Positions 1-57,878 of a DNA stretch of 57,878 nt are shown one piece after another. The notes under the pieces were generated by a model that made no database searches, was not told the origin of the DNA, and saw nothing but the letters and a program-made list of their open reading frames with translations. A program made the position numbers and the translations under genes. The stretch comes from Bacillota bacterium (lineage in GTDB: Bacteria; Bacillota; SHA-98; UBA4971): NCBI GenBank assembly GCA_029551185.1, contig JAKPFY010000185.1, positions 1 through 57,878 of the forward strand, in the 5' to 3' direction. Each line of letters starts with the position of its first letter. Within the stretch, counting starts at the first letter, position 1.

Positions 1-779
1 AAGTGTTCCGGAACGGCATTGTTAATGGTAACTTCGCCTCCGGTCATCGTTGCAGCGATGGCAAAGGTCCCTGCCTCCAGCCTGTCAGGGATTATCTCGT
101 GTGTAGCGCCGTACAACTTGTTTACGCCTTCGATCTTTATCGTGCCTGTACCTGCTCCGCGGATTCTGGCGCCCATTGAATTCAAAAGAATAGCCAGATC
201 AACTATTTCCGGGTCTCTGGCTGCGTTCTCCAGTATTGTCGTTCCCTCTGCAAGAGAGGCTGCCAACATCATATTGACGGTAGTCCCATGGCTGGCTTTT
301 CCCACATAAAAGCTAGTCCCTCGTAAGCGGTTCGCCTTCAGTTTCACATACCCGTGTTCCACGGTGACATCTGCGCCAAGGGCGCGAAACCCGTCCAAAT
401 GGAAGTTAATTCCCCTTGCGCCTATGACATCTCCCCCGGGGAAAGGCACCTCAGCAACGCCAAGACGCGCCAGAATCAATCCTGCTGTATAAAACGAAGC
501 TCGAAGTTGTCTGACCTTCTCATAGGACGGACGACAACAGTCTATGGAAGACCCGTCAATCTCATACGTCCCTGGTCGGATAAACCGCACGGAAACTCCG
601 ATTCCCGACAGGATCTCGCAAAGAACGTGCGCATCGGTATACTCAGGGACATTATGGAGAATTGTCTTGCCACACCCTAGGGCCGAGCCCACTAAAACCG
701 CAAGCGCGCTGTTCTTGGAACCATCAAGTCGGACTTGCCCACATAGTCGCTGACCACCGGTGACAGCAAATATTGCCAT
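1..779 (-). CDS. murA: UDP-N-acetylglucosamine 1-carboxyvinyltransferase (MurA), 3'-truncated
   Basis: First committed step of peptidoglycan synthesis in the cytoplasm: transfer of enolpyruvyl from PEP to UDP-GlcNAc. Reading from the ATG at 779 the protein begins MAIFAVTGGQRLCGQVRLDG and then has the substrate-binding Lys22-Asn23 pair, a PGG-x-VIGAR loop, and an ENAARDPEIVD segment typical of MurA. About 259 codons are present; the C-terminal third runs off the window edge. A G-rich Shine-Dalgarno (GGGGGG) lies just upstream of the start. The loop residue that is the catalytic Cys115 in E. coli is Asp117 here, as in mycobacterial MurA. That substitution is known to make MurA fosfomycin-insensitive while leaving it active. 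The gene is the last visible member of the ispDF/CBS-HutP series. Family assignment is firm; the resistance is inferred. Confidence 0.95.
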   Translation of the reverse strand, partial: MAIFAVTGGQRLCGQVRLDGSKNSALAVLVGSALGCGKTILHNVPEYTDAHVLCEILSGIGVSVRFIRPGTYEIDGSSIDCCRPSYEKVRQLRASFYTAGLILARLGVAEVPFPGGDVIGARGINFHLDGFRALGADVTVEHGYVKLKANRLRGTSFYVGKASHGTTVNMMLAASLAEGTTILENAARDPEIVDLAILLNSMGARIRGAGTGTIKIEGVNKLYGATHEIIPDRLEAGTFAIAATMTGGEVTINNAVPEH

Positions 780-896
780 CCATATCCCCCCAGGATCAAC
801 ATGAAACCGGCGTGGCCACGATAATTTGATTAAGGCGCATCTTTTCCTCAGCAGTTTGAGAAAGGCGCCGTATCACAGGCTTCACGCTTCTATACT

Positions 897-1667
897 CTAT
901 ATAATGCTATAACCGACTGCTAACTGCTCAGGACCGTCCACGAGAGCATGACCAAACCTTCCGAAAATCGCCACTGAGACTCTTCCTTCCCCGCGCACCA
1001 CAGCCATTTTGAAACCGCCGCCCAACCCGGGGTTGCTCATGGAGAGCTGAATAAAGGCATCCCTCACCGCATTGGAGATTGCGATCTTCTCACGAGGATC
1101 CTCAGAAATTACGCCAAGAGCCGCTGCCGCTGCTATCATGCTTTCCCGCAATTTCGCAGCAAGTCGATCCGCGCTCGCGCCTACCTGCGTGATAGCGCCC
1201 CTATACCCATAGCTTCGAATCTTGTCCAACCAATATCTTTCATACTCCCTGCTACGGGTCATTGCCAGGTATATTGAGGCAGCTTCCACCGAGATCTTTG
1301 TGACGCCTTCATCCCCTACCATCCCACTGACTATATCCCTGGCAGAGACTACTCCTATCAGATTCCCATCATCATTAACAACAGGCAGACCGGGTGTGGC
1401 AGCGTCCACTAACAAAGAACAGGCCTCTCTTATGCTACAGTCTACTGAAACATTAACGACTTTTGTGTTCATGACGTCTTTGGCGGTCAAATGTTCACTG
1501 TCAGGCCGGAGAAGGTCCCTATCGCCTATGACCCCGACTACCCGATCTTCTTTCATAACCAATATTACGGTATTGCCACTGTTTAGAAGAATTCTCCTAA
1601 GTTCTCCTATAGATGTATCAGGCGCGACCATAACAGGATCTTCATTCATGACTTGTCCAACTGTCAC
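897..1667 (-). CDS. CBS-domain pair fused to a HutP-like RNA-binding domain
   Basis: Residues about 4-118 form two CBS domains (VMNEDPVMV... and DVMNTKVVNV...), a module that usually binds adenosyl nucleotides. Residues about 128-256 match the HutP fold along its whole length: a helix with TRSREYERYW, a segment ITQVGASADRLAAKL, a helix ISNAVRDAFIQL, then GGGFKMAVVRGEGRVSVAIFG and a terminal VGYSII corresponding to VGINHI in Bacillus HutP. HutP is an antiterminator that binds RNA in response to L-histidine and Mg2+. From memory, the three HutP metal-ligand histidines align with Ile, Asn and Ile here, so the ligand may differ. The GTG at 1667 was chosen because GGGAGG sits 8 nt upstream; an earlier GTG at 1688 is possible. 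The gene overlaps the ispDF 3' end by 26 nt, so it is probably translationally coupled. Function unknown. Confidence 0.75.
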   Translation of the reverse strand: MTVGQVMNEDPVMVAPDTSIGELRRILLNSGNTVILVMKEDRVVGVIGDRDLLRPDSEHLTAKDVMNTKVVNVSVDCSIREACSLLVDAATPGLPVVNDDGNLIGVVSARDIVSGMVGDEGVTKISVEAASIYLAMTRSREYERYWLDKIRSYGYRGAITQVGASADRLAAKLRESMIAAAAALGVISEDPREKIAISNAVRDAFIQLSMSNPGLGGGFKMAVVRGEGRVSVAIFGRFGHALVDGPEQLAVGYSII

Positions 1668-2904
1668 TTGCAATACCTCCCTCGTCACGCGTCAGGGGTC
1701 TCGAAACAAGGCTACATGAAGCAAAACATGCTATCCCCTCACCGGCGCCGATAAACCCCAACCCTTCCATTGTAGTTGCTTTGATACCTACACAACTCTC
1801 AGCAATCCCAAGAATGCCACCAATATTCGTTCTCATCTCTTGAGCAAATTCCGATATTCTCGGTCTTTCAGCCAAGACCGTGATATCTACGTTGCCTACG
1901 GCATAGCCTTGACTTTCAGCGCGCTCTCGCACACAAGACAAAATGATTCCACTGGATATTCCTTCATATGATGGATCATCAGAAGGAAACATGGCGCCGA
2001 TATCTCCGAGAGCACAAGCGCCAAGAATCGCATCTGCGATTGCGTGAAGCACAACGTCAGCATCGGAATGACCCAAAAGACCCAACTCAAACGGAATATC
2101 TACCCCACCCAGTATCAAGCGTCTCCCGGGCACAAGCCTGTGGACATCAAATCCAATCCCTACTCGAACTCTCTGATGTTCCGCGCCGCCGGAACATAGT
2201 ATACCATTTTGAACCTTTAATTCGTCTATAGCTAGGTAAGAATCTGCAATCACTAAGTCTTCACGATAAGTAATCTTAATATTATCCAACTCATCCTCAA
2301 GCACTTTAACTTTAACGCCTTTTCTCTCCACAACCATGGAATCGTCAGTTGCAGTAAATCCATCTTGAGCTGCACTTACATATGCAGCTTCTATTATTTC
2401 ACGCCGAAAAGCCTGAGGAGTCCTTGCTGCCCGGATTGTGTCACGATCCAGCGTCCGGCCAATATATCCGTCTTCAACCGTTTTAATGGTATCTCTCATC
2501 GGAACAGATACAATTGCCGCGCCGTACTCCCGTGCAGCTTTTATTGTCGCCTCAATGGTAGACGCACGAACAAGAGGTCTTGCCGAATCATGGATTACAA
2601 CAATTTCACATTTGGGACCAAGGCTCCTCAGCCCACGAAAGACTGATTCCTGCCTAGTCGCTCCCCCGGGAACAACCTCCCTCACCTTAGAAAACCCGCC
2701 CCAAGCCCGAATAAGTGTCCATGTCAAGTCAATTTGTCGGGGATTTGCAATGACTATTACATCATCCACAGCCTCACAGGCTTCAAAAGCGGAAAGGGTA
2801 CGGATAAGAACAGGTTTACCTCTAAGTAGCAGGTAAGTCTTATTTTCTTTCATCCTCATTCTTCTTCCGGATCCTGCAGCAGCTATAAGAGCGCAAACGC
2901 TCAC
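1642..2904 (-). CDS. ispDF: Bifunctional IspD/IspF isoprenoid (MEP pathway) enzyme
   Basis: A 420-residue fusion. The N-terminal part (about 1-225) is 2-C-methyl-D-erythritol 4-phosphate cytidylyltransferase, with the nucleotide-binding start ALIAAAGSGRRM and the VIHDSARPLV and ATDDSMVVE motifs. The C-terminal part (about 245-405) is 2-C-methyl-D-erythritol 2,4-cyclodiphosphate synthase, with GIGFDVHRL, LLGHSDADVVLHAI and GDIGAMFP, which carry the zinc ligands. Together they catalyse two non-consecutive steps of cytosolic isoprenoid precursor synthesis. Start GTG at 2904, preceded by AGGAGG at good spacing. The gene follows the PIN-TRAM gene closely, as in the conserved yacL-ispD-ispF order of Bacillota; separate ispD and ispF genes are the more common arrangement there. 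Confidence 0.96.
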   Translation of the reverse strand: MSVCALIAAAGSGRRMRMKENKTYLLLRGKPVLIRTLSAFEACEAVDDVIVIANPRQIDLTWTLIRAWGGFSKVREVVPGGATRQESVFRGLRSLGPKCEIVVIHDSARPLVRASTIEATIKAAREYGAAIVSVPMRDTIKTVEDGYIGRTLDRDTIRAARTPQAFRREIIEAAYVSAAQDGFTATDDSMVVERKGVKVKVLEDELDNIKITYREDLVIADSYLAIDELKVQNGILCSGGAEHQRVRVGIGFDVHRLVPGRRLILGGVDIPFELGLLGHSDADVVLHAIADAILGACALGDIGAMFPSDDPSYEGISSGIILSCVRERAESQGYAVGNVDITVLAERPRISEFAQEMRTNIGGILGIAESCVGIKATTMEGLGFIGAGEGIACFASCSLVSRPLTRDEGGIASDSWTSHE

Positions 2905-2956
2905 TTGCCTACCTCCTGAAACTCTTCCCGTCGTATCCTTTTAATACCCGGACTTC

Positions 2957-4045
2957 TTACGTGCCCCTGGGCCTCGCAAATATCATCCTCCCGGCAGCAG
3001 TCTGAAGCACGCTGGTCACCGCCACCTCTACCTCTGCGCCGATAAAGCGCTTACCACCGTCAACTACCACCATGGTGCCGTCATCCAAATATGCTACCCC
3101 TTGTCCTGCTTCCTTACCGTCTTTGATGACATACACTGTCATCTCTTCTCCGGGCAACACTACAGGTTTAAGGGCATTAGCCAGCTCATTTATGTTCAAC
3201 ACCGGCACGCCTCTCAGCTGGGCTACTTTGTTTAGGTTAAAATCGTTTGTAACAATCTTGCCATTAGTGGATTGGGCCAATTTCAAGAGCCTTGAATCCA
3301 CATCAATGCCGTTCCCGACTTCTGTGTCAAGTATATGGATCTGGGCGCCGACTTCCTTTCGCATCTTACCAAGGACATCCAGACCCCTTCTCCCTCTGTT
3401 GCGTTTTAAGGGATCCGCTGAGTCCGCAATGTGTTGTAGTTCTTCCAAGATAAAGGTTGGGACGACAATTGTCCCATCTATGAAGCCGCTTTTACATATG
3501 TCCAGGATTCTACCGTCAATTATCACACTGGTATCGAGTATCTTAGGCGCACACAGACTCTGATGCTTCTGAGACTTGTCACGTTGACCGCCGACTACCC
3601 TTTCTACCGATTTAGGAACAGAAGTAAATAAGTTAAATAGATCCTCTCTCTTCTTAACGGCGACTTGCACACCCAGATAACCCATGAACAGGGTTAGTCC
3701 GATAGGCAGATAAACACCTACATAAGGAATCTGAGAAAACGGAAGGGTAAGCAAGACCGCAATAAGAAGAAAAACGATTGCACCGAAAGCGCCTGCTACA
3801 AGATCCTGCGTGGGCATCTTCTGTAACCTTGCCTCAAGTCCGGAAGCAAGTTTCTGTAAACCTCGAAAGGCCACCGGAAAAACGGACAGTCCAAAGAGCC
3901 CGCCGGCTAAAACTAAGACAACAAACACTGCAATGTTTACGCCCGTTCCGACACCTGTGAGCACAACCCTTGTGAGAAAACGATGAACAAAAAATCCAAT
4001 CAATGCACCCAGAGCAAGGGAAACGCCGTTTACCAGCTTATTCAT
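2957..4045 (-). CDS. yacL: Membrane-anchored PIN-TRAM domain protein (YacL family)
   Basis: About 362 residues. The first ~130 contain four hydrophobic membrane segments. A PIN nuclease domain follows (KILDTSVIIDGRILDICKSG with acidic metal-binding residues, then FILEELQHIAD and IVTNDFNLNKVA). The last ~65 residues form a TRAM RNA-binding domain (GKEAGQGVAYLDDGTMVVVDGG, with VGAEVEV-like strands). The family lies next to radA/ispD in many Bacillota; its cellular RNA target is not well established. The ATG at 4045 is preceded by AGAGGTGA at about 10 nt; a GTG at 4060 is an alternative. It precedes ispDF by 52 nt and is probably co-transcribed with it. Confidence 0.9.
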   Translation of the reverse strand: MNKLVNGVSLALGALIGFFVHRFLTRVVLTGVGTGVNIAVFVVLVLAGGLFGLSVFPVAFRGLQKLASGLEARLQKMPTQDLVAGAFGAIVFLLIAVLLTLPFSQIPYVGVYLPIGLTLFMGYLGVQVAVKKREDLFNLFTSVPKSVERVVGGQRDKSQKHQSLCAPKILDTSVIIDGRILDICKSGFIDGTIVVPTFILEELQHIADSADPLKRNRGRRGLDVLGKMRKEVGAQIHILDTEVGNGIDVDSRLLKLAQSTNGKIVTNDFNLNKVAQLRGVPVLNINELANALKPVVLPGEEMTVYVIKDGKEAGQGVAYLDDGTMVVVDGGKRFIGAEVEVAVTSVLQTAAGRMIFARPRGT

Positions 4046-4086
4046 TATCAGGCTTCTCACCTCTCTTTCTCCGGAAACATTTGATA

Positions 4087-4107
4087 GCCCCCTGGTAAAT
4101 TGGGGGC
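4087..4107 (-). terminator. GC-rich hairpin before the PIN-TRAM gene
   Basis: Perfect 6-bp stem GCCCCC/GGGGGC with a 9-nt loop, lying about 40 nt upstream of the PIN-TRAM start. In the minus direction it is followed by TATCAAATGTTTCC, a poor U-tract. It may be a weak terminator of carD read-through or an attenuator in the PIN-TRAM leader. Confidence 0.4.
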
Positions 4108-4258
4108 ATAAGCGGTGAGATTAACATTGCCTTCCTGGATTTATTATGGGAACTTGACCTCGTCTGTATCCTTATACCATCCGAAACTCCGAGAGCTCAT
4201 ATCTCAACAAAGGAGAAACTGAGGCGTTCTTCCCTCTTTTAGTGAAACGAAAGACTTG

Positions 4259-4278
4259 TCTTGAGGTTCCCACAAGAC
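4259..4278 (-). terminator. Probable carD terminator
   Basis: Inverted repeat GTCTTG/CAAGAC with an 8-nt loop immediately after the carD stop codon. Read on the minus strand it is followed by AAGTCTTTCGTTTC, which is moderately U-rich. Stem length is modest. Confidence 0.4.
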
Positions 4279-4287
4279 TGTTGGGCC

Positions 4288-4770
4288 TTATTGAAGGACT
4301 TCAGCTATTGCCTTCTCCACTTCCTCTTCATCAACACCTTCAGCAATCACCAGCTCACTGACGAGGATTTGCATTGCATTGTCCAGCATTCGACGCTCTC
4401 CTGTAGACAACCCTTTCTCCTTGTCGCGATAAGCTAAGTTTCTCACTACCTCTGCCACAGCAAAAACGTCGCCGGTTCTGATCTTTTCTAAGTTAGCTCT
4501 GTATCTACGGTTCCAGTTGGATGACATTTTCGTCTTATCGCTGGCCAGGACTTCATAGACCTTCTCAACATCTTCCTTGTCTATTACACCCCTTAAGCCT
4601 ACCTCGTCCGCGCTCTCAATGGGAACCATAACCCTCATGTCTCCCATTGGAATCCTGAGGATATAGTACTTCTGTTTTTCACCGAGAATCTCCCGTTCTT
4701 CAACAGCCTCAATAACACCTGCGCCGTGCATAGGGTAGACTACCTTATCACCTAATTCAAACATAGCCAT
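4288..4770 (-). CDS. carD: CarD/CdnL-family RNA polymerase-binding regulator
   Basis: 160 residues. The N-terminal RNA-polymerase-interaction domain (Tudor-like, shared with transcription-repair coupling factor) is visible as MFELGDKVVYPMHGAGVIEAVEEREI followed by YYILRIPMGDMRVMVPI. The C-terminal helical DNA-binding part contains WNRRYRANLEKIRTGD and LAYRDKEKGLSTGERRML. Members bind the polymerase beta subunit and stabilise open complexes, often at rRNA promoters. The ATG at 4770 was chosen because GGGGGGAAG stands just upstream and the family starts at this residue; an earlier in-frame start would add an unrelated 12-residue tail. It has its own near-consensus promoter, divergent from the small plus-strand gene. 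Confidence 0.93.
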   Translation of the reverse strand: MAMFELGDKVVYPMHGAGVIEAVEEREILGEKQKYYILRIPMGDMRVMVPIESADEVGLRGVIDKEDVEKVYEVLASDKTKMSSNWNRRYRANLEKIRTGDVFAVAEVVRNLAYRDKEKGLSTGERRMLDNAMQILVSELVIAEGVDEEEVEKAIAEVLQ

Positions 4771-4898
4771 TACTTCCCCCCAATCATCTAGATAGTCATC
4801 CGGCACCCCTGATCTCCGCTAAGGGAGGAAAGCTGCCCATTGCCTCGGCATTTGTGAGGTTCATGACCTTCTGATTCTTCTATACTCATATACAATTA

Positions 4899-4928
4899 AT
4901 TTTAACATTCATCTGAGTCAGGTGTCAA
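4899..4928 (-). promoter_or_regulatory. Sigma-A-type promoter of carD
   Basis: On the minus strand, TTGACA (4928-4923), an 18-nt spacer and TAAAAT (4904-4899). This predicts a transcript start near 4892 and a leader of about 120 nt before carD. Confidence 0.6.
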
Positions 4929-4990
4929 TTCAGACCCGGCCTCTTCCATTATAGGAATATACTGCAACTTTTCATCAAAGAGTCATGTCG

Positions 4991-5020
4991 TTGACAACCC
5001 TTGAACCCTATCGCTATAAT
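4991..5020 (+). promoter_or_regulatory. Consensus sigma-A promoter of the small plus-strand gene
   Basis: Perfect -35 TTGACA at 4991-4996 and perfect -10 TATAAT at 5015-5020, separated by 18 nt. The predicted start near 5027 leaves a leader of about 55 nt. The carD promoter diverges from the same interval. Confidence 0.75.
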
Positions 5021-5081
5021 TGAATCATGAGAAACAGTCCAAAACCTCTTTTGAAAATCCTTGAGGCGGGGTGACTTATTT

Positions 5082-5477
5082 ATGGAGCACCTAGATTGCA
5101 ATACATTCCAGGAAGCCGTATCTCGTTGCCTCGTCAGACATAAGAGCATTCTTGATTGCACCTCGAAACTGGATGAGGCCAGCGCCCGCGTTAACCGCGC
5201 TATTGCAAAAGCGGTAACCACATGCGGTTGCCTGAAAATCTCTGCAGCCAGGCAGACTTTCCCTTCTTGCGTATCATTCTCAGAGCTTCGCAATTATACC
5301 ACATCACACATTGAAGGCTCTCTTTGCCCTGAGTGCCGCGAAGTATTGGAGAGCGAAATCGGACGCACCCTCTTTTACCTGGCAGCCCTATGCGACCTGC
5401 TTGATCTTGATATTGAAGAAGTCATGGAACAAGAACGAGAGAGATTATCAACACTTGGAATCTTCAATCTCACATAA
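5082..5477 (+). CDS. Conserved small protein of unknown function (MazG-like helical ending)
   Basis: 131 residues, no signal peptide or membrane segment, largely helical by inspection. Characteristic stretches are DEASARVNRAIAKAVTTCGC, the CPECREVLESEIGRTLFYL segment and a terminal LSTLGIFNL. It has two CxC/CxxC-like cysteine pairs (CGC, CPEC). I recognise the pattern as a protein recurring near radA/carD genes in anaerobic Bacillota, but know no assigned function. The region after CREVLE resembles all-alpha NTP pyrophosphohydrolases, though the acidic metal motif of those enzymes is not obvious. The ATG at 5082 is preceded by GGGGTGA at 7 nt. It is alone on the plus strand, with a perfect consensus promoter, and converges on radA. 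Confidence 0.8.
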   Translation: MEHLDCNTFQEAVSRCLVRHKSILDCTSKLDEASARVNRAIAKAVTTCGCLKISAARQTFPSCVSFSELRNYTTSHIEGSLCPECREVLESEIGRTLFYLAALCDLLDLDIEEVMEQERERLSTLGIFNLT

Positions 5478-5535
5478 GATACATCACAAAATATGGCGTT
5501 TGCACCTTGTCACCGACAACATGAAGACTTGCCGG

Positions 5536-6897
5536 TCACCGTTTCATTGCAAAATCCAAAGCTTCACTTATGGTTCTTACCTGCACAATCCGGAGATTCT
5601 CATGATTCGTCAAGAGCCCGGTGTTGGAAGCAGGAATAATGCACTGTTTGAAACCCAACTTAGCAGCTTCAGCAACCCTTGATTCTATACGATTGACTGC
5701 TCGAATCTCTCCGGAAAGCCCAACCTCTCCAATGATTACAAGATCCTGATGACATAGAGCATTTCGAAAACTCGATGCTATGGCGCAAGCAATGGCGAGA
5801 TCCGTCGATGGCTCATTTAGCCTAACGCCTCCTGCGACACTAACGTAGACGTCACATGATGACAACCCTAACCCGGCACGTTTTTCGAGAACAGCAAGAA
5901 TTATGGCAACCCTGTTTGAATCTACCCCTGTCGCAGTTCGTCTGGGAACACCGAAAGGAGTGCGAGTTGTAAGGGCTTCAACCTCAGCAAGAATAGGACG
6001 TGTTCCTTCAACACTCGCAGTGACACAAGCACCACTAACCATGTGTGACCTACCGGATAGGAAGACTTCTGACGGGTTGCTGATCTCGGAGAGGCCTGTA
6101 TCTCGCATTTGAAATACCCCGATTTCATTGGTAGACCCGAATCTGTTTTTTACACATCTTAGAATCCTAAAACTCAGGTGGCGCTCTCCTTCGAAATAAA
6201 GCACAGTATCAACCATATGTTCAAGCACCCTTGGACCTGCTATCGCCCCTTGTTTTGTGACATGTCCCACAATGCAAACTGGGATCTCAAGCTCCTTTGC
6301 CTTTCTCATGAGCCGGCCTGCGCACTCACTCACCTGAGACACGCTTCCCGGCGAGGAACTTAAGTCTTTGGTAAAAACAGTTTGAATCGAGTCCACAATA
6401 ACAAGCCCGGGAGATATGCTCTCAATCCAGTGCTCAATTCTTTCCATGTCCACTTCGGACAGAACCAGCAGATTATCAGAGTGAATCCCCAGTCTGTCCC
6501 CCCGAAGTTTGACTTGATTGGAAGACTCTTCCCCTGAGACATATAAGACATGAACATCGCGACTGACAGCTCCGGATACTTGAAGGAGAAGTGTGGACTT
6601 ACCTATACCGGGATCCCCTCCGATTAAGACGAGAGACCCGGGGACTATTCCCCCGCCCAGGACTCTGTCGAGTTCAGCGATACCGCTGGTAAGCCGCGTC
6701 GCTCCTCCGCTCTCCAATTCAGTGATGGGACGAGGGGCGCTTCCTATTGAAACATCCCCGAATGGCCTGACAGATTTAGGGCTCTCCATTTCCTCAATCA
6801 GAGAGCCCCATTGGCCGCATGAGGGACATTTCCCAAGCCATCTCGGAGTCTCGTACCCGCAGTCTTTGCATACATACTTCGTCTTTTGCTTCGCCAT
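5536..6897 (-). CDS. radA: DNA repair/recombination protein RadA (Sms)
   Basis: 453 residues, the usual length. The order is an N-terminal zinc finger (YVCKDCGYETPRWLGKCPSC), a RecA-like ATPase core with Walker A GGDPGIGKST, the RadA-specific KNRFGS motif near residue 250, and a C-terminal Lon-protease-like domain (VYVSVAGGVRLNEPSTDLAI) without the protease dyad. RadA promotes branch migration and processing of recombination intermediates. Start ATG at 6897 with GGGAAGGAAACGA upstream. In Bacillus radA lies between clpC and disA; here the lipoate-ligase-like and DUF1893 genes lie between clpC and radA, and no disA follows. Confidence 0.97.
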   Translation of the reverse strand: MAKQKTKYVCKDCGYETPRWLGKCPSCGQWGSLIEEMESPKSVRPFGDVSIGSAPRPITELESGGATRLTSGIAELDRVLGGGIVPGSLVLIGGDPGIGKSTLLLQVSGAVSRDVHVLYVSGEESSNQVKLRGDRLGIHSDNLLVLSEVDMERIEHWIESISPGLVIVDSIQTVFTKDLSSSPGSVSQVSECAGRLMRKAKELEIPVCIVGHVTKQGAIAGPRVLEHMVDTVLYFEGERHLSFRILRCVKNRFGSTNEIGVFQMRDTGLSEISNPSEVFLSGRSHMVSGACVTASVEGTRPILAEVEALTTRTPFGVPRRTATGVDSNRVAIILAVLEKRAGLGLSSCDVYVSVAGGVRLNEPSTDLAIACAIASSFRNALCHQDLVIIGEVGLSGEIRAVNRIESRVAEAAKLGFKQCIIPASNTGLLTNHENLRIVQVRTISEALDFAMKR

Positions 6898-6958
6898 TCG
6901 TTTCCTTCCCGTCCATGTGTTGACACAAAGCCAAAGTCCCTTATAAGGTCACTTATAC

Positions 6959-8023
6959 TTAGTGAGACTTGCAGATAGCTTGCGCAAAATCTAAAGGAGC
7001 AACCCCAGGAGATTCAATAGATAGGTCTCGGTACACTCGGGATATTGCCTCTTCGATATCAGAGATGTCCCGGCGCACTCCGACGAGGGTCTCTTCAATA
7101 TCACTGAGGCGGTCCTTTGGATAGAAGGTGAAATCCCCGGAAATGGATATGTCACTAATGATATCTCCTTGAACTATATGAGTTACAGTTATCAGCCCGC
7201 CTGGGGCCTTGTAACTCCTCTCTGAGACCTGGGCCCCTGATGTGATCTTAACTTTCATGTAACCCTCATCACCATCTGCCAGATCTCGCCTTCTGAAGAG
7301 GAAATCGTCGGACATCATTTCTTTCTCCAGATCACAGGCTTTCTCATAAACGTCACGCTCTAGGTTAACTTCTTCCAATGCGCCCAGTCTCTGAGCGAAA
7401 TTCCTAATAAGCAAGTCCTCAACTTCCCTTCGGGGAGGCATTGTTCCGGTCTCCTTAAGCACACTGGATACATTGTCCTCCAGAGACTTATGGACTTTAT
7501 CACGAAACTTCTCGCTGGGCACCTTAAGTATGTTAGCCATCTCCCTGGAATCAAAGTCTAAGATGATATTGCCTACAAATACCACACACTCGCCTATGTC
7601 AGCCCCGCCTAACCCTGATACCTTACGGCCTTCCTCTGTCACTACGTCATTTACCGGTCTAAAAGATGCGCTGACTCCGAGTTGGCGATATGTCTCAACG
7701 CACGGACCGGCAATAAGTTCATACAAGGACGAAATTCTCCGAGGAAAATCAGGATTGTCCCGCCTGACAATGAATTGAAAGAAAACCTGATTTCTATCGA
7801 GGAGTGTAGTCCCTCCCCCAATTTCTCTACGCATCACTGATATGCCGTTCTTGCGGCAATACTCCAAGTCCACTGCCTTGTTAGCATCTTGGAAGTACCC
7901 TACGCTGACAATCGTATGAACAGGTGAGACCAAAATGAGAGCCTCGTGACCCATCTTAGCTAACGCATGAAAAATGAGCATTGACATTTGCCCCTCTAAA
8001 CATCCTAGGCGATACACTTTCAC
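6959..8023 (-). CDS. Lipoate-protein ligase A family protein
   Basis: 354 residues. A biotin/lipoate ligase catalytic domain occupies about 1-240. It contains the acyl-adenylate site VMRREIGGGTTLLDRNQVFFQF (compare RRxSGGGxVxHD) and RKVSGLGGADIG, which holds the conserved catalytic lysine. A C-terminal accessory domain (about 255-350: KITSGAQVSERSYKAPGGLI and ISGDFTFYP) matches the small lipoate-ligase domain that archaea encode separately. It probably attaches lipoate or octanoate to an acceptor such as glycine-cleavage H protein, although no acceptor is encoded nearby. GTG start at 8023 with GGGGGTAA upstream. It follows the DUF1893 gene by 14 nt and is probably in its operon. Substrate is not determined. 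Confidence 0.85.
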   Translation of the reverse strand: MKVYRLGCLEGQMSMLIFHALAKMGHEALILVSPVHTIVSVGYFQDANKAVDLEYCRKNGISVMRREIGGGTTLLDRNQVFFQFIVRRDNPDFPRRISSLYELIAGPCVETYRQLGVSASFRPVNDVVTEEGRKVSGLGGADIGECVVFVGNIILDFDSREMANILKVPSEKFRDKVHKSLEDNVSSVLKETGTMPPRREVEDLLIRNFAQRLGALEEVNLERDVYEKACDLEKEMMSDDFLFRRRDLADGDEGYMKVKITSGAQVSERSYKAPGGLITVTHIVQGDIISDISISGDFTFYPKDRLSDIEETLVGVRRDISDIEEAISRVYRDLSIESPGVAPLDFAQAICKSH

Positions 8024-8037
8024 GAAAGGTTACCCCC

Positions 8038-8484
8038 TTACTGTTTAGCGCTTGTTATTAGGGAATCAACGAGAGCCTGAAACACCTCATCGGGAGACTT
8101 GAGAATCTCTGTCATCTTCTCGAAAGGACATATATCTGTACCTTGTCTGTTGAGAATATGTGGGGTTCTTTCATCAGCGATTAGCTTTATGTTGGCTGAT
8201 TGGAGTTCCGCAACTGCCGAATCAGAGACTATGCGAGTGTATGCTGCAGCAGCCTTCGAGTAGATGCATAACATAGCGGAAGCCCGCCCCATCACGCGAT
8301 CACCGATAACAGCTCCGTGGAGCTTTTCTCCAAGGTCTGTAACTGCCTGCACAAAGGGACGGACACCTCGATCTTCCGCCTGTATGAGGACTTTTCCCTC
8401 TTTAATTGCTACAAGTCCCATGCCATTTTCGCTGATAATCTTTCGTGCGAGTCGAATGTCATCTTCTATCTGATGTCTGCTCAT
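8038..8484 (-). CDS. DUF1893-family protein
   Basis: 148 residues, cytosolic. The family pattern is visible as LARKIISENGMGLVAIKEGKVLIQAEDRGVRPF, then LHGAVIGDRVMGRASAMLCIYSKAAAAYTRIVSDSAVAEL, and a terminal HILNRQGTDICPFEKM. Proteins of this family have a cytidine-deaminase-like fold but no established reaction. The ICPFE cysteine is the family's usual conserved cysteine. ATG start at 8484, AAGGA upstream. It sits first in a short operon with the lipoate-ligase-like gene and radA, downstream of the clpC terminator. A small perfect palindrome lies about 45 nt upstream. Confidence 0.85.
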   Translation of the reverse strand: MSRHQIEDDIRLARKIISENGMGLVAIKEGKVLIQAEDRGVRPFVQAVTDLGEKLHGAVIGDRVMGRASAMLCIYSKAAAAYTRIVSDSAVAELQSANIKLIADERTPHILNRQGTDICPFEKMTEILKSPDEVFQALVDSLITSAKQ

Positions 8485-8530
8485 ATCTACGACCGTCCTT
8501 ACAGCATAAAGCGCCTGATACTATCCATCA

Positions 8531-8545
8531 GATTCTTCAAGAATC
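8531..8545. promoter_or_regulatory. 15-bp perfect palindrome upstream of the DUF1893 gene
   Basis: Arms GATTCTT and AAGAATC separated by one base. It lies between the clpC terminator and the DUF1893 start, where a promoter for the DUF1893-radA operon is expected. Candidate operator only; no clear -10/-35 pair was found. Confidence 0.3.
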
Positions 8546-8591
8546 GTTCAATTCCTTTTACCTAAAAGAATGAACAGGGTTCTAAAATGCA

Positions 8592-8645
8592 GCCGGCGCC
8601 TTACTTAGGCTGTCTTCCGACAAGCCTCAACCTAAAGGCGCCGGC
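8592..8645 (-). terminator. Terminator of the ctsR-clpC operon
   Basis: Perfect outer stem GCCGGCGCCTT/AAGGCGCCGGC (8592-8602 with 8635-8645) enclosing a second inverted repeat (AGGCT...AGCCT). It lies 42 nt after the clpC stop. In the minus direction it is followed by TGCATTTTAG, a short U-run. Confidence 0.65.
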
Positions 8646-8686
8646 CTGTAGCAAGCATTCTATAATCAGGCTTAGTCAGCTACCTC

Positions 8687-11149
8687 TTATTCAGCGGGTT
8701 CACCTGACATTACAGGCGTCTTCGTCCTTGCCTTTTCCATGTGTATCTTGTTGTCCTTAAGAGTCACGGATACCAGGTCCCCGTCGGTAATCTTGCCTTC
8801 AAGGATCTTTTCAGACAGAAGCGTCTCGATTTTGCGTTCAATTACCCGCCTCAAAGGACGAGCGCCGAACTCTCTGCTGAAGCCTTCTTCTGCAATAAGG
8901 TCTTTTACCTCATTGCTCACATCCAGGTGAATATCGCGATCTTTCAGCCTTTCTTCGACCTTCGCAAGCTGCAAATCCACTATCTGTCTTATCTCCCGTT
9001 CATTCAAAGCCCTGAACACTATGACTTCATCGACTCTGTTCAGGAACTCAGGTCTGAAAGTCTTTTTCATAGCAGTTAGGACTTGGTCCTTCATTCGCTC
9101 GTAGTCGTATTCTTCAGTATCGCCTAAGACAAAACCAAGTTTTGTGTCACGGCTGATGAGATTTGCGCCTACGTTTGATGTCATGATAATCACAGTGTTT
9201 CTGAAGTCTACTGTGCGTCCCTTACCGTCTGTCAGCCTGCCTTCTTCAAGGACTTGAAGAAGAATATTAAAGACATCAGGGTGGGCCTTTTCTATCTCAT
9301 CAAACAACACCACTGAATAAGGCTGTCTCCGAACTCTCTCCGTAAGTTGGCCTGCTTCTTCATAGCCAACATATCCCGGAGGCGCTCCTATCAACCTGGA
9401 GACTGTATGCCTTTCCATGTATTCAGACATGTCAAAGGCAAGCATGGCGTTTTCGTTTCCGAACAAGGCCTCTGCAAGCGCCCTTGCAAGCTCTGTTTTG
9501 CCGACCCCGGTAGGCCCGAGGAAGATAAAAGACCCGATAGGCCTCTTTGGGTCTTTAAGGCCTGCATGTGCCCGTCTTATAGCCATTGCAAGCGAAGTGA
9601 CCGGCTCTTCTTGTCCGATTACACGCTTGTGAAGAGTCTCCTCCAGCCTTAAGAGTCTTTCGGTCTCCTCCTCAGTAAGCTGGGCCACAGGAACACCTGT
9701 CCATGCAGAGACTACTTGGGCTATATCCTCATCAGTCACAATGGCTTCCACCATACCGCGTCGGTTTTGCCATTCGCTCTTCTTCGCGTCTATTTCCTCC
9801 TTCAGCTTTTGCTCCTTGTCACGAAGATTGGCAGCCTGCTCGAATTCCTCGTTCTTAATAGCAGCCTCTTTCTCAGTCCTGATTCTTGTAAACTCCTCTT
9901 CAAGCTTCCGTATGTCCGGCGGAGCAATTGTGGTTCCGATCCTTACTTTGGACGAAGCCTCATCTATCAAGTCTATAGCTTTATCCGGCAAAAACCTGTC
10001 AGAGATAAACCTGTCTGAAAGTCTCGCAGCAGCCCTAATAGCTGCATCAGTTATCTTGACCCTATGATGGGCTTCATACCTGTCCCGAAGCCCCTCGAGA
10101 ATGGATATTGTTTCGTCAACAGTCGGTTCGCCTACCATGATCGGCTGAAACCGTCTTTCGAGCGCAGCATCTTTCTCGATATGTTTCCTGTACTCATCGA
10201 TTGTCGTGGCGCCGATGCACTGGAGTTCACCACGGGCAAGAGCGGGCTTTAGAATATTCGCGGCATCAATAGCTCCTTCCGCTGCTCCTGCCCCGACAAT
10301 TGTGTGCATTTCATCAATAAACAAAATCACATCTCCACTTGATCTTATCTCATCAATAATGCGCTTTAACCTTTCCTCGAATTCCCCGCGGAACTTCGTG
10401 CCTGCAACTATCGACCCCATGTCCAAGGCAATAACACGCTTGTTCGCCAGCACTTCCGGAATGTCGCCACGTGCCACCATCTGAGCCAAGCCTTCAACGA
10501 CAGCTGTCTTGCCTACTCCCGGGTCTCCGATAAGAACAGGGTTGTTCTTGGTCCTGCGACTGAGCACTTGAATAACTCTTTGAATCTCCTGGCTACGTCC
10601 GATAACCGGGTCCAGTTTTCCTTCCTCTGCCATAGCTGTAAGATCCCGTCCGAACTGATTCAGGGTCGGTGTTTTTTCCACCGCCCGCTTGGCTTTACCA
10701 CCAGGGGCGGGCACATCCCCTAAGAAGCTGATAACCTCGGTGCGGACCTTCTCAGCGTCTGCCCCTAAGCTGGTCAATACTTGTGCAGCCACACCTTCGC
10801 CTTCACGTATCAATCCTAACAGGATGTGTTCTGTGCCAATATACCCTTGTCCAAGTTGCCTTGCTTCAATCATGGCCAATTCAAGGACTTTTTTAGCTCT
10901 CGGGGTGAGGGTTAGCATCTTCACCTTATCTGAATCCCCTGTTCCAACCATTTTCTCTACGGCTTGCCTAACATCTTCCAGGTTTATCCCAAGATTCTGA
11001 AGGGCTCGGGCGGCTATACCGGTGCCTTCGGCAACAAGGCCCAGCAGCAAGTGTTCTGTGCCGATGACATCATGGCCAAGCCGCCTGGCTTCCCCTTGAG
11101 AGAGCTGCAGAACCCGTTGAGCCCTCTCCGTTAATCCACCAAACATCAT
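8687..11149 (-). CDS. clpC: ATP-dependent Clp protease ATP-binding subunit ClpC
   Basis: About 820 residues, full length. It has two Clp_N repeats (about 5-145), AAA+ domain 1 with Walker [14 protein letters not shown] and [10 protein letters not shown], a coiled linker with UVR-like sequence ([15 protein letters not shown]), and AAA+ domain 2 with [13 protein letters not shown] and [13 protein letters not shown]. It unfolds substrates, including arginine-phosphorylated proteins, for ClpP. Three ATG codons follow each other (11152, 11149, 11146); the second gives 6-nt spacing from AAGGA. The start overlaps the mcsB stop. Under CtsR control as the last gene of the ctsR operon. Confidence 0.97.
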
Positions 11150-12222
11150 CATATTTCCTTCCCTTCCCTTCCAGTCCTGATTCTTTCCCTTATGAGCGTT
11201 GCCCGTCTAATATCCCTGTCTGCCGGGTCAAGCTCTTGTCCTGCCAGTGTCTTTAGATAGGCAGGTTGTGTAATTACCATTAGTTCATTTATAGTTTCCC
11301 CGCTAAGCCCTGGTATCAGGTTCAATTCCGCACCAAGCTTTGCATCGGATAGCAGCTTTAAAGCTTCTTGTGACGTCATTAACCTTGCATGGCATAATAT
11401 ACCGTATGCTCTTTGGACTCGGTCTTCCAATTGCTCTCTCATCTCTGTCATCAGCTTTTTTCTGATAGCGCGCTCCTGTTCGATAACCTGCATAGTCACT
11501 GCGCCGAGATTCTCTATGAGTTCATGTTCAGAGCGGCCTAAAGTCACCTGGTTCGACAATTGATACATATTCCCTAAGGCTTCGCTTCCTTCACCGTAGA
11601 GACCGCGAACTGCTATTCCAAGCTTGGATACTGCAGAAAGCACTGCCATTACATGGCCTGTAGCCGCCAAAGCCGGCAGATGAACCATGATGGAAACACG
11701 CAAACCGGTTCCGACATTAGTAGGACAAGCAGCAAGGTAGCCAATCCGCTCATCGAAGGCATAGTCCAGTTGGCTTTCGAACAGATCATCGATCTCATCT
11801 GCCAGCTGATAGGCCTCGTACAGCTGGAAGCCTGGCAACAGAGTCTGGATGCGAATGTGGTCTTCCTCGTTTACCATTACACTTATGCTCTCGTCTCCGG
11901 CTACTATAGCAAGGCGCATCTCGCCGCCCTGGGCATGTTGTGGGCTTATCAGGTGTTTCTCTACAAGCACCTGTCTATCCAGGGCGGAAGCTTCCGATAG
12001 GCGTATTATTTCAAGCCCGGAAAGCTTTGGAACTCGGCTGATTGCCTTTACTACTTGACCTACAACCTTGGCAAGATCGGTCTCAGTCGCCTGGTTGGGA
12101 AAGGGGATATTGCCAAGATTGCGCGCCAATCTTACACGTGAGCTCAACGCTACATCAGTATGGGGAGCTTCTGTGCTCATCCAAGCGCTGTATGTTCTGG
12201 TTATTATGTCCTTGAGCGGCAT
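11149..12222 (-). CDS. mcsB: Protein arginine kinase McsB
   Basis: 357 residues of the ATP:guanido phosphotransferase family. Seen are [12 protein letters not shown] near the N terminus, NEEDHIRIQ in the middle, and [18 protein letters not shown] containing the catalytic cysteine. McsB phosphorylates arginines in CtsR and in damaged proteins to mark them for ClpCP. Start ATG at 12222 with GGGGGTG 8 nt upstream; the stop overlaps the clpC start (TGA within ATGATG). It lies between mcsA, its activator, and clpC. Confidence 0.97.
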
Positions 12223-12236
12223 CGCGTTTGCACCCC

Positions 12237-12761
12237 CTACGCCTCATCGGAAAGGCGCTTCTCTAAAGCTTTGATCTTATCACGAACTACAGCTGCTTCT
12301 TCGTACTTTTCCTGTGACACTAGCTTTGCCAGATCCCTTCTGAGATTCTCTATCTCACGCATCACACCTGCTGTGCCTCCTATTCTCTTAGGCACTTTTC
12401 CGGTGTGTTGATATGTGCCGTGTATCCTGCGGATCAGCGGTTCAAGTCTTGGCCCGAAGTGGGTATAACACTCACTACACCCTAAGAAACCTCTGTTTGC
12501 AAAGGTAGAAAACGACAGCCCGCAATTCTCGCAGCCGTCGACTATGTTGTCATGTATTGAGACATGTGACCCTATACCGGGCCCTGTCTGGAGCAGTCCT
12601 GTAAGAAGACTGGGAAATGAAAACTTTGATTCCGAAAACAATGTCAGTTCGCCCTTTTCTCCGGCGCATTCCTCACAGAGATGAGCTTCGCTCTTCACGC
12701 CGTTTACTATTTTAGTTATATGCACATTGGCAGGTCGTTTCTTACACTCATCACAAAGCAT
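12237..12761 (-). CDS. mcsA: McsA zinc-finger/UVR protein, activator of McsB
   Basis: 174 residues. Two zinc-finger clusters are visible: CDECKKRPANVHIT...CEECAG at the N terminus, and CENCGLSFSTFANRGFLGCSEC in the middle. A C-terminal UVR motif (LRRDLAKLVSQEKYEEAAVVRDKIKALE) ends the protein. McsA binds and activates the McsB kinase and modulates CtsR. Start ATG at 12761 with GGGGGTGAAGGG upstream. It is 14 nt from mcsB and 22 nt from ctsR, within one operon. Confidence 0.95.
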   Translation of the reverse strand: MLCDECKKRPANVHITKIVNGVKSEAHLCEECAGEKGELTLFSESKFSFPSLLTGLLQTGPGIGSHVSIHDNIVDGCENCGLSFSTFANRGFLGCSECYTHFGPRLEPLIRRIHGTYQHTGKVPKRIGGTAGVMREIENLRRDLAKLVSQEKYEEAAVVRDKIKALEKRLSDEA

Positions 12762-12783
12762 CCCTTCACCCCCGTTTGCTCAC

Positions 12784-13251
12784 TCACTCCCGAAGCAATA
12801 GCGCGAGCATAGCCTTTAACAGACTGGCCCGAACCGCGCCTCGGTAGTTTTGGGGCGCCTTTTGCGTCTCCCTATCCAGTACAGTCTTTATAAAGACATA
12901 TTCATCAACGTCCAAAAAATCTTCTTCTTGGAGTCTGACAAGTAGGCCATCAGCGCGCCTTGCCGTAATCTCATCCCCGATCTTCTCATCAAGCACAGAC
13001 AAGAAGTCACGGCCGGTTCTAAAGGCTAACCTGACAATACGTATGTAGCCTCCACCGCCCCTTCTCGTCTCCACCAGATAGCCTCTGTCTAGAGTGAATC
13101 GTGTGTCCAGCACATAGTTTATCTGAGACGGGGCGCATTCAAACATCTCGGCCAGCTCGCGTCTTTGGAGCACGATCATCCCTTCAGCAGCTTCTGTCAG
13201 CAGATCTTTAAGATATCGTTCAATGAAATCCGATAGGCTGCTCAAAATCAT
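12784..13251 (-). CDS. ctsR: Transcriptional repressor CtsR
   Basis: 155 residues. The winged helix-turn-helix is recognisable from LSDFIERYLKDLL through FECAPSQINYVLDTRFTLDRGYLVETRRGGGGYIRI, including the conserved glycine-rich wing. The C-terminal helical domain follows. CtsR represses class III heat-shock genes by binding heptad direct repeats, and the predicted operator lies right upstream, so the operon should be autoregulated. Start ATG at 13251; a TTG two codons later has better spacing from GGAAGGG and cannot be excluded. Confidence 0.97.
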   Translation of the reverse strand: MILSSLSDFIERYLKDLLTEAAEGMIVLQRRELAEMFECAPSQINYVLDTRFTLDRGYLVETRRGGGGYIRIVRLAFRTGRDFLSVLDEKIGDEITARRADGLLVRLQEEDFLDVDEYVFIKTVLDRETQKAPQNYRGAVRASLLKAMLALLLRE

Positions 13252-13263
13252 CCCTTCCAGTAG

Positions 13264-13280
13264 TTTGACCTTTCTTGACC
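13264..13280 (-). promoter_or_regulatory. CtsR operator (heptad direct repeat)
   Basis: On the minus strand, GGTCAAG-AAA-GGTCAAA: one mismatch from the CtsR consensus of two RGTCAAA heptads separated by three bases. It lies 13 nt upstream of the ctsR start and just downstream of a TATAAT, a position where bound CtsR would block transcription start or escape. Confidence 0.85.
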
Positions 13281-13290
13281 TTTCTTATTA

Positions 13291-13319
13291 ATTATATCAT
13301 GAATAATGGCGGAAATCTC
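13291..13319 (-). promoter_or_regulatory. Probable ctsR operon promoter
   Basis: Perfect -10 TATAAT at 13296-13291 on the minus strand, adjacent to the CtsR operator. The best-placed -35 (GAGATT, 17-nt spacer) is weak and lies inside the hairpin at 13305-13329. Confidence 0.5.
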
Positions 13320-13329
13320 ATCCGCCATT
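13305..13329 (-). terminator. Hairpin between ogt and ctsR
   Basis: Perfect 8-bp stem AATGGCGG/CCGCCATT with a 9-nt loop, about 80 nt after the ogt stop. The downstream minus-strand sequence ATTCATGATATAATT is A/T-rich but not a pure U-run. Probable terminator of the rho-ogt series. Confidence 0.5.
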
Positions 13330-13407
13330 GTTGCTAACATAGTATGCAGAAGCAGCATGTAGTCGCTTCTCCTTTAAATATCTCCCTGTATCGCTGTATT
13401 CCTTAAC

Positions 13408-13932
13408 CTAGTGTAGCAATCCTCCTTCGTGTGATATGAGCCATTTCTTAACATGAAGCCCACCGCCGAATCCTACGAGTTGTCCGTCCCTGCCTATCAC
13501 TCGATGGCACGGCACGACTATTGGGACGGGATTCGTTGCAAGAGCCCTGCCTACAGCCCTGGAGGCAGTCGGCATACCAATAGCCTGGGCTATATCCTTG
13601 TAACAGGCAGTGGATCCGAAAGGGATTTTAGACACTTCATCAAGTACAGACCTTTGAAACTCGCTCACTGCTAAATCCACTTTGCTCGTAAACTCTCTAC
13701 GCGTCCTCTGGAAATACTCACCAAGCTGAATGTGGTACTCAGCATTCGCCTTCTCTCCCGGTATTAACTTGGCATTGGGGAATCTCTTTAACACCCATTC
13801 CAACCCGTGATCTTCTTCGCAGTCAAACGCTATCCTGACAAGACCTCGCTCGGTCGATGCAAGCCACAGCATCCCAATGGGAGATGCAAACCGGGACACA
13901 GAAACTATCTGTGGTTCACGTAATGTAAGCAT
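13408..13932 (-). CDS. ogt: Methylated-DNA--protein-cysteine methyltransferase
   Basis: 174 residues. The active-site motif PIVVPCHRVIGRDGQLVGFGGG carries the acceptor cysteine. Upstream are FQRSVLDEVSKIPFGSTACYKDIAQAIG and the DNA-binding helix with SRAVGRALATNP. It removes alkyl groups from O6-alkylguanine in a suicide reaction. The ATG at 13932 (or the adjacent GTG at 13935) was chosen because AAGGGG lies about 8-11 nt upstream and the resulting length fits the family; a longer reading to 14001 has no good ribosome-binding site. It is the last gene of the series starting at rho. Confidence 0.92.
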   Translation of the reverse strand: MLTLREPQIVSVSRFASPIGMLWLASTERGLVRIAFDCEEDHGLEWVLKRFPNAKLIPGEKANAEYHIQLGEYFQRTRREFTSKVDLAVSEFQRSVLDEVSKIPFGSTACYKDIAQAIGMPTASRAVGRALATNPVPIVVPCHRVIGRDGQLVGFGGGLHVKKWLISHEGGLLH

Positions 13933-14038
13933 CACACACGTATCCCCTTGCGTGGAAATAATGCACAACCGCAGACTAAGCAGGTTGCCATGGATTCTCA
14001 CTGCTTTCTCAAGCGGTCTTGGCGCAAAACCATCATGC

Positions 14039-14365
14039 TCAAAACCTTATAAGGGCTTCTACATCCGTGACAAAGATGATAGCTCCACCGGCTTCGTACT
14101 CTACCGGCATTGCAATAGACGGCACTTGATCACCGGCCGGTTTAAACTGCGGAGCAGCCTGAATACGTTTGGAACAGCACTCTTTGATAACATCTATTAC
14201 CTCATCTTCCCTGTCATCTTCTACTCCTATTAAGAAGGTAGTCCTGCCTTCACTGATAAACCCACCTGTAGCAGCAAGCCTTGTAGCGCCGATATGTCGT
14301 TCAGCTAAGGTATCCAGAAGATGCGGGGCATCACTGCCTTTTACAATGGCAATGATTAATCTCAA
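14039..14365 (-). CDS. darA: Cyclic di-AMP receptor DarA (PII-like PstA family)
   Basis: 108 residues starting LRLIIAIVKGSDAPHLLDTL with RLAATGGFISEGRTTFLIGVEDD, the signature of the PII-like c-di-AMP-binding protein DarA/PstA. The length matches the family (about 109). The start is a TTG at 14365, with a GGGGGAGGG Shine-Dalgarno just upstream and a 4-nt overlap with the MFS gene stop; longer readings lie inside the MFS gene. c-di-AMP controls potassium, osmotic and cell-wall balance. The usual neighbouring synthase gene disA is missing from this window, so a cyclase must be encoded elsewhere. Confidence 0.92.
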   Translation of the reverse strand: MRLIIAIVKGSDAPHLLDTLAERHIGATRLAATGGFISEGRTTFLIGVEDDREDEVIDVIKECCSKRIQAAPQFKPAGDQVPSIAMPVEYEAGGAIIFVTDVEALIRF

Positions 14366-15675
14366 GCCCTTCCCTCCCCCTGTAAACCCACTTTGCGTAA
14401 ACCAAAACCATTCATACCTCGTCTCCCTGTGAAATCTCCAAACTCCACCAGTCTTGAGAGGGAAATTAGAGCAAGAAGGCGAAACCCTGCGCCAACATAG
14501 AATGTAGCATGAATTCCGAACCTCTTGTAGCATGCGTCACCTAAGAACGGAGCGATAAATGACGCAAGGTTGATAAGCATGTTGAAAACCGCAGTTGCAC
14601 TCGGGCTTTTTTCCGGCCTGGAATATGCGAACACAAGATTAAAAACTGCCAGATTGAGACCGCCCATAAAAAAACCGGATACCAGTTGCATTGAGTTAAG
14701 AAATGAAATAGAAGGCGATAACATATACAGAACCGGAAATATGCCTACGACTATCATGCAAGCGAATAATACGATAATGTTACCTCGCCTGGATGCCATC
14801 TTGCCAAAATAGCGTGAACCTACTACAGTAGTAATTCCGGAAAGAACTGAGAACCCGGCAATCACGGTATTTGAGAGCTTCAAAACCTCTACATGGTAAA
14901 TAGTCCACATAGCTGCAAGAAACCCAAATCCGAACCATAAAAGGAAGGAGCTTACGCAAAAGACCTTGAACTTTGACCCTAATTCCTCGTCATAAAAGAG
15001 GCTCTTGATTCGAGTCATAAGCCGCGTTTGCTTTCGAACATGGCATCGCGGATCCTGTAAAGGCTCGCGCATCTTGGACATAAGCGCAATACCACATCCG
15101 CCAAAACCGGCTGCAATGACAAACAACAGCGTGAAGTTTCCGGGGAAAGGCACTCTGTCCAAGAGACGTCCTGCTACCATGGTTCCTAATATCCCTGTGA
15201 TTCCCACAAACATGTTTCGTAATCCGAAAATCTCTCCGCGATCCTCTGCAGGGAACATATCTCCCATCATGGCAGTCCACGCCACTCCGGAAATAGCCCC
15301 GGGGATGGACATCAGTGTCACAGTGATTACGAGAAGTAAAGGCTTTCCCAAAGGCACAAAAGGGATAAATGCTAACACCAGATAGAGTGATCTATGAAGT
15401 CCTGCCCAAAACAGGACTATTGGAAGTCTCGATTCTCTCTTCTCAACAAATCCTGCCGCAGGCAGTAAAACAAGGGCGTTAACAAGCGCAGGAATCGCAG
15501 TAAGAAGGCCGACCATAAGGCTGGAAGCGCCTAAAGCAATAGCGTACACCCCGAGAAATGGGTTGGCAAGGCTGAAAGCCATGTTGCTTACCATGCCTTC
15601 AAGAGTGCCGTAGACAAAATTGTGCTTGACTTCTCCATTAACAGATGGCTCAAGCATGTTCTTCAGGTTTTCCAT
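14362..15675 (-). CDS. MFS-family transporter, substrate unknown
   Basis: 437 residues with about 12 hydrophobic segments and the MFS pattern: the first half contains MGDMFPAEDRGEIFGLRNMF (cytoplasmic loop, permissive for the MFS signature), followed by a central charged loop (KMREPLQDPRCHVRKQTR). Probably an inner-membrane efflux or uptake carrier; nothing in the sequence fixes the substrate. It is packed between the flippase-like gene (15-nt gap) and darA (4-nt overlap), so the three are co-expressed. Confidence 0.85.
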   Translation of the reverse strand: MENLKNMLEPSVNGEVKHNFVYGTLEGMVSNMAFSLANPFLGVYAIALGASSLMVGLLTAIPALVNALVLLPAAGFVEKRESRLPIVLFWAGLHRSLYLVLAFIPFVPLGKPLLLVITVTLMSIPGAISGVAWTAMMGDMFPAEDRGEIFGLRNMFVGITGILGTMVAGRLLDRVPFPGNFTLLFVIAAGFGGCGIALMSKMREPLQDPRCHVRKQTRLMTRIKSLFYDEELGSKFKVFCVSSFLLWFGFGFLAAMWTIYHVEVLKLSNTVIAGFSVLSGITTVVGSRYFGKMASRRGNIIVLFACMIVVGIFPVLYMLSPSISFLNSMQLVSGFFMGGLNLAVFNLVFAYSRPEKSPSATAVFNMLINLASFIAPFLGDACYKRFGIHATFYVGAGFRLLALISLSRLVEFGDFTGRRGMNGFGLRKVGLQGEGRA

Positions 15676-15690
15676 CCACCGCTTTATAGC

Positions 15691-16761
15691 CTAGTCCTGC
15701 CTTTCTCCCTCGTCTCTTTCATTGACAGATGTTTCTCTACCGTAAGTCAACAAGAGCGTAACTCCTCCGACGATCAATGTGAGATAGTAAGTTATACTCC
15801 GCCACAGGAGAACGAATACACCTAAAAGGGGAAACGGCACTATCGAACCGAATAAGGCTGCCAGACTGAGCTCGGCCGCCCCGCTTGATCCGGGAGTAGG
15901 CGCATAAGCTGCCGCCAAATAAAAGATGCCTGCCATAGCCATAGTCTCGGCAAACGGGGGAGCAATGCCGAGACCTTGAAGAATCAAGACCGGGATGAAG
16001 AAAGCGATAGCCCATGTAATCAGGCTTAAAACAGAAATCAAGATAAGCGTGGGCCGCTTGTCTCTCAGAAACATGGTTAATGCTGCACGAAAATCGCGCA
16101 CACCCTTTTCTACGTGCTCCATCACCGTGTCAGCAGTGGATTTTGAGATGAACTTACTCATGAATTTATTGTTCAGGATCTTATCCATAATTACCCTTAT
16201 ATACTCTGGATAAGCAGCGAAAAACAAACCGAGCCCGAAAAAGAAAAGGTAAATCAAGAGGCCTATGAAAAGGGCTGTCTCCAGGCCTTTAGGAAGCGCC
16301 CAAGCCCGACGCCTTATCAAATACCAAGTAGGAATCAGAAGCACTAAGAACAACCTGGCCATAGCGCTTATGAGGCTTTTCAGAGCCACTATCGCTGTAG
16401 ATTCGCCTGGTTCAAAGCCTTGTTTATGAAGAAGGTATACCTGCAGAGGCTCACCGCCGGTATCAAAAGGAGTAACGCAAGCAGCGAACGCGCCTACAAG
16501 AGTGATCCTCAGGGCAGTCAGGAATTCGACTCTTCCTCCGAGAGCGGCTGCAAGAGCTTGTATGCGAACTGCGTCCAAAACCCAGCCCAGCCCGACCAGG
16601 CAACCTGCAATTGCAAGTTGAGATGGGTCTACTTGGAACAGACCGCGCCAATCTTCTCCTTTTGCAGTAACCTGTAATACAAGAAAAGCAGCAAAGGCGC
16701 TCAAAAGAATCGCCCCTGCCGTTCCTCGTACCAGTTTTCTCGTGTTGGTAGGCTCTTTCAC
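15691..16761 (-). CDS. Lysylphosphatidylglycerol synthase TM-region / UPF0104 flippase-like membrane protein
   Basis: About 356 residues with 8 or so membrane segments. The family hallmark TPFDTGGEPLQVYLLHKQG follows the third segment, and YAPTPGSSGAAELSLAALFG lies near the end. These are the two conserved re-entrant motifs of the MprF/AglD/YbhN membrane domain, with no aminoacyl-transferase domain attached. It probably moves a lipid or lipid-linked sugar across the membrane. The GTG at 16761 was chosen because GAGGGGCGG is upstream; the longer reading to 16875 would overlap the radical SAM gene by about 70 nt. Confidence 0.85.
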   Translation of the reverse strand: MKEPTNTRKLVRGTAGAILLSAFAAFLVLQVTAKGEDWRGLFQVDPSQLAIAGCLVGLGWVLDAVRIQALAAALGGRVEFLTALRITLVGAFAACVTPFDTGGEPLQVYLLHKQGFEPGESTAIVALKSLISAMARLFLVLLIPTWYLIRRRAWALPKGLETALFIGLLIYLFFFGLGLFFAAYPEYIRVIMDKILNNKFMSKFISKSTADTVMEHVEKGVRDFRAALTMFLRDKRPTLILISVLSLITWAIAFFIPVLILQGLGIAPPFAETMAMAGIFYLAAAYAPTPGSSGAAELSLAALFGSIVPFPLLGVFVLLWRSITYYLTLIVGGVTLLLTYGRETSVNERDEGERQD

Positions 16762-16804
16762 ATCGTTCCGCCCCTCATCACAAGGCCGTGGTTTATGGCC
16801 GGTG

Positions 16805-18166
16805 TCACAGCTCCTCACTGGAAGGGCTGAAATTCCCCAGTCGAACATGGGGGAATCTTGCCCGTAAACTGTCAATCATCTTACCCATCCCCATAACATC
16901 TTCTTGAGGCGCAGGTAAAGCCTGAATAAGCATATCCGGGTCAATATTAAGATTCCTGAACTGTATCATGTCAATTCCTAACTTGTCCACGAGATCCGAG
17001 AGAGCCTCAAATTCTTCTTTTCGGTCTGTAAGTCCGGGGAATGAAAGAAGATTCAGTGAGACATACACCCCCAGATCCTTTGCCTGTCTTATTGACGCTA
17101 TCACATCGCTGAAGCTGTAGTCAAAAGGGCGATGGTAGGCAGTATATACCTCTTCCCTGGCGCTTATCAAGCTTACTCTTACACTGTCCAGCCCGGCCCT
17201 ACAAACCTTCGCCATTTCCCCGGTAAGGCCTGCATTTGTATTCAAATTCAGAATGCCTCGGCGAGTCTCAGCTCTGATACAGGCAATGGCCTCAGCAAGA
17301 GTTTCGCCTTGAAGCAGAGGATCTCCTTCACAACCCTGGCCAAAACTGATAATCGCCGAGCTTGCTTCCTCAAGATGAGGTACTGCTATCTCCGCTATTT
17401 CTTGGACGGAAGGAACAAAGTCAATCCTTGCTTGAGGCGACGGACAGCATTCTGAAGGTTGAAGTGAAATACACCCGATGCAATGGGCGGAACATACAGG
17501 GGATACAGGAATCCCGCCTTCCCATCTCTTGTAGAACACGTTCTCAGCCGTAGGGCAAGAGTACATACTTGAGCACTTGGCAAGCTGTTTGAGGAGTCTG
17601 TTGTTGGGGCTCTTCGAAATTCTCTCCTCGATCAGCTCAGGAAGCTGAGAGGTATTATACTCCTTGGGATCCCATCTTGACGGATCGTCAGTTTGTAAGG
17701 CTGCTACGTAAGGCTTCCCGTTTCGCATAGCCATGGCTGTGTAACCGTATAAAGGTAAAACAATGGGCTTCTTGCGTTCGTCCAAGACGTACGCAGGGGC
17801 CAATATGCGAGTAAATCCTATCGGCAACAAGGCTGCTACAGCCAGTCCAGGCCGTTCGATTCCTTTCCCGGATATCTCTTCGTAAGTCCATACGCACAAG
17901 GCCTCTCCTTTATGCCGTTCCACGCCCACAGAATGGCGCCCGGGCAGCACCATAATCGTGGATCCTTCGGGCATGGGGATCATATCGCTGGATTCCATCT
18001 CCCACATCTCATCCCACGACCGACCCAACGCAGCCAAATCCGGTTCCTCAAATATGTTACCTTGCTCATCAGAGTATAATGTGCAAAACAAGCCTGAAGT
18101 TTCCTCACCGGGTATAAATAAATCCATGCTGTCATTATACATTGCGCCATATGCCTCTTCAACCAC
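16805..18166 (-). CDS. Radical SAM protein with unusual CX3CX2C cluster and N-terminal extension
   Basis: 453 residues. The radical SAM cluster is at about 225-232 (CSAHCIGC, the CX3CX2C spacing), followed by a TIM-barrel pattern: SFGQGCEGDPLL (a GGE-like motif), ILNLNTNAGL, LDSVRVSLIS and SLNLLSFPGLTDR. The first ~190 residues are a separate, unrecognised domain (GRHSVGVERH, LPLYGYTAMAMRNGKPYVAA). Extra cysteines at about 198, 204, 240 and 241 could hold an auxiliary cluster. The start is uncertain: a GTG at 18166 or the ATG eight codons later, neither with a strong ribosome-binding site. It lies between rho and the flippase/MFS/darA group. Substrate unknown. Confidence 0.8.
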   Translation of the reverse strand: MVEEAYGAMYNDSMDLFIPGEETSGLFCTLYSDEQGNIFEEPDLAALGRSWDEMWEMESSDMIPMPEGSTIMVLPGRHSVGVERHKGEALCVWTYEEISGKGIERPGLAVAALLPIGFTRILAPAYVLDERKKPIVLPLYGYTAMAMRNGKPYVAALQTDDPSRWDPKEYNTSQLPELIEERISKSPNNRLLKQLAKCSSMYSCPTAENVFYKRWEGGIPVSPVCSAHCIGCISLQPSECCPSPQARIDFVPSVQEIAEIAVPHLEEASSAIISFGQGCEGDPLLQGETLAEAIACIRAETRRGILNLNTNAGLTGEMAKVCRAGLDSVRVSLISAREEVYTAYHRPFDYSFSDVIASIRQAKDLGVYVSLNLLSFPGLTDRKEEFEALSDLVDKLGIDMIQFRNLNIDPDMLIQALPAPQEDVMGMGKMIDSLRARFPHVRLGNFSPSSEEL

Positions 18167-18269
18167 GGCAGCATAGTACGCTAACGGTTCCTAAGGAGTG
18201 CTTTGCAAAGATGATGAAAGCATTTCGGTAGGCCTTATGCTGTCAGTCCCCGGATACATCCGGCCCTCA

Positions 18270-19583
18270 TTAGCTTAGTGCTCTGACATTATCTGCAAAC
18301 GCAGATTTCACTACCAACTGCCTAAACTCCTCATTACTCTTTGTATGACGGAGACGTTCAATAATGAGTTCAGTCATTTCCTGTGCACCCAGATTCGCCA
18401 TGGCTCGCCGCAACAGGTACATCATATTTAACTCCTCTTCAGTAAGAAGAAGCTCTTCCTTACGCGTTCCGGACTTATTGATGTCGATTGCCGGGAAAAT
18501 GCGTTTTTCAGAAAGCTTACGGTCAAGATGCAGTTCCATATTGCCTGTGCCTTTGAATTCCTCATAAATAACATCATCCATGCGACTGCCTGTTTCAACC
18601 AGCGCTGTCGCAATAATAGTAAGGCTTCCGCCTTCCTCGATGTTTCTCGCTGCACCGAAGAACCTCTTTGGACTTCTAAGCGCGTTAGGATCAAGCCCTC
18701 CTGACAGAGTCCGCCCACTTGGCGGTTCAACGAGGTTATAAGCTCTGGCAAGCCTGGTGATACTGTCCATCAAAATCACTACATCTTTGGAGTGCTCCAC
18801 AAGCCGCTTCGCCCGCTCCAGCACCATTTCCGCTACTCTTATGTGATTCTCAGGCGGAAGGTCAAATGTAGAACTCATTACAAGGCCTTTTACAGACCGC
18901 TCCATGTCTGTTACTTCCTCCGGACGCTCATCGATGAGCAAAACCAAAAGAACAACTTCAGGATGATTAGTGGTAATCGAGTTGGCCAGCTTCTTAAGCA
19001 CAGTGGTTTTACCTGCCTTAGGAGGTGAAACTATAAGGCCACGCTGCCCTTTTCCCAGAGGCGCCACTAAGTCTATCATCCGAGTGGTTATTTCTCTTGG
19101 GGAGGTCTCAAGGTGTAGTCTGTCATTAGGATATATCGGAGTAAGATCCTCAAAAAACAGCCTCCTTGTGGCACTGTCAGGGTCAGCCCCATTTACTGCC
19201 TCCACCCTGAGAAGAGCAAAATACTTTTCATTATCCTTCGGCGGTCTTATCTGCCCCGATATCTCATCCCCCGTGCGGAGGGCAAATCTTCTTATCTGTG
19301 AAGGCGAGACATAAATGTCATCAGGACTTGGATTCAAGCCGACTACCCTAAGAAAGCCAAATCCGTCGTTCATGATTTCCAGTATACCGTCAGCGAAAAT
19401 CAGCCCTTCCTTCTCCGCGCGCACCTTCAATATCTCGAACACCAAGTCTCTCTTTCTGAGTTTTGACACCCCGGCGATGCCCAAATCTCGCGCAACCTCG
19501 TGCAATTCTTGGATTGTTTTCGCCTCAAGGTCACCGAGGTTCATCGCTGGGTCTTCATTGTGGTTTTGACCATTTCGCGCCAT
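18270..19583 (-). CDS. rho: Transcription termination factor Rho
   Basis: 437 residues. The N-terminal helical and RNA-binding cold-shock-like domains contain [12 protein letters not shown] and [27 protein letters not shown]. The ATPase core has Walker [13 protein letters not shown], the [13 protein letters not shown] motif and the Q/R-loop region [20 protein letters not shown]. It is a hexameric RNA translocase ending transcription. A promoter is visible upstream (19679-19708). pyrG precedes it and the radical SAM gene follows, an order seen in other Bacillota. Start ATG at 19583; the ribosome-binding site is rather distant. Confidence 0.97.
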
Positions 19584-19678
19584 GCACGTATCATTCCCTT
19601 TCCTGTAATTTTTGCATATCTGACGTACTCTTGCCAGATTCCCTCATCTTCCGAAACTTGCTACCAGGGACTTGCGAT

Positions 19679-19708
19679 ACTATAAAAATCCGTGCGTGCA
19701 CCTGCCAA
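19679..19708 (-). promoter_or_regulatory. Probable rho promoter
   Basis: Minus-strand TTGGCA (19708-19703), an 18-nt spacer and TATAGT (19684-19679), giving a leader of roughly 90 nt before the rho ATG. Confidence 0.5.
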
Positions 19709-20019
19709 GACCCATTTACGGTATGAAATTAGCAAGAATTAAAAGAACCGCCTCGTCGCTGAGATGGAGAAGAATCTCTGCCTAATACACTGTATTCTTG
19801 AAAAGTTGCCAGGGAGACTTCATTAGGATTGAAAAGCACCTCTTGAAACTCATAACGACTGCGGACAAATAGGTATCGCTATGTGAAGAATACAACACCG
19901 AGATACCGGACCATCAAGATAATGTGGGATGACAGACTGACTTATCATTAAACTTCGTCACCCACGCTCCGATTCCTTCTGAAAGTTTCAAACTGCTCTT
20001 CTAAATAAAGTCAAGCATA
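19709..20019. other. Non-coding interval between pyrG and the rho promoter
   Basis: No convincing reading frame on either strand. It contains only short imperfect inverted repeats (for example AGTTTGAAACT near 19985) and no clear U-tract terminator for pyrG. Long rho leaders in other bacteria are sometimes autoregulatory; nothing here proves that. Confidence 0.4.
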
Positions 20020-21699
<1,680 letters not shown>

Positions 21700-21749
21700 T
21701 TATACCCCGGAGAAATCCGTTCCTTTGACATTAATCACAATAAGGTCAA

Positions 21750-22400
21750 TTACAGCTTCAACACATATACTGTAGTATCCTCAGGCAGAGCGCCCGGAGT
21801 CAATTCAAGCTCGTTACAGTCCAGCCTCACTACGTTATCGTAACCTTCAAGAAATTCATCTACCTTTGCGATAGGCCAGTCGCGAACTGTGTTTGTCTTG
21901 TAATGCATAGGTATCACAACCTTCGGGCAAGTGGCTGCAACAAGTCTCTTGGCGCCTGCTGCATCAATAGTGTAATGCCCTCCGCAAGGCACAAGAAGCA
22001 CATCTGCTTGACCGATAGCGTTAAGTTGCGAAGACGTAAGATCATGTCCGATATCACCCATATGGACTATTCTGACTCCATCAGTTTCAATGATGAATAC
22101 CCGGTTTTTGCCGCGCTTTGCTCCGTGTTCAGCATCATGCCATGTTTCAACAGAAGAGATCCTGGTCCTGTCATCCTTGTATTCTCCCTCTGCTTTCAGC
22201 ACCACCGGGTTCCCGCGAGCCACAGAGACATTATTGTGGTCAAAATGATCGTGACTGGATGTCACAACATCTGCGGAAACATCAGGAAGACGATAACCTA
22301 CAGTCTCGTCAAACGGGTCAGTAAGAATCCTTGTGCCGGATGTCGACGTTATCAAAAAACATGAATGACCAAACCACCTAATTTGAAGCTTCGCTGTCAT
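21750..22400 (-). CDS. Metallo-beta-lactamase-fold metal-dependent hydrolase (UPF0173-like)
   Basis: 216 residues. The zinc motif SSHDHFDHNNV (HxHxDH) is at about 49-56, with further ligands in IVHMGDIGHDL and VIPMHYKTN. The N terminus IRWFGHSCFLITSTSGTRILTDPF is typical of the UlaG-like UPF0173 group. Cytosolic and likely a phosphodiesterase or lactonase; the substrate is unknown. Its start overlaps the DUF624-like gene stop by 23 nt, so the pair is translationally linked. No signal peptide. Confidence 0.88.
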   Translation of the reverse strand: MTAKLQIRWFGHSCFLITSTSGTRILTDPFDETVGYRLPDVSADVVTSSHDHFDHNNVSVARGNPVVLKAEGEYKDDRTRISSVETWHDAEHGAKRGKNRVFIIETDGVRIVHMGDIGHDLTSSQLNAIGQADVLLVPCGGHYTIDAAGAKRLVAATCPKVVIPMHYKTNTVRDWPIAKVDEFLEGYDNVVRLDCNELELTPGALPEDTTVYVLKL

Positions 22401-23109
22401 TTTGCTCTTCCCCTTCCATATTTGAAATCACACCGTAGCGTTCAAGGAGAATCACAGTAGCCCTATTCCCCAAAAAACTGACAAAGCCCAAATATGCCAT
22501 GCAGAATACAGGCGGGACAAATCTCAGAGAGAGAACAGCCACTGCCACTTGAAATACTAGGATAATCAGAGAATAGAAAGGGTTGGCCAGTGTAAGTAAT
22601 GCAGCGTTCTTAAGGGTTTTTATAAACCCCAAATCTTGATTGATTGCCACCGGAAATAAGTATATTGAAATCATGGCAATAAACAGCAAGAAATATGCAA
22701 AAGCCAATCCGATTATTTTTACGAGCCACGCAGGCCTTGCCAAGAACCATACTATATCAAAGACCAGTATACTTGCAAGGGCTACTCCCACACCGGATAT
22801 AGCCAGGCTTCTCCCGAAGAACTTTCTCAGGCCAAAGATAAAATCTCTCGGCACAACATAATCACCTTGAAGGATAAGACTCGTCACATAAAAACCTGCA
22901 CCGATTAAGGGGGATGTCAAAACAATTACCACAGGCACTGACACAAGAAGAGACTCGACGAAAAAACTCATGAGAAATATCACACCTGCTGCAACAGCGA
23001 ACCAAACAATACTTATCAGCAGTACAGTGCCAAGGTACCCGTAAGTATCCTTAAGCGCGCCGGAAATGGCGGCCCAGGCTTGTGAAACCTCGTCCCTAAA
23101 CCTCTTCAT
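22378..23109 (-). CDS. DUF624 (YesL-like) integral membrane protein
   Basis: 243 residues with about six membrane segments and a short acidic C-terminal tail. The pattern PLIGAGFYVTSLILQGDYVVPRDFIFGLRKFFGRSL followed by LFPVAINQDLGFIKTLKNAALLTLANPFYSLI fits the YesL/DUF624 family, which has no proven function. It lies 32 nt after argS and overlaps the MBL-fold gene. The family assignment rests on pattern memory; the membrane topology is clear. Confidence 0.7.
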   Translation of the reverse strand: MKRFRDEVSQAWAAISGALKDTYGYLGTVLLISIVWFAVAAGVIFLMSFFVESLLVSVPVVIVLTSPLIGAGFYVTSLILQGDYVVPRDFIFGLRKFFGRSLAISGVGVALASILVFDIVWFLARPAWLVKIIGLAFAYFLLFIAMISIYLFPVAINQDLGFIKTLKNAALLTLANPFYSLIILVFQVAVAVLSLRFVPPVFCMAYLGFVSFLGNRATVILLERYGVISNMEGEEQNDSEASN

Positions 23110-23141
23110 GATTAGTCTCCAACCTCAGTATTTTCCTGCAC

Positions 23142-24836
23142 CTACATCTCGTGGGGAGCAGATATTCCAAGAAGGCCCAAGACATTGGCAAGCACTGTTC
23201 TGACTGCCTCGGAAAGCCCAAGTCTTGCCACGGTTAAATCAGGATCCTCATTAATCACTCTATGGCTATTGTAAAACGAATGGAAAAGCCCTGCAAGATC
23301 CAACGCATAGCCCGCTAATCGATTAGGCGCGCGTTCAATAGCGCTCATTGCCACCTCGTCAGGGTAGGATGCAAGTTTCCGTATAATGTCAAGTTCAATC
23401 TCCTCAGTAAGGTTGGAAAAGTCAATCCCCCCTGTGTCACTAAGGTTTATCCCTCTCCCCTCAGCTTGTCTAAATATGCTGGAAATCCTGGCATGGGCAT
23501 ACTGGATATAGTAGACAGGGTTGGCTTGTGAATGCTCTTTGGCAAGGCTGAGGTCAAATTCCAGGTGACTCTCAATATTCCTCATCAATAGGAAGTAACG
23601 GGCCGCGTCTTTGCCGACCTCATCTATGAGCTCATCCATGGTCACGAACTCGCCGGCGCGTTTCGACATTTTGACACGTTCGCCGCGGGACATAAGGGAC
23701 AGGAACTGCAGGAGCAAAACTTCCAGGCTACTGCCGGGATACCCCAGCGCTTCGAGGCCGGCTCTGGTCGGTATTACATGGCCATGGTGGTCAGGACCCC
23801 ATATATTGATCAACAGGTCAAATCCTCGCTCGAGTTTATTTCTGTGATATGCAATATCTCCGGCAAGGTATGTGTAGTCCCCGTCGCTCTTTACAACTAC
23901 TCTGTCTTTCTCATCACCAAATTCAGTAGTGCGCAACCAAAGCGCACCGTCTGCCTCGTATACCATGCCCCTTTGCGTTAAGATCTCAATAACCTCTTGG
24001 ACTGCGCCTGCATCGACCAACTTCCTTTCACTGAACCATACGTCAAACTCCACCCCGAAGCGAGCAAGGGAAGCCTTTTGCTCTTCAAGCATACAGGAAA
24101 GCGCAAAGTCCCGGAAAAACTCACCTCTTTTTTCAGCGTCCATGGCTTCAAGCTTCTTGGAGTGCTTATCCATGGCTAAGCGAGCTATGTCAACAATGTA
24201 GGCCCCCTGATATCCCCACTCAGGGAATTCTACATCTTCGCCTTTAAGTTCAAGATATCTCAGTTCGCAAGAGGCGCCAAGCACATTGATCTGGCCGCCG
24301 GCATCATTTATGTAATACTCGGTAGAAACATCATGGCCTGAGGCCTCAAGGATATTTGCCAAAGAGGCGCCGACTGCGGCTGCCCTGGCATTTACTACAT
24401 TCATGGGACCGGTGGGATTTGCGCTGACAAACTCCAAGAGAATCTTACGGCCATGTCCCATATCAGACCTGCCGTATTGAGCCCCCGATTTCAAAATGAC
24501 CTTTAATACATCTTCCAGCCACTCGCGTCCAAGGAAAAAATTGATAAATCCGGGACCGGCTATTTCAACATGTTGAATATAACGAGTCTTGTCCTTTTCT
24601 ATATCCATATTGCCCACTATCGTCTCAGCGACATCCCGAGGCTTCTTCTTTACCTTTCCTGCCAGGATAAGTGCGATAGGTGTGGCAAAATCACCGTGAG
24701 CTTTCTCCCTTGTATACTCCACCGGAATATCCCTGTCAGAAAAATCTCCTAATACCTCAAGAATCCCTGATCTTGCCAGGCCGGCGATAATACCGCTTTG
24801 AATTTCGCGCCTGACATCATCAACTACATTGTACAA
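23142..24836 (-). CDS. argS: Arginyl-tRNA synthetase
   Basis: 564 residues. The Arg_tRNA N-terminal domain covers about 1-90; the class I core contains FVSANPTGPMNVVNARAAAVG, REYYIND-like TEYYINDAGGQINVLG, and KMSK as GERVKMSKRAGEFVT; the DALR anticodon-binding domain is at the C terminus (AYALDLAGLFHSFYNSHRV). The HIGH signature is altered: NVVN stands where most ArgRS have HVGH or HMGN. A related PLNVV-type motif occurs, as I recall, in some other bacterial ArgRS, so this is probably a subtype rather than inactivation. It follows the M16 peptidase by 56 nt. Confidence 0.96.
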   Translation of the reverse strand: MYNVVDDVRREIQSGIIAGLARSGILEVLGDFSDRDIPVEYTREKAHGDFATPIALILAGKVKKKPRDVAETIVGNMDIEKDKTRYIQHVEIAGPGFINFFLGREWLEDVLKVILKSGAQYGRSDMGHGRKILLEFVSANPTGPMNVVNARAAAVGASLANILEASGHDVSTEYYINDAGGQINVLGASCELRYLELKGEDVEFPEWGYQGAYIVDIARLAMDKHSKKLEAMDAEKRGEFFRDFALSCMLEEQKASLARFGVEFDVWFSERKLVDAGAVQEVIEILTQRGMVYEADGALWLRTTEFGDEKDRVVVKSDGDYTYLAGDIAYHRNKLERGFDLLINIWGPDHHGHVIPTRAGLEALGYPGSSLEVLLLQFLSLMSRGERVKMSKRAGEFVTMDELIDEVGKDAARYFLLMRNIESHLEFDLSLAKEHSQANPVYYIQYAHARISSIFRQAEGRGINLSDTGGIDFSNLTEEIELDIIRKLASYPDEVAMSAIERAPNRLAGYALDLAGLFHSFYNSHRVINEDPDLTVARLGLSEAVRTVLANVLGLLGISAPHEM

Positions 24837-24892
24837 CCCGGTCCCCTCCTGTACGCCAATCCACTAAGTGCAAGATCAAACCACGTTTTTCA

Positions 24893-26167
24893 TTATAGCA
24901 CAGATGAGCTTATTACTCCCATCATCTCTTCCTCTTCCTCAATAGGGCCGACCGCAGCTAAACTCAGCTTCTCTTTCCTGAGCAAATCCCCTGCCACGCT
25001 TTGTATCTCATCCGGCGTTACAGCCTCAATTCGTTGGAGAACCTCCTCCACAGGGATTATCTTGCCGGACAACACCATATGCCCCCCATGTCTTAGAGCC
25101 AGACTGAGAGTATCCTCCAACCTCAAAGAAAGGCTGCCTTTATAGAAGTCCTTTGCTCTACGAAGTTCAGCAGCAGATACAGGCGTATCCCGAATTGTGG
25201 CTAATTGCCCAAGAATTACGTCTACCGCATCCTTGCAGGATTCTCCGTCGACTCCTGCATAAACACGCAATATTCCGGTATCAAGGTGTGGCGAATACTG
25301 AGATCCCACTGAATATGCCAGCCCTCGCTTTACCCTGACCTCCTGGAACAGTCTGGAGCTCATACCTTGGCCTAAAATGACGTCAAGTAGCTCCAGCGCA
25401 TAACGCCGGGGATGAAGCCTATGATATCCGGGAAACCCCAATGCGATATTGGCCTGCTTGGTGTCTTGTTTCTCCACTCTTACAAACGGCCCTTCGGCCT
25501 TGGCTTCAACCGGCAGGAACGCCTTCTTCTTGCGGCTTTCTCTTTCTTGAAAGAAGCCTGTTACAGCGCGATTCACTTCTTCATGTGATACGCAGCCTGC
25601 AACTGAGACTACGATATTTCCAGGATGATAGAAAGAAGCAAAGTAATCAAGAATTGCCTCTCTCGACATGGCTGCAATTGAGTCCACAGTCCCGGCTATG
25701 CTTCTCCCCATGGGATGACCGGGCCATACAAGATCCTCCAAAATCACATGAACCCATGAGTCGGGCCTGTCCCTTATCATGTTGATTTCTTCAATAATGA
25801 CTCCCCGCTCCTTTTCTATGGATTCCTCCAGGAAAAGGGAATCTAAAACAACATCTGCGAGGACATCTATACCCAGTAAGAATTCGCTTGCAGGCACCTT
25901 CACCAGATAACATGTAGCCTCCTTGTCAGTGAAACCGTTAATGGATCCCCCAATTCCCTCTATCGCCTGGGATATTTCTAAGTTATCCTTGCGTTTTCGA
26001 GTCCCCTTGAATAATAGATGCTCGATAAAGTGAGAAACTCCGCTTATTTCCTGCGTTTCATACCTGGCGCCTGCGCCGATCCAAATGGTGCAAGACGCAG
26101 ACCTCATATGAGGCATTTCATAGGTCACAACTCGAAGTCCGTTTTCCATTGATTGGATAGAAAGCAT
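24893..26167 (-). CDS. M16-family zinc peptidase (processing-protease-like)
   Basis: 424 residues. The inverted zinc motif HFIEHLLFKGT (HxxEH) is near residue 50, with the third ligand in KERGVIIEEINMIRDRPD. Two M16 domains follow, the second ending with RVKRGLAYSVGSQYSPHLDTGILRVYAGV. Similar to the Bacillus MlpA/YmxG group. ATG at 26167 preceded by GAGGTGA at 6 nt; a TTG two codons earlier is less likely. It is separated from the V-ATPase operon by a terminator and starts a series running to pyrG. Confidence 0.93.
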   Translation of the reverse strand: MLSIQSMENGLRVVTYEMPHMRSASCTIWIGAGARYETQEISGVSHFIEHLLFKGTRKRKDNLEISQAIEGIGGSINGFTDKEATCYLVKVPASEFLLGIDVLADVVLDSLFLEESIEKERGVIIEEINMIRDRPDSWVHVILEDLVWPGHPMGRSIAGTVDSIAAMSREAILDYFASFYHPGNIVVSVAGCVSHEEVNRAVTGFFQERESRKKKAFLPVEAKAEGPFVRVEKQDTKQANIALGFPGYHRLHPRRYALELLDVILGQGMSSRLFQEVRVKRGLAYSVGSQYSPHLDTGILRVYAGVDGESCKDAVDVILGQLATIRDTPVSAAELRRAKDFYKGSLSLRLEDTLSLALRHGGHMVLSGKIIPVEEVLQRIEAVTPDEIQSVAGDLLRKEKLSLAAVGPIEEEEEMMGVISSSVL

Positions 26168-26199
26168 AATCAATCACCTCAGGATTAGCTTCTCCGGTT

Positions 26200-26253
26200 T
26201 TCAAAAGAGAAAACGCCCCCTATCCTTTGACACAATTTCAAAATCAGGGGGCG
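26200..26253 (-). terminator. Rho-independent terminator of the V-ATPase operon
   Basis: Perfect 8-bp stem CGCCCCCT/AGGGGGCG (26214-26221 with 26246-26253). On the minus strand it is followed by TTTTCTCTTTT. It lies 57 nt after the subunit D stop. Confidence 0.8.
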
Positions 26254-26309
26254 AAAAATCGTATGCTCTACGTGAAGCCTGACAGCTCCGCAATTGGTGT
26301 ATATGTTAA

Positions 26310-26942
26310 TTACCCTCTCTTTTCTCTGACTATTTCCTTAACTTTCATGAGACGTGTCAGGTTACCCCGTTCAACTTCATCCAGTTTCATCACAATATAT
26401 CTGGCTGTCTCTTCAAGATCGGGAATAACTACATATTCTAAGGCATTGACCCTACGCCTGGTCTTTTCCAGCTCATCAGCAAGGAGTTCAATGCTTTTCT
26501 CAACTTGCGCAAGTTCCACCAATTTCGGCACAATCTTTGTCAAGCCTTCCACAGCGTCATCCAGAGCCGCAGAAGTCCCGTAAAACCCATAAGGATATAC
26601 GTCCTGCGCCTCACCGATTACCCAGGTAAGCTCAGGCACCTTAACGTTCATGATATTTCTCGAGCTCGCCTCTATTTTAGATTGAGCCCTGGAAACAAGG
26701 AGGGCTCCTTCTATCGCTTCTCTGTTCATCGTAGCTCTTGCTTCGAGGAATGCAGGTAGCGTGTGAGCAAGGGCAGCCTCTACCTCCTCGCGGAGTTCAC
26801 GTTCCGCCCTAATTAACTCGAGAAAATGCTTCATGAGCTCATCGAGCTTGTCTTTCAGCAGTTTATGTCCTCGTTCTGCCATCACCAGCCGCTTCCTTGT
26901 TGAAAGAAGCTGCATCCGTGTGGCGCTTACTCTAATTTCCAT
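26310..26942 (-). CDS. atpD: V-type ATP synthase/ATPase subunit D
   Basis: 210 residues, a long antiparallel coiled coil forming the central rotor stalk. It begins IRVSATRMQLLSTRKRLVMAERGHKLLKDKLDELM and ends with RRVNALEYVVIPDLEETARYIVMKLDEVERGNLTRLMKVKE, both hallmarks of the family. It is the last gene of the operon, followed by a terminator. The ribosome-binding site (GGAGGGAGG) is farther upstream than usual. Confidence 0.95.
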   Translation of the reverse strand: MEIRVSATRMQLLSTRKRLVMAERGHKLLKDKLDELMKHFLELIRAERELREEVEAALAHTLPAFLEARATMNREAIEGALLVSRAQSKIEASSRNIMNVKVPELTWVIGEAQDVYPYGFYGTSAALDDAVEGLTKIVPKLVELAQVEKSIELLADELEKTRRRVNALEYVVIPDLEETARYIVMKLDEVERGNLTRLMKVKEIVREKRG

Positions 26943-27006
26943 AGCTGCTCTAGAGCTAAGCCTCCCTCCTGCACCGGGCCGTGCCCGCTCCTAATACCCC
27001 TTTTCA

Positions 27007-28398
27007 TTACGCCGGACGCGCTTTGGGCAGGTACTTCTCGATATATTCCTCGCGGATTCTCTTTAGCTCTCTAACAGGTAGAAGCGTCAAGAGTTCCCAG
27101 CCCAGATCAAGGGTTTGCTCTATGGTCCTGTTCTCTTCAGGACCTTGATTCACATATCTCTTCTCAAATTCATCCGCGAACTTAGAAAACTTCCTATCGT
27201 CTTCGGAAAGGGCTGCCTCGCCCAAAATAGCCGCAAGTTCCTTTGCGTCTTTCCCTCTGGCATAAGCAGCATAAAGCTGGTTCATGGTATCAGCATGATC
27301 CTCCCTTGTCTTTCCATGGCCGATTCCCTTGTCCTTTAGCCTTGACAGTGACGGTAAAACGTCTATAGGCGGATATATGCCTTTGCGATGCAGCTCCCGA
27401 GCGAGCAGTATTTGGCCTTCTGTAATGTAGCCAGTCAAGTCCACGATAGGGTGGGTCTTGTCATCCTCAGGCATAGTAAGAATGGGAATCTGAGTTATAG
27501 ACCCTTTCCGCCCCTTGATACGTCCTGCTCTCTCATACATTGTAGCAAGGTCTGTATACATATATCCCGGATATCCACGACGCCCCGGCACTTCCATTCG
27601 CGCTGCGGAAATTTCCCTGAGCGCCTCTGCATAGTTGGTTATGTCAGTGAGAATAACAAGGACATGCATGTCTTTTTCAAACGCCAGGTATTCAGCAGCG
27701 GTAAGAGCCATCTTCGGAGTGGATATCCTTTCAATGGCCGGGTCGTCAGCTAGATTCATGAAAAGCACGGCACGCTCAATAGCTCCTGTCCGTTTGAAAT
27801 CTGAGATAAAATAGTCAGCTTCTTCAAATGTGATACCCATCGCGCCGAACACTACACTGAACTTCTCATCCGTGCCAAGAACCCTTGCTTGCCTTGCAAT
27901 TTGAGCAGCAAGGGCAGCATGAGGGAGTCCTGAGCCTGAGAAGATAGGGAGTTTCTGTCCCCTTACAAGAGTGTTCAACCCGTCTATCGCGGAAATACCT
28001 GTCTGGATAAACTCTGACGGATAGTCCCTGGCATAGGGATTTATGGGGCTACCGTTGATATCCACTTTTTTCTCAGGGATAATCTCCGGACCGCCGTCCC
28101 GAGGCCTGCCGAATCCGTCAAAAACCCGGCCTAGCATGTCCATGGACACTCCGAGCTCTATGCCTCGTCCGAGGAATCTCACTTTTGCGGCAGAGAGATT
28201 CAAACCCGCTGACCCTTCGAATAGCTGAACCAAAGCCCTTGAACCGTCTGCTTCGAGCACCCTGCCTCGTCTGATTTCATCTTTGGAAACTTCGATTTCT
28301 ACAAGCTCACCGTATTTAACACCTTCAACCTGCTCCACCACCATGAGTGGGCCGGCAACTTCGGAAACTGTTCTGTATTCCTTAAGCAACTTCCTCAC
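27007..28398 (-). CDS. atpB: V-type ATP synthase/ATPase subunit B
   Basis: 463 residues; regulatory nucleotide-binding subunit of the V1 hexamer. The conserved [17 protein letters not shown] occupies the P-loop position without a true GKT, as in the family, and [31 protein letters not shown] follows. It overlaps the subunit A stop by 17 nt. The exact start is uncertain, because several GTG/TTG codons fall within the overlap. Confidence 0.96.
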
Positions 28399-30157
28399 CC
28401 CCCGCTGCCTCGGTCAGGCCACGAAAAGCAGCCTTCATCTCCTGGAACACACTGTTTAGTCTCTCATCTTCGTTCTCAGGAACATATTTCATCCTGGCTA
28501 TAGTATCACGGACTTCCAGCTTCATGATGGCATCAAAAGGAACGCCTGCTTCCACCGCATTCAGGGCAGAATGGTGGAAGTCCAAAATAGCCTTGAGCAT
28601 AAGCCTTTGCTTATTAAGAGACGTATACGTGTCTACCTCGTGATATGCGTTTTGGTGCAGGAAGTCTTCACGTATTGATTTTGAGGTCTCAAGTGACAAC
28701 CTATCTTTGACAGATAAGGCATCTATACCGACAAGTCTTACGATTTCCTCGAGCTCCGCCTCTTCCTGCAAAAGTTGCATGGCTTCCCGTCTCAGATCCC
28801 CGAAGTCAGTTGAAACCGTCTTGGAAATCTGTTCTTCCAAGCGCTCAAGATAAAGGGAATAGCTGATGAGCCAGTTAATTGCAGGGAAATGACGCCTTGC
28901 AGCCAACGTTGAATCCAGGCCCCAGAATACCTTCGCCACTCGGAGTGTCGCCTGAGCCACAGGCTCTGACAAATCCCCGCCCGGAGGAGACACAGCTCCG
29001 ATAACAGTTAGTGTGCCTTCTCTTCCGTCAGCCCCGAGACACTTGACACGTCCTGCACGCTCATAGAATTCAGCTATTCTGGAACCAAGGTATGCAGGGT
29101 ATCCCTCTTCACCCGGCATTTCCTCCAGTCGTCCCGAAATCTCACGAAGCGCCTCAGCCCACCTGGACGTTGAGTCTGCCATAAGGGCTACATTATAGCC
29201 CATGTCGCGGAAATACTCAGCTATGGTGATACCGGTGTAGACTGAAGCTTCACGGGCTGCTACAGGCATGTCTGAAGTATTTGCCACAAGCGTTGTTCTC
29301 TTCATGAGAGGCTCGCCTGTGCGTGGGTCAGTAAGCTCCGGAAAATCCATGAGCACCTCAGTCATCTCATTTCCACGCTCCCCGCAGCCTACGTAGACGA
29401 TGATATCTGAGTCAGCCCACCTTGCCAGCTGGTGCTGGACAACGGTTTTGCCGCTGCCGAACGGTCCCGGCACGCAGGCAGCTCCGCCTTTGGCTACCGG
29501 AAAGAACATGTCTATGATACGCTGCCCTGTAACAAGCGGCGCATAGGGAGGAAGCTTCTCCGCATATGGTCTTCCCCGCCGAACCGGCCAGCGGGTCAGC
29601 ATCGTAATATCTTTCGGACCGTCGCTTGTTTCAACAGTTGCCACCACGTCGACAACTGTGAACTCGCCTTCTTTGATATCCCGAACCGTACCTCGGATAC
29701 CATGGGGGACCATTATCCGGTGCTCCACAACGGTTGTCTCTTGGACCACACCGATGATATCCCCGGGTTTCACCGAATCCCCGGGCTTTACTTTTGGCTC
29801 AAAATACCACTTACGCTCGTGGTCTATACCGGGCAATTCAATTCCGCGCTCAATGCGGTCACCGACACGATCCTTAATTTTGTCAAGAGGCCTCTGAATT
29901 CCATCGTATATCGCCTCTATCAGGCCGGGCGCCAGCTCCACGGAAAGAGCCTCACCGGTAGTGTAAACCGGTTCGCCGGGCCCGAGACCGGCTGTCTCCT
30001 CATAAACCTGGATTGACGCCTTGTCGCCCCGCATTTCTATGATCTCGCCGATGAGCCTCTTATCGCTCACCCGCACTACGTCGTACATTTTTGCGTTGCC
30101 CATTCCTTCAGCTATTACCAAAGGCCCTGAGACCTTAATGATTCTTCCTTCATCCAT
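28382..30157 (-). CDS. atpA: V-type ATP synthase/ATPase subunit A (catalytic)
   Basis: 591 residues. Walker A is [21 protein letters not shown], followed by [15 protein letters not shown]; the arginine-finger region contains [32 protein letters not shown]. The inserted non-homologous region (about 110-190) typical of V/A-type catalytic subunits is present ([17 protein letters not shown]). It hydrolyses or makes ATP at the A/B interface. Start ATG at 30157, 8 nt after the subunit F stop. Confidence 0.97.
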
Positions 30158-30165
30158 ACCAGATC

Positions 30166-30498
30166 CTACCCTCTCTCCTGGAATAAGATGTCGGCGCCGA
30201 CAGCCTTTTCCACGATCTTCTTCATCCGTGTCCTGGCAAGCCCCATTGAACCCTCAATCCCCGGAATTATCGCCACTGCAGGAAGGGGTTGATCATCAAA
30301 CGCCTCCACAAGTTCAGGCACTGTATTCGCCGCCCATTCAGTGAGAAAGATCACCCCGTACCTGCCTTTTTGAAGCGCAGTTATAATATGAACGCCTTCT
30401 TCAGGCCCACTCAAGGTAAATATATCCGCTCCCAGGGAACGAAATCCCAAGACAGCTTCTTCCTCACCAACCACTGCCATCTTATACATACGTATCAC
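30166..30498 (-). CDS. atpF: V-type ATP synthase/ATPase subunit F
   Basis: 110 residues. [23 protein letters not shown] and [18 protein letters not shown] match the small Rossmann-like F subunit that attaches to the D stalk. The start overlaps the subunit C stop by 17 nt (GTG at 30498, with AAAGG upstream); an ATG three codons later is possible. Confidence 0.92.
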
Positions 30499-31489
30499 GT
30501 AGCCTTTCCCTCATGCTATCCCTGGACACCCCTGCTGCTTTACCTGCAATCACCAGCCGCGCTATTTGCAATTCTTGTTGTTTTGCAAGAATATATCCGA
30601 TGAGTGGCTCGGGGCCTAGCGGAACGTATCTGGCTTGCCGGATTGACCCGGTTTGAGCTCCCTCAAAAAACCGCTCTATCTCAGAAAGGGATTTTCCTTC
30701 CTCAAGCAGCTTCAACCCGCGCCTAGCAATGAACTCATATCCTGTTCCTGACAGAATATCTGTTAGCGACTCAGGGGACTCGTCTTCATAAGCCTGGCTA
30801 AACTTTCCGGGGTCCACATTGCCCCCTGACACGAACGCATGATCCACAAGCCACTTGTCCCTCTTCATCTTCCTTGCTCTTAAGAATATGGAAAGGTTGA
30901 GGAAGTCTATCTCCCTCCGGACTTGCTCTGTAAGAAACGGGATCCCTATAGCCTGCGCCCTTTTAAGCAAGGCCTCGTGCATCTCCTTATCAATCATGAT
31001 ATCTATGACTTCAGGAGAAGGGCGCAAGGAATGAACAGCCTTTGCGTTTTCTATCGCCAGGGTGAACTCACGGGGCAAGGCCAGTGCATCCCCGTCCAAG
31101 GCCTTGCTGACGGCTTCTGTGTCGAGAGACCCGAGACGGGATATGGCGCCTTTTGGCGAGACATTGTAAATCTCAGCCTTTATCATAACCTTTAGATTAT
31201 GATAATCGTGTCGCAATGTAATAAACTCCGCCAGTCTCTCATCGGGGCTCGTTTCCTTGATGAAACGAAGCAGTTTCAATTCCTCTTCATCCAGAATCTC
31301 GTCTATAGACAGGCGCTCCTTCGCCGGACTTTCAACGTGAGCATAACCGGCTTCTTCTAACACCTTAAAAGCGCTATGCACATCGGGAGCGTCAATCATT
31401 CGTTCTATTGTCGCGCGGTCGAGAAGCCTGGCCTCAACAGCCCGGACTCGGCCGACCGCGTATGCATACTTTTCTTCAAGTCCCAGCAA
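30482..31489 (-). CDS. atpC: V-type ATP synthase/ATPase subunit C
   Basis: About 335 residues of the all-helical subunit C (AC39-like) that joins the rotor ring to the stalk. Recognisable from YAVGRVRAVEARLLD, FITLRHDYHNLKVMIKAE and the C-terminal [38 protein letters not shown]. The TTG at 31489 was chosen because GGGAGGTGA lies 7 nt upstream; a longer reading to 31525 would overlap subunit E. Confidence 0.93.
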   Translation of the reverse strand: MLGLEEKYAYAVGRVRAVEARLLDRATIERMIDAPDVHSAFKVLEEAGYAHVESPAKERLSIDEILDEEELKLLRFIKETSPDERLAEFITLRHDYHNLKVMIKAEIYNVSPKGAISRLGSLDTEAVSKALDGDALALPREFTLAIENAKAVHSLRPSPEVIDIMIDKEMHEALLKRAQAIGIPFLTEQVRREIDFLNLSIFLRARKMKRDKWLVDHAFVSGGNVDPGKFSQAYEDESPESLTDILSGTGYEFIARRGLKLLEEGKSLSEIERFFEGAQTGSIRQARYVPLGPEPLIGYILAKQQELQIARLVIAGKAAGVSRDSMRERLRDTYV

Positions 31490-31517
31490 TTCGTCACCTC
31501 CCGACCGAGAAGCGTTT

Positions 31518-32117
31518 TCAACCAAAAAGGATCTTGGCTACGTCAACTAGCAATGCCTCATATTCCCTGGCCAGGATAGCGTCGAAAGTACAGTTAACTT
31601 CAACCTTTCCTGAACGTAGGATAAAACCTCCGATGAAGTCTCCTGAAATATCAGCTAATTGAACTTTACCTTTGCGTCCTGCCTTAGCAAGTTCAGCATT
31701 GACTTCCGATACGATTCTTTCACCGATTGTCGACCGATCCTGCTCAGACATGATAACGTCTCCGCCAATATCGCCTGCCGCAGCAAACAAAGTCTGCTTC
31801 AGATATCCCTTGTACACTTCAGGTTCAAGAGAGGCAAGTCGACTCTTAGCTTCTGAGAACGCTTCCTTAACCAGTTCCTCTTTTGCAGCAAGGATCTGTC
31901 TTCTCGCGTCTAAATCAGCCAAAGTGGCAATACGTCTTGCGTTCTCTTCGGCTTTCTCTCTGGCTTCGGCCAGCTCCTCTTCACGCTTCCTCGCAGCTTC
32001 TGCCCGCGCTTCTTGGAGAATCGCATCCGCGTCACGTTTAGCAGCTTCCACAATCTCATCAGCCTTTAGTTGCGCTTCTTGAAGGATAGTCTCCTTCATC
32101 TTCTCCAGCGCGTCCAT
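31518..32117 (-). CDS. atpE: V-type ATP synthase/ATPase subunit E
   Basis: 199 residues. The first ~90 are a charged coiled coil (EKMKETILQEAQLKADEIVEAAKRDADAILQEAR), the peripheral-stalk helix that pairs with subunit G/H. A globular C-terminal domain follows (FIGGFILRSGKVEVNCTFDAIL). It begins one base after the subunit K stop codon region and is in the same operon. Confidence 0.93.
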   Translation of the reverse strand: MDALEKMKETILQEAQLKADEIVEAAKRDADAILQEARAEAARKREEELAEAREKAEENARRIATLADLDARRQILAAKEELVKEAFSEAKSRLASLEPEVYKGYLKQTLFAAAGDIGGDVIMSEQDRSTIGERIVSEVNAELAKAGRKGKVQLADISGDFIGGFILRSGKVEVNCTFDAILAREYEALLVDVAKILFG

Positions 32118-32612
32118 TTATGCCACTCCTCCGAATTCAATACCAAATAGTACCAGAAGCAGCGTTGCAAGGAATGCCAGCACTGCGTAGGTCTCAACCA
32201 TGGCCGCGAAAACCAAAGGTTTTCCCAGCTCTTCAGGACGCTTCGCTACCACCCCAAGGCCTGCAGCGGCTACCTTACCCTGGTAAACAGCGGAAATAAG
32301 CCCGACTAAGGCAATGGGCATAGCTGCTGCGATTGCAAGCCAGCCTTCAGAAGTGGTCAATCTAATGATATTTCCGCTAAAGACTCCCATTTTCATCATG
32401 AGCAGGAATCCTGTAAGCGCTCCGTATATACCCTGCGTTCCCGGAATAACTTGTAAGAGAAGAACTTGTCCGAACTTATCAGGGTCTTCCGTTACCACCC
32501 CGGAACCTGCTGAGCCCACCAAAGCTACTCCGATTGATGATCCGATCCCCGGAAGGATAAATGCTACAGCCACTGCAATAAAACCCAAGACCATTCCTAC
32601 TGTGATTGACAT
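32118..32612 (-). CDS. atpK: V-type ATPase membrane subunit K (16-kDa rotor, Na+-type site)
   Basis: 164 residues with four membrane helices, a duplicated c-subunit. The ion site resembles Enterococcus hirae NtpK: PGTQGIY with Thr59, Gln60 and Tyr63 in helix 2, Gln110 in VYQGKVAAAG, and Glu139 in MVETYA in helix 4. In NtpK these positions coordinate Na+. This predicts a Na+-translocating enzyme; H+ use cannot be excluded from sequence. ATG start at 32612, with a GGGGAGG about 12 nt upstream. Confidence 0.94.
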   Translation of the reverse strand: MSITVGMVLGFIAVAVAFILPGIGSSIGVALVGSAGSGVVTEDPDKFGQVLLLQVIPGTQGIYGALTGFLLMMKMGVFSGNIIRLTTSEGWLAIAAAMPIALVGLISAVYQGKVAAAGLGVVAKRPEELGKPLVFAAMVETYAVLAFLATLLLVLFGIEFGGVA

Positions 32613-32618
32613 ATCTTT

Positions 32619-34598
32619 CTATGCCTCCCCTTCCTCCACAATCTCAATGTACTTTGTCTTCTTACTAAAAGGCCTGAATCTTCTGCCTCCGCCTTCAAAA
32701 AACTTCCCATAGAACTCTACGTACTGCAATCTGCTGGAATGTACGTACGAGCCAATTACGTTAATCGCCAGATTAAATACATGCCCGATGACAAGGAGCA
32801 TGAGCATGGGAATCCATCCGACAAACCGGATTGAGAGAAAACGCTTTGCCATATCGTTAACTACCATCGCAATTACAGATGAGGCAAGCCCTAAGGCTAA
32901 AAGCCTCGAATATGACAGTATGTCGCTGACATATCCTGTGAGATCATACAGGCTCAAGATTCCTGCCCCTAATCGCATAATGATATTCTTATGAGCTCTC
33001 CCTTGAGTAAGAATGAGTCCGACTGCACCTAATATAGCCAGCCATTTTCCAACTTCGCTCATAACAGGATTGCCAAGGGCGGATGCGCCTATCAGCAGAA
33101 TAAAACCTGTCAAGAAAGGATACCACAAGCCTTGATCGAATATGGCTTCCTTCAGGTTTCCTTGTTTGACATTATAATAGAGTTTTATACCAAGACCAAC
33201 ATAGATCTGGACAAGCCCCAACGCAAAAGATACGCCGAGCATAAGCAAGGGGTTGTCCAAAGGGCTGAACCAAAGAGGAGCGATGCCGAACAGGTCACCG
33301 AACCAAGAACCTGTGACAGCCCCTACCAACACACACGCAGCTCCGCATATTGCCATCATGGTGAAAAGTTTCTTTGCCGTTCCTGCCATCTTGATTTTCT
33401 TCAGCAGAAGCAAGCAAACTATGCTCAGTATAACCCCGTATCCGGCGTCTCCTAGCGCCATCCCGAAAAATATAAAGAAGAAGGGCATAGACGCAAACGA
33501 AGGATCAATTGTCCCCGGCCTTGGCATTCCGTAAATTTCCGTGACTGCCTCAAAAGGCGTAGCAAATGCCGGGTTATCTAAAGTGACAGGAGGATTCTCA
33601 TCGTCTAACGGATCACGCGCCTCTATATGAACCAAATCGTATTCTGACCGCACAGCCTTTTCCAATTCAGGCAAGGCATCCTCACGTGCCCACCCTTCTA
33701 TCAAGAATGCAGTTCGTGTAGCAGGACATTCAGAAGCTAAGGTTTTCCGGTCTAAAGCGAGGGATAAGTGGTCATAGATGGAGTAAATCTTGACGCGCTC
33801 CTTAAGCAATCCTTTTGCCTGCTCCGTAAGGTCCTCTATTTCTTTGTCAATCGCAGACAGCCTGTCTTCAATTCTCCGCATAGCGTCTGCGGGTGTACCT
33901 TGCACTTCAGGGAGAAGCTGTGGGACTATATTATGAGCTGAAAGGACTTGGCGCACCTTATCCCTGTCCTCACTAAGAGAGATTGCCACAACAGGGATAT
34001 AGCGGGTGCCTGATGACGGGCCGGGCGCAAAATAAGTACGAGGACATGACTCATTGAGTTCCGCCATAATGTCTTCGTAAAAACGTGATGAGATTTCATA
34101 AAGATCAACCGATATCTGTTTGCTGCCGGCTAATTCGGGAACGGGTATATCCAGCCATTCCCAAGCAGAAAGCTGATTGTGGTTATCTAAGAGACGGGAT
34201 TCTTCAGTGCTTCTCTTCGAGAGTTCTTCGTCAAGTCTCCGGCACTCTTCGTAAATCCTATGTCCTTCTTCGACCTTACTTCCGAGGTCATCAAAGGTTG
34301 AGTTCGGAAGATATACCTTTCCCCCGGCGAACTGCTCAATAATGTTTTTCTTGATTCTCTCGAATCTGTCAAGGAAGTCTATACAGAACTTCAATTCAGT
34401 GAGAGCCCTTGACAGCTCTTCCTGTTTCGTGCCTAGCTCCGCAAGGACTTCTGATAGATCGCACAGTGAGTATTCCTGAGACTCAATCTCAGTCTTTTCA
34501 ATTTCAACCACACCAACGTCTTGTAACACTCCGATGATGCCGTCGGCGCAAGATACAGGCGCAACAAGCGACACCTTCTTCATCTTAGCGATTGCCAC
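32619..34598 (-). CDS. atpI: V-type ATP synthase/ATPase subunit I (a-subunit)
   Basis: 659 residues. The N-terminal ~340 are cytosolic with coiled-coil segments (EELSRALTELKFCIDFLDRFERIKK). The C-terminal part has about seven to eight membrane helices, including FFFIFFGMALGDAGYGVILSIVCLLLLKK, DILSYSRLLALGLASSVIAMVVND and VIGHVFNLAINVIGSYVHSSRLQYVEFYGKFFEGGG. It forms the ion half-channels facing subunit K. The start (GTG at 34598) overlaps the subunit H gene by 14 nt. Confidence 0.95.
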   Translation of the reverse strand: MAIAKMKKVSLVAPVSCADGIIGVLQDVGVVEIEKTEIESQEYSLCDLSEVLAELGTKQEELSRALTELKFCIDFLDRFERIKKNIIEQFAGGKVYLPNSTFDDLGSKVEEGHRIYEECRRLDEELSKRSTEESRLLDNHNQLSAWEWLDIPVPELAGSKQISVDLYEISSRFYEDIMAELNESCPRTYFAPGPSSGTRYIPVVAISLSEDRDKVRQVLSAHNIVPQLLPEVQGTPADAMRRIEDRLSAIDKEIEDLTEQAKGLLKERVKIYSIYDHLSLALDRKTLASECPATRTAFLIEGWAREDALPELEKAVRSEYDLVHIEARDPLDDENPPVTLDNPAFATPFEAVTEIYGMPRPGTIDPSFASMPFFFIFFGMALGDAGYGVILSIVCLLLLKKIKMAGTAKKLFTMMAICGAACVLVGAVTGSWFGDLFGIAPLWFSPLDNPLLMLGVSFALGLVQIYVGLGIKLYYNVKQGNLKEAIFDQGLWYPFLTGFILLIGASALGNPVMSEVGKWLAILGAVGLILTQGRAHKNIIMRLGAGILSLYDLTGYVSDILSYSRLLALGLASSVIAMVVNDMAKRFLSIRFVGWIPMLMLLVIGHVFNLAINVIGSYVHSSRLQYVEFYGKFFEGGGRRFRPFSKKTKYIEIVEEGEA

Positions 34599-34917
34599 TT
34601 GACGTCACTATCCTCTCCACTACTAAGTCGGCAGCACGAGGAATGTTGGCTCGCGCCGCATTTCGCAGTTCGTCACATTGATTACTACTTCGTTTTTGAG
34701 TCTTAAAGGCTTCAGCCTGCGCTTTAGCTTCTTCAGCCTCAATTATGGATTTCCCCTCAGTAGCTGCCTCAGACTTCGCATTCTCTATCATGGTCCGTGC
34801 GGTAACGCGAGCGTCTCGCACAATCTCTTTCGCCCGCTCCTCCGCCTGACTTATCATTTCATCAGCATGGGCTTCAGTTTCCTGAAGCTCCTTGAGGACT
34901 TCGTATGCCAAAATCAT
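34585..34917 (-). CDS. atpH: V-type ATPase peripheral-stalk subunit G/H
   Basis: About 110 residues, a nearly continuous charged coiled coil (VLKELQETEAHADEMISQAEERAKEIVRDARVTARTMIEN) ending in a short helix with RAADLVVERIVTSSGNR. It is the partner helix of subunit E in the stator stalk. The start is ambiguous: the ATG at 34917 touches the GGGGGGTG, while the TTG at 34911 has normal spacing from it. First gene of the operon, about 24 nt after the predicted transcript start. Confidence 0.88.
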   Translation of the reverse strand: MILAYEVLKELQETEAHADEMISQAEERAKEIVRDARVTARTMIENAKSEAATEGKSIIEAEEAKAQAEAFKTQKRSSNQCDELRNAARANIPRAADLVVERIVTSSGNR

Positions 34918-34947
34918 CACCCCCCAGCCTACAGCCAATTACACTTT

Positions 34948-34976
34948 ATTGTATAGCAATAATTAAGCTATGACAA
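34948..34976 (-). promoter_or_regulatory. Promoter of the V-ATPase operon
   Basis: Minus-strand TTGTCA (34976-34971), a 17-nt spacer and TACAAT (34953-34948), immediately upstream of the first gene. Confidence 0.6.
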
Positions 34977-35246
34977 CAATTGAAAACTTAAGGGAGCTCC
35001 TTAGGCGCCGGGCGAGCCGAAATAACGCTGTATTTTATGAAGGCAAAGGCGACACCTGCTATTAATATTTCACAATTCTTTTTTTATTCGCTGAGAATGT
35101 CCCATATCCTCTGTAAAATATTTCCTAGTAGGTTCCACGGATCTTCGTGATTAATTAACTACGTGTATTAGAAACCCCTTTCGCCAAAGCAAGATCTATT
35201 AAGATTAAAGCTGTGGAACTAGAATTCATAAACTACGTTATATATT
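34977..35246. other. Non-coding interval upstream of the V-ATPase promoter
   Basis: No gene-like frame on either strand; A/T-rich with a T-run (CTTTTTTTATTC near 35088). A CTAAGGAGCTCC sequence on the minus strand near 34992-35004 recurs on the plus strand at about 35302-35313. Confidence 0.35.
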
Positions 35247-35475
35247 AATGAAGTGGGAGATTGAGCCCCTCTGTTATAGAGAAGAGGCCATCCCCACACT
35301 GGCTAAGGAGCTCCTGAAACCCTGTAATCCGAGGCGCGCGCCCTTTATGATGTATGGTTCGAGGTTTTGTCTACCTCCAACATATCCACGCCAAAAGACC
35401 ACCCTAAACCCGGCAAGAGCCGCTTCCGGCACAGTATACCCCAAGGTGCCGGCCAGGCGGCTCTTGCTTTCTTTG
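35247..35475 (+). ncRNA. Candidate structured small RNA with its own terminator
   Basis: No protein-like frame, but several stable hairpins in series on the plus strand: GTGGG/CCCAC enclosing CCTCT/AGAGG; the palindromes AGGAGCTCCT and GGCGCGCGCC; and a longer stem TATG-TT-GAGGT pairing with ACCTC-AA-CATA around 35349-35387. The series ends in a strong hairpin followed by TTTCTTT. A TATATT lies at 35241-35246 without a good -35. No plus-strand gene follows (trxB converges), so a riboswitch is unlikely. I could not match it to 6S, SRP, tmRNA or RNase P RNA. Confidence 0.35.
35413..35474 (+). terminator. Long nested hairpin with a T-tract downstream of trxB
   Basis: Perfect 11-bp outer stem GCAAGAGCCGC/GCGGCTCTTGC and a 7-bp inner stem CCGGCAC/GTGCCGG around a 13-nt loop. 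On the plus strand it is followed directly by TTTCTTT, so it fits a plus-strand terminator best. On the minus strand it could also end trxB transcription, with a weaker tail (CGGGTTTAGGG). Confidence 0.65.
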
Positions 35476-35500
35476 CATTCCCTCTCTTGACTCCTTGTGG

Positions 35501-36469
35501 CTACGGGGATACAGTGTCTTTTGGATATATCCGACCACCTTCGGACATGTATCTTTCCGCTTCTACAGCAGCTATGGCGCCGTCACTTACCGCAGTCACA
35601 ACTTGTCTCAGCGACTTCGCCCTGACATCTCCGGCAGCCAATAATCCGGGCGTACGGGTTCTCATTCGGTCATCAGTAAGAATATAGCCTCTTTCGTCAG
35701 TATCCACCATAGTCTCTATGAATTTGGTATCAGGACGGCTGCCGATTGCCACAAATATGCCGTCAGCTTCTACAAGCTTGGCATCACCGGTCCTTACATC
35801 CTTTATCATAATGCCTTCTACTTTGCTGTCGCCAAGAATTTCGGAAACTACCGAATGCCAATAAAACCCAATCCTAGGGTTGGTGAAAGCGTCATCTTGG
35901 AGCGCTTTTGTCGCCCTAAGCTCCCCTCGCCTGTGAACAACAGTAACCCTTGAGGCAAATTTCGCAAGAAACAAGGCTTCAACTATGGCTGAGTCTCCCC
36001 CTCCGACTACCAGCACTTCTTTTCCGCGGAAAAACGGCCCGTCGCAAGTAGCGCAGTAGGACACCCCCATGCCTCTGAGCTTGTCCTCACCGGAAACACC
36101 GAGCTTTCGAGGAATCGTCCCTGTGGCAACGATTACGGTTTTCGCTGTATACTCGCTTTCATCGGAAATCACCGAAAAATACCCCCGGCTGTCCCGAGAA
36201 ATGCTGTTTACGCCGGCATAAACGAATTCTACGTCAAACTTACGTGCTTGCTCTTCCATACGCTGCATCAAATCAGGCCCTGAAATCCCCTCGGGAAATC
36301 CGGGATAGTTTTCAATCCAATGGGTGGTAGCTGCTTGTCCACCAGGCGCGCCTTGCTCTATCACTACAGTGGAAAGCTTAGCGCGTCCGGCATAGAGAGC
36401 AGCCGAAAGCCCTGCAGGACCTGCGCCGATAACTGCCACATCCATGTCTAGGCCTTCATAAAGCCCCAA
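35501..36469 (-). CDS. trxB: Thioredoxin reductase
   Basis: About 322 residues. FAD-binding start [18 protein letters not shown], redox disulfide motif [16 protein letters not shown]-binding [20 protein letters not shown] and the C-terminal [27 protein letters not shown] are all present. It passes electrons from NADPH to thioredoxin, which may serve disulfide reduction in the cytosol. The TTG at 36469 has GGAGG at 9 nt; an ATG at 36445 would give a very short N terminus and a GTG at 36475 lies too close to the ribosome-binding site. It overlaps the dacF 3' end slightly and is co-transcribed with it. Confidence 0.95.
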
Positions 36470-37731
36470 AGCCACTCACCTCCGCAATTCTCAGAGATAC
36501 GCCGAAGCCTCGGCCTTCTTACAGTATCCTCAAGTTTTCTCATTATTAGGCGAGGAAGTGTCAACTTAGCCACACTTTCTTCAGCTACCAGGTCCACTCC
36601 GGCCAATTCGTCCTTATCAAACATAATTACCAATCTACCTACGGTCTGACCGGATACAACAGGCGCAATAAGCGGTTCATCAAGAACGATCTTCTCTTCA
36701 ATAAGGTGAGCGAGATCCCGCGGAACTACAATCCTCATGTCGTCTTCAGCCATCACACTGACCTCAGGGGCCATTCCTCCTTTGACTTGAGTCTTTACAA
36801 GAGTCCGGCCTTTCTCTGCGAAAGTCATCACGTGAAACCTGTCAAAACCATAGCTGAGAAGCCTTGCGGAATCAGACCATCTGGCATCTGAATCTAAGAC
36901 GACTGATATAAACTGAACTCCACGACGGGTAGCTGACGCAACGAGACAGTAGCCGGCAGCAGCCGTAGTCCCTGTCTTTACGCCGTCCGCACCTTCAAAC
37001 GACCAAAGCAACCAATTAGTGTTGGCAAGTTTACGTTTTTCCTTGAATTCCCCTTGAGTCAAAGTGACCTCCGCTTCCCGCGTGCTTACTATATCTGCAA
37101 ATAAAGGATATTTCAACCCATATCGAGCCATAAGGGCCAAGTCGAATGCGGTGGAATAGTGGTTTGGATCAGTAAGGCCATGGGGGTTGGCGAATCTTGT
37201 ATTCATTGCGCCAAGTTTCCGGGCTTTTAAATTCATCATTCTTACAAAGTTTCCTTCTCTGCCTGCAATATGTTCTGCGATAGCGACGCAACCGTCATTG
37301 CCTGATCTCAGCATGGTTCCGCGGATGAGATCCCCTAGTTTTATTTCCTGTCCCTTTTTGAGCCATAATGAAGATCCGGGAATACTTGCTGCATTTCCGC
37401 TGACTATAACAGTGGATTCGGTATCACCTAACTCTATGGCAAGAAGTGCGGTCATTATCTTGGTGGTGCTGGCAGGATGCATACGCATATGCTCGTTCTT
37501 CCCATAAACCACTGTGCCGGTTGTCGCCTCGATTAACACAGCTGACCTTGCTGCAAGATATGGCCCTTCAGTATAATTCGGGACATATACTACTTCAGGA
37601 TACTCGCGTGTCCTCGTATATAACCTGCCTGTCACAGGCAAAAATAAAGCTTTGCCCATAATCTCAGGGACTGTCATGGCAACACATATACAAATGACAG
37701 CAAAAAGCAGAGCCTTTCCGCGGATAATCAA
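36448..37731 (-). CDS. dacF: D-alanyl-D-alanine carboxypeptidase (DacF/PBP5 type)
   Basis: About 427 residues. The active-site motifs of a low-molecular-weight penicillin-binding protein are present: STTK (SxxK), SGN and KTGTT. A C-terminal PBP5-like beta domain follows, then a helical tail with [15 protein letters not shown] that could anchor it to the membrane. A signal peptide is clear ([20 protein letters not shown]) if translation starts at the TTG at 37731, which has AGGTGG 6 nt upstream; ATGs at 37776 and 37800 give a longer N terminus. It trims D-Ala from peptidoglycan stem peptides outside the membrane. Confidence 0.93.
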
Positions 37732-37906
37732 ATAGGTCCACCTACACTCTGCTGCCGGAATTCCCCGGAGTATCATCTCCCGGGAAAACAGCGGCAGCAT
37801 CCGTTACTATAGTAAGTCGCCCGGAATTACCCTATGCTGTCATTTACAGTCCTATGCCTTGCCAAATCCTCTGTAATTCATGTAGATCCGGCACACCTTA
37901 GAGCTC

Positions 37907-39085
37907 TTATCTTTCAACTATGACTGCGAGACCCATACCCCCTCCGATACATAAAGTGGCAAGACCAAGGCTTACATCACGCTTTATCATCTCGTGTAAC
38001 AGTGAAACGAGGATCCTTGCGCCGCTTGCCCCAATCGGATGCCCGAGTGCAATCGCGCCTCCGTTAACGTTAACTCTGTCCGGGTCCCAGCCAAGCTCCT
38101 GTCCTACTGCAAGGGATTGCACAGCAAATGCCTCGTTTGCCTCTATGAGATCGATATCATCAAGGCGCAGGTCTGCTCCGACCAGAGCTTGTCTCGTAGC
38201 AGGGACAGGTCCGATTCCCATCACTGACGGATCTACGCCTGAAGACGCGTATGACCTAATGGTAGCCATAGGCTTTGCCCCAAGTTCGGCTGCCTTATCT
38301 TTTGAGGCTATGATAAGAGCAGCTGCCCCGTCATTTATGCCGGATGCGTTGCCTGCTGTAACAGTCCCGTCTTTTTTGAAAGCAGGCCTTAGCAAGGCCA
38401 GTTTCTCCTTGGTGGTGCCGGGTCTTACATGTTCATCCCGGCAAAACACTATTGGAGCGCCTTTTCTTTGAGGAATTTCCACATGGACAATTTCGTCCTC
38501 AAATCTTCCGTCCGCTATCGCCTTCTCGGCTTTTTGCTGGCTCCAAGCAGCGAATTCATCCTGCTCTTCCCTGCTGATGTTGTATATTTCTCCGAGGTTT
38601 TCAGCGGTAATCCCCATATGTGTATCACCGAAGATACACCATAGGCCGTCTTGAATCATAGTATCCACGAGTTCCCCATGACCCATGCGATACCCGTATC
38701 TTGCCTTATCAAGGATATACGGGGCCTGGTTCATATTTTCCATGCCACCTGCTACCACCACATCTGCATCACCGCATTTGATAGCTTGAGCCGCAAGTGT
38801 TACAGCTTTGAGACCGGAACCACATACTTTGTTTACAGTCATCGCAGGCACCTTCGTGCTTAACTTCGCTTTTATCGATGCCTGTCTGGCTGGGTTTTGG
38901 CCTTGACCTGCTTGAAGCACATTCCCCATAATTACCTCATCAACAGTGTCCGAATTTATCCCTGCCCTCCTTACCGCTTCCTTAATAACGACTGCGCCCA
39001 GATCGGAAGCAGGCACGCCCTGGAGCGCTCCCCCAAAAGTACCTATTGCTGTCCTTACTCCGCTCAAGATTACGACCTCGCGCAT
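37907..39085 (-). CDS. Acetyl-CoA C-acetyltransferase (thiolase)
   Basis: 392 residues, standard thiolase length. The acyl-enzyme cysteine is in [17 protein letters not shown] (about residue 88). The C-terminal motifs [20 protein letters not shown] (catalytic His) and [14 protein letters not shown] (second Cys) are intact. It condenses two acetyl-CoA to acetoacetyl-CoA, or runs in reverse. Start ATG at 39085, with GGGAGTGG upstream. No beta-oxidation or butyrate genes are adjacent, so the pathway is unclear. Confidence 0.95.
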
Positions 39086-39189
39086 CTTCAGCCACTCCCT
39101 ATCCGATTAATTGTGTAATAGGACAAACCCGGTAGGCGGGGTCCTCACTTGAGGATGAATATTCTCCTTAGTGTAGGCTATTCCTACTT

Positions 39190-39882
39190 TCAGGAAGAAA
39201 TTATCGAATTATTCTGTTTTATATAATCCCCATAGTCCACTGTTATTCTGACACTTCGTCCGAAAACAAGAAATCCGGCCTCAATCTCCATTATCATCCT
39301 TTTTGGAAACCAAGCGTCATAGGATTCGCTCCAAAAAACGACTGTAACATGTTGTCTCGGAGAAACCTCGGCCTTGGCACGCTCATTCTCGGAAAACTCG
39401 GTTTTAACCGGTATGCCTGTTTCTTGTTCCAACCAAGCAGTGCCTGTCAAGACCGTGTCTTCTCTCTGCCAGACATATTCGTACATAATGCATTGTTTGC
39501 CTTCTACGTTATTGGTCTCGCCTGTCGGATAAGCTGATATTGCCTTTTGGAACTCAGGTTCGAAAGGGCTTTTACCCACGATGTCAAGGGAGCTTGGATC
39601 AACATAGGAGCCGGCCGGAGCATCGCCATTCTCCGTTGACATGAAGTCAAGTAGGGCCTCTTCAGACTGTTCAACCTTGCCATGCTTATCTATGATCTCG
39701 ATTTTAAGAACACGAAACCCCGGGACCCATCCCTTATTCGCTTGGGCCACCTCAACAGCCTTTTGCCAGAAGGGATCTTCAATGCCTCCTCTTCCTCGGG
39801 CGCATGGGAATTTAGCACATGCGCTTGCTATCGACAATATCAAGAAACCGGCGCACAATTTGCGGCGATTTAAAAGAACCAA
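39190..39882 (-). CDS. Exported protein of unknown function (probable lipoprotein)
   Basis: 230 residues. An N-terminal export signal with a lipobox-like IASAC ends near residue 22 (KLCAGFLILSIASAC). The rest is a soluble domain with alternating strands and aromatic residues (EYVWQREDTVLTGTAWLEQETGIPVKTEF, WFPKRMIMEIEAGFLVFGRSVRITVDYGDY), suggestive of the LolA-like outer-membrane lipoprotein-carrier fold seen in some Gram-positive lipoproteins. That resemblance is weak. The start is the TTG at 39882 with GAGGGG 10 nt upstream. A near-consensus promoter covered by a perfect palindrome lies just before it. Confidence 0.7.
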   Translation of the reverse strand: MVLLNRRKLCAGFLILSIASACAKFPCARGRGGIEDPFWQKAVEVAQANKGWVPGFRVLKIEIIDKHGKVEQSEEALLDFMSTENGDAPAGSYVDPSSLDIVGKSPFEPEFQKAISAYPTGETNNVEGKQCIMYEYVWQREDTVLTGTAWLEQETGIPVKTEFSENERAKAEVSPRQHVTVVFWSESYDAWFPKRMIMEIEAGFLVFGRSVRITVDYGDYIKQNNSIISS

Positions 39883-39903
39883 TTGAGAACAGCCCCTCTT
39901 TGT

Positions 39904-39940
39904 TATGGTAATATATGTATATTATACATATATTACCATA
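39904..39940. promoter_or_regulatory. 37-bp perfect palindrome, probable operator
   Basis: Two 18-bp arms, TATGGTAATATATGTATA and its exact reverse complement, with one central base. It covers the -10 and spacer of the promoter of the exported-protein gene, starting 22 nt before that gene's start codon and 87 nt after the nrdJ stop. It is strongly A/T-rich against its surroundings. The symmetry suits a dimeric repressor (GntR-, PadR- or TetR-like). Confidence 0.6.
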
Positions 39941-39949
39941 TTGCATCAA
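39921..39949 (-). promoter_or_regulatory. Promoter of the exported-protein gene
   Basis: Minus-strand TTGATG (39949-39944), exactly 17 nt of spacer and a perfect TATAAT (39926-39921) lying at the centre of the palindrome. The predicted start is near 39914, inside the right arm, so a bound protein should occlude the polymerase. Confidence 0.7.
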
Positions 39950-40026
39950 CGTCCTTTACACCTTTATTGCCAAAAGCGTTGTCTTTGATCCCAAAGAGAA
40001 GCAATGTAGAAACCTTGCGAACCAAA

Positions 40027-42519
40027 TTAGCACTCAGTGTACCCACAGGCTACACACTTGAGGCAGCCTTCAACGTGAATTAGGTTCCACGTGCCACATG
40101 ACGGACATAAACTGAATAACTTTGCCGAGACGCTGTCCTCTTCAAAGAGGCTTGTACCCTCCTCAGCGCATCCGGCATCCTCCTCGCCGAAGCGCTCACT
40201 GAGGTACCCGGCGAGGAATTGGCCGATAGCGTCAGGAACCGACCTGACTCTGCCGGGCCCAAACCCAATACTCCTCGACCCGCCGATCCCGGTGAGCTGG
40301 TTTGCTATCTCCTGGGGATCGACGCCTGATCGCAGCGAGATGGATATCAGTCTTGCTATAGCTTCCGTAAACGCGCTTACATCACTGCCTGCCTTGCCGA
40401 TCTGGGCAAATAGCTCTATAGGATGGCGGTCAATCGTGTTTAAGGTGATGAAGAGCTTGCCCAGGGGAGTAGCTCTGACATCAGTAAACCCTTCCAGCCT
40501 TGACGGTCTATTTATAGGACGAATCTTGCCCCATACACCGTTTATGCGATAATGCATGTTTGCTGCCGGTTGAGGGCAAGCACTGTCCGGAGCAGCCTCA
40601 CTCTTTCCAAAATCAGGTTCTGTGCCTACAGTCAATACTTGTTCCTTGCGACTGCCGTCCCGGTAAACAGTGACCCCCTTGCAACCCAGATCATACGCAA
40701 GCCTAAATACCCTCTCCACATCGTCTGATGTCGCTTCATTCGGGAAATTTACAGTCTTTGACACTGCGTTATCAGTGTACTTCTGAAATGCAGCTTGCAT
40801 CCGGATATGCCATTCGGGTTCTATTTCATGGGCTGTGACGAATATCCTCTTCACTTCCTCCGGCACGCCCTCTACATCCGTCAAAGCGCCTCGTCTCGCA
40901 ACTTCATCCATGAGGTCATCTGAATAAAATCCCAGTTTCTTTCCATAGGCGCGAAATGCCGGGTTGACTTCACGAAGCTCAGTTCCATCCAGAACATGCC
41001 TGGTGAAAGCAAGGCTGAAGAGAGGCTCTATTCCAGAAGATGCGCCTGCTATTATGCTTATAGTCCCTGTAGGAGCAATCGTTGTTGTGGTGGCGTTCCT
41101 GACCCTCAGGCCTTCTGCCTCGCGTCTGCTCCCCTTCCAGTTGGGAAAGACTCCCCTTGTCTTGGCCAGTTCCAAGGACGCTGCCCTACTTTCTGCCTGG
41201 ATGAACCCTATTAAGTCCTCGGCAAGATCCACAGCGTCTTCTGAGTCGTATAAAATGCCAAGCTGAATGAGAAGATCCGCCCATCCCATTAGCCCGAGAC
41301 CTACCTTGCGATTTCCCTTATGCATAGCCTCGATTTCAGGCAATGGATATCTGCCGGCATCAATCATGTTATCCATAAAGTGGACAGCTACGTGGATTGA
41401 CTCTCTCAGACCTTCCCAGTCAACCCTGGGTGAACCGTTCACTTCTCGGACAAACTTTGCCACGTTCAGAGAACCTAAATTACATGCTTCATAAGGCAAC
41501 AGCATCTGTTCGCCGCAAGGGTTTGTGGCTTCGTATGTACCTACGTTAGGAGTTGGGTTAAATTCATTAAGCCGGTCAATAAAAACGATGCCCGGCTCTC
41601 CGGTTCTCCAAGCAGACTCCACTATGAGATCAAAAACATCCCTGGCCCGAAGTTTCCCCACAACTTCTTTGCTGCGGGGGTTTACGAGCTCATATTCACC
41701 GTCTTCTTCCAAGGCATCCATGAATTTCTCGGTTATGGCTACAGAAATATTGAAATTCGTCAATTGAGTTGTATCATTCTTTAAGGTAATAAACTCAAGA
41801 ATATCCGGGTGATCCACGCGCAGCATCCCCATATTTGCGCCGCGTCTGACTCCACCCTGTTTTATCGCTTCTGTAGCTGCGTTGAAGACTTTCATGAAGG
41901 ATATCGGACCTGACGCGACACCGCCTGTAGTCTTTACCACATCATTCTTCGGACGCAACCGACTAAATGAAAAGCCTGTTCCTCCGCCGGATTTATGAAT
42001 CAGCGCCGCATTCTTCAATGTCTCAAAAATACTTACCATGGAATCTTCAATAGGTAAGACAAAACAGGCGCAAAGCTGTTGAAGCTCTCTTCCGGCATTA
42101 CTTAGGGCAGGCGAATTCGGAAGGAACTTGCCCTCTGCCATAAGCATATAAAACCTTACAGCTGTTCGGGCAAGTTGCGGCATGTTTTCGCGCACCCTCG
42201 TCTCTATATCTTCCCACTTTCCTTCTATGAGGCCTCTGGACTCTAAATCAGAAAACCCGTTCTTCAGTGCAGCCCAGTCCCACCGGGAAAATTCCGGCAC
42301 AGGCAGGGAAGCCACTTCCTCGGAAGCGGATGACTCAGTCTCATGCAAGGGATCATATAGCACGTCCATTAACGCAATATTCTTAGCAACTCTCCAAAAC
42401 ATCTCTCGAGGAGTCTCTATGACTTTTCCTGATTCATCCTTGCTTAAGTAACGACTCTCGAGCACAGTCAAAGCATTATACGATAATTCGGGTTCCGGCA
42501 ATGATAAACCTGACTTCAC
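40027..42519 (-). CDS. nrdJ: Adenosylcobalamin-dependent ribonucleoside reductase (class II)
   Basis: 830 residues. The class II pattern is clear: NSPALSNAGRELQQLCACFVLP, VKTTGGVASGPISFMKVFNAATE, the active-site ATNPCGEQMLLPYEACNLGSLN and GVTVYRDGSRKEQVL. The tail has a zinc-ribbon-like CPSCGTWNLIHVEGCLKCVACGYTEC, usual for the vitamin-B12-dependent group. It makes deoxyribonucleotides independently of oxygen. GTG start at 42519 with GGAGGAATCCTT upstream. It lies 15 nt after the A2M-VanW gene, so it probably shares its transcript. Confidence 0.96.
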   Translation of the reverse strand: MKSGLSLPEPELSYNALTVLESRYLSKDESGKVIETPREMFWRVAKNIALMDVLYDPLHETESSASEEVASLPVPEFSRWDWAALKNGFSDLESRGLIEGKWEDIETRVRENMPQLARTAVRFYMLMAEGKFLPNSPALSNAGRELQQLCACFVLPIEDSMVSIFETLKNAALIHKSGGGTGFSFSRLRPKNDVVKTTGGVASGPISFMKVFNAATEAIKQGGVRRGANMGMLRVDHPDILEFITLKNDTTQLTNFNISVAITEKFMDALEEDGEYELVNPRSKEVVGKLRARDVFDLIVESAWRTGEPGIVFIDRLNEFNPTPNVGTYEATNPCGEQMLLPYEACNLGSLNVAKFVREVNGSPRVDWEGLRESIHVAVHFMDNMIDAGRYPLPEIEAMHKGNRKVGLGLMGWADLLIQLGILYDSEDAVDLAEDLIGFIQAESRAASLELAKTRGVFPNWKGSRREAEGLRVRNATTTTIAPTGTISIIAGASSGIEPLFSLAFTRHVLDGTELREVNPAFRAYGKKLGFYSDDLMDEVARRGALTDVEGVPEEVKRIFVTAHEIEPEWHIRMQAAFQKYTDNAVSKTVNFPNEATSDDVERVFRLAYDLGCKGVTVYRDGSRKEQVLTVGTEPDFGKSEAAPDSACPQPAANMHYRINGVWGKIRPINRPSRLEGFTDVRATPLGKLFITLNTIDRHPIELFAQIGKAGSDVSAFTEAIARLISISLRSGVDPQEIANQLTGIGGSRSIGFGPGRVRSVPDAIGQFLAGYLSERFGEEDAGCAEEGTSLFEEDSVSAKLFSLCPSCGTWNLIHVEGCLKCVACGYTEC

Positions 42520-42534
42520 AAGGATTCCTCCCGC

Positions 42535-45500
42535 CTAAATGTCGTATGCCACTGCATGAATAGGCTTGTAATAGTCTTCTGATATGAGTTCACGACTGAC
42601 TGTACCGTCAATATCAATACTCCGCCACACCGCGACCCGGACCCCGTTTTTCCCGCCGGAAACCTTGGCATCACTGGCTCCCGCCCCTATTAGACGAGGT
42701 CTCTCCACATCTAAGACCTCAGTCGCTACTTGTACATTTCTTGGGGTGGGAAGACCTGCCTTTATCTCCACAATGAGCCTTGCGCCTTCCATACAGGCAC
42801 CTATAGTGACAGGCACGTCCAGTTGATTCTTGAACCGCAAGTCAAGCCCGGCTTCGTCGCTGACTGTAGCATCTAATCCGGGAGGCACGTAATCCACAGG
42901 CTGTGAATGAGGGTGACGTTCAATAATCTCCAAGCCGGCCCTGAGGACGGCATTGTATAATGTCGTCGATACCTGGCAGATTCCCCCTGCCACCCCAGGC
43001 ACGCTCTTGCCTCCTCGGATTACCCGAGCGTCTTTGTAACCTTCGGACTTTAGTCTCGGTCCCAACACCTTGTCAAAGGAAAACACTTCCCCGGGTTGAA
43101 GCTGAAATCCGTCAATCATTGACGCAGCAAGCGCAATATTATGATTCCGGTTCAGTTCAGGGTCTTTGACCGTAGTCGAAAAACCTGCTATGGTCGGCAA
43201 TTGACACACTATCTCATAACTCTCTGAGCTGCCATAGATGTCAGGCGCGTACATTCCCCATACCCTGGTAGGCATTACCTTGTATTCGCCTGGGCGTTCA
43301 GCTCTGATAGAATACACTATCTCATTTTCGCCTTCCTTGAGGTAAGAGCTGAAGATTGCCAATTTTTCATCACGGATTTCTTTACGCCCATACCAGAAGT
43401 CCCAGCTGTAACTGTCGCACGGCGTATCGACTACTTCAAATCCTGATGGAAGCGGATCTTCAACCATAATATACGTGCGAGGCCTATCCGTATTTATGGT
43501 AATCCTGACTGTTATTTCATCCCCTTGATTTACAGGGCCTGTAATAGGTTCATAAGTATCGCTTCCCTTGACTTTGCGATAGTATCCGCGCCTTACGCAA
43601 ATGCCGTTTTCCTCAGGGGCCAGGGATTGAGAGGGAGTGTAGTGCTTGCATGCGACAGAATAATAAAGTCTTCCCTTGCCCGACTTCTGAATGACAAGTT
43701 CATTCTTGCCTGGAATCAGCTGTTTGGGATCGATCTCTATTATCGTTTCCTTGTCCCACACGTGTTTCCCGGTAAACCTCGTCCTTTCAACACGTTTCCC
43801 GTTGAGCCGAGCGGTAGCGGTAATATTCGGCGAGATCTCATCGCGGAGTTTCATGTATTCAGTCAAAGCCATAATAGCGATTGCTGTGTCTTTAGTGGAA
43901 CTCCAGGCATTGCCAGAGCGCGTCTCTGATAACCATCTCACAACGCCAGGTGCTGAAGGATTGTCAGGATCTACAGCTAACATGGCCAAAAGCGCATACG
44001 CAGTAGTCTCTACACGATTGTCAGCGAAGTACCACTCGAAAGAAGAAGCCTCCCAGTAAGTCCTGGTATCATCACCACGCGAACGATTCAGAAGATCATC
44101 TAACACTATCTTAGCGTCTTTCTCTCTCTCCACATTCTTCAGGGTCAGGGCAAGAAAGGCTAAGGAGCAATTGGAAAGCTCATTACGCCTATCTATCATC
44201 TCATCGAGACGAGGTAGGACTTTCTCCCCCACCTCGGACATGACGAACAAATTATAGACGAGCTCATCAACATTTCGCGGATTATTAAGGAACCTGCCAA
44301 GGGCTTTCTTACCCCGCATAAGCACCCCGTTATCCACCCGGAAACCGGCGTTCTTGGCGAGATTAAGACCATATACTGCGTACGCTGTCATCCTTGCGTT
44401 CGGCTCGTCGTACTCCCACCAACCCCAGCCGTCTTCATAATGCTGGTATCTGTATATTCTGGCAAGACCTGCTTCCACCATTTTCGGAAGGTCTTTCGAG
44501 ACTTCCGGCATTTCAATGCCAAGCTCATTCAGGGTCTTAGATACGATAATATTAGGAAGAAATGAGTTCATGGTCTGCTCTAAACATCCGTAAGGATAAG
44601 ACGTAAGGTATTCAAGCGCCCCCAGGGCAGTAGCAGCCACAGACGGAGCGAGTCTTACTTCCACGCTCACCGTGTTATCCAGCACGTCTTCGGGGATATC
44701 GAATTCTATCTTCGCCTCTCCGTCTTGAATTGGATCATCTCCTACCTCACCGCCTTGAAATACCTGAGTCTGTTTGCCAAAAGGCAGCACAGGCACGTTG
44801 ATTTCCAGAGCGTCCCTCATCCTTCCTGCATTTATAGACGCTGTAAACTTGGCGACACCCACCTTATCACATGTGATCTTCCAGTCTAAGGTAGCCTTGT
44901 CGCCAGGTGCCAGACTGACACTGCGCTCATCCCCATCAGTCACTTTCACCCCGTCAGCTTTAAGATTAACCTTCGCGTCTATCTCCTTCGCCGTATAGTT
45001 GTGAACTATGGTGGACACGTAAGTCGTATCACCAAAAGTAAAGAATCTCGGTGCAGCCAACCTGACAATGAGATCCTTCGTGGTTATCACGTCATAAGTC
45101 GCAGATCCTACTTGAGTCGCTAAGGTATGCGCCTTCACAGTCGCTCTCCATGTAGTTAACGAATCAGGCATAGTGAAAGTCACTTTCGCCGTGCCTTTCC
45201 TATCAGTCAGGACTGTAGGCGCCCAAAAGGCTGTATCAGGAAAATCCTTACGGACATCCGAAGCATCCGCCTCCTTGTCTGCGCCACCATAGTACCACCG
45301 TGGGAAAGAGTAGTTTGTGATCGTTCTGTTCCAGATTGATCCGTAGAATGCCTTTCTGATATCAGGCATAAGCTCTCTTTGGATAGCATATATGGATGCA
45401 TCCACAACACCTAAGGAGACTTCCGCCTGTACAGGATTGCCTCCATGGTCACACGTCTTAATCGTATAAGACGCCTTCTCACCCGGGCCATATGTCTCTT

Positions 45501-47562
45501 TGTCAGGCATGATTGATACATCAAGGAAATTATCCTTCACTGAAACATACATGACCTTCTCCTGGCAATAGAGGCGCTTCCCACGGACCAATGTTACTGT
45601 AAAGAACGCGTTAGGACTGAGTTCTTCAGTTATTGGGATCTCAAACAGGCGTGTATGCCCGGCCAGTTCAACCACTTCATAAGAAATCAGATCCCGTCCT
45701 TCTATGGCAGCAATAGCCCAGACATGATCAAAAGTGGTATTCACAAGGACTTTCGCAACGTCCCCTATCTCATAGACGTCTTTATCAGTTATGATTTCAA
45801 TTTCCGTGCCACCGTAACTGGGCCATCTGCCTGCATCACTTGCTACCCAAACGTAAGCTTCTTCTGTTATTTGATTCCCCCGCGAGTCAGATCCTGAAAC
45901 TTCTACGACATAGGACCCTTCTTCTTTCGGAGTAAACTGACACTCTGCCTTACCGTCTGCCCCTGTAGCAAGCTTTCCGGCCTGTTCCTTCCATCCGGTG
46001 GACTTCTTCCCGTCCCACTTGACTTTCATAGCCTGCCATGTAAGATTCGTTGCGAAACACTTGCCGTCAAGGGTTTCCGCCTTCACGAGAATTCTTACCT
46101 GCTCTCCGGGAGATACCACGTACTCGGCAGGCTGAACCACTAAATCAAAAAGACCTCTGGCCAAGATCACTGAAGTCCTACCGCTGACTTCACGCAAGCT
46201 CTCATCAGTTACAGTAGCTTCCACGAACAATCTCTTGGATCTTTGAATTTTTTCCGTCTCGAGAGAAAACTCCATGACGCCGCTGTCTGAAGTTACACCT
46301 TCCCCTGAATCCACCAGGTCTCCATAGTAACCATAGTCTTCATCCATAACGGAAAAATAGCCTAAATCCTCTGTGGAATAGTAAGGACGGTAATACGGTT
46401 GGGCATAGACTGCATATCTTACTTTAGCATTGGGAACAGGCTTGCCGAAATAGTAAGCAGCTGCGATTTCACAAGATATGTCATCCCCTGCTACATACAC
46501 TTCCCTATCAGTAGAGACTGTGACTTCATACTCAGGCTTTCTATACTCAGCCACCTTGAACCAGCCGTAATGCGTGCTTCCTCTGACATTGGCAAGAACC
46601 CTGTAAGTACCCAGCGAAGGTTCATCCCCCAGAATAACCTCCCCTGTAAAAGAGCCGTATTCGTTGGTTTTGGTTTCTGTCTTATAGATGCACGCATCCT
46701 TTGCATCTCTAACCTCAACTGTGACTTTTTCATCATCCAGGACCTTAAAGGTTCCGCCGGTATCTTCACGGAGAATACCTTTCAGCGATACTTTTTGACC
46801 CGGCCTGTATATAGGCCTATCAGTGTATATATATACTTTGTACCTGGAGTCCTCCCAGTAGCTCCAAGAACTCACCTGGGCGAAACTCCGGCCTTTGCCG
46901 TCTTCCTCAGTGCCGACTACACAGATGCCTCCCTTTGGAATATTCTCCATATCAAGCAGGCATACCCCGTCATGGTTTGTGGCTCCCTTTCCAATGATTT
47001 CCCTGTTTTCGCCATATACGACAATGTCAACACCTTCTTCGGGAGCGTCTTCGCTGAAAGTATGGGCGTACACTAAAAGTTCGCTCTGGCCCTGTTTTGT
47101 CACAAGCCCCAGATCAGTTACAAGAAACCATTCGCTTGCTTCGCGCCCCTCACTGTCTTGGGCTTTGATTACATACCCTCCCCTGCCTTCAGATTGAACC
47201 CTGACATTTATGGAGAATTCTCCTCCCGCCTTTTTGGGGCGAGGGTATTCAGAAAACTTCCGCACCAGGCTCGCGTCTTGCGGCAGGTTTTCTGCGCAAG
47301 ACGATAATGAACCATGCTTTTCATAGTGCGTAGCAGGATCAAACTTCCACACTGTAAAGTCAATCCTGGTTGAGCCCATTCCTCTTACGCAAATTACAGG
47401 CGTCTCAGAAGTCTGAAGCACTCGATCTTCTGAATACATGTATAGGTAACCTTCAGCTCCCCTACTGTCTGCCGGAAATGATCGTAGAATAAAAATGAGT
47501 CCGATGAATAAAACGACAATAACGCCTGTCACAAGAAACTTTTGAGAAGACTTCGCAGTCAT
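42535..47562 (-). CDS. Alpha-2-macroglobulin with thioester site, fused to a C-terminal VanW domain
   Basis: 1675 residues. An N-terminal signal anchor (about 9-28) leads outside the cell. Then come macroglobulin-like domains (about 150-960, with TDRPIYRPGQKVSLKGILRE near 247-266 and TFTMPDSLTTWRATVKAHTL), the bait-containing middle, and a thioester domain with YPYGCLEQTMNS (Cys993 to Gln996) followed by an alpha-barrel pattern to about 1260. Residues about 1457-1602 are a VanW domain (FSTTVKDPELNRNHNIALAAS, FSFDKVLGP, GGICQVSTTLYNAVLRAGLEI). A VanW-type tail (GVRVAVWRSIDIDGTVSRELISEDYYKP) ends the protein. Bacterial A2M proteins trap invading proteases covalently and usually sit beside pbpC; I know of no VanW fusion. 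ATG start after GGGGTAAG. It is 6 nt after the AMMECR1 gene. Confidence 0.9.
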   Translation of the reverse strand: MTAKSSQKFLVTGVIVVLFIGLIFILRSFPADSRGAEGYLYMYSEDRVLQTSETPVICVRGMGSTRIDFTVWKFDPATHYEKHGSLSSCAENLPQDASLVRKFSEYPRPKKAGGEFSINVRVQSEGRGGYVIKAQDSEGREASEWFLVTDLGLVTKQGQSELLVYAHTFSEDAPEEGVDIVVYGENREIIGKGATNHDGVCLLDMENIPKGGICVVGTEEDGKGRSFAQVSSWSYWEDSRYKVYIYTDRPIYRPGQKVSLKGILREDTGGTFKVLDDEKVTVEVRDAKDACIYKTETKTNEYGSFTGEVILGDEPSLGTYRVLANVRGSTHYGWFKVAEYRKPEYEVTVSTDREVYVAGDDISCEIAAAYYFGKPVPNAKVRYAVYAQPYYRPYYSTEDLGYFSVMDEDYGYYGDLVDSGEGVTSDSGVMEFSLETEKIQRSKRLFVEATVTDESLREVSGRTSVILARGLFDLVVQPAEYVVSPGEQVRILVKAETLDGKCFATNLTWQAMKVKWDGKKSTGWKEQAGKLATGADGKAECQFTPKEEGSYVVEVSGSDSRGNQITEEAYVWVASDAGRWPSYGGTEIEIITDKDVYEIGDVAKVLVNTTFDHVWAIAAIEGRDLISYEVVELAGHTRLFEIPITEELSPNAFFTVTLVRGKRLYCQEKVMYVSVKDNFLDVSIMPDKETYGPGEKASYTIKTCDHGGNPVQAEVSLGVVDASIYAIQRELMPDIRKAFYGSIWNRTITNYSFPRWYYGGADKEADASDVRKDFPDTAFWAPTVLTDRKGTAKVTFTMPDSLTTWRATVKAHTLATQVGSATYDVITTKDLIVRLAAPRFFTFGDTTYVSTIVHNYTAKEIDAKVNLKADGVKVTDGDERSVSLAPGDKATLDWKITCDKVGVAKFTASINAGRMRDALEINVPVLPFGKQTQVFQGGEVGDDPIQDGEAKIEFDIPEDVLDNTVSVEVRLAPSVAATALGALEYLTSYPYGCLEQTMNSFLPNIIVSKTLNELGIEMPEVSKDLPKMVEAGLARIYRYQHYEDGWGWWEYDEPNARMTAYAVYGLNLAKNAGFRVDNGVLMRGKKALGRFLNNPRNVDELVYNLFVMSEVGEKVLPRLDEMIDRRNELSNCSLAFLALTLKNVEREKDAKIVLDDLLNRSRGDDTRTYWEASSFEWYFADNRVETTAYALLAMLAVDPDNPSAPGVVRWLSETRSGNAWSSTKDTAIAIMALTEYMKLRDEISPNITATARLNGKRVERTRFTGKHVWDKETIIEIDPKQLIPGKNELVIQKSGKGRLYYSVACKHYTPSQSLAPEENGICVRRGYYRKVKGSDTYEPITGPVNQGDEITVRITINTDRPRTYIMVEDPLPSGFEVVDTPCDSYSWDFWYGRKEIRDEKLAIFSSYLKEGENEIVYSIRAERPGEYKVMPTRVWGMYAPDIYGSSESYEIVCQLPTIAGFSTTVKDPELNRNHNIALAASMIDGFQLQPGEVFSFDKVLGPRLKSEGYKDARVIRGGKSVPGVAGGICQVSTTLYNAVLRAGLEIIERHPHSQPVDYVPPGLDATVSDEAGLDLRFKNQLDVPVTIGACMEGARLIVEIKAGLPTPRNVQVATEVLDVERPRLIGAGASDAKVSGGKNGVRVAVWRSIDIDGTVSRELISEDYYKPIHAVAYDI

Positions 47563-47568
47563 TTAAAC

Positions 47569-48387
47569 TTACCCCCTCACGGGTAAGGTTTTTCCAAACC
47601 TTTCCGTTTCAAACACATATAACTCGAATGGAACACCCGGGCCTATACCTGCTTCCCGCATAGCCCACTTTCTTTGATATGCTGCAGTTTTAGCCTCACC
47701 TGGCAAAATTACCCCGGAGAGTCCGCCTGCCTTTACCAATACTCCTTCCAGACGCGGGTTTACCTCTATATCCGGACTCTCTCTCCTAATCCTTCCTACC
47801 ACAGATACGCAAAAGTCAAGTTTTGGTAAGTCTTCCTTGTTGATAGGCCGGTGACGCATATCCATGGTAGCTGCCATCTTTGCCGCCCAGGCAATCTCCT
47901 GCTGCAGATTGGACTCGGCAGGACAGACCCTTCCCATACATCCCCTGACCTTGCCGTCAATTATCAAAGTGACGAATGCCCCGGCTTGAATCTCTTGAAG
48001 CGGACTTGACACAAGTTGAGCGGAGTCTTCGTGCTTTGACTCCGTCCTTTTATTCTGAATAACTTCAGTCACAGAAGCCCTGGCAATGTCCAGGATTTCT
48101 CTTTCCAAAGCAGGAGAACGTAAAGACCTGAGCTTATCAAGCGCGTCACCTCCGGGGACGTCTGAGGATGTCAGGTCGGAGGAGATTAATATCCCGTTGT
48201 CTTCTATTGAGTCCTGAAGCCCTGATTGCCATGGCAAAACTGTCATCTCTGCTTCAATTTGACCCCTACGGCTGGAGACATCGCCTGTAGACTTCATGAC
48301 AGTTGTACCTATAGCGATAAGCACAATAAACGCGCCGGCAATAACCAGATAGCGCTGACCATGCTTTCTCTTGTCAATCGCAGTCAC
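47569..48387 (-). CDS. Membrane-anchored (exported) AMMECR1-domain protein
   Basis: 272 residues. One membrane segment at about 13-31 follows a basic start (DKRKHGQRY), putting the rest outside the cell. A linker of about 60 residues precedes an AMMECR1 domain (about 95-270): ILDIARASVTEVI, GAFVTLIIDGKVRGCMGRVCP (with the RGC motif at 148-150), AWAAKMAATMDMRHRPINKEDLPKLDFCVSVV, and VLVKAGGLSGVILPG...WAMREAGIGPG. AMMECR1 proteins are normally cytosolic and of unknown function, often grouped with Memo and a radical SAM protein. Export is unusual. GTG start at 48387. It precedes the A2M-VanW gene by 6 nt. Confidence 0.85.
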   Translation of the reverse strand: MTAIDKRKHGQRYLVIAGAFIVLIAIGTTVMKSTGDVSSRRGQIEAEMTVLPWQSGLQDSIEDNGILISSDLTSSDVPGGDALDKLRSLRSPALEREILDIARASVTEVIQNKRTESKHEDSAQLVSSPLQEIQAGAFVTLIIDGKVRGCMGRVCPAESNLQQEIAWAAKMAATMDMRHRPINKEDLPKLDFCVSVVGRIRRESPDIEVNPRLEGVLVKAGGLSGVILPGEAKTAAYQRKWAMREAGIGPGVPFELYVFETERFGKTLPVRG

Positions 48388-48446
48388 GAAATTGGAAGCC
48401 CCTTTTCTGAAGCAAGTGTAGGTTTCTTCTAATTGAGTTCTATTTC

Positions 48447-48482
48447 TTGATATGCGATTCCTTCATGATTCACAAATGTGAA
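48447..48482 (-). promoter_or_regulatory. Candidate promoter and inverted repeat upstream of the AMMECR1 operon
   Basis: Minus-strand TTGTGA (48475-48470), a 17-nt spacer and TATCAA (48452-48447): each box matches the consensus at four of six positions. An inverted repeat TTCACA-N2-TGTGAA (48469-48482) overlaps the -35 and could be an operator. This is the interval divergent from the LysM gene. Confidence 0.35.
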
Positions 48483-48609
48483 CCTTTAAAGTATTGGATC
48501 AATCGCCTTAAGTCTGGAAGCATTAACCCTCAAATGATAGGTGACAGTAACGCCCATCATGCCTTGGAATAACATGTTGTGAGGAAGTCTTCAATAAGGG
48601 GGAATCATT

Positions 48610-49476
48610 ATGATCACATATATAGTCCAGCCCGGTGATACCCTTACATTGATTGCTCAACGGTTCGGTTCGACAGTAACAGCGATTGTCACAACCAACA
48701 ATATTTCCGATCCGAATCTCATTTTTGTGGGACAAGTGCTTCAAATACCGGTAGCAGGCGCGCAGCCGACACCTCCTCCGCCTGCCCCACCTATGCCGAC
48801 CCCGACACCACCTACCATTACAGTGCCGGCAGGCTTCAGGCTCTATATTGTGCAGCCAACGGATACTCTGGCAGAACTTGCAGCCCGTTTTGGCACGACA
48901 GTCGAGGTGCTGGTGACAGTAAACCGTATCTCTGATCCGAACCTCATATCCGTGGGACAGGTCTTGTTTGTTCCTATAAAACCAACTATAGTCATACCCA
49001 CACCGCCGCCTGCGCCGCCTACACCACCGACACCGCCCGCCCCTCCTGCGCCTCCGGCACCTCCCAAGCCAACTGTCCCGGTCACAGGGGTAAATCAGGT
49101 GTCTGTCATCCAGGACGGACTAAGGCATACTTTCATGGTGAACAGGACAACATTCTCACGGGGCGAGCCTGTGCGCCTCAGTTTTAGCAAAACCAATGTC
49201 ACCGGTACCCCTGTAACAATTACTTACAGATCAAGCCAGAGATATGATTTTGTCGTGACACGATCAGGAAGGGAGATTTGGCGCTGGTCCCAGGGACGGT
49301 TTTTCACGTTCGCTTTGGAAAGAATTACGCTGGCAGCCGGACAGCGTCTGCTTCATGTGCAGATTTGGAATCAGACAACAAATGAAGGGGTCCCTGTGAC
49401 TCCAGGGATTTACACTGTCACAGCAACCAACACAGGAACCGGAGTGAAGCTTAGCCTTCAAATTGAAATCCGGTGA
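48610..49476 (+). CDS. Double-LysM protein with a proline-rich linker and BsuPI domain
   Basis: 288 residues. Two LysM domains (about 3-47 and 77-121; YIVQPGDTLTLIAQRFG and YIVQPTDTLAELAARFG) are joined by Pro-rich linkers (PTPPPPAPPMPTPTPP, then a run of PPAPP-like repeats). The C-terminal ~110 residues match the BsuPI intracellular proteinase inhibitor domain (VTITYRSSQRYDFVVTRSGREIWRWSQGRFFTFALERITLAAGQ). It lacks a signal peptide, as SafA and other spore-coat LysM proteins do, so it may assemble on the forespore. ATG at 48610 with AAGGGGGAA upstream. The two LysM repeats are near-identical in their second half (SDPNLI-VGQVL). Confidence 0.88.
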   Translation: MITYIVQPGDTLTLIAQRFGSTVTAIVTTNNISDPNLIFVGQVLQIPVAGAQPTPPPPAPPMPTPTPPTITVPAGFRLYIVQPTDTLAELAARFGTTVEVLVTVNRISDPNLISVGQVLFVPIKPTIVIPTPPPAPPTPPTPPAPPAPPAPPKPTVPVTGVNQVSVIQDGLRHTFMVNRTTFSRGEPVRLSFSKTNVTGTPVTITYRSSQRYDFVVTRSGREIWRWSQGRFFTFALERITLAAGQRLLHVQIWNQTTNEGVPVTPGIYTVTATNTGTGVKLSLQIEIR

Positions 49477-49493
49477 ATAGAATCCGACTGTCC

Positions 49494-49523
49494 TCGACTT
49501 GCCACTTACTTACGGTGTATAAT
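49494..49523 (+). promoter_or_regulatory. Promoter of the Nfu gene
   Basis: TCGACT (49494-49499), an 18-nt spacer and a perfect TATAAT (49518-49523), about 50 nt before the TTG start. Confidence 0.5.
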
Positions 49524-49572
49524 CGTGATTGACACGCACCCGGATATCGGGTTAGCAGAGGAGGCGTACATT

Positions 49573-49791
49573 TTGCGCGAGCGAGTAGAGAAAGTCCTTG
49601 AGAAAGTCAGAGTTGCGCTCAAAGCGCACGGTGGTGACGTGGAACTTGTCGGAATTGAAGGCAACGTAGTGAAAGTAAAGCTTACCGGTGCCTGCGTCGG
49701 GTGCCCATTCTCCAGGATGACTTTGAAAAATGGCGTAGAACAGGCACTCAAGGAGGAAATCCCCGAAATAGAAAGAGTGGAGGCAGAGTAA
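49573..49791 (+). CDS. Nfu/NifU C-terminal domain iron-sulfur scaffold
   Basis: 72 residues. RERVEKVLEKVRVALKAHGGDVELVGIEGNVVKVKLTGACVGCPFSRMTLKNGVEQALKEEIPEIERV matches the Nfu domain; the two cysteines of GACVGCP bridge the cluster in a dimer. It carries or delivers Fe-S clusters. The TTG at 49573 was chosen because GAGGAGG lies 8 nt upstream and the length equals the family's; a GTG at 49525 lacks a ribosome-binding site. Plus-strand, with its own promoter, followed by a hairpin. Confidence 0.88.
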   Translation: MRERVEKVLEKVRVALKAHGGDVELVGIEGNVVKVKLTGACVGCPFSRMTLKNGVEQALKEEIPEIERVEAE

Positions 49792-49830
49792 GGCCCAAAA
49801 CACACGGCATTACCCGGTACATAAGATGCA

Positions 49831-49851
49831 GCCGCCCGAAGTTTGGGCGGC
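49831..49851 (+). terminator. Hairpin between the Nfu gene and hutU
   Basis: Perfect 7-bp stem GCCGCCC/GGGCGGC with a 7-nt loop, extended by a further TGCA/TGCA pairing across one bulge. It lies 39 nt after the Nfu stop and may serve both convergent genes. No strong T-run. Confidence 0.5.
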
Positions 49852-50005
49852 ATGCAGTTCTATCTGAGCAATCCGCAGCGATGTGAAAGCCTGGTGCCTG
49901 CCTTCATCTTTGAAAAACAACACCTGATTCTTGCCGGCCGGTCCTATACATGAAACTTTAGCGTCATAATCTGTCTCAGCCACGAGAATATCAGTCGCAT
50001 ATGCC

Positions 50006-51661
50006 TTATTCACAGTCCAGCATCGGAATCTTAATGCCGTGTTTCCTCGCAGTCTCGATAGCCTTGTCATACCCTGCGTCAGCATGACGCATGACACCGG
50101 AACCGGGATCCGTAGTGAGCACTCGCTCCAGCCTGAAATCCGCCTCATCACTACCGTCCGCGACTACCACCATTCCCGCATGGATCGAGTAGCCAATCCC
50201 TACACCCCCACCGTGATGGACAGAGACCCATGAAGCCCCGGATACCGCATTCAGAAGCGCATTCAAGATTGGCCAGTCAGCTATGGCGTCGCTCCCGTCT
50301 CGCATCCCTTCCGTCTCTCGGTTCGGAGATGCGACTGAGCCGGCGTCAAGGTGATCTCTGCCGATTACTATAGGAGCAGATATCTCACCCTGTCTCACCA
50401 GCTCATTGATGGCCTTACCGAACTTGGCCCGCTCGCCGTACCCCAACCAGCATATCCTCGCCGGCAGCCCCTGAAACTTGACCTTTTCGCGGGCGAATCT
50501 AATCCACTGCGCCAGACGCTTGTCTTCAGGGAATTCCCTTAGCACAACCTCGTCTGTCTTGTAGATATCAGCCGGATCCCCGGAAAGCGCCACCCATCTG
50601 AAAGGCCCTTTCCCTTCACAGAAAAGGGGACGAATGTAAGCAGGCACGAATCCGGGATAGGAGAATGCGTCTTTAACCCCTGCATTACACGCCTGCTGCC
50701 TTATGTTATTGCCATAGTCAAAAACCACGGCACCCCTACGTTTCATTTCCAGCATTGCTTCAACTTGAACTGCCATGGATTTCATAGCGCGTTCTATGTA
50801 CTGCTTAGGGTCGCGTTTTCTTAACGCCTCAGCCTCAGCCAAGGAGACACCCATAGGAACATATCCGCCTAAGGGATCATGGGCTGAAGTCTGGTCTGTA
50901 ACTACATCAGGAATTATCCCTCGCTTCACAAACTCAGGATGGGTTTCGGCTGCGTTGCCAAGCAAAGCTATGGAGAGGGGTTCTTTCTTCTCCTGAGCTT
51001 CCCGGGCCAATTGCACAGCCTCATCAATGCTTGTTGTCATCATATCGCAATACCCTGTCTCAAGCCTTCTCCGGATACGCTCCTCGTTTACCTCGACTGC
51101 TATAACAACCCCGTCATTCATTGTAACAGCCAGAGGCTGGGCGCCACCCATCCCTCCGAGACCTGCGGTAAGGGTCAGCTTTCCTGCCAAACTCCCGCCG
51201 AAGTGCTGCCTTGCAGCTTCGGCAAAGGTCTCATACGTCCCTTGCAATATGCCTTGGGTGCCGATATAGATCCAGCTCCCTGCAGTCATCTGTCCGTACA
51301 TGGTAAGACCCATCTCTTCGAGCTCCCAGAAAGTCTCCCACGTAGCCCACTTTGGGACAAGCATTGAGTTGGATATTAGCACTCTCGGAGCAAACCTGTG
51401 AGTACGAAACACCCCTACAGGTTTCCCTGACTGCACGAGAAGAGTCTCATCATTCCCGAGCTCTTTGAGACTCCTGAGTATTGCATCAAAAGCCTCCCAG
51501 TTACGCGCTGCCCTGCCCCGGCCACCGTACACAACAAGCTCAGAAGGATTCTCAGCTACATCAGGGTCTAAGTTATTCATGAGCATTCGCATAGCAGCTT
51601 CCTGCTGCCAGCCTTTGCACGAGATCGTAGAGCCCCTCGGAGCCTTTACCACTCGCGACAC
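50006..51661 (-). CDS. hutU: Urocanate hydratase
   Basis: About 551 residues, the family length. Patterns present: [81 protein letters not shown], and the NAD-binding and active-site segment [19 protein letters not shown]...[13 protein letters not shown]. It converts urocanate to imidazolone propionate in histidine breakdown. The GTG at 51661 was chosen because GGGGGTGAAGGA stands upstream; an earlier start at 51697 would add a tail. No hutH, hutI or hutG gene is adjacent. Confidence 0.96.
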
Positions 51662-51682
51662 ATCCTTCACCCCCTGAATATA

Positions 51683-51730
51683 AAGTAAAACGGGCAAGGT
51701 TTCTTTCTATAGTCTGATCCCTTGCCCGTT
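51683..51730 (-). terminator. Rho-independent terminator of ftsH
   Basis: Perfect 11-bp stem (AACGGGCAAGG paired with CCTTGCCCGTT, 51689-51699 with 51720-51730) and a 20-nt loop. On the minus strand it is followed by TTACTTTAT. It starts 19 nt after the ftsH stop. Confidence 0.8.
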
Positions 51731-51748
51731 CTTGAACCACCGTAACTG

Positions 51749-53713
51749 TTACGCTCTGCCGGGACTCTCAGCAAGCTTCGGCGGTCTGGACGAGACCCTG
51801 GATTTGCCTGTGCCGACCTGTTCTCCTGCACCTGCTTCTTCATCTACAGAGATTGCAGCTGCAGCGCAGGCGGCCATCTTTTCCGAGTCCTCAGCGACTG
51901 CGTCAGCCTTATCTGAAAGAACCTCATCGATCTCATTTCCGTCAAGGGTCTCCCGTTCTTTCAGAGCGCAAGCAAGTCTAATTAACTTATCCCGATTATC
52001 TGTCAAGAGAGTCCTCGCCCGCTCGTAGGCTTCATCGACAATCCTACGGACCTCACGGTCGATTAAGGCGGCCACCTCTTCGCTGTAATCCCTCTCATGA
52101 CCCAGGTCACGTCCGAGAAACACAGTCTCTTCACGACGGCTTCCAAGAGATAACGGACCTAACTCCTCACTCATACCGTACTCAGTGACCATCTTGCGGA
52201 CCACTTTTGTAACCCTGCTTAAGTCATTTTCCGCGCCGGTTGATATTTCATTAAACATTAGCTCTTCAGCAACTCGGCCTGCAAGGGTTACCACTACGCT
52301 GTCAAGGATCTCAGATTTTGTTCTGAAAAACCTGTCCTCTTCAGGAAGCATCAGTGTATATCCGCCCATTCTCCCTCGAGGGATTATTGATACTTTCTGA
52401 ACCGGATCTACGTTTGGCAGCAGCTTTCCGGCTAGGGCATGGCCTGCTTCGTGGAATGCCACCAAGTCTTTTTCCCTGTCACTCATGATCCTGCTCTTCT
52501 TTTGAGGGCCGGCTATAACCCTGTCTATAGCCTCATCACAGTCTTCCATTGAGATTTTCTTACTCCCACGCCTTGCTGCCAAGATTGCAGCCTCATTAAG
52601 GACGTTTTCCAGGTCAGCCCCGGTAAACCCCGGAGTCCTCTGAGCTATCACGAGAAGGTCCACATCTTGCGACAGAGGCTTGTTGCGTGCATGAACCTTC
52701 AAGATTGCCTCTCTGCCTTTAATATCCGGCATATCAACCACGACCTGCCGGTCAAAACGTCCAGGTCTAAGCAGTGCAGGATCAAGCACATCAGGCCTGT
52801 TTGTCGCAGCGAGAAGTATTATGCCTGTATTCGACTCAAACCCATCCATTTCGACCAGGAGCTGGTTCAACGTCTGTTCCCTCTCGTCATGCCCCCCGCC
52901 AAGACCTGCCCCACGCTGCCTACCGACAGCGTCAATTTCATCAATAAACACAATACACGGGGAATTCTTCTTGGCTTGCTCAAAGAGGTCTCGTACCCTG
53001 GCAGCCCCGACGCCTACAAACATTTCTACGAAGTCTGAGCCGCTGATAATAAAGAACGGGACCCCTGCCTCACCTGCAACAGCACGTCCAAGAAGAGTCT
53101 TACCCGTCCCGGGAGGTCCTACCAAGAGAACTCCCTTTGGTATCTCAGCCCCAAGCTCCACAAACTTCCTTGGATGCTTGAGAAACTCCACGATCTCAGC
53201 AAGCTCCTCCTTAGCTTCGTCAACCCCGGCTACATCATCGAATGTGATCTTTCCACGCTCCTCCATGTGCAGCCTTGCCCTGCTTTTCCCAAATGAAAGA
53301 GCTTTGTTGCTGCCCCCTTGCATCTGATTAAGAAGAAAGAACCACAATCCGACAAAAAACACCATGGAAATAACCTGTGGCAATATCGTATACCACCACG
53401 GAGCCACGGGTTTTGGTTCAGCCGCTACCTCAATCCCTGCAAGGGAAGTCCCTTTATCCTTTAATCTATCAGTGACAAGGGATATGTCAGGCATGTAGGT
53501 TTCGAACTCCATGCCGTTCTTCAAGCGCCCTTCGATCTTGTCGTCACCGATGATACGAAGTTCTGCAATATTGCCGGAATCAAGGTTATCCATAAATGCG
53601 CTCAAACTGATCTTCATTGGTGTCGCTTTCTGACCGTAAAAAGTGCTAGCGATGGATACGGTCATAAGACCAAGTAAGAGCCATAGGCCGAGCGTTCTTA
53701 ACACCTTGTTCAA
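51749..53713 (-). CDS. ftsH: ATP-dependent zinc metalloprotease FtsH
   Basis: About 654 residues. Two membrane segments (about 8-24 and 107-130) flank an external loop. The AAA+ domain has Walker [33 protein letters not shown] and the SRH region [21 protein letters not shown]. The zinc protease motif HEAGH ([14 protein letters not shown]) is intact. It degrades membrane and regulatory proteins. The TTG at 53713 has GGAGG 7 nt upstream and gives a normal N terminus; a GTG at 53728 lies inside the ribosome-binding site. A promoter with perfect TATAAT overlaps the end of tilS. Confidence 0.97.
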
Positions 53714-53812
53714 TTGATCTCCTCCCACAAGTCACCACCACGCATCGGTCGCATCAATACTTACGTCTTGAAAACGCTTGCCTCTAAGAACGAGGCAGCA
53801 ATTTGCAAGCAC

Positions 53813-53841
53813 ATTATAACACACGGTATTATTAACCACAA
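53813..53841 (-). promoter_or_regulatory. ftsH promoter
   Basis: Minus-strand TTGTGG (53841-53836), a 17-nt spacer and perfect TATAAT (53818-53813). It overlaps the tilS 3' end. A 7-bp hairpin (GCCTC/GAGGC core, near 53779-53797) lies in the predicted ftsH leader. Confidence 0.6.
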
Positions 53842-55298
53842 CTCTGATACCTGCGCGTAGCTCTGAGGTGAAGGACCTTCCGAGTACCGGGCGAAAGCTT
53901 CGCAAAATCGCTTACACATAACCCGACTACCCAAAGAATCTCCCTTCCCCATATAATAACGGGAATATCATCCCTTATGTTCCTGGATATTTTCTTGTCA
54001 ATAAAGACATCTTTCAGCTTCTTACGCCCTTTCATGCCGAGGGGATATAGCCTGTCACCGGGTCTCCTGTTTCTCACAGTAATATTCTCATCAATGAGAT
54101 CCATGTCAAAATATGCTTCGTCTTTACCCATAGATGATATGGTCTCAAACAGGTCAGGCTTGTCTTTCATATTGAATATATCAGCGTCTATTGTAATACA
54201 AGCCTCAGGGATATCCGTTCTTCCGGGAACTTGCAGCTTATACTCAAAAGGCGGACATGCTTGCGATTTGGCCATTTCCTCCCACTCTATGATAATTCGC
54301 TCATAGTCGCGTCTCGCCTGAAGTCCGCCCGGCAATGAAATGCAGGATCCCGTCCTTCCTGATCCGGCCAGTTCCAGAACTTTCTCCACATGAATGAACT
54401 GAAAATCGTCGAGCTCACCGGCAAGACGGCACACAGTCCATCTGATGATTCTCCTCTGAATCGCTGTATGCTGCCGGGATAAAGCAGGAATACTGAGAGC
54501 CACATTATAAGGAGAGGAATCTTCCACAATTTGACCCAGTTTTTCACAGACCTTGCGGGAAATGTAGTCGTCATCACCCTGCGCCAGCTCTGCAGTGTTG
54601 CACAAGGCCTGAACCACTCTGGGATTGTAGTCTTGCTCGAGCAGAGGAATGAGTTCATGCCTGATCCTGTTCCTGAGATAGACAGGGCTTACATTCGATG
54701 CGTCTATATAGTATACAAGCTGCTCCTCATCACAATAGGAGCGAATCTCCGAAGAAGTCAAACCAAGCAGAGGACGGATTACAGTAATACCACCGCTTGC
54801 ATCAAGAGGCCTTACCGCAGGTATTCCGCCAAGCCCCCGCATTCCTGCCCCGCGGATAAGCCTAAGAAGAACTGTCTCAGCCTGATCTCCGGCATGATGT
54901 CCCAGAGCTACTCTGGAAGCGCCTATATCTACAGCTGTGCGCAGGTAGAAATCATAACGCGCATCACGGGCTGCAAGCTCTATGGATACTTTTCTCTCAT
55001 CAGCGTAATTTCTGACATCCACTTTCCGAACGGTACAACCGAGACCAAGACTTTCAGCAAGGCACTGTACATATCTTGCCTCTTCATTTGCGGCTTCCCC
55101 TCGAAGCATATGGTTTAGATGAGCTACATGAAGTGACATCTCAAACTCATCTCTGAGCGCATATAACCCATGCAAAAGGGCGACTGAATCAGGCCCTCCG
55201 GAGACACCTACGAGAACTTTATCTCCCGGGGTGAGCATATTAAAACGCGTGATAGTCGATCGTATATTACCGATAAACCGATCTTGTCCGGAATTCAC
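53832..55298 (-). CDS. tilS: tRNA(Ile)-lysidine synthase
   Basis: About 488 residues. The N-type PP-loop SGGPDSVALLHGL is near residue 36, and the family segments HLNHMLRGEAANEEARYVQ, LGHHAGDQAETVLLRLIRGAGMRGLGG and YLRNRIRHELIPLLE follow. C-terminal TilS domains contain RRPGDRLYPLGMKGRKKLKDVFIDKKI. It converts C34 of the AUA-reading tRNA to lysidine. GTG at 55298 has GGGGTAGAGG upstream; a GTG at 55355 would add a Cys/Arg-rich tail with a weak site. The order spoIIE-tilS-ftsH is conserved in Bacillota, but hpt, often between tilS and ftsH, is absent. Confidence 0.95.
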   Translation of the reverse strand: MNSGQDRFIGNIRSTITRFNMLTPGDKVLVGVSGGPDSVALLHGLYALRDEFEMSLHVAHLNHMLRGEAANEEARYVQCLAESLGLGCTVRKVDVRNYADERKVSIELAARDARYDFYLRTAVDIGASRVALGHHAGDQAETVLLRLIRGAGMRGLGGIPAVRPLDASGGITVIRPLLGLTSSEIRSYCDEEQLVYYIDASNVSPVYLRNRIRHELIPLLEQDYNPRVVQALCNTAELAQGDDDYISRKVCEKLGQIVEDSSPYNVALSIPALSRQHTAIQRRIIRWTVCRLAGELDDFQFIHVEKVLELAGSGRTGSCISLPGGLQARRDYERIIIEWEEMAKSQACPPFEYKLQVPGRTDIPEACITIDADIFNMKDKPDLFETISSMGKDEAYFDMDLIDENITVRNRRPGDRLYPLGMKGRKKLKDVFIDKKISRNIRDDIPVIIWGREILWVVGLCVSDFAKLSPGTRKVLHLRATRRYQSCG

Positions 55299-55409
55299 GC
55301 CTCTACCCCGCTTACCGCGAAAACCACAGCCACAATTCTCATAAGTCTTCACCACTTCTTGCGCTGAAGATACCGCTGAATCTTAAGAGTATTATAGCAC
55401 AAGGCCAAA

Positions 55410-57878
55410 CTACATGGACAAGCTTAGGCCTTTGGGTTGGGACGATACGCAGCCTGAAGAAGACTCCTTTCGGTTGCCTGTCCGAGATCTTTTCCTATAG
55501 ACTCGGGCTACAAGAACTGTCATATCATCTGAAGTTCTTTCGCCTGAGTACTGCAAAGCGCGGTTAAGAATCACGCGGGCTATTTCATCCGGACGCTCCG
55601 TGGTGATAGTTGCAATCAGCCTTACTATCCAGTCGTCGGGGGCTTGTACAGGAGCCCCCGAACCGCTGAGGTTTGCTGCAGCATCCATGACCCCGTCGCT
55701 GACCATAACTATGAGATCCCCGTCGCCTAGTTTCTGTCTTGTTTTTTGGATTTCTATCGCGTCAAATATCCCTGCAGGAAGAGAAGGGGATTCAATGACC
55801 TTCACCTGTCTTCCTCTTTTGATGAAGCTTGGGGGTGAGCCTGCCTTTATAAACTGAACTTCACCTGTGACCATATCCATTGTGGCCACATCCAAAGTAG
55901 CAAAGGACTCTCCGGGGGATCTGAGAAGAAGAATGAGATTTGCCGTCTTTACCGCAAACTCATCATCAAAGCCTGCTTCGAGGAGTCTTTCCAGCATGCT
56001 CACTGCAGTGGAGCTTTCTATCGCAGCCCCTCTTCCTGTTCCCATACCGTCACTGACAATAAACACCCCTCGCCCGTCAGGAAGTTCCAGCATAGAATGG
56101 GCATCGCCTGAAATATCAGCCCCATACTTGGCTGAGACCGCTACCCCGCCTGCAATGCCGTATACTTTCGCCTGGGAAAACACTATCTCACATGTAGGCT
56201 GTCCCCCTCTACTCCCACATCTTGCCTTGGACACCTCAAGGTCACGACCAAGGAGCCGGGAAACCAAAGGCCCTATCGCGTTTCTACACTCCCGTTCCCC
56301 GCAACATGCTGCCTTCTTAACAGTAACATCGAGTCTTCCTCTCCGACGAGCCACAACACTGACTTCTGTAATCCCAAGCCCGAGACGGGACAGCTCACGC
56401 ATGATCCTCTGTTCTGAACTGGTCTCCAATTCAACACACGCCCAAACATCTTCGCCCAGGCCGTCCAGGATCTCGGCGATCCCCTGTAACTGCCCGGAAA
56501 ACATGTGCCGTCCTTCAGAAAGCCGCCTGGCGTATGCCAGATTCTGCCTATAAGAGCCTGTAGACCCATTTACAGCCGCGACAAGCCCTGGGACGTTAAG
56601 ACATTTCCAGTTAAGCTGGCCTTTGACTTCTCCGACTTCAACTACGCCTTTTAACTCAGCGAGAGCTGCAAGATTGAGGACATCCCGGAAAGTCCTATGA
56701 AAAGCGTCGCCCCAGCAAAACAGGTAAGCCCTGCACTGACTGCACGCTGACGAAGAGATTTCATGCAGCATATGAGCAACGTCCGCTCGTTCAGCCAACT
56801 CAGGATCATACGGGACTTGCTTCAACATGGACGAAAGCTCACCAAATACTTTTGAAAAGTCTACAAGTCTCTGGGATAAGAGTTCCTGGACTCTCCTGGC
56901 ATGCGCCTCGCCGCCTCCCCCGGGCTTCCTATGGAGGTTCGGCAGCAATCTTGCGACGCATTGCAAACCCCTTCGAGGAACGAGAAGAAACAACAATCCG
57001 GATATGCCTAACTCAGCAGCAAAGAGCATCACATCTCCCTTGCCCGACACTTGGAAGACAAGGAGTCCTGCCCCTGCCGCAAACCCGATTGCAGACGCGA
57101 ATTTACCATAACTGCGCATGCTGCCGGCCAGAAACCCGCCAAGAGCATATGCTCCTACAATAGGCGCCAACCCCTGGCCTGATACGGCACAGGCCAGGCC
57201 GGTTAAGGCACCTGCTGCAGCGCCAAAAGGCGCGCCTCCTGAATACGCTACGGCGGTTGTGGCAACGCCTGCCACTACTGCACCTAAAGACACCCCTTTG
57301 GGGTCTATCGCTGCAAGCCCCATGGTTATCCCTGCACACAGCAACCCAAACGAAGCTGCTTGTTCAGGTCCCAGAACCCCCCACTCCGGCAATGCGGAGA
57401 ATCCTCGACCTATACCGCCCCAGCTGAAAATCGCGGCAACAAGCCCGCCTATGACTGCTTCCATAATTATTACGACTATGAACTGCTCGGACACGCCAAG
57501 AACCGCTTTGAGAGATTGGGGCACGAGAAAGCCGAATATCATTATGCTTATAGGCAGTAAAAAGGGTCTGCTTTCCAGATGACGGGAAAGAACCCGCGCT
57601 GAGATTACGACGAAAACGAGAGGAATAACTGACCATATCGCATCCGGTCCCAGAGTCAATCCTGTCATTCCGAGGAGGACGCCAAACGCTGTCAGGGGCG
57701 CGAAAGGACCCCGACAAGCCGCCACTACTCCGAGGTACGCTATGCCGAAAGGAGCACAGGTGCCAAAGAGCTTTGCCCTGCCTAGGAGAACTGCGGTCAA
57801 CCCGCAAAGCACCGCTCCCGGTGAAAGCGCATGCATCCAGAAATCCCGGACCCGGTTGCCTCCATGTCCACCGGCACG
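55410..57878 (-). CDS. spoIIE: Stage II sporulation protein E, 5' end unresolved
   Basis: At least 808 residues. The N-terminal ~300 hold about ten membrane segments, the middle is the SpoIIE regulatory region, and the C-terminal PP2C-type phosphatase contains ISGDAHSMLELPDGRGVFIVSDGMGTGRGAAIESS, LDVATMDMVTGEVQFIKAGSPPSFI and LIVMVSDGVMDAA. It dephosphorylates SpoIIAA to activate sigma-F in the forespore and helps place the polar septum. An ATG at 57836 could start it, but the frame stays open to the window edge, so the true start may lie outside. It implies spore formation or a recent sporulating ancestry. Confidence 0.93.
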   Translation of the reverse strand, partial: RAGGHGGNRVRDFWMHALSPGAVLCGLTAVLLGRAKLFGTCAPFGIAYLGVVAACRGPFAPLTAFGVLLGMTGLTLGPDAIWSVIPLVFVVISARVLSRHLESRPFLLPISIMIFGFLVPQSLKAVLGVSEQFIVVIIMEAVIGGLVAAIFSWGGIGRGFSALPEWGVLGPEQAASFGLLCAGITMGLAAIDPKGVSLGAVVAGVATTAVAYSGGAPFGAAAGALTGLACAVSGQGLAPIVGAYALGGFLAGSMRSYGKFASAIGFAAGAGLLVFQVSGKGDVMLFAAELGISGLLFLLVPRRGLQCVARLLPNLHRKPGGGGEAHARRVQELLSQRLVDFSKVFGELSSMLKQVPYDPELAERADVAHMLHEISSSACSQCRAYLFCWGDAFHRTFRDVLNLAALAELKGVVEVGEVKGQLNWKCLNVPGLVAAVNGSTGSYRQNLAYARRLSEGRHMFSGQLQGIAEILDGLGEDVWACVELETSSEQRIMRELSRLGLGITEVSVVARRRGRLDVTVKKAACCGERECRNAIGPLVSRLLGRDLEVSKARCGSRGGQPTCEIVFSQAKVYGIAGGVAVSAKYGADISGDAHSMLELPDGRGVFIVSDGMGTGRGAAIESSTAVSMLERLLEAGFDDEFAVKTANLILLLRSPGESFATLDVATMDMVTGEVQFIKAGSPPSFIKRGRQVKVIESPSLPAGIFDAIEIQKTRQKLGDGDLIVMVSDGVMDAAANLSGSGAPVQAPDDWIVRLIATITTERPDEIARVILNRALQYSGERTSDDMTVLVARVYRKRSRTGNRKESSSGCVSSQPKGLSLSM

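Follow-up and report, generated by a model that had tools for sequence, protein, structure and literature searches.

The bacterial A2M-PbpC pair (A2M, alpha-2-macroglobulin) has been proposed to inhibit proteases and to mend the wall (PMC4498604, PMC5764988). What connected A2Ms with wall synthesis until now was the adjacency of yfhM and pbpC in E. coli, two genes that stand in this order, A2M then transpeptidase, as in the locus described here. Type II A2Ms are devoid of the CxEQ motif (PMC5764988). L,D-transpeptidase activity is known for two VanW proteins of C. difficile, LdtCd4 and LdtCd5 (Bollinger 2024, reviewed in both PMC12729407 and PMC11986978), so that the wording "of unknown function", used for VanW in the preliminary description of this DNA, is outdated. 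These two enzymes have a Cys-His-small-residue triad and are inhibited by meropenem; for some other VanW proteins no L,D-transpeptidase activity was seen (PMC12729407).

The window (the whole stretch of 57,878 nucleotides that was analysed) contains a gene in which an A2M and a VanW domain form one polypeptide. Its coordinates, its length and the position of its thioester motif had been given correctly in the preliminary description, which left out that it lies on the minus strand. The claim that such a fusion is undescribed agrees with our search of the open-access literature, where nothing joining A2M with VanW or YoaR was found, a scope that makes this weak evidence of absence. The features of the gene and of two neighbours are as follows.

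42535..47562, minus strand: A2M-VanW fusion gene, 1675 aa (single ORF, Pfam domains; 12 further genomes of the family have one-ORF homologues)
47485..47535, minus strand: hydrophobic segment at the N terminus, residues 10-26, either a signal anchor or a signal peptide (hydropathy scan)
46945..47121, minus strand: bMG3 domain, residues 148-206 (Pfam PF11974, 2.4e-10)
46552..46839, minus strand: MG2 domain, residues 242-337 (Pfam PF01835, 6.3e-22)
45385..45801, minus strand: bait-region domain (A2M_BRD), residues 588-726 (Pfam PF07703, 9e-19)
44962..45234, minus strand: A2M domain, residues 777-867 (Pfam PF00207, 3.5e-21)
43813..44664, minus strand: thioester domain (TED), about residues 967-1250 (Pfam TED 1131-1236; helical domain in the AF2 model; Foldseek)
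44575..44586, minus strand: thioester motif CLEQ, Cys993-Gln996 (C993, E995 and Q996 invariant in relatives)
43240..43605, minus strand: bMG10 domain, residues 1320-1441, with the pocket pair M1437-Y1438 (Pfam PF17973, 9.8e-28)
42763..43152, minus strand: VanW domain, residues 1471-1600 (Pfam PF04294, 7.5e-48, 161.8 bits for a cut-off of 27)
42976-42978, minus strand: VanW Cys1529 (VanW alignment)
42907-42909, minus strand: VanW His1552 (VanW alignment)
42538..42753, minus strand: G5-like C-terminal tail, residues 1604-1675 (Foldseek to G5 domains; Pfam G5 sub-threshold)
47569..48387, minus strand: membrane-anchored AMMECR1-domain protein, 272 aa, upstream of the fusion gene with a 6 bp gap (Pfam AMMECR1, 5.3e-24; N-terminal hydrophobic segment)
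48610..49476, plus strand: protein with two LysM domains and a BsuPI (proteinase-inhibitor-type) domain, 288 aa, divergent (Pfam)

A thioester A2M and a VanW domain in one gene

The fusion is real: one ORF carries the Pfam domains from MG2 through VanW, and the profile search places VanW beyond residue 1450, where it had been announced. The probability that an assembly join or a frameshift merged two genes is close to nil. Such an artefact would find some support in the sister families, which have the two genes apart, but intact one-ORF homologues of full length (1675-1746 aa) come from independent MAG assemblies of several studies and from two genera; named relatives include the MAGs Firmicutes bacterium UBA5449, UBA6811 and UBA4981. 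The neighbours of the gene are also conserved in relatives, and purifying selection acts on either side of the A2M/VanW junction, dN/dS between the window and five relatives being about 0.07-0.12 in the A2M part and about 0.05-0.08 in VanW. These three observations refute an origin by assembly join or frameshift. Separate genes in relatives, named in the preliminary description as part of its second refuting outcome, do occur in sister families, while the assembly fault does not hold.

At its other end the gene is separated from a ribonucleotide reductase gene by only 15 bp (window 42519-42535); the corresponding interval in relatives is either wider or occupied by another gene. The promoter scan returned none on the strand of the fusion gene. 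PADLOC gave no anti-phage defence match, and a role in such defence was dropped on this ground.

The A2M part follows the type I domain order (MG2, bait region, A2M, TED, bMG10, by Pfam). As the preliminary description proposed, the thioester site is intact: the CLEQ motif (993-996) is accompanied by the pocket residues Y989, Y991, M1437 and Y1438, and these positions (Tyr/Phe989, Tyr991, Met1437, Tyr1438) are conserved among relatives. In the proteins of Salmonella and E. coli the thioester is protected by the same residues (PMC4498604). Because both the motif and its shielding pocket are conserved, a working thioester is expected. The AlphaFold2 model of residues 880-1675 (pLDDT 79.5, pTM 0.67) matches structures of A2M, CD109 and complement in Foldseek searches, native A2M included, with E values down to 1.8e-25. 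By its domains and its CxEQ motif the protein is assigned to the type I A2Ms, and it is predicted to trap proteases covalently. The N-terminal hydrophobic segment, in which the hydropathy scan revealed no lipobox, indicates that the protein is probably exported or anchored.

In the VanW domain, Cys1529 and His1552 are invariant in the 58 domains compared, linked to A2M (31) or unlinked, and this domain is the most constrained part of the protein in most dN/dS comparisons. With this catalytic-type Cys/His pair it may well be active as an L,D-transpeptidase. The model of residues 1440-1675 is of good quality (pLDDT 89.9, pTM 0.86). Neither by sequence nor by the fold of this model did the VanW core give a confident PDB match; the high-probability fold matches are G5 domains only (probability 1.0, E 1.5e-3), in an alignment of about 70 columns consistent with the tail, where Pfam G5 scores 15.9 bits, under its cut-off of 23. 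PG_binding_4 was absent from the fusion protein (Pfam, E up to 1). It is likewise missing in the A2M-linked VanWs tested and present in an unlinked paralogue. The connection to glycopeptide-resistance clusters made in the preliminary description is irrelevant here: the NCBIfam vanW model gives 67.8 bits for a cut-off of 365, no van genes lie among the ORFs around the fusion gene, and membership in that VanW group is ruled out.

Upstream, the gene for the AMMECR1-domain protein is also found directly before the A2M gene in the Bacillota families f1, f2 and f63. The conserved residues of its domain include Arg148, Cys150, Gly152, Asp176, Arg178 and Glu231. AMMECR1 is one half of Memo-Ammecr1 systems (mentioned in PMC7159879), and no Memo gene was found in the source genome, which is 81% complete. 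A LysM ORF similar to the divergent one of the window adjoins the operon in four other genomes (G001, G005, G007 and G011); the LysM-BsuPI protein is possibly related in theme to the fusion protein.

Host envelope, gene pairing and origin of the fusion

The preliminary description took the host for a Gram-positive. The source genome nevertheless encodes Omp85 beside TamB, LpxD and LptF/G genes, and Omp85 was detected in 19 of the 21 relatives tested. These genes make it very probable that the host is a diderm Bacillota, with the fusion protein in the periplasm. Attachment of the trap to a Gram-positive wall was rejected for the same reason. The host also encodes four YkuD-domain proteins and two class A PBPs, both of the latter on contigs other than that of the fusion gene. 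Beside the fused A2M there is no class A PBP gene (Transgly plus Transpeptidase), and VanW is there instead.

To survey the phylum, bMG10 was searched in a sample of 398 genomes and the neighbours of the A2M gene were read in the 43 carriers. A thioester A2M is present in 37 genomes, in one of which it stops at a contig edge, so that the next gene is readable in 36. In all 36 a peptidoglycan transpeptidase of the VanW or PbpC kind accompanies the A2M: VanW as a fused domain in 12 and as the next gene in 9, and a PbpC-like gene as the next gene in 15. In G127, one of the VanW genomes of this count, the A2M is split into two overlapping ORFs upstream of VanW, by frameshift or assembly error. The proposal that VanW stands in the place of PbpC is therefore borne out, since one or the other fills this slot in the sampled genomes as pbpC does after yfhM in E. 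coli. Omp85 was found in 33 of the 34 thioester-A2M genomes tested, the sole exception being a draft of about 91% completeness (G002). The six genomes with a thioester-less A2M have no Omp85 (0/6), and the next gene encodes a Memo-domain protein in four and no recognised partner in two. From these counts it follows that A2M type, partner and Omp85 go together in this phylum. The survey thus separates, within one phylum, A2Ms of diderms (thioester, transpeptidase) from those of Omp85-negative genomes (thioester-less, mostly Memo).

Several other arrangements were seen. In the four genomes with Memo (loci L039, L166, L167 and L169, in G062, G304, G211 and G157) the Memo-domain protein encoded after the A2M is exported and its gene mostly overlaps that of the A2M by 4 bp. 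Memo and AMMECR1, the two halves of Memo-Ammecr1 systems, each adjoin an A2M, in different lineages. Bacteroidetes bacterium SZAS-92 has four A2M ORFs in 24 kb, one of them found without CxEQ. In four Armatimonadota A2M-VanW operons (L071, L078, L082 and L084) the first gene encodes a polytopic membrane protein (456-605 aa; many hydrophobic segments where scanned) and overlaps the A2M gene by 4 bp; Pfam returned no match for the two of these proteins that were tested.

The fusion is present in every one of the 13 genomes of the source family, whose members are uncultured, and in both genera. In the sister families f2, f63 and f73 VanW is the next gene after the A2M, often with a 4-bp overlap, and these separate partners have, where checked, their own N-terminal hydrophobic segment (hydropathy). 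Among Armatimonadota-type loci VanW directly follows the A2M in nine, and at least four loci of the Armatimonadota A2M clade are without it. By our own estimate, since a genome has only a few VanW genes in roughly 2500, the probability that A2M and VanW are adjacent in four families by chance is negligible.

The fused VanWs form one clade in the VanW tree (support 97/95), and the fused A2Ms one clade in the A2M tree (support 100). In both trees the fused clade adjoins A2Ms that have VanW as a separate adjacent gene. The A2M-linked Bacillota VanWs are separated (91/88) from the unlinked paralogues encoded in their own genomes, and the Armatimonadota VanWs form a separate clade. The A2M tree is quick and unrooted and has long branches; we draw nothing from its deep branching order. 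The fusion thus has a single origin. On the simplest reading of the trees an old A2M-VanW gene pair would have been fused once, and since the separate genes of the sister families represent the ancestral pair, they do not count against a fusion that forms one clade.

Possible roles of the fused protein

We favour, with a probability of roughly 55%, a periplasmic protease trap coupled to a peptidoglycan-repairing L,D-transpeptidase ("defend and repair") in a diderm Bacillota. The N-terminal segment would export the protein or anchor it across the inner membrane. An intruding protease would cut the bait region and be enclosed by the A2M part, the CLEQ thioester binding it covalently. VanW, through Cys1529 and His1552, and the G5-like tail would act on peptidoglycan as an L,D-transpeptidase, the products being probably 3-3 cross-links at damaged sites of the wall. 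By analogy, VanW would fill in a single gene the role proposed for PbpC beside the E. coli A2M. This reading is favoured because of the domains and motifs, the activity of the C. difficile VanW proteins, the invariant Cys/His and the constraint on VanW, but also because of the transpeptidase pairing in 36 of 36 genomes, the E. coli gene order, the single clade, the presence of Omp85 in carriers and that of LPS-transport genes in the host. Against it, some VanW proteins are without L,D-transpeptidase activity (PMC12729407), the PG_binding_4 domain that LdtCd4/5 and the unlinked paralogue have is missing, and the AMMECR1 partner is not accounted for. Moreover, the need for cross-linking is not obvious since the host already has its four YkuD proteins and two class A PBPs.

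Some of the same observations would suit a VanW that merely fixes the trap on peptidoglycan together with the G5-like tail, whether it binds there or attaches itself once, and does no cross-linking. The tail itself, the VanW proteins with no activity seen (PMC12729407), and the fact that the trap occupies in the fusion, which has no PG_binding_4, the place that this domain holds in the unlinked paralogue, are consistent with it. We consider this rather unlikely: the invariant Cys1529/His1552 and the constraint on VanW seem beyond what binding requires, the same slot is taken by PbpC, which is an enzyme, and in sister families VanW is a protein of its own, with a hydrophobic N-terminus, and would give the trap no covalent anchor. 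VanW could also be released or activated when bait cleavage moves TED and bMG10, making cross-linking protease-triggered. It sits directly behind bMG10, the thioester-shielding domain, TED moves far upon cleavage of the E. coli A2M (PMC4498604), and fusion gives direct coupling; if so, one chain would sense the damage and act as repair enzyme, the same conformational change trapping the protease and turning on the L,D-transpeptidase. VanW stays a separate protein in most families of the clade, however, and we hold this reading to be improbable. As for a trap whose chief task is to keep proteases off the wall enzyme and its neighbours and which does not serve repair, the adjoining LysM-BsuPI gene, a second possible proteinase inhibitor, would fit, but the other wall enzymes of the host have no such guard beside them and A2M specificity is broad; we regard it as very improbable.

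With the fusion, the "defend and repair" idea, which came from adjacent genes of E. coli, becomes testable on one purifiable molecule, where trap and wall enzyme can be assayed together.

Comparison with known systems

The place of VanW in this fusion is an unexpected one. The fusion protein resembles LdtCd4 and LdtCd5 by a VanW with conserved Cys and His and by an N-terminal membrane segment (here from hydropathy only). It differs in being without PG_binding_4, the A2M being in its place, and the A2M-linked Bacillota VanWs are a lineage apart from the unlinked ones of their own genomes. With VanW-B and VanW-G of glycopeptide-resistance clusters it has the same Pfam domain in common, the NCBIfam score and the gene neighbourhood setting it apart.

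On the A2M side, complement C3/C4/C5 share the A2M scaffold, and the TED half matches them by fold. Complement proteins have an extra domain, C345C, behind the last MG domain; that of the fusion is VanW. Type II A2Ms (MagD of P. aeruginosa) are also exported, in an operon with exported partners, whereas the fusion protein has CLEQ and the thioester-less A2Ms of the phylum are mostly beside Memo.

The closest likeness of arrangement is with E. coli yfhM-pbpC (type I A2M and PBP1C): a thioester A2M first, a peptidoglycan transpeptidase next, a diderm host. Here, in contrast, the partner is of the VanW type (cysteine) and not a class A PBP, it is on the same polypeptide, and the A2M belongs to a separate clade of the A2M tree. 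The pair is thus of the A2M-transpeptidase kind and is not a member of the A2M-PBP1C group, whose defining PBP is absent. An unrelated family of cross-linking enzymes in the same slot, beside a separate clade of A2Ms, makes an accidental association of A2Ms with wall synthesis hard to maintain.
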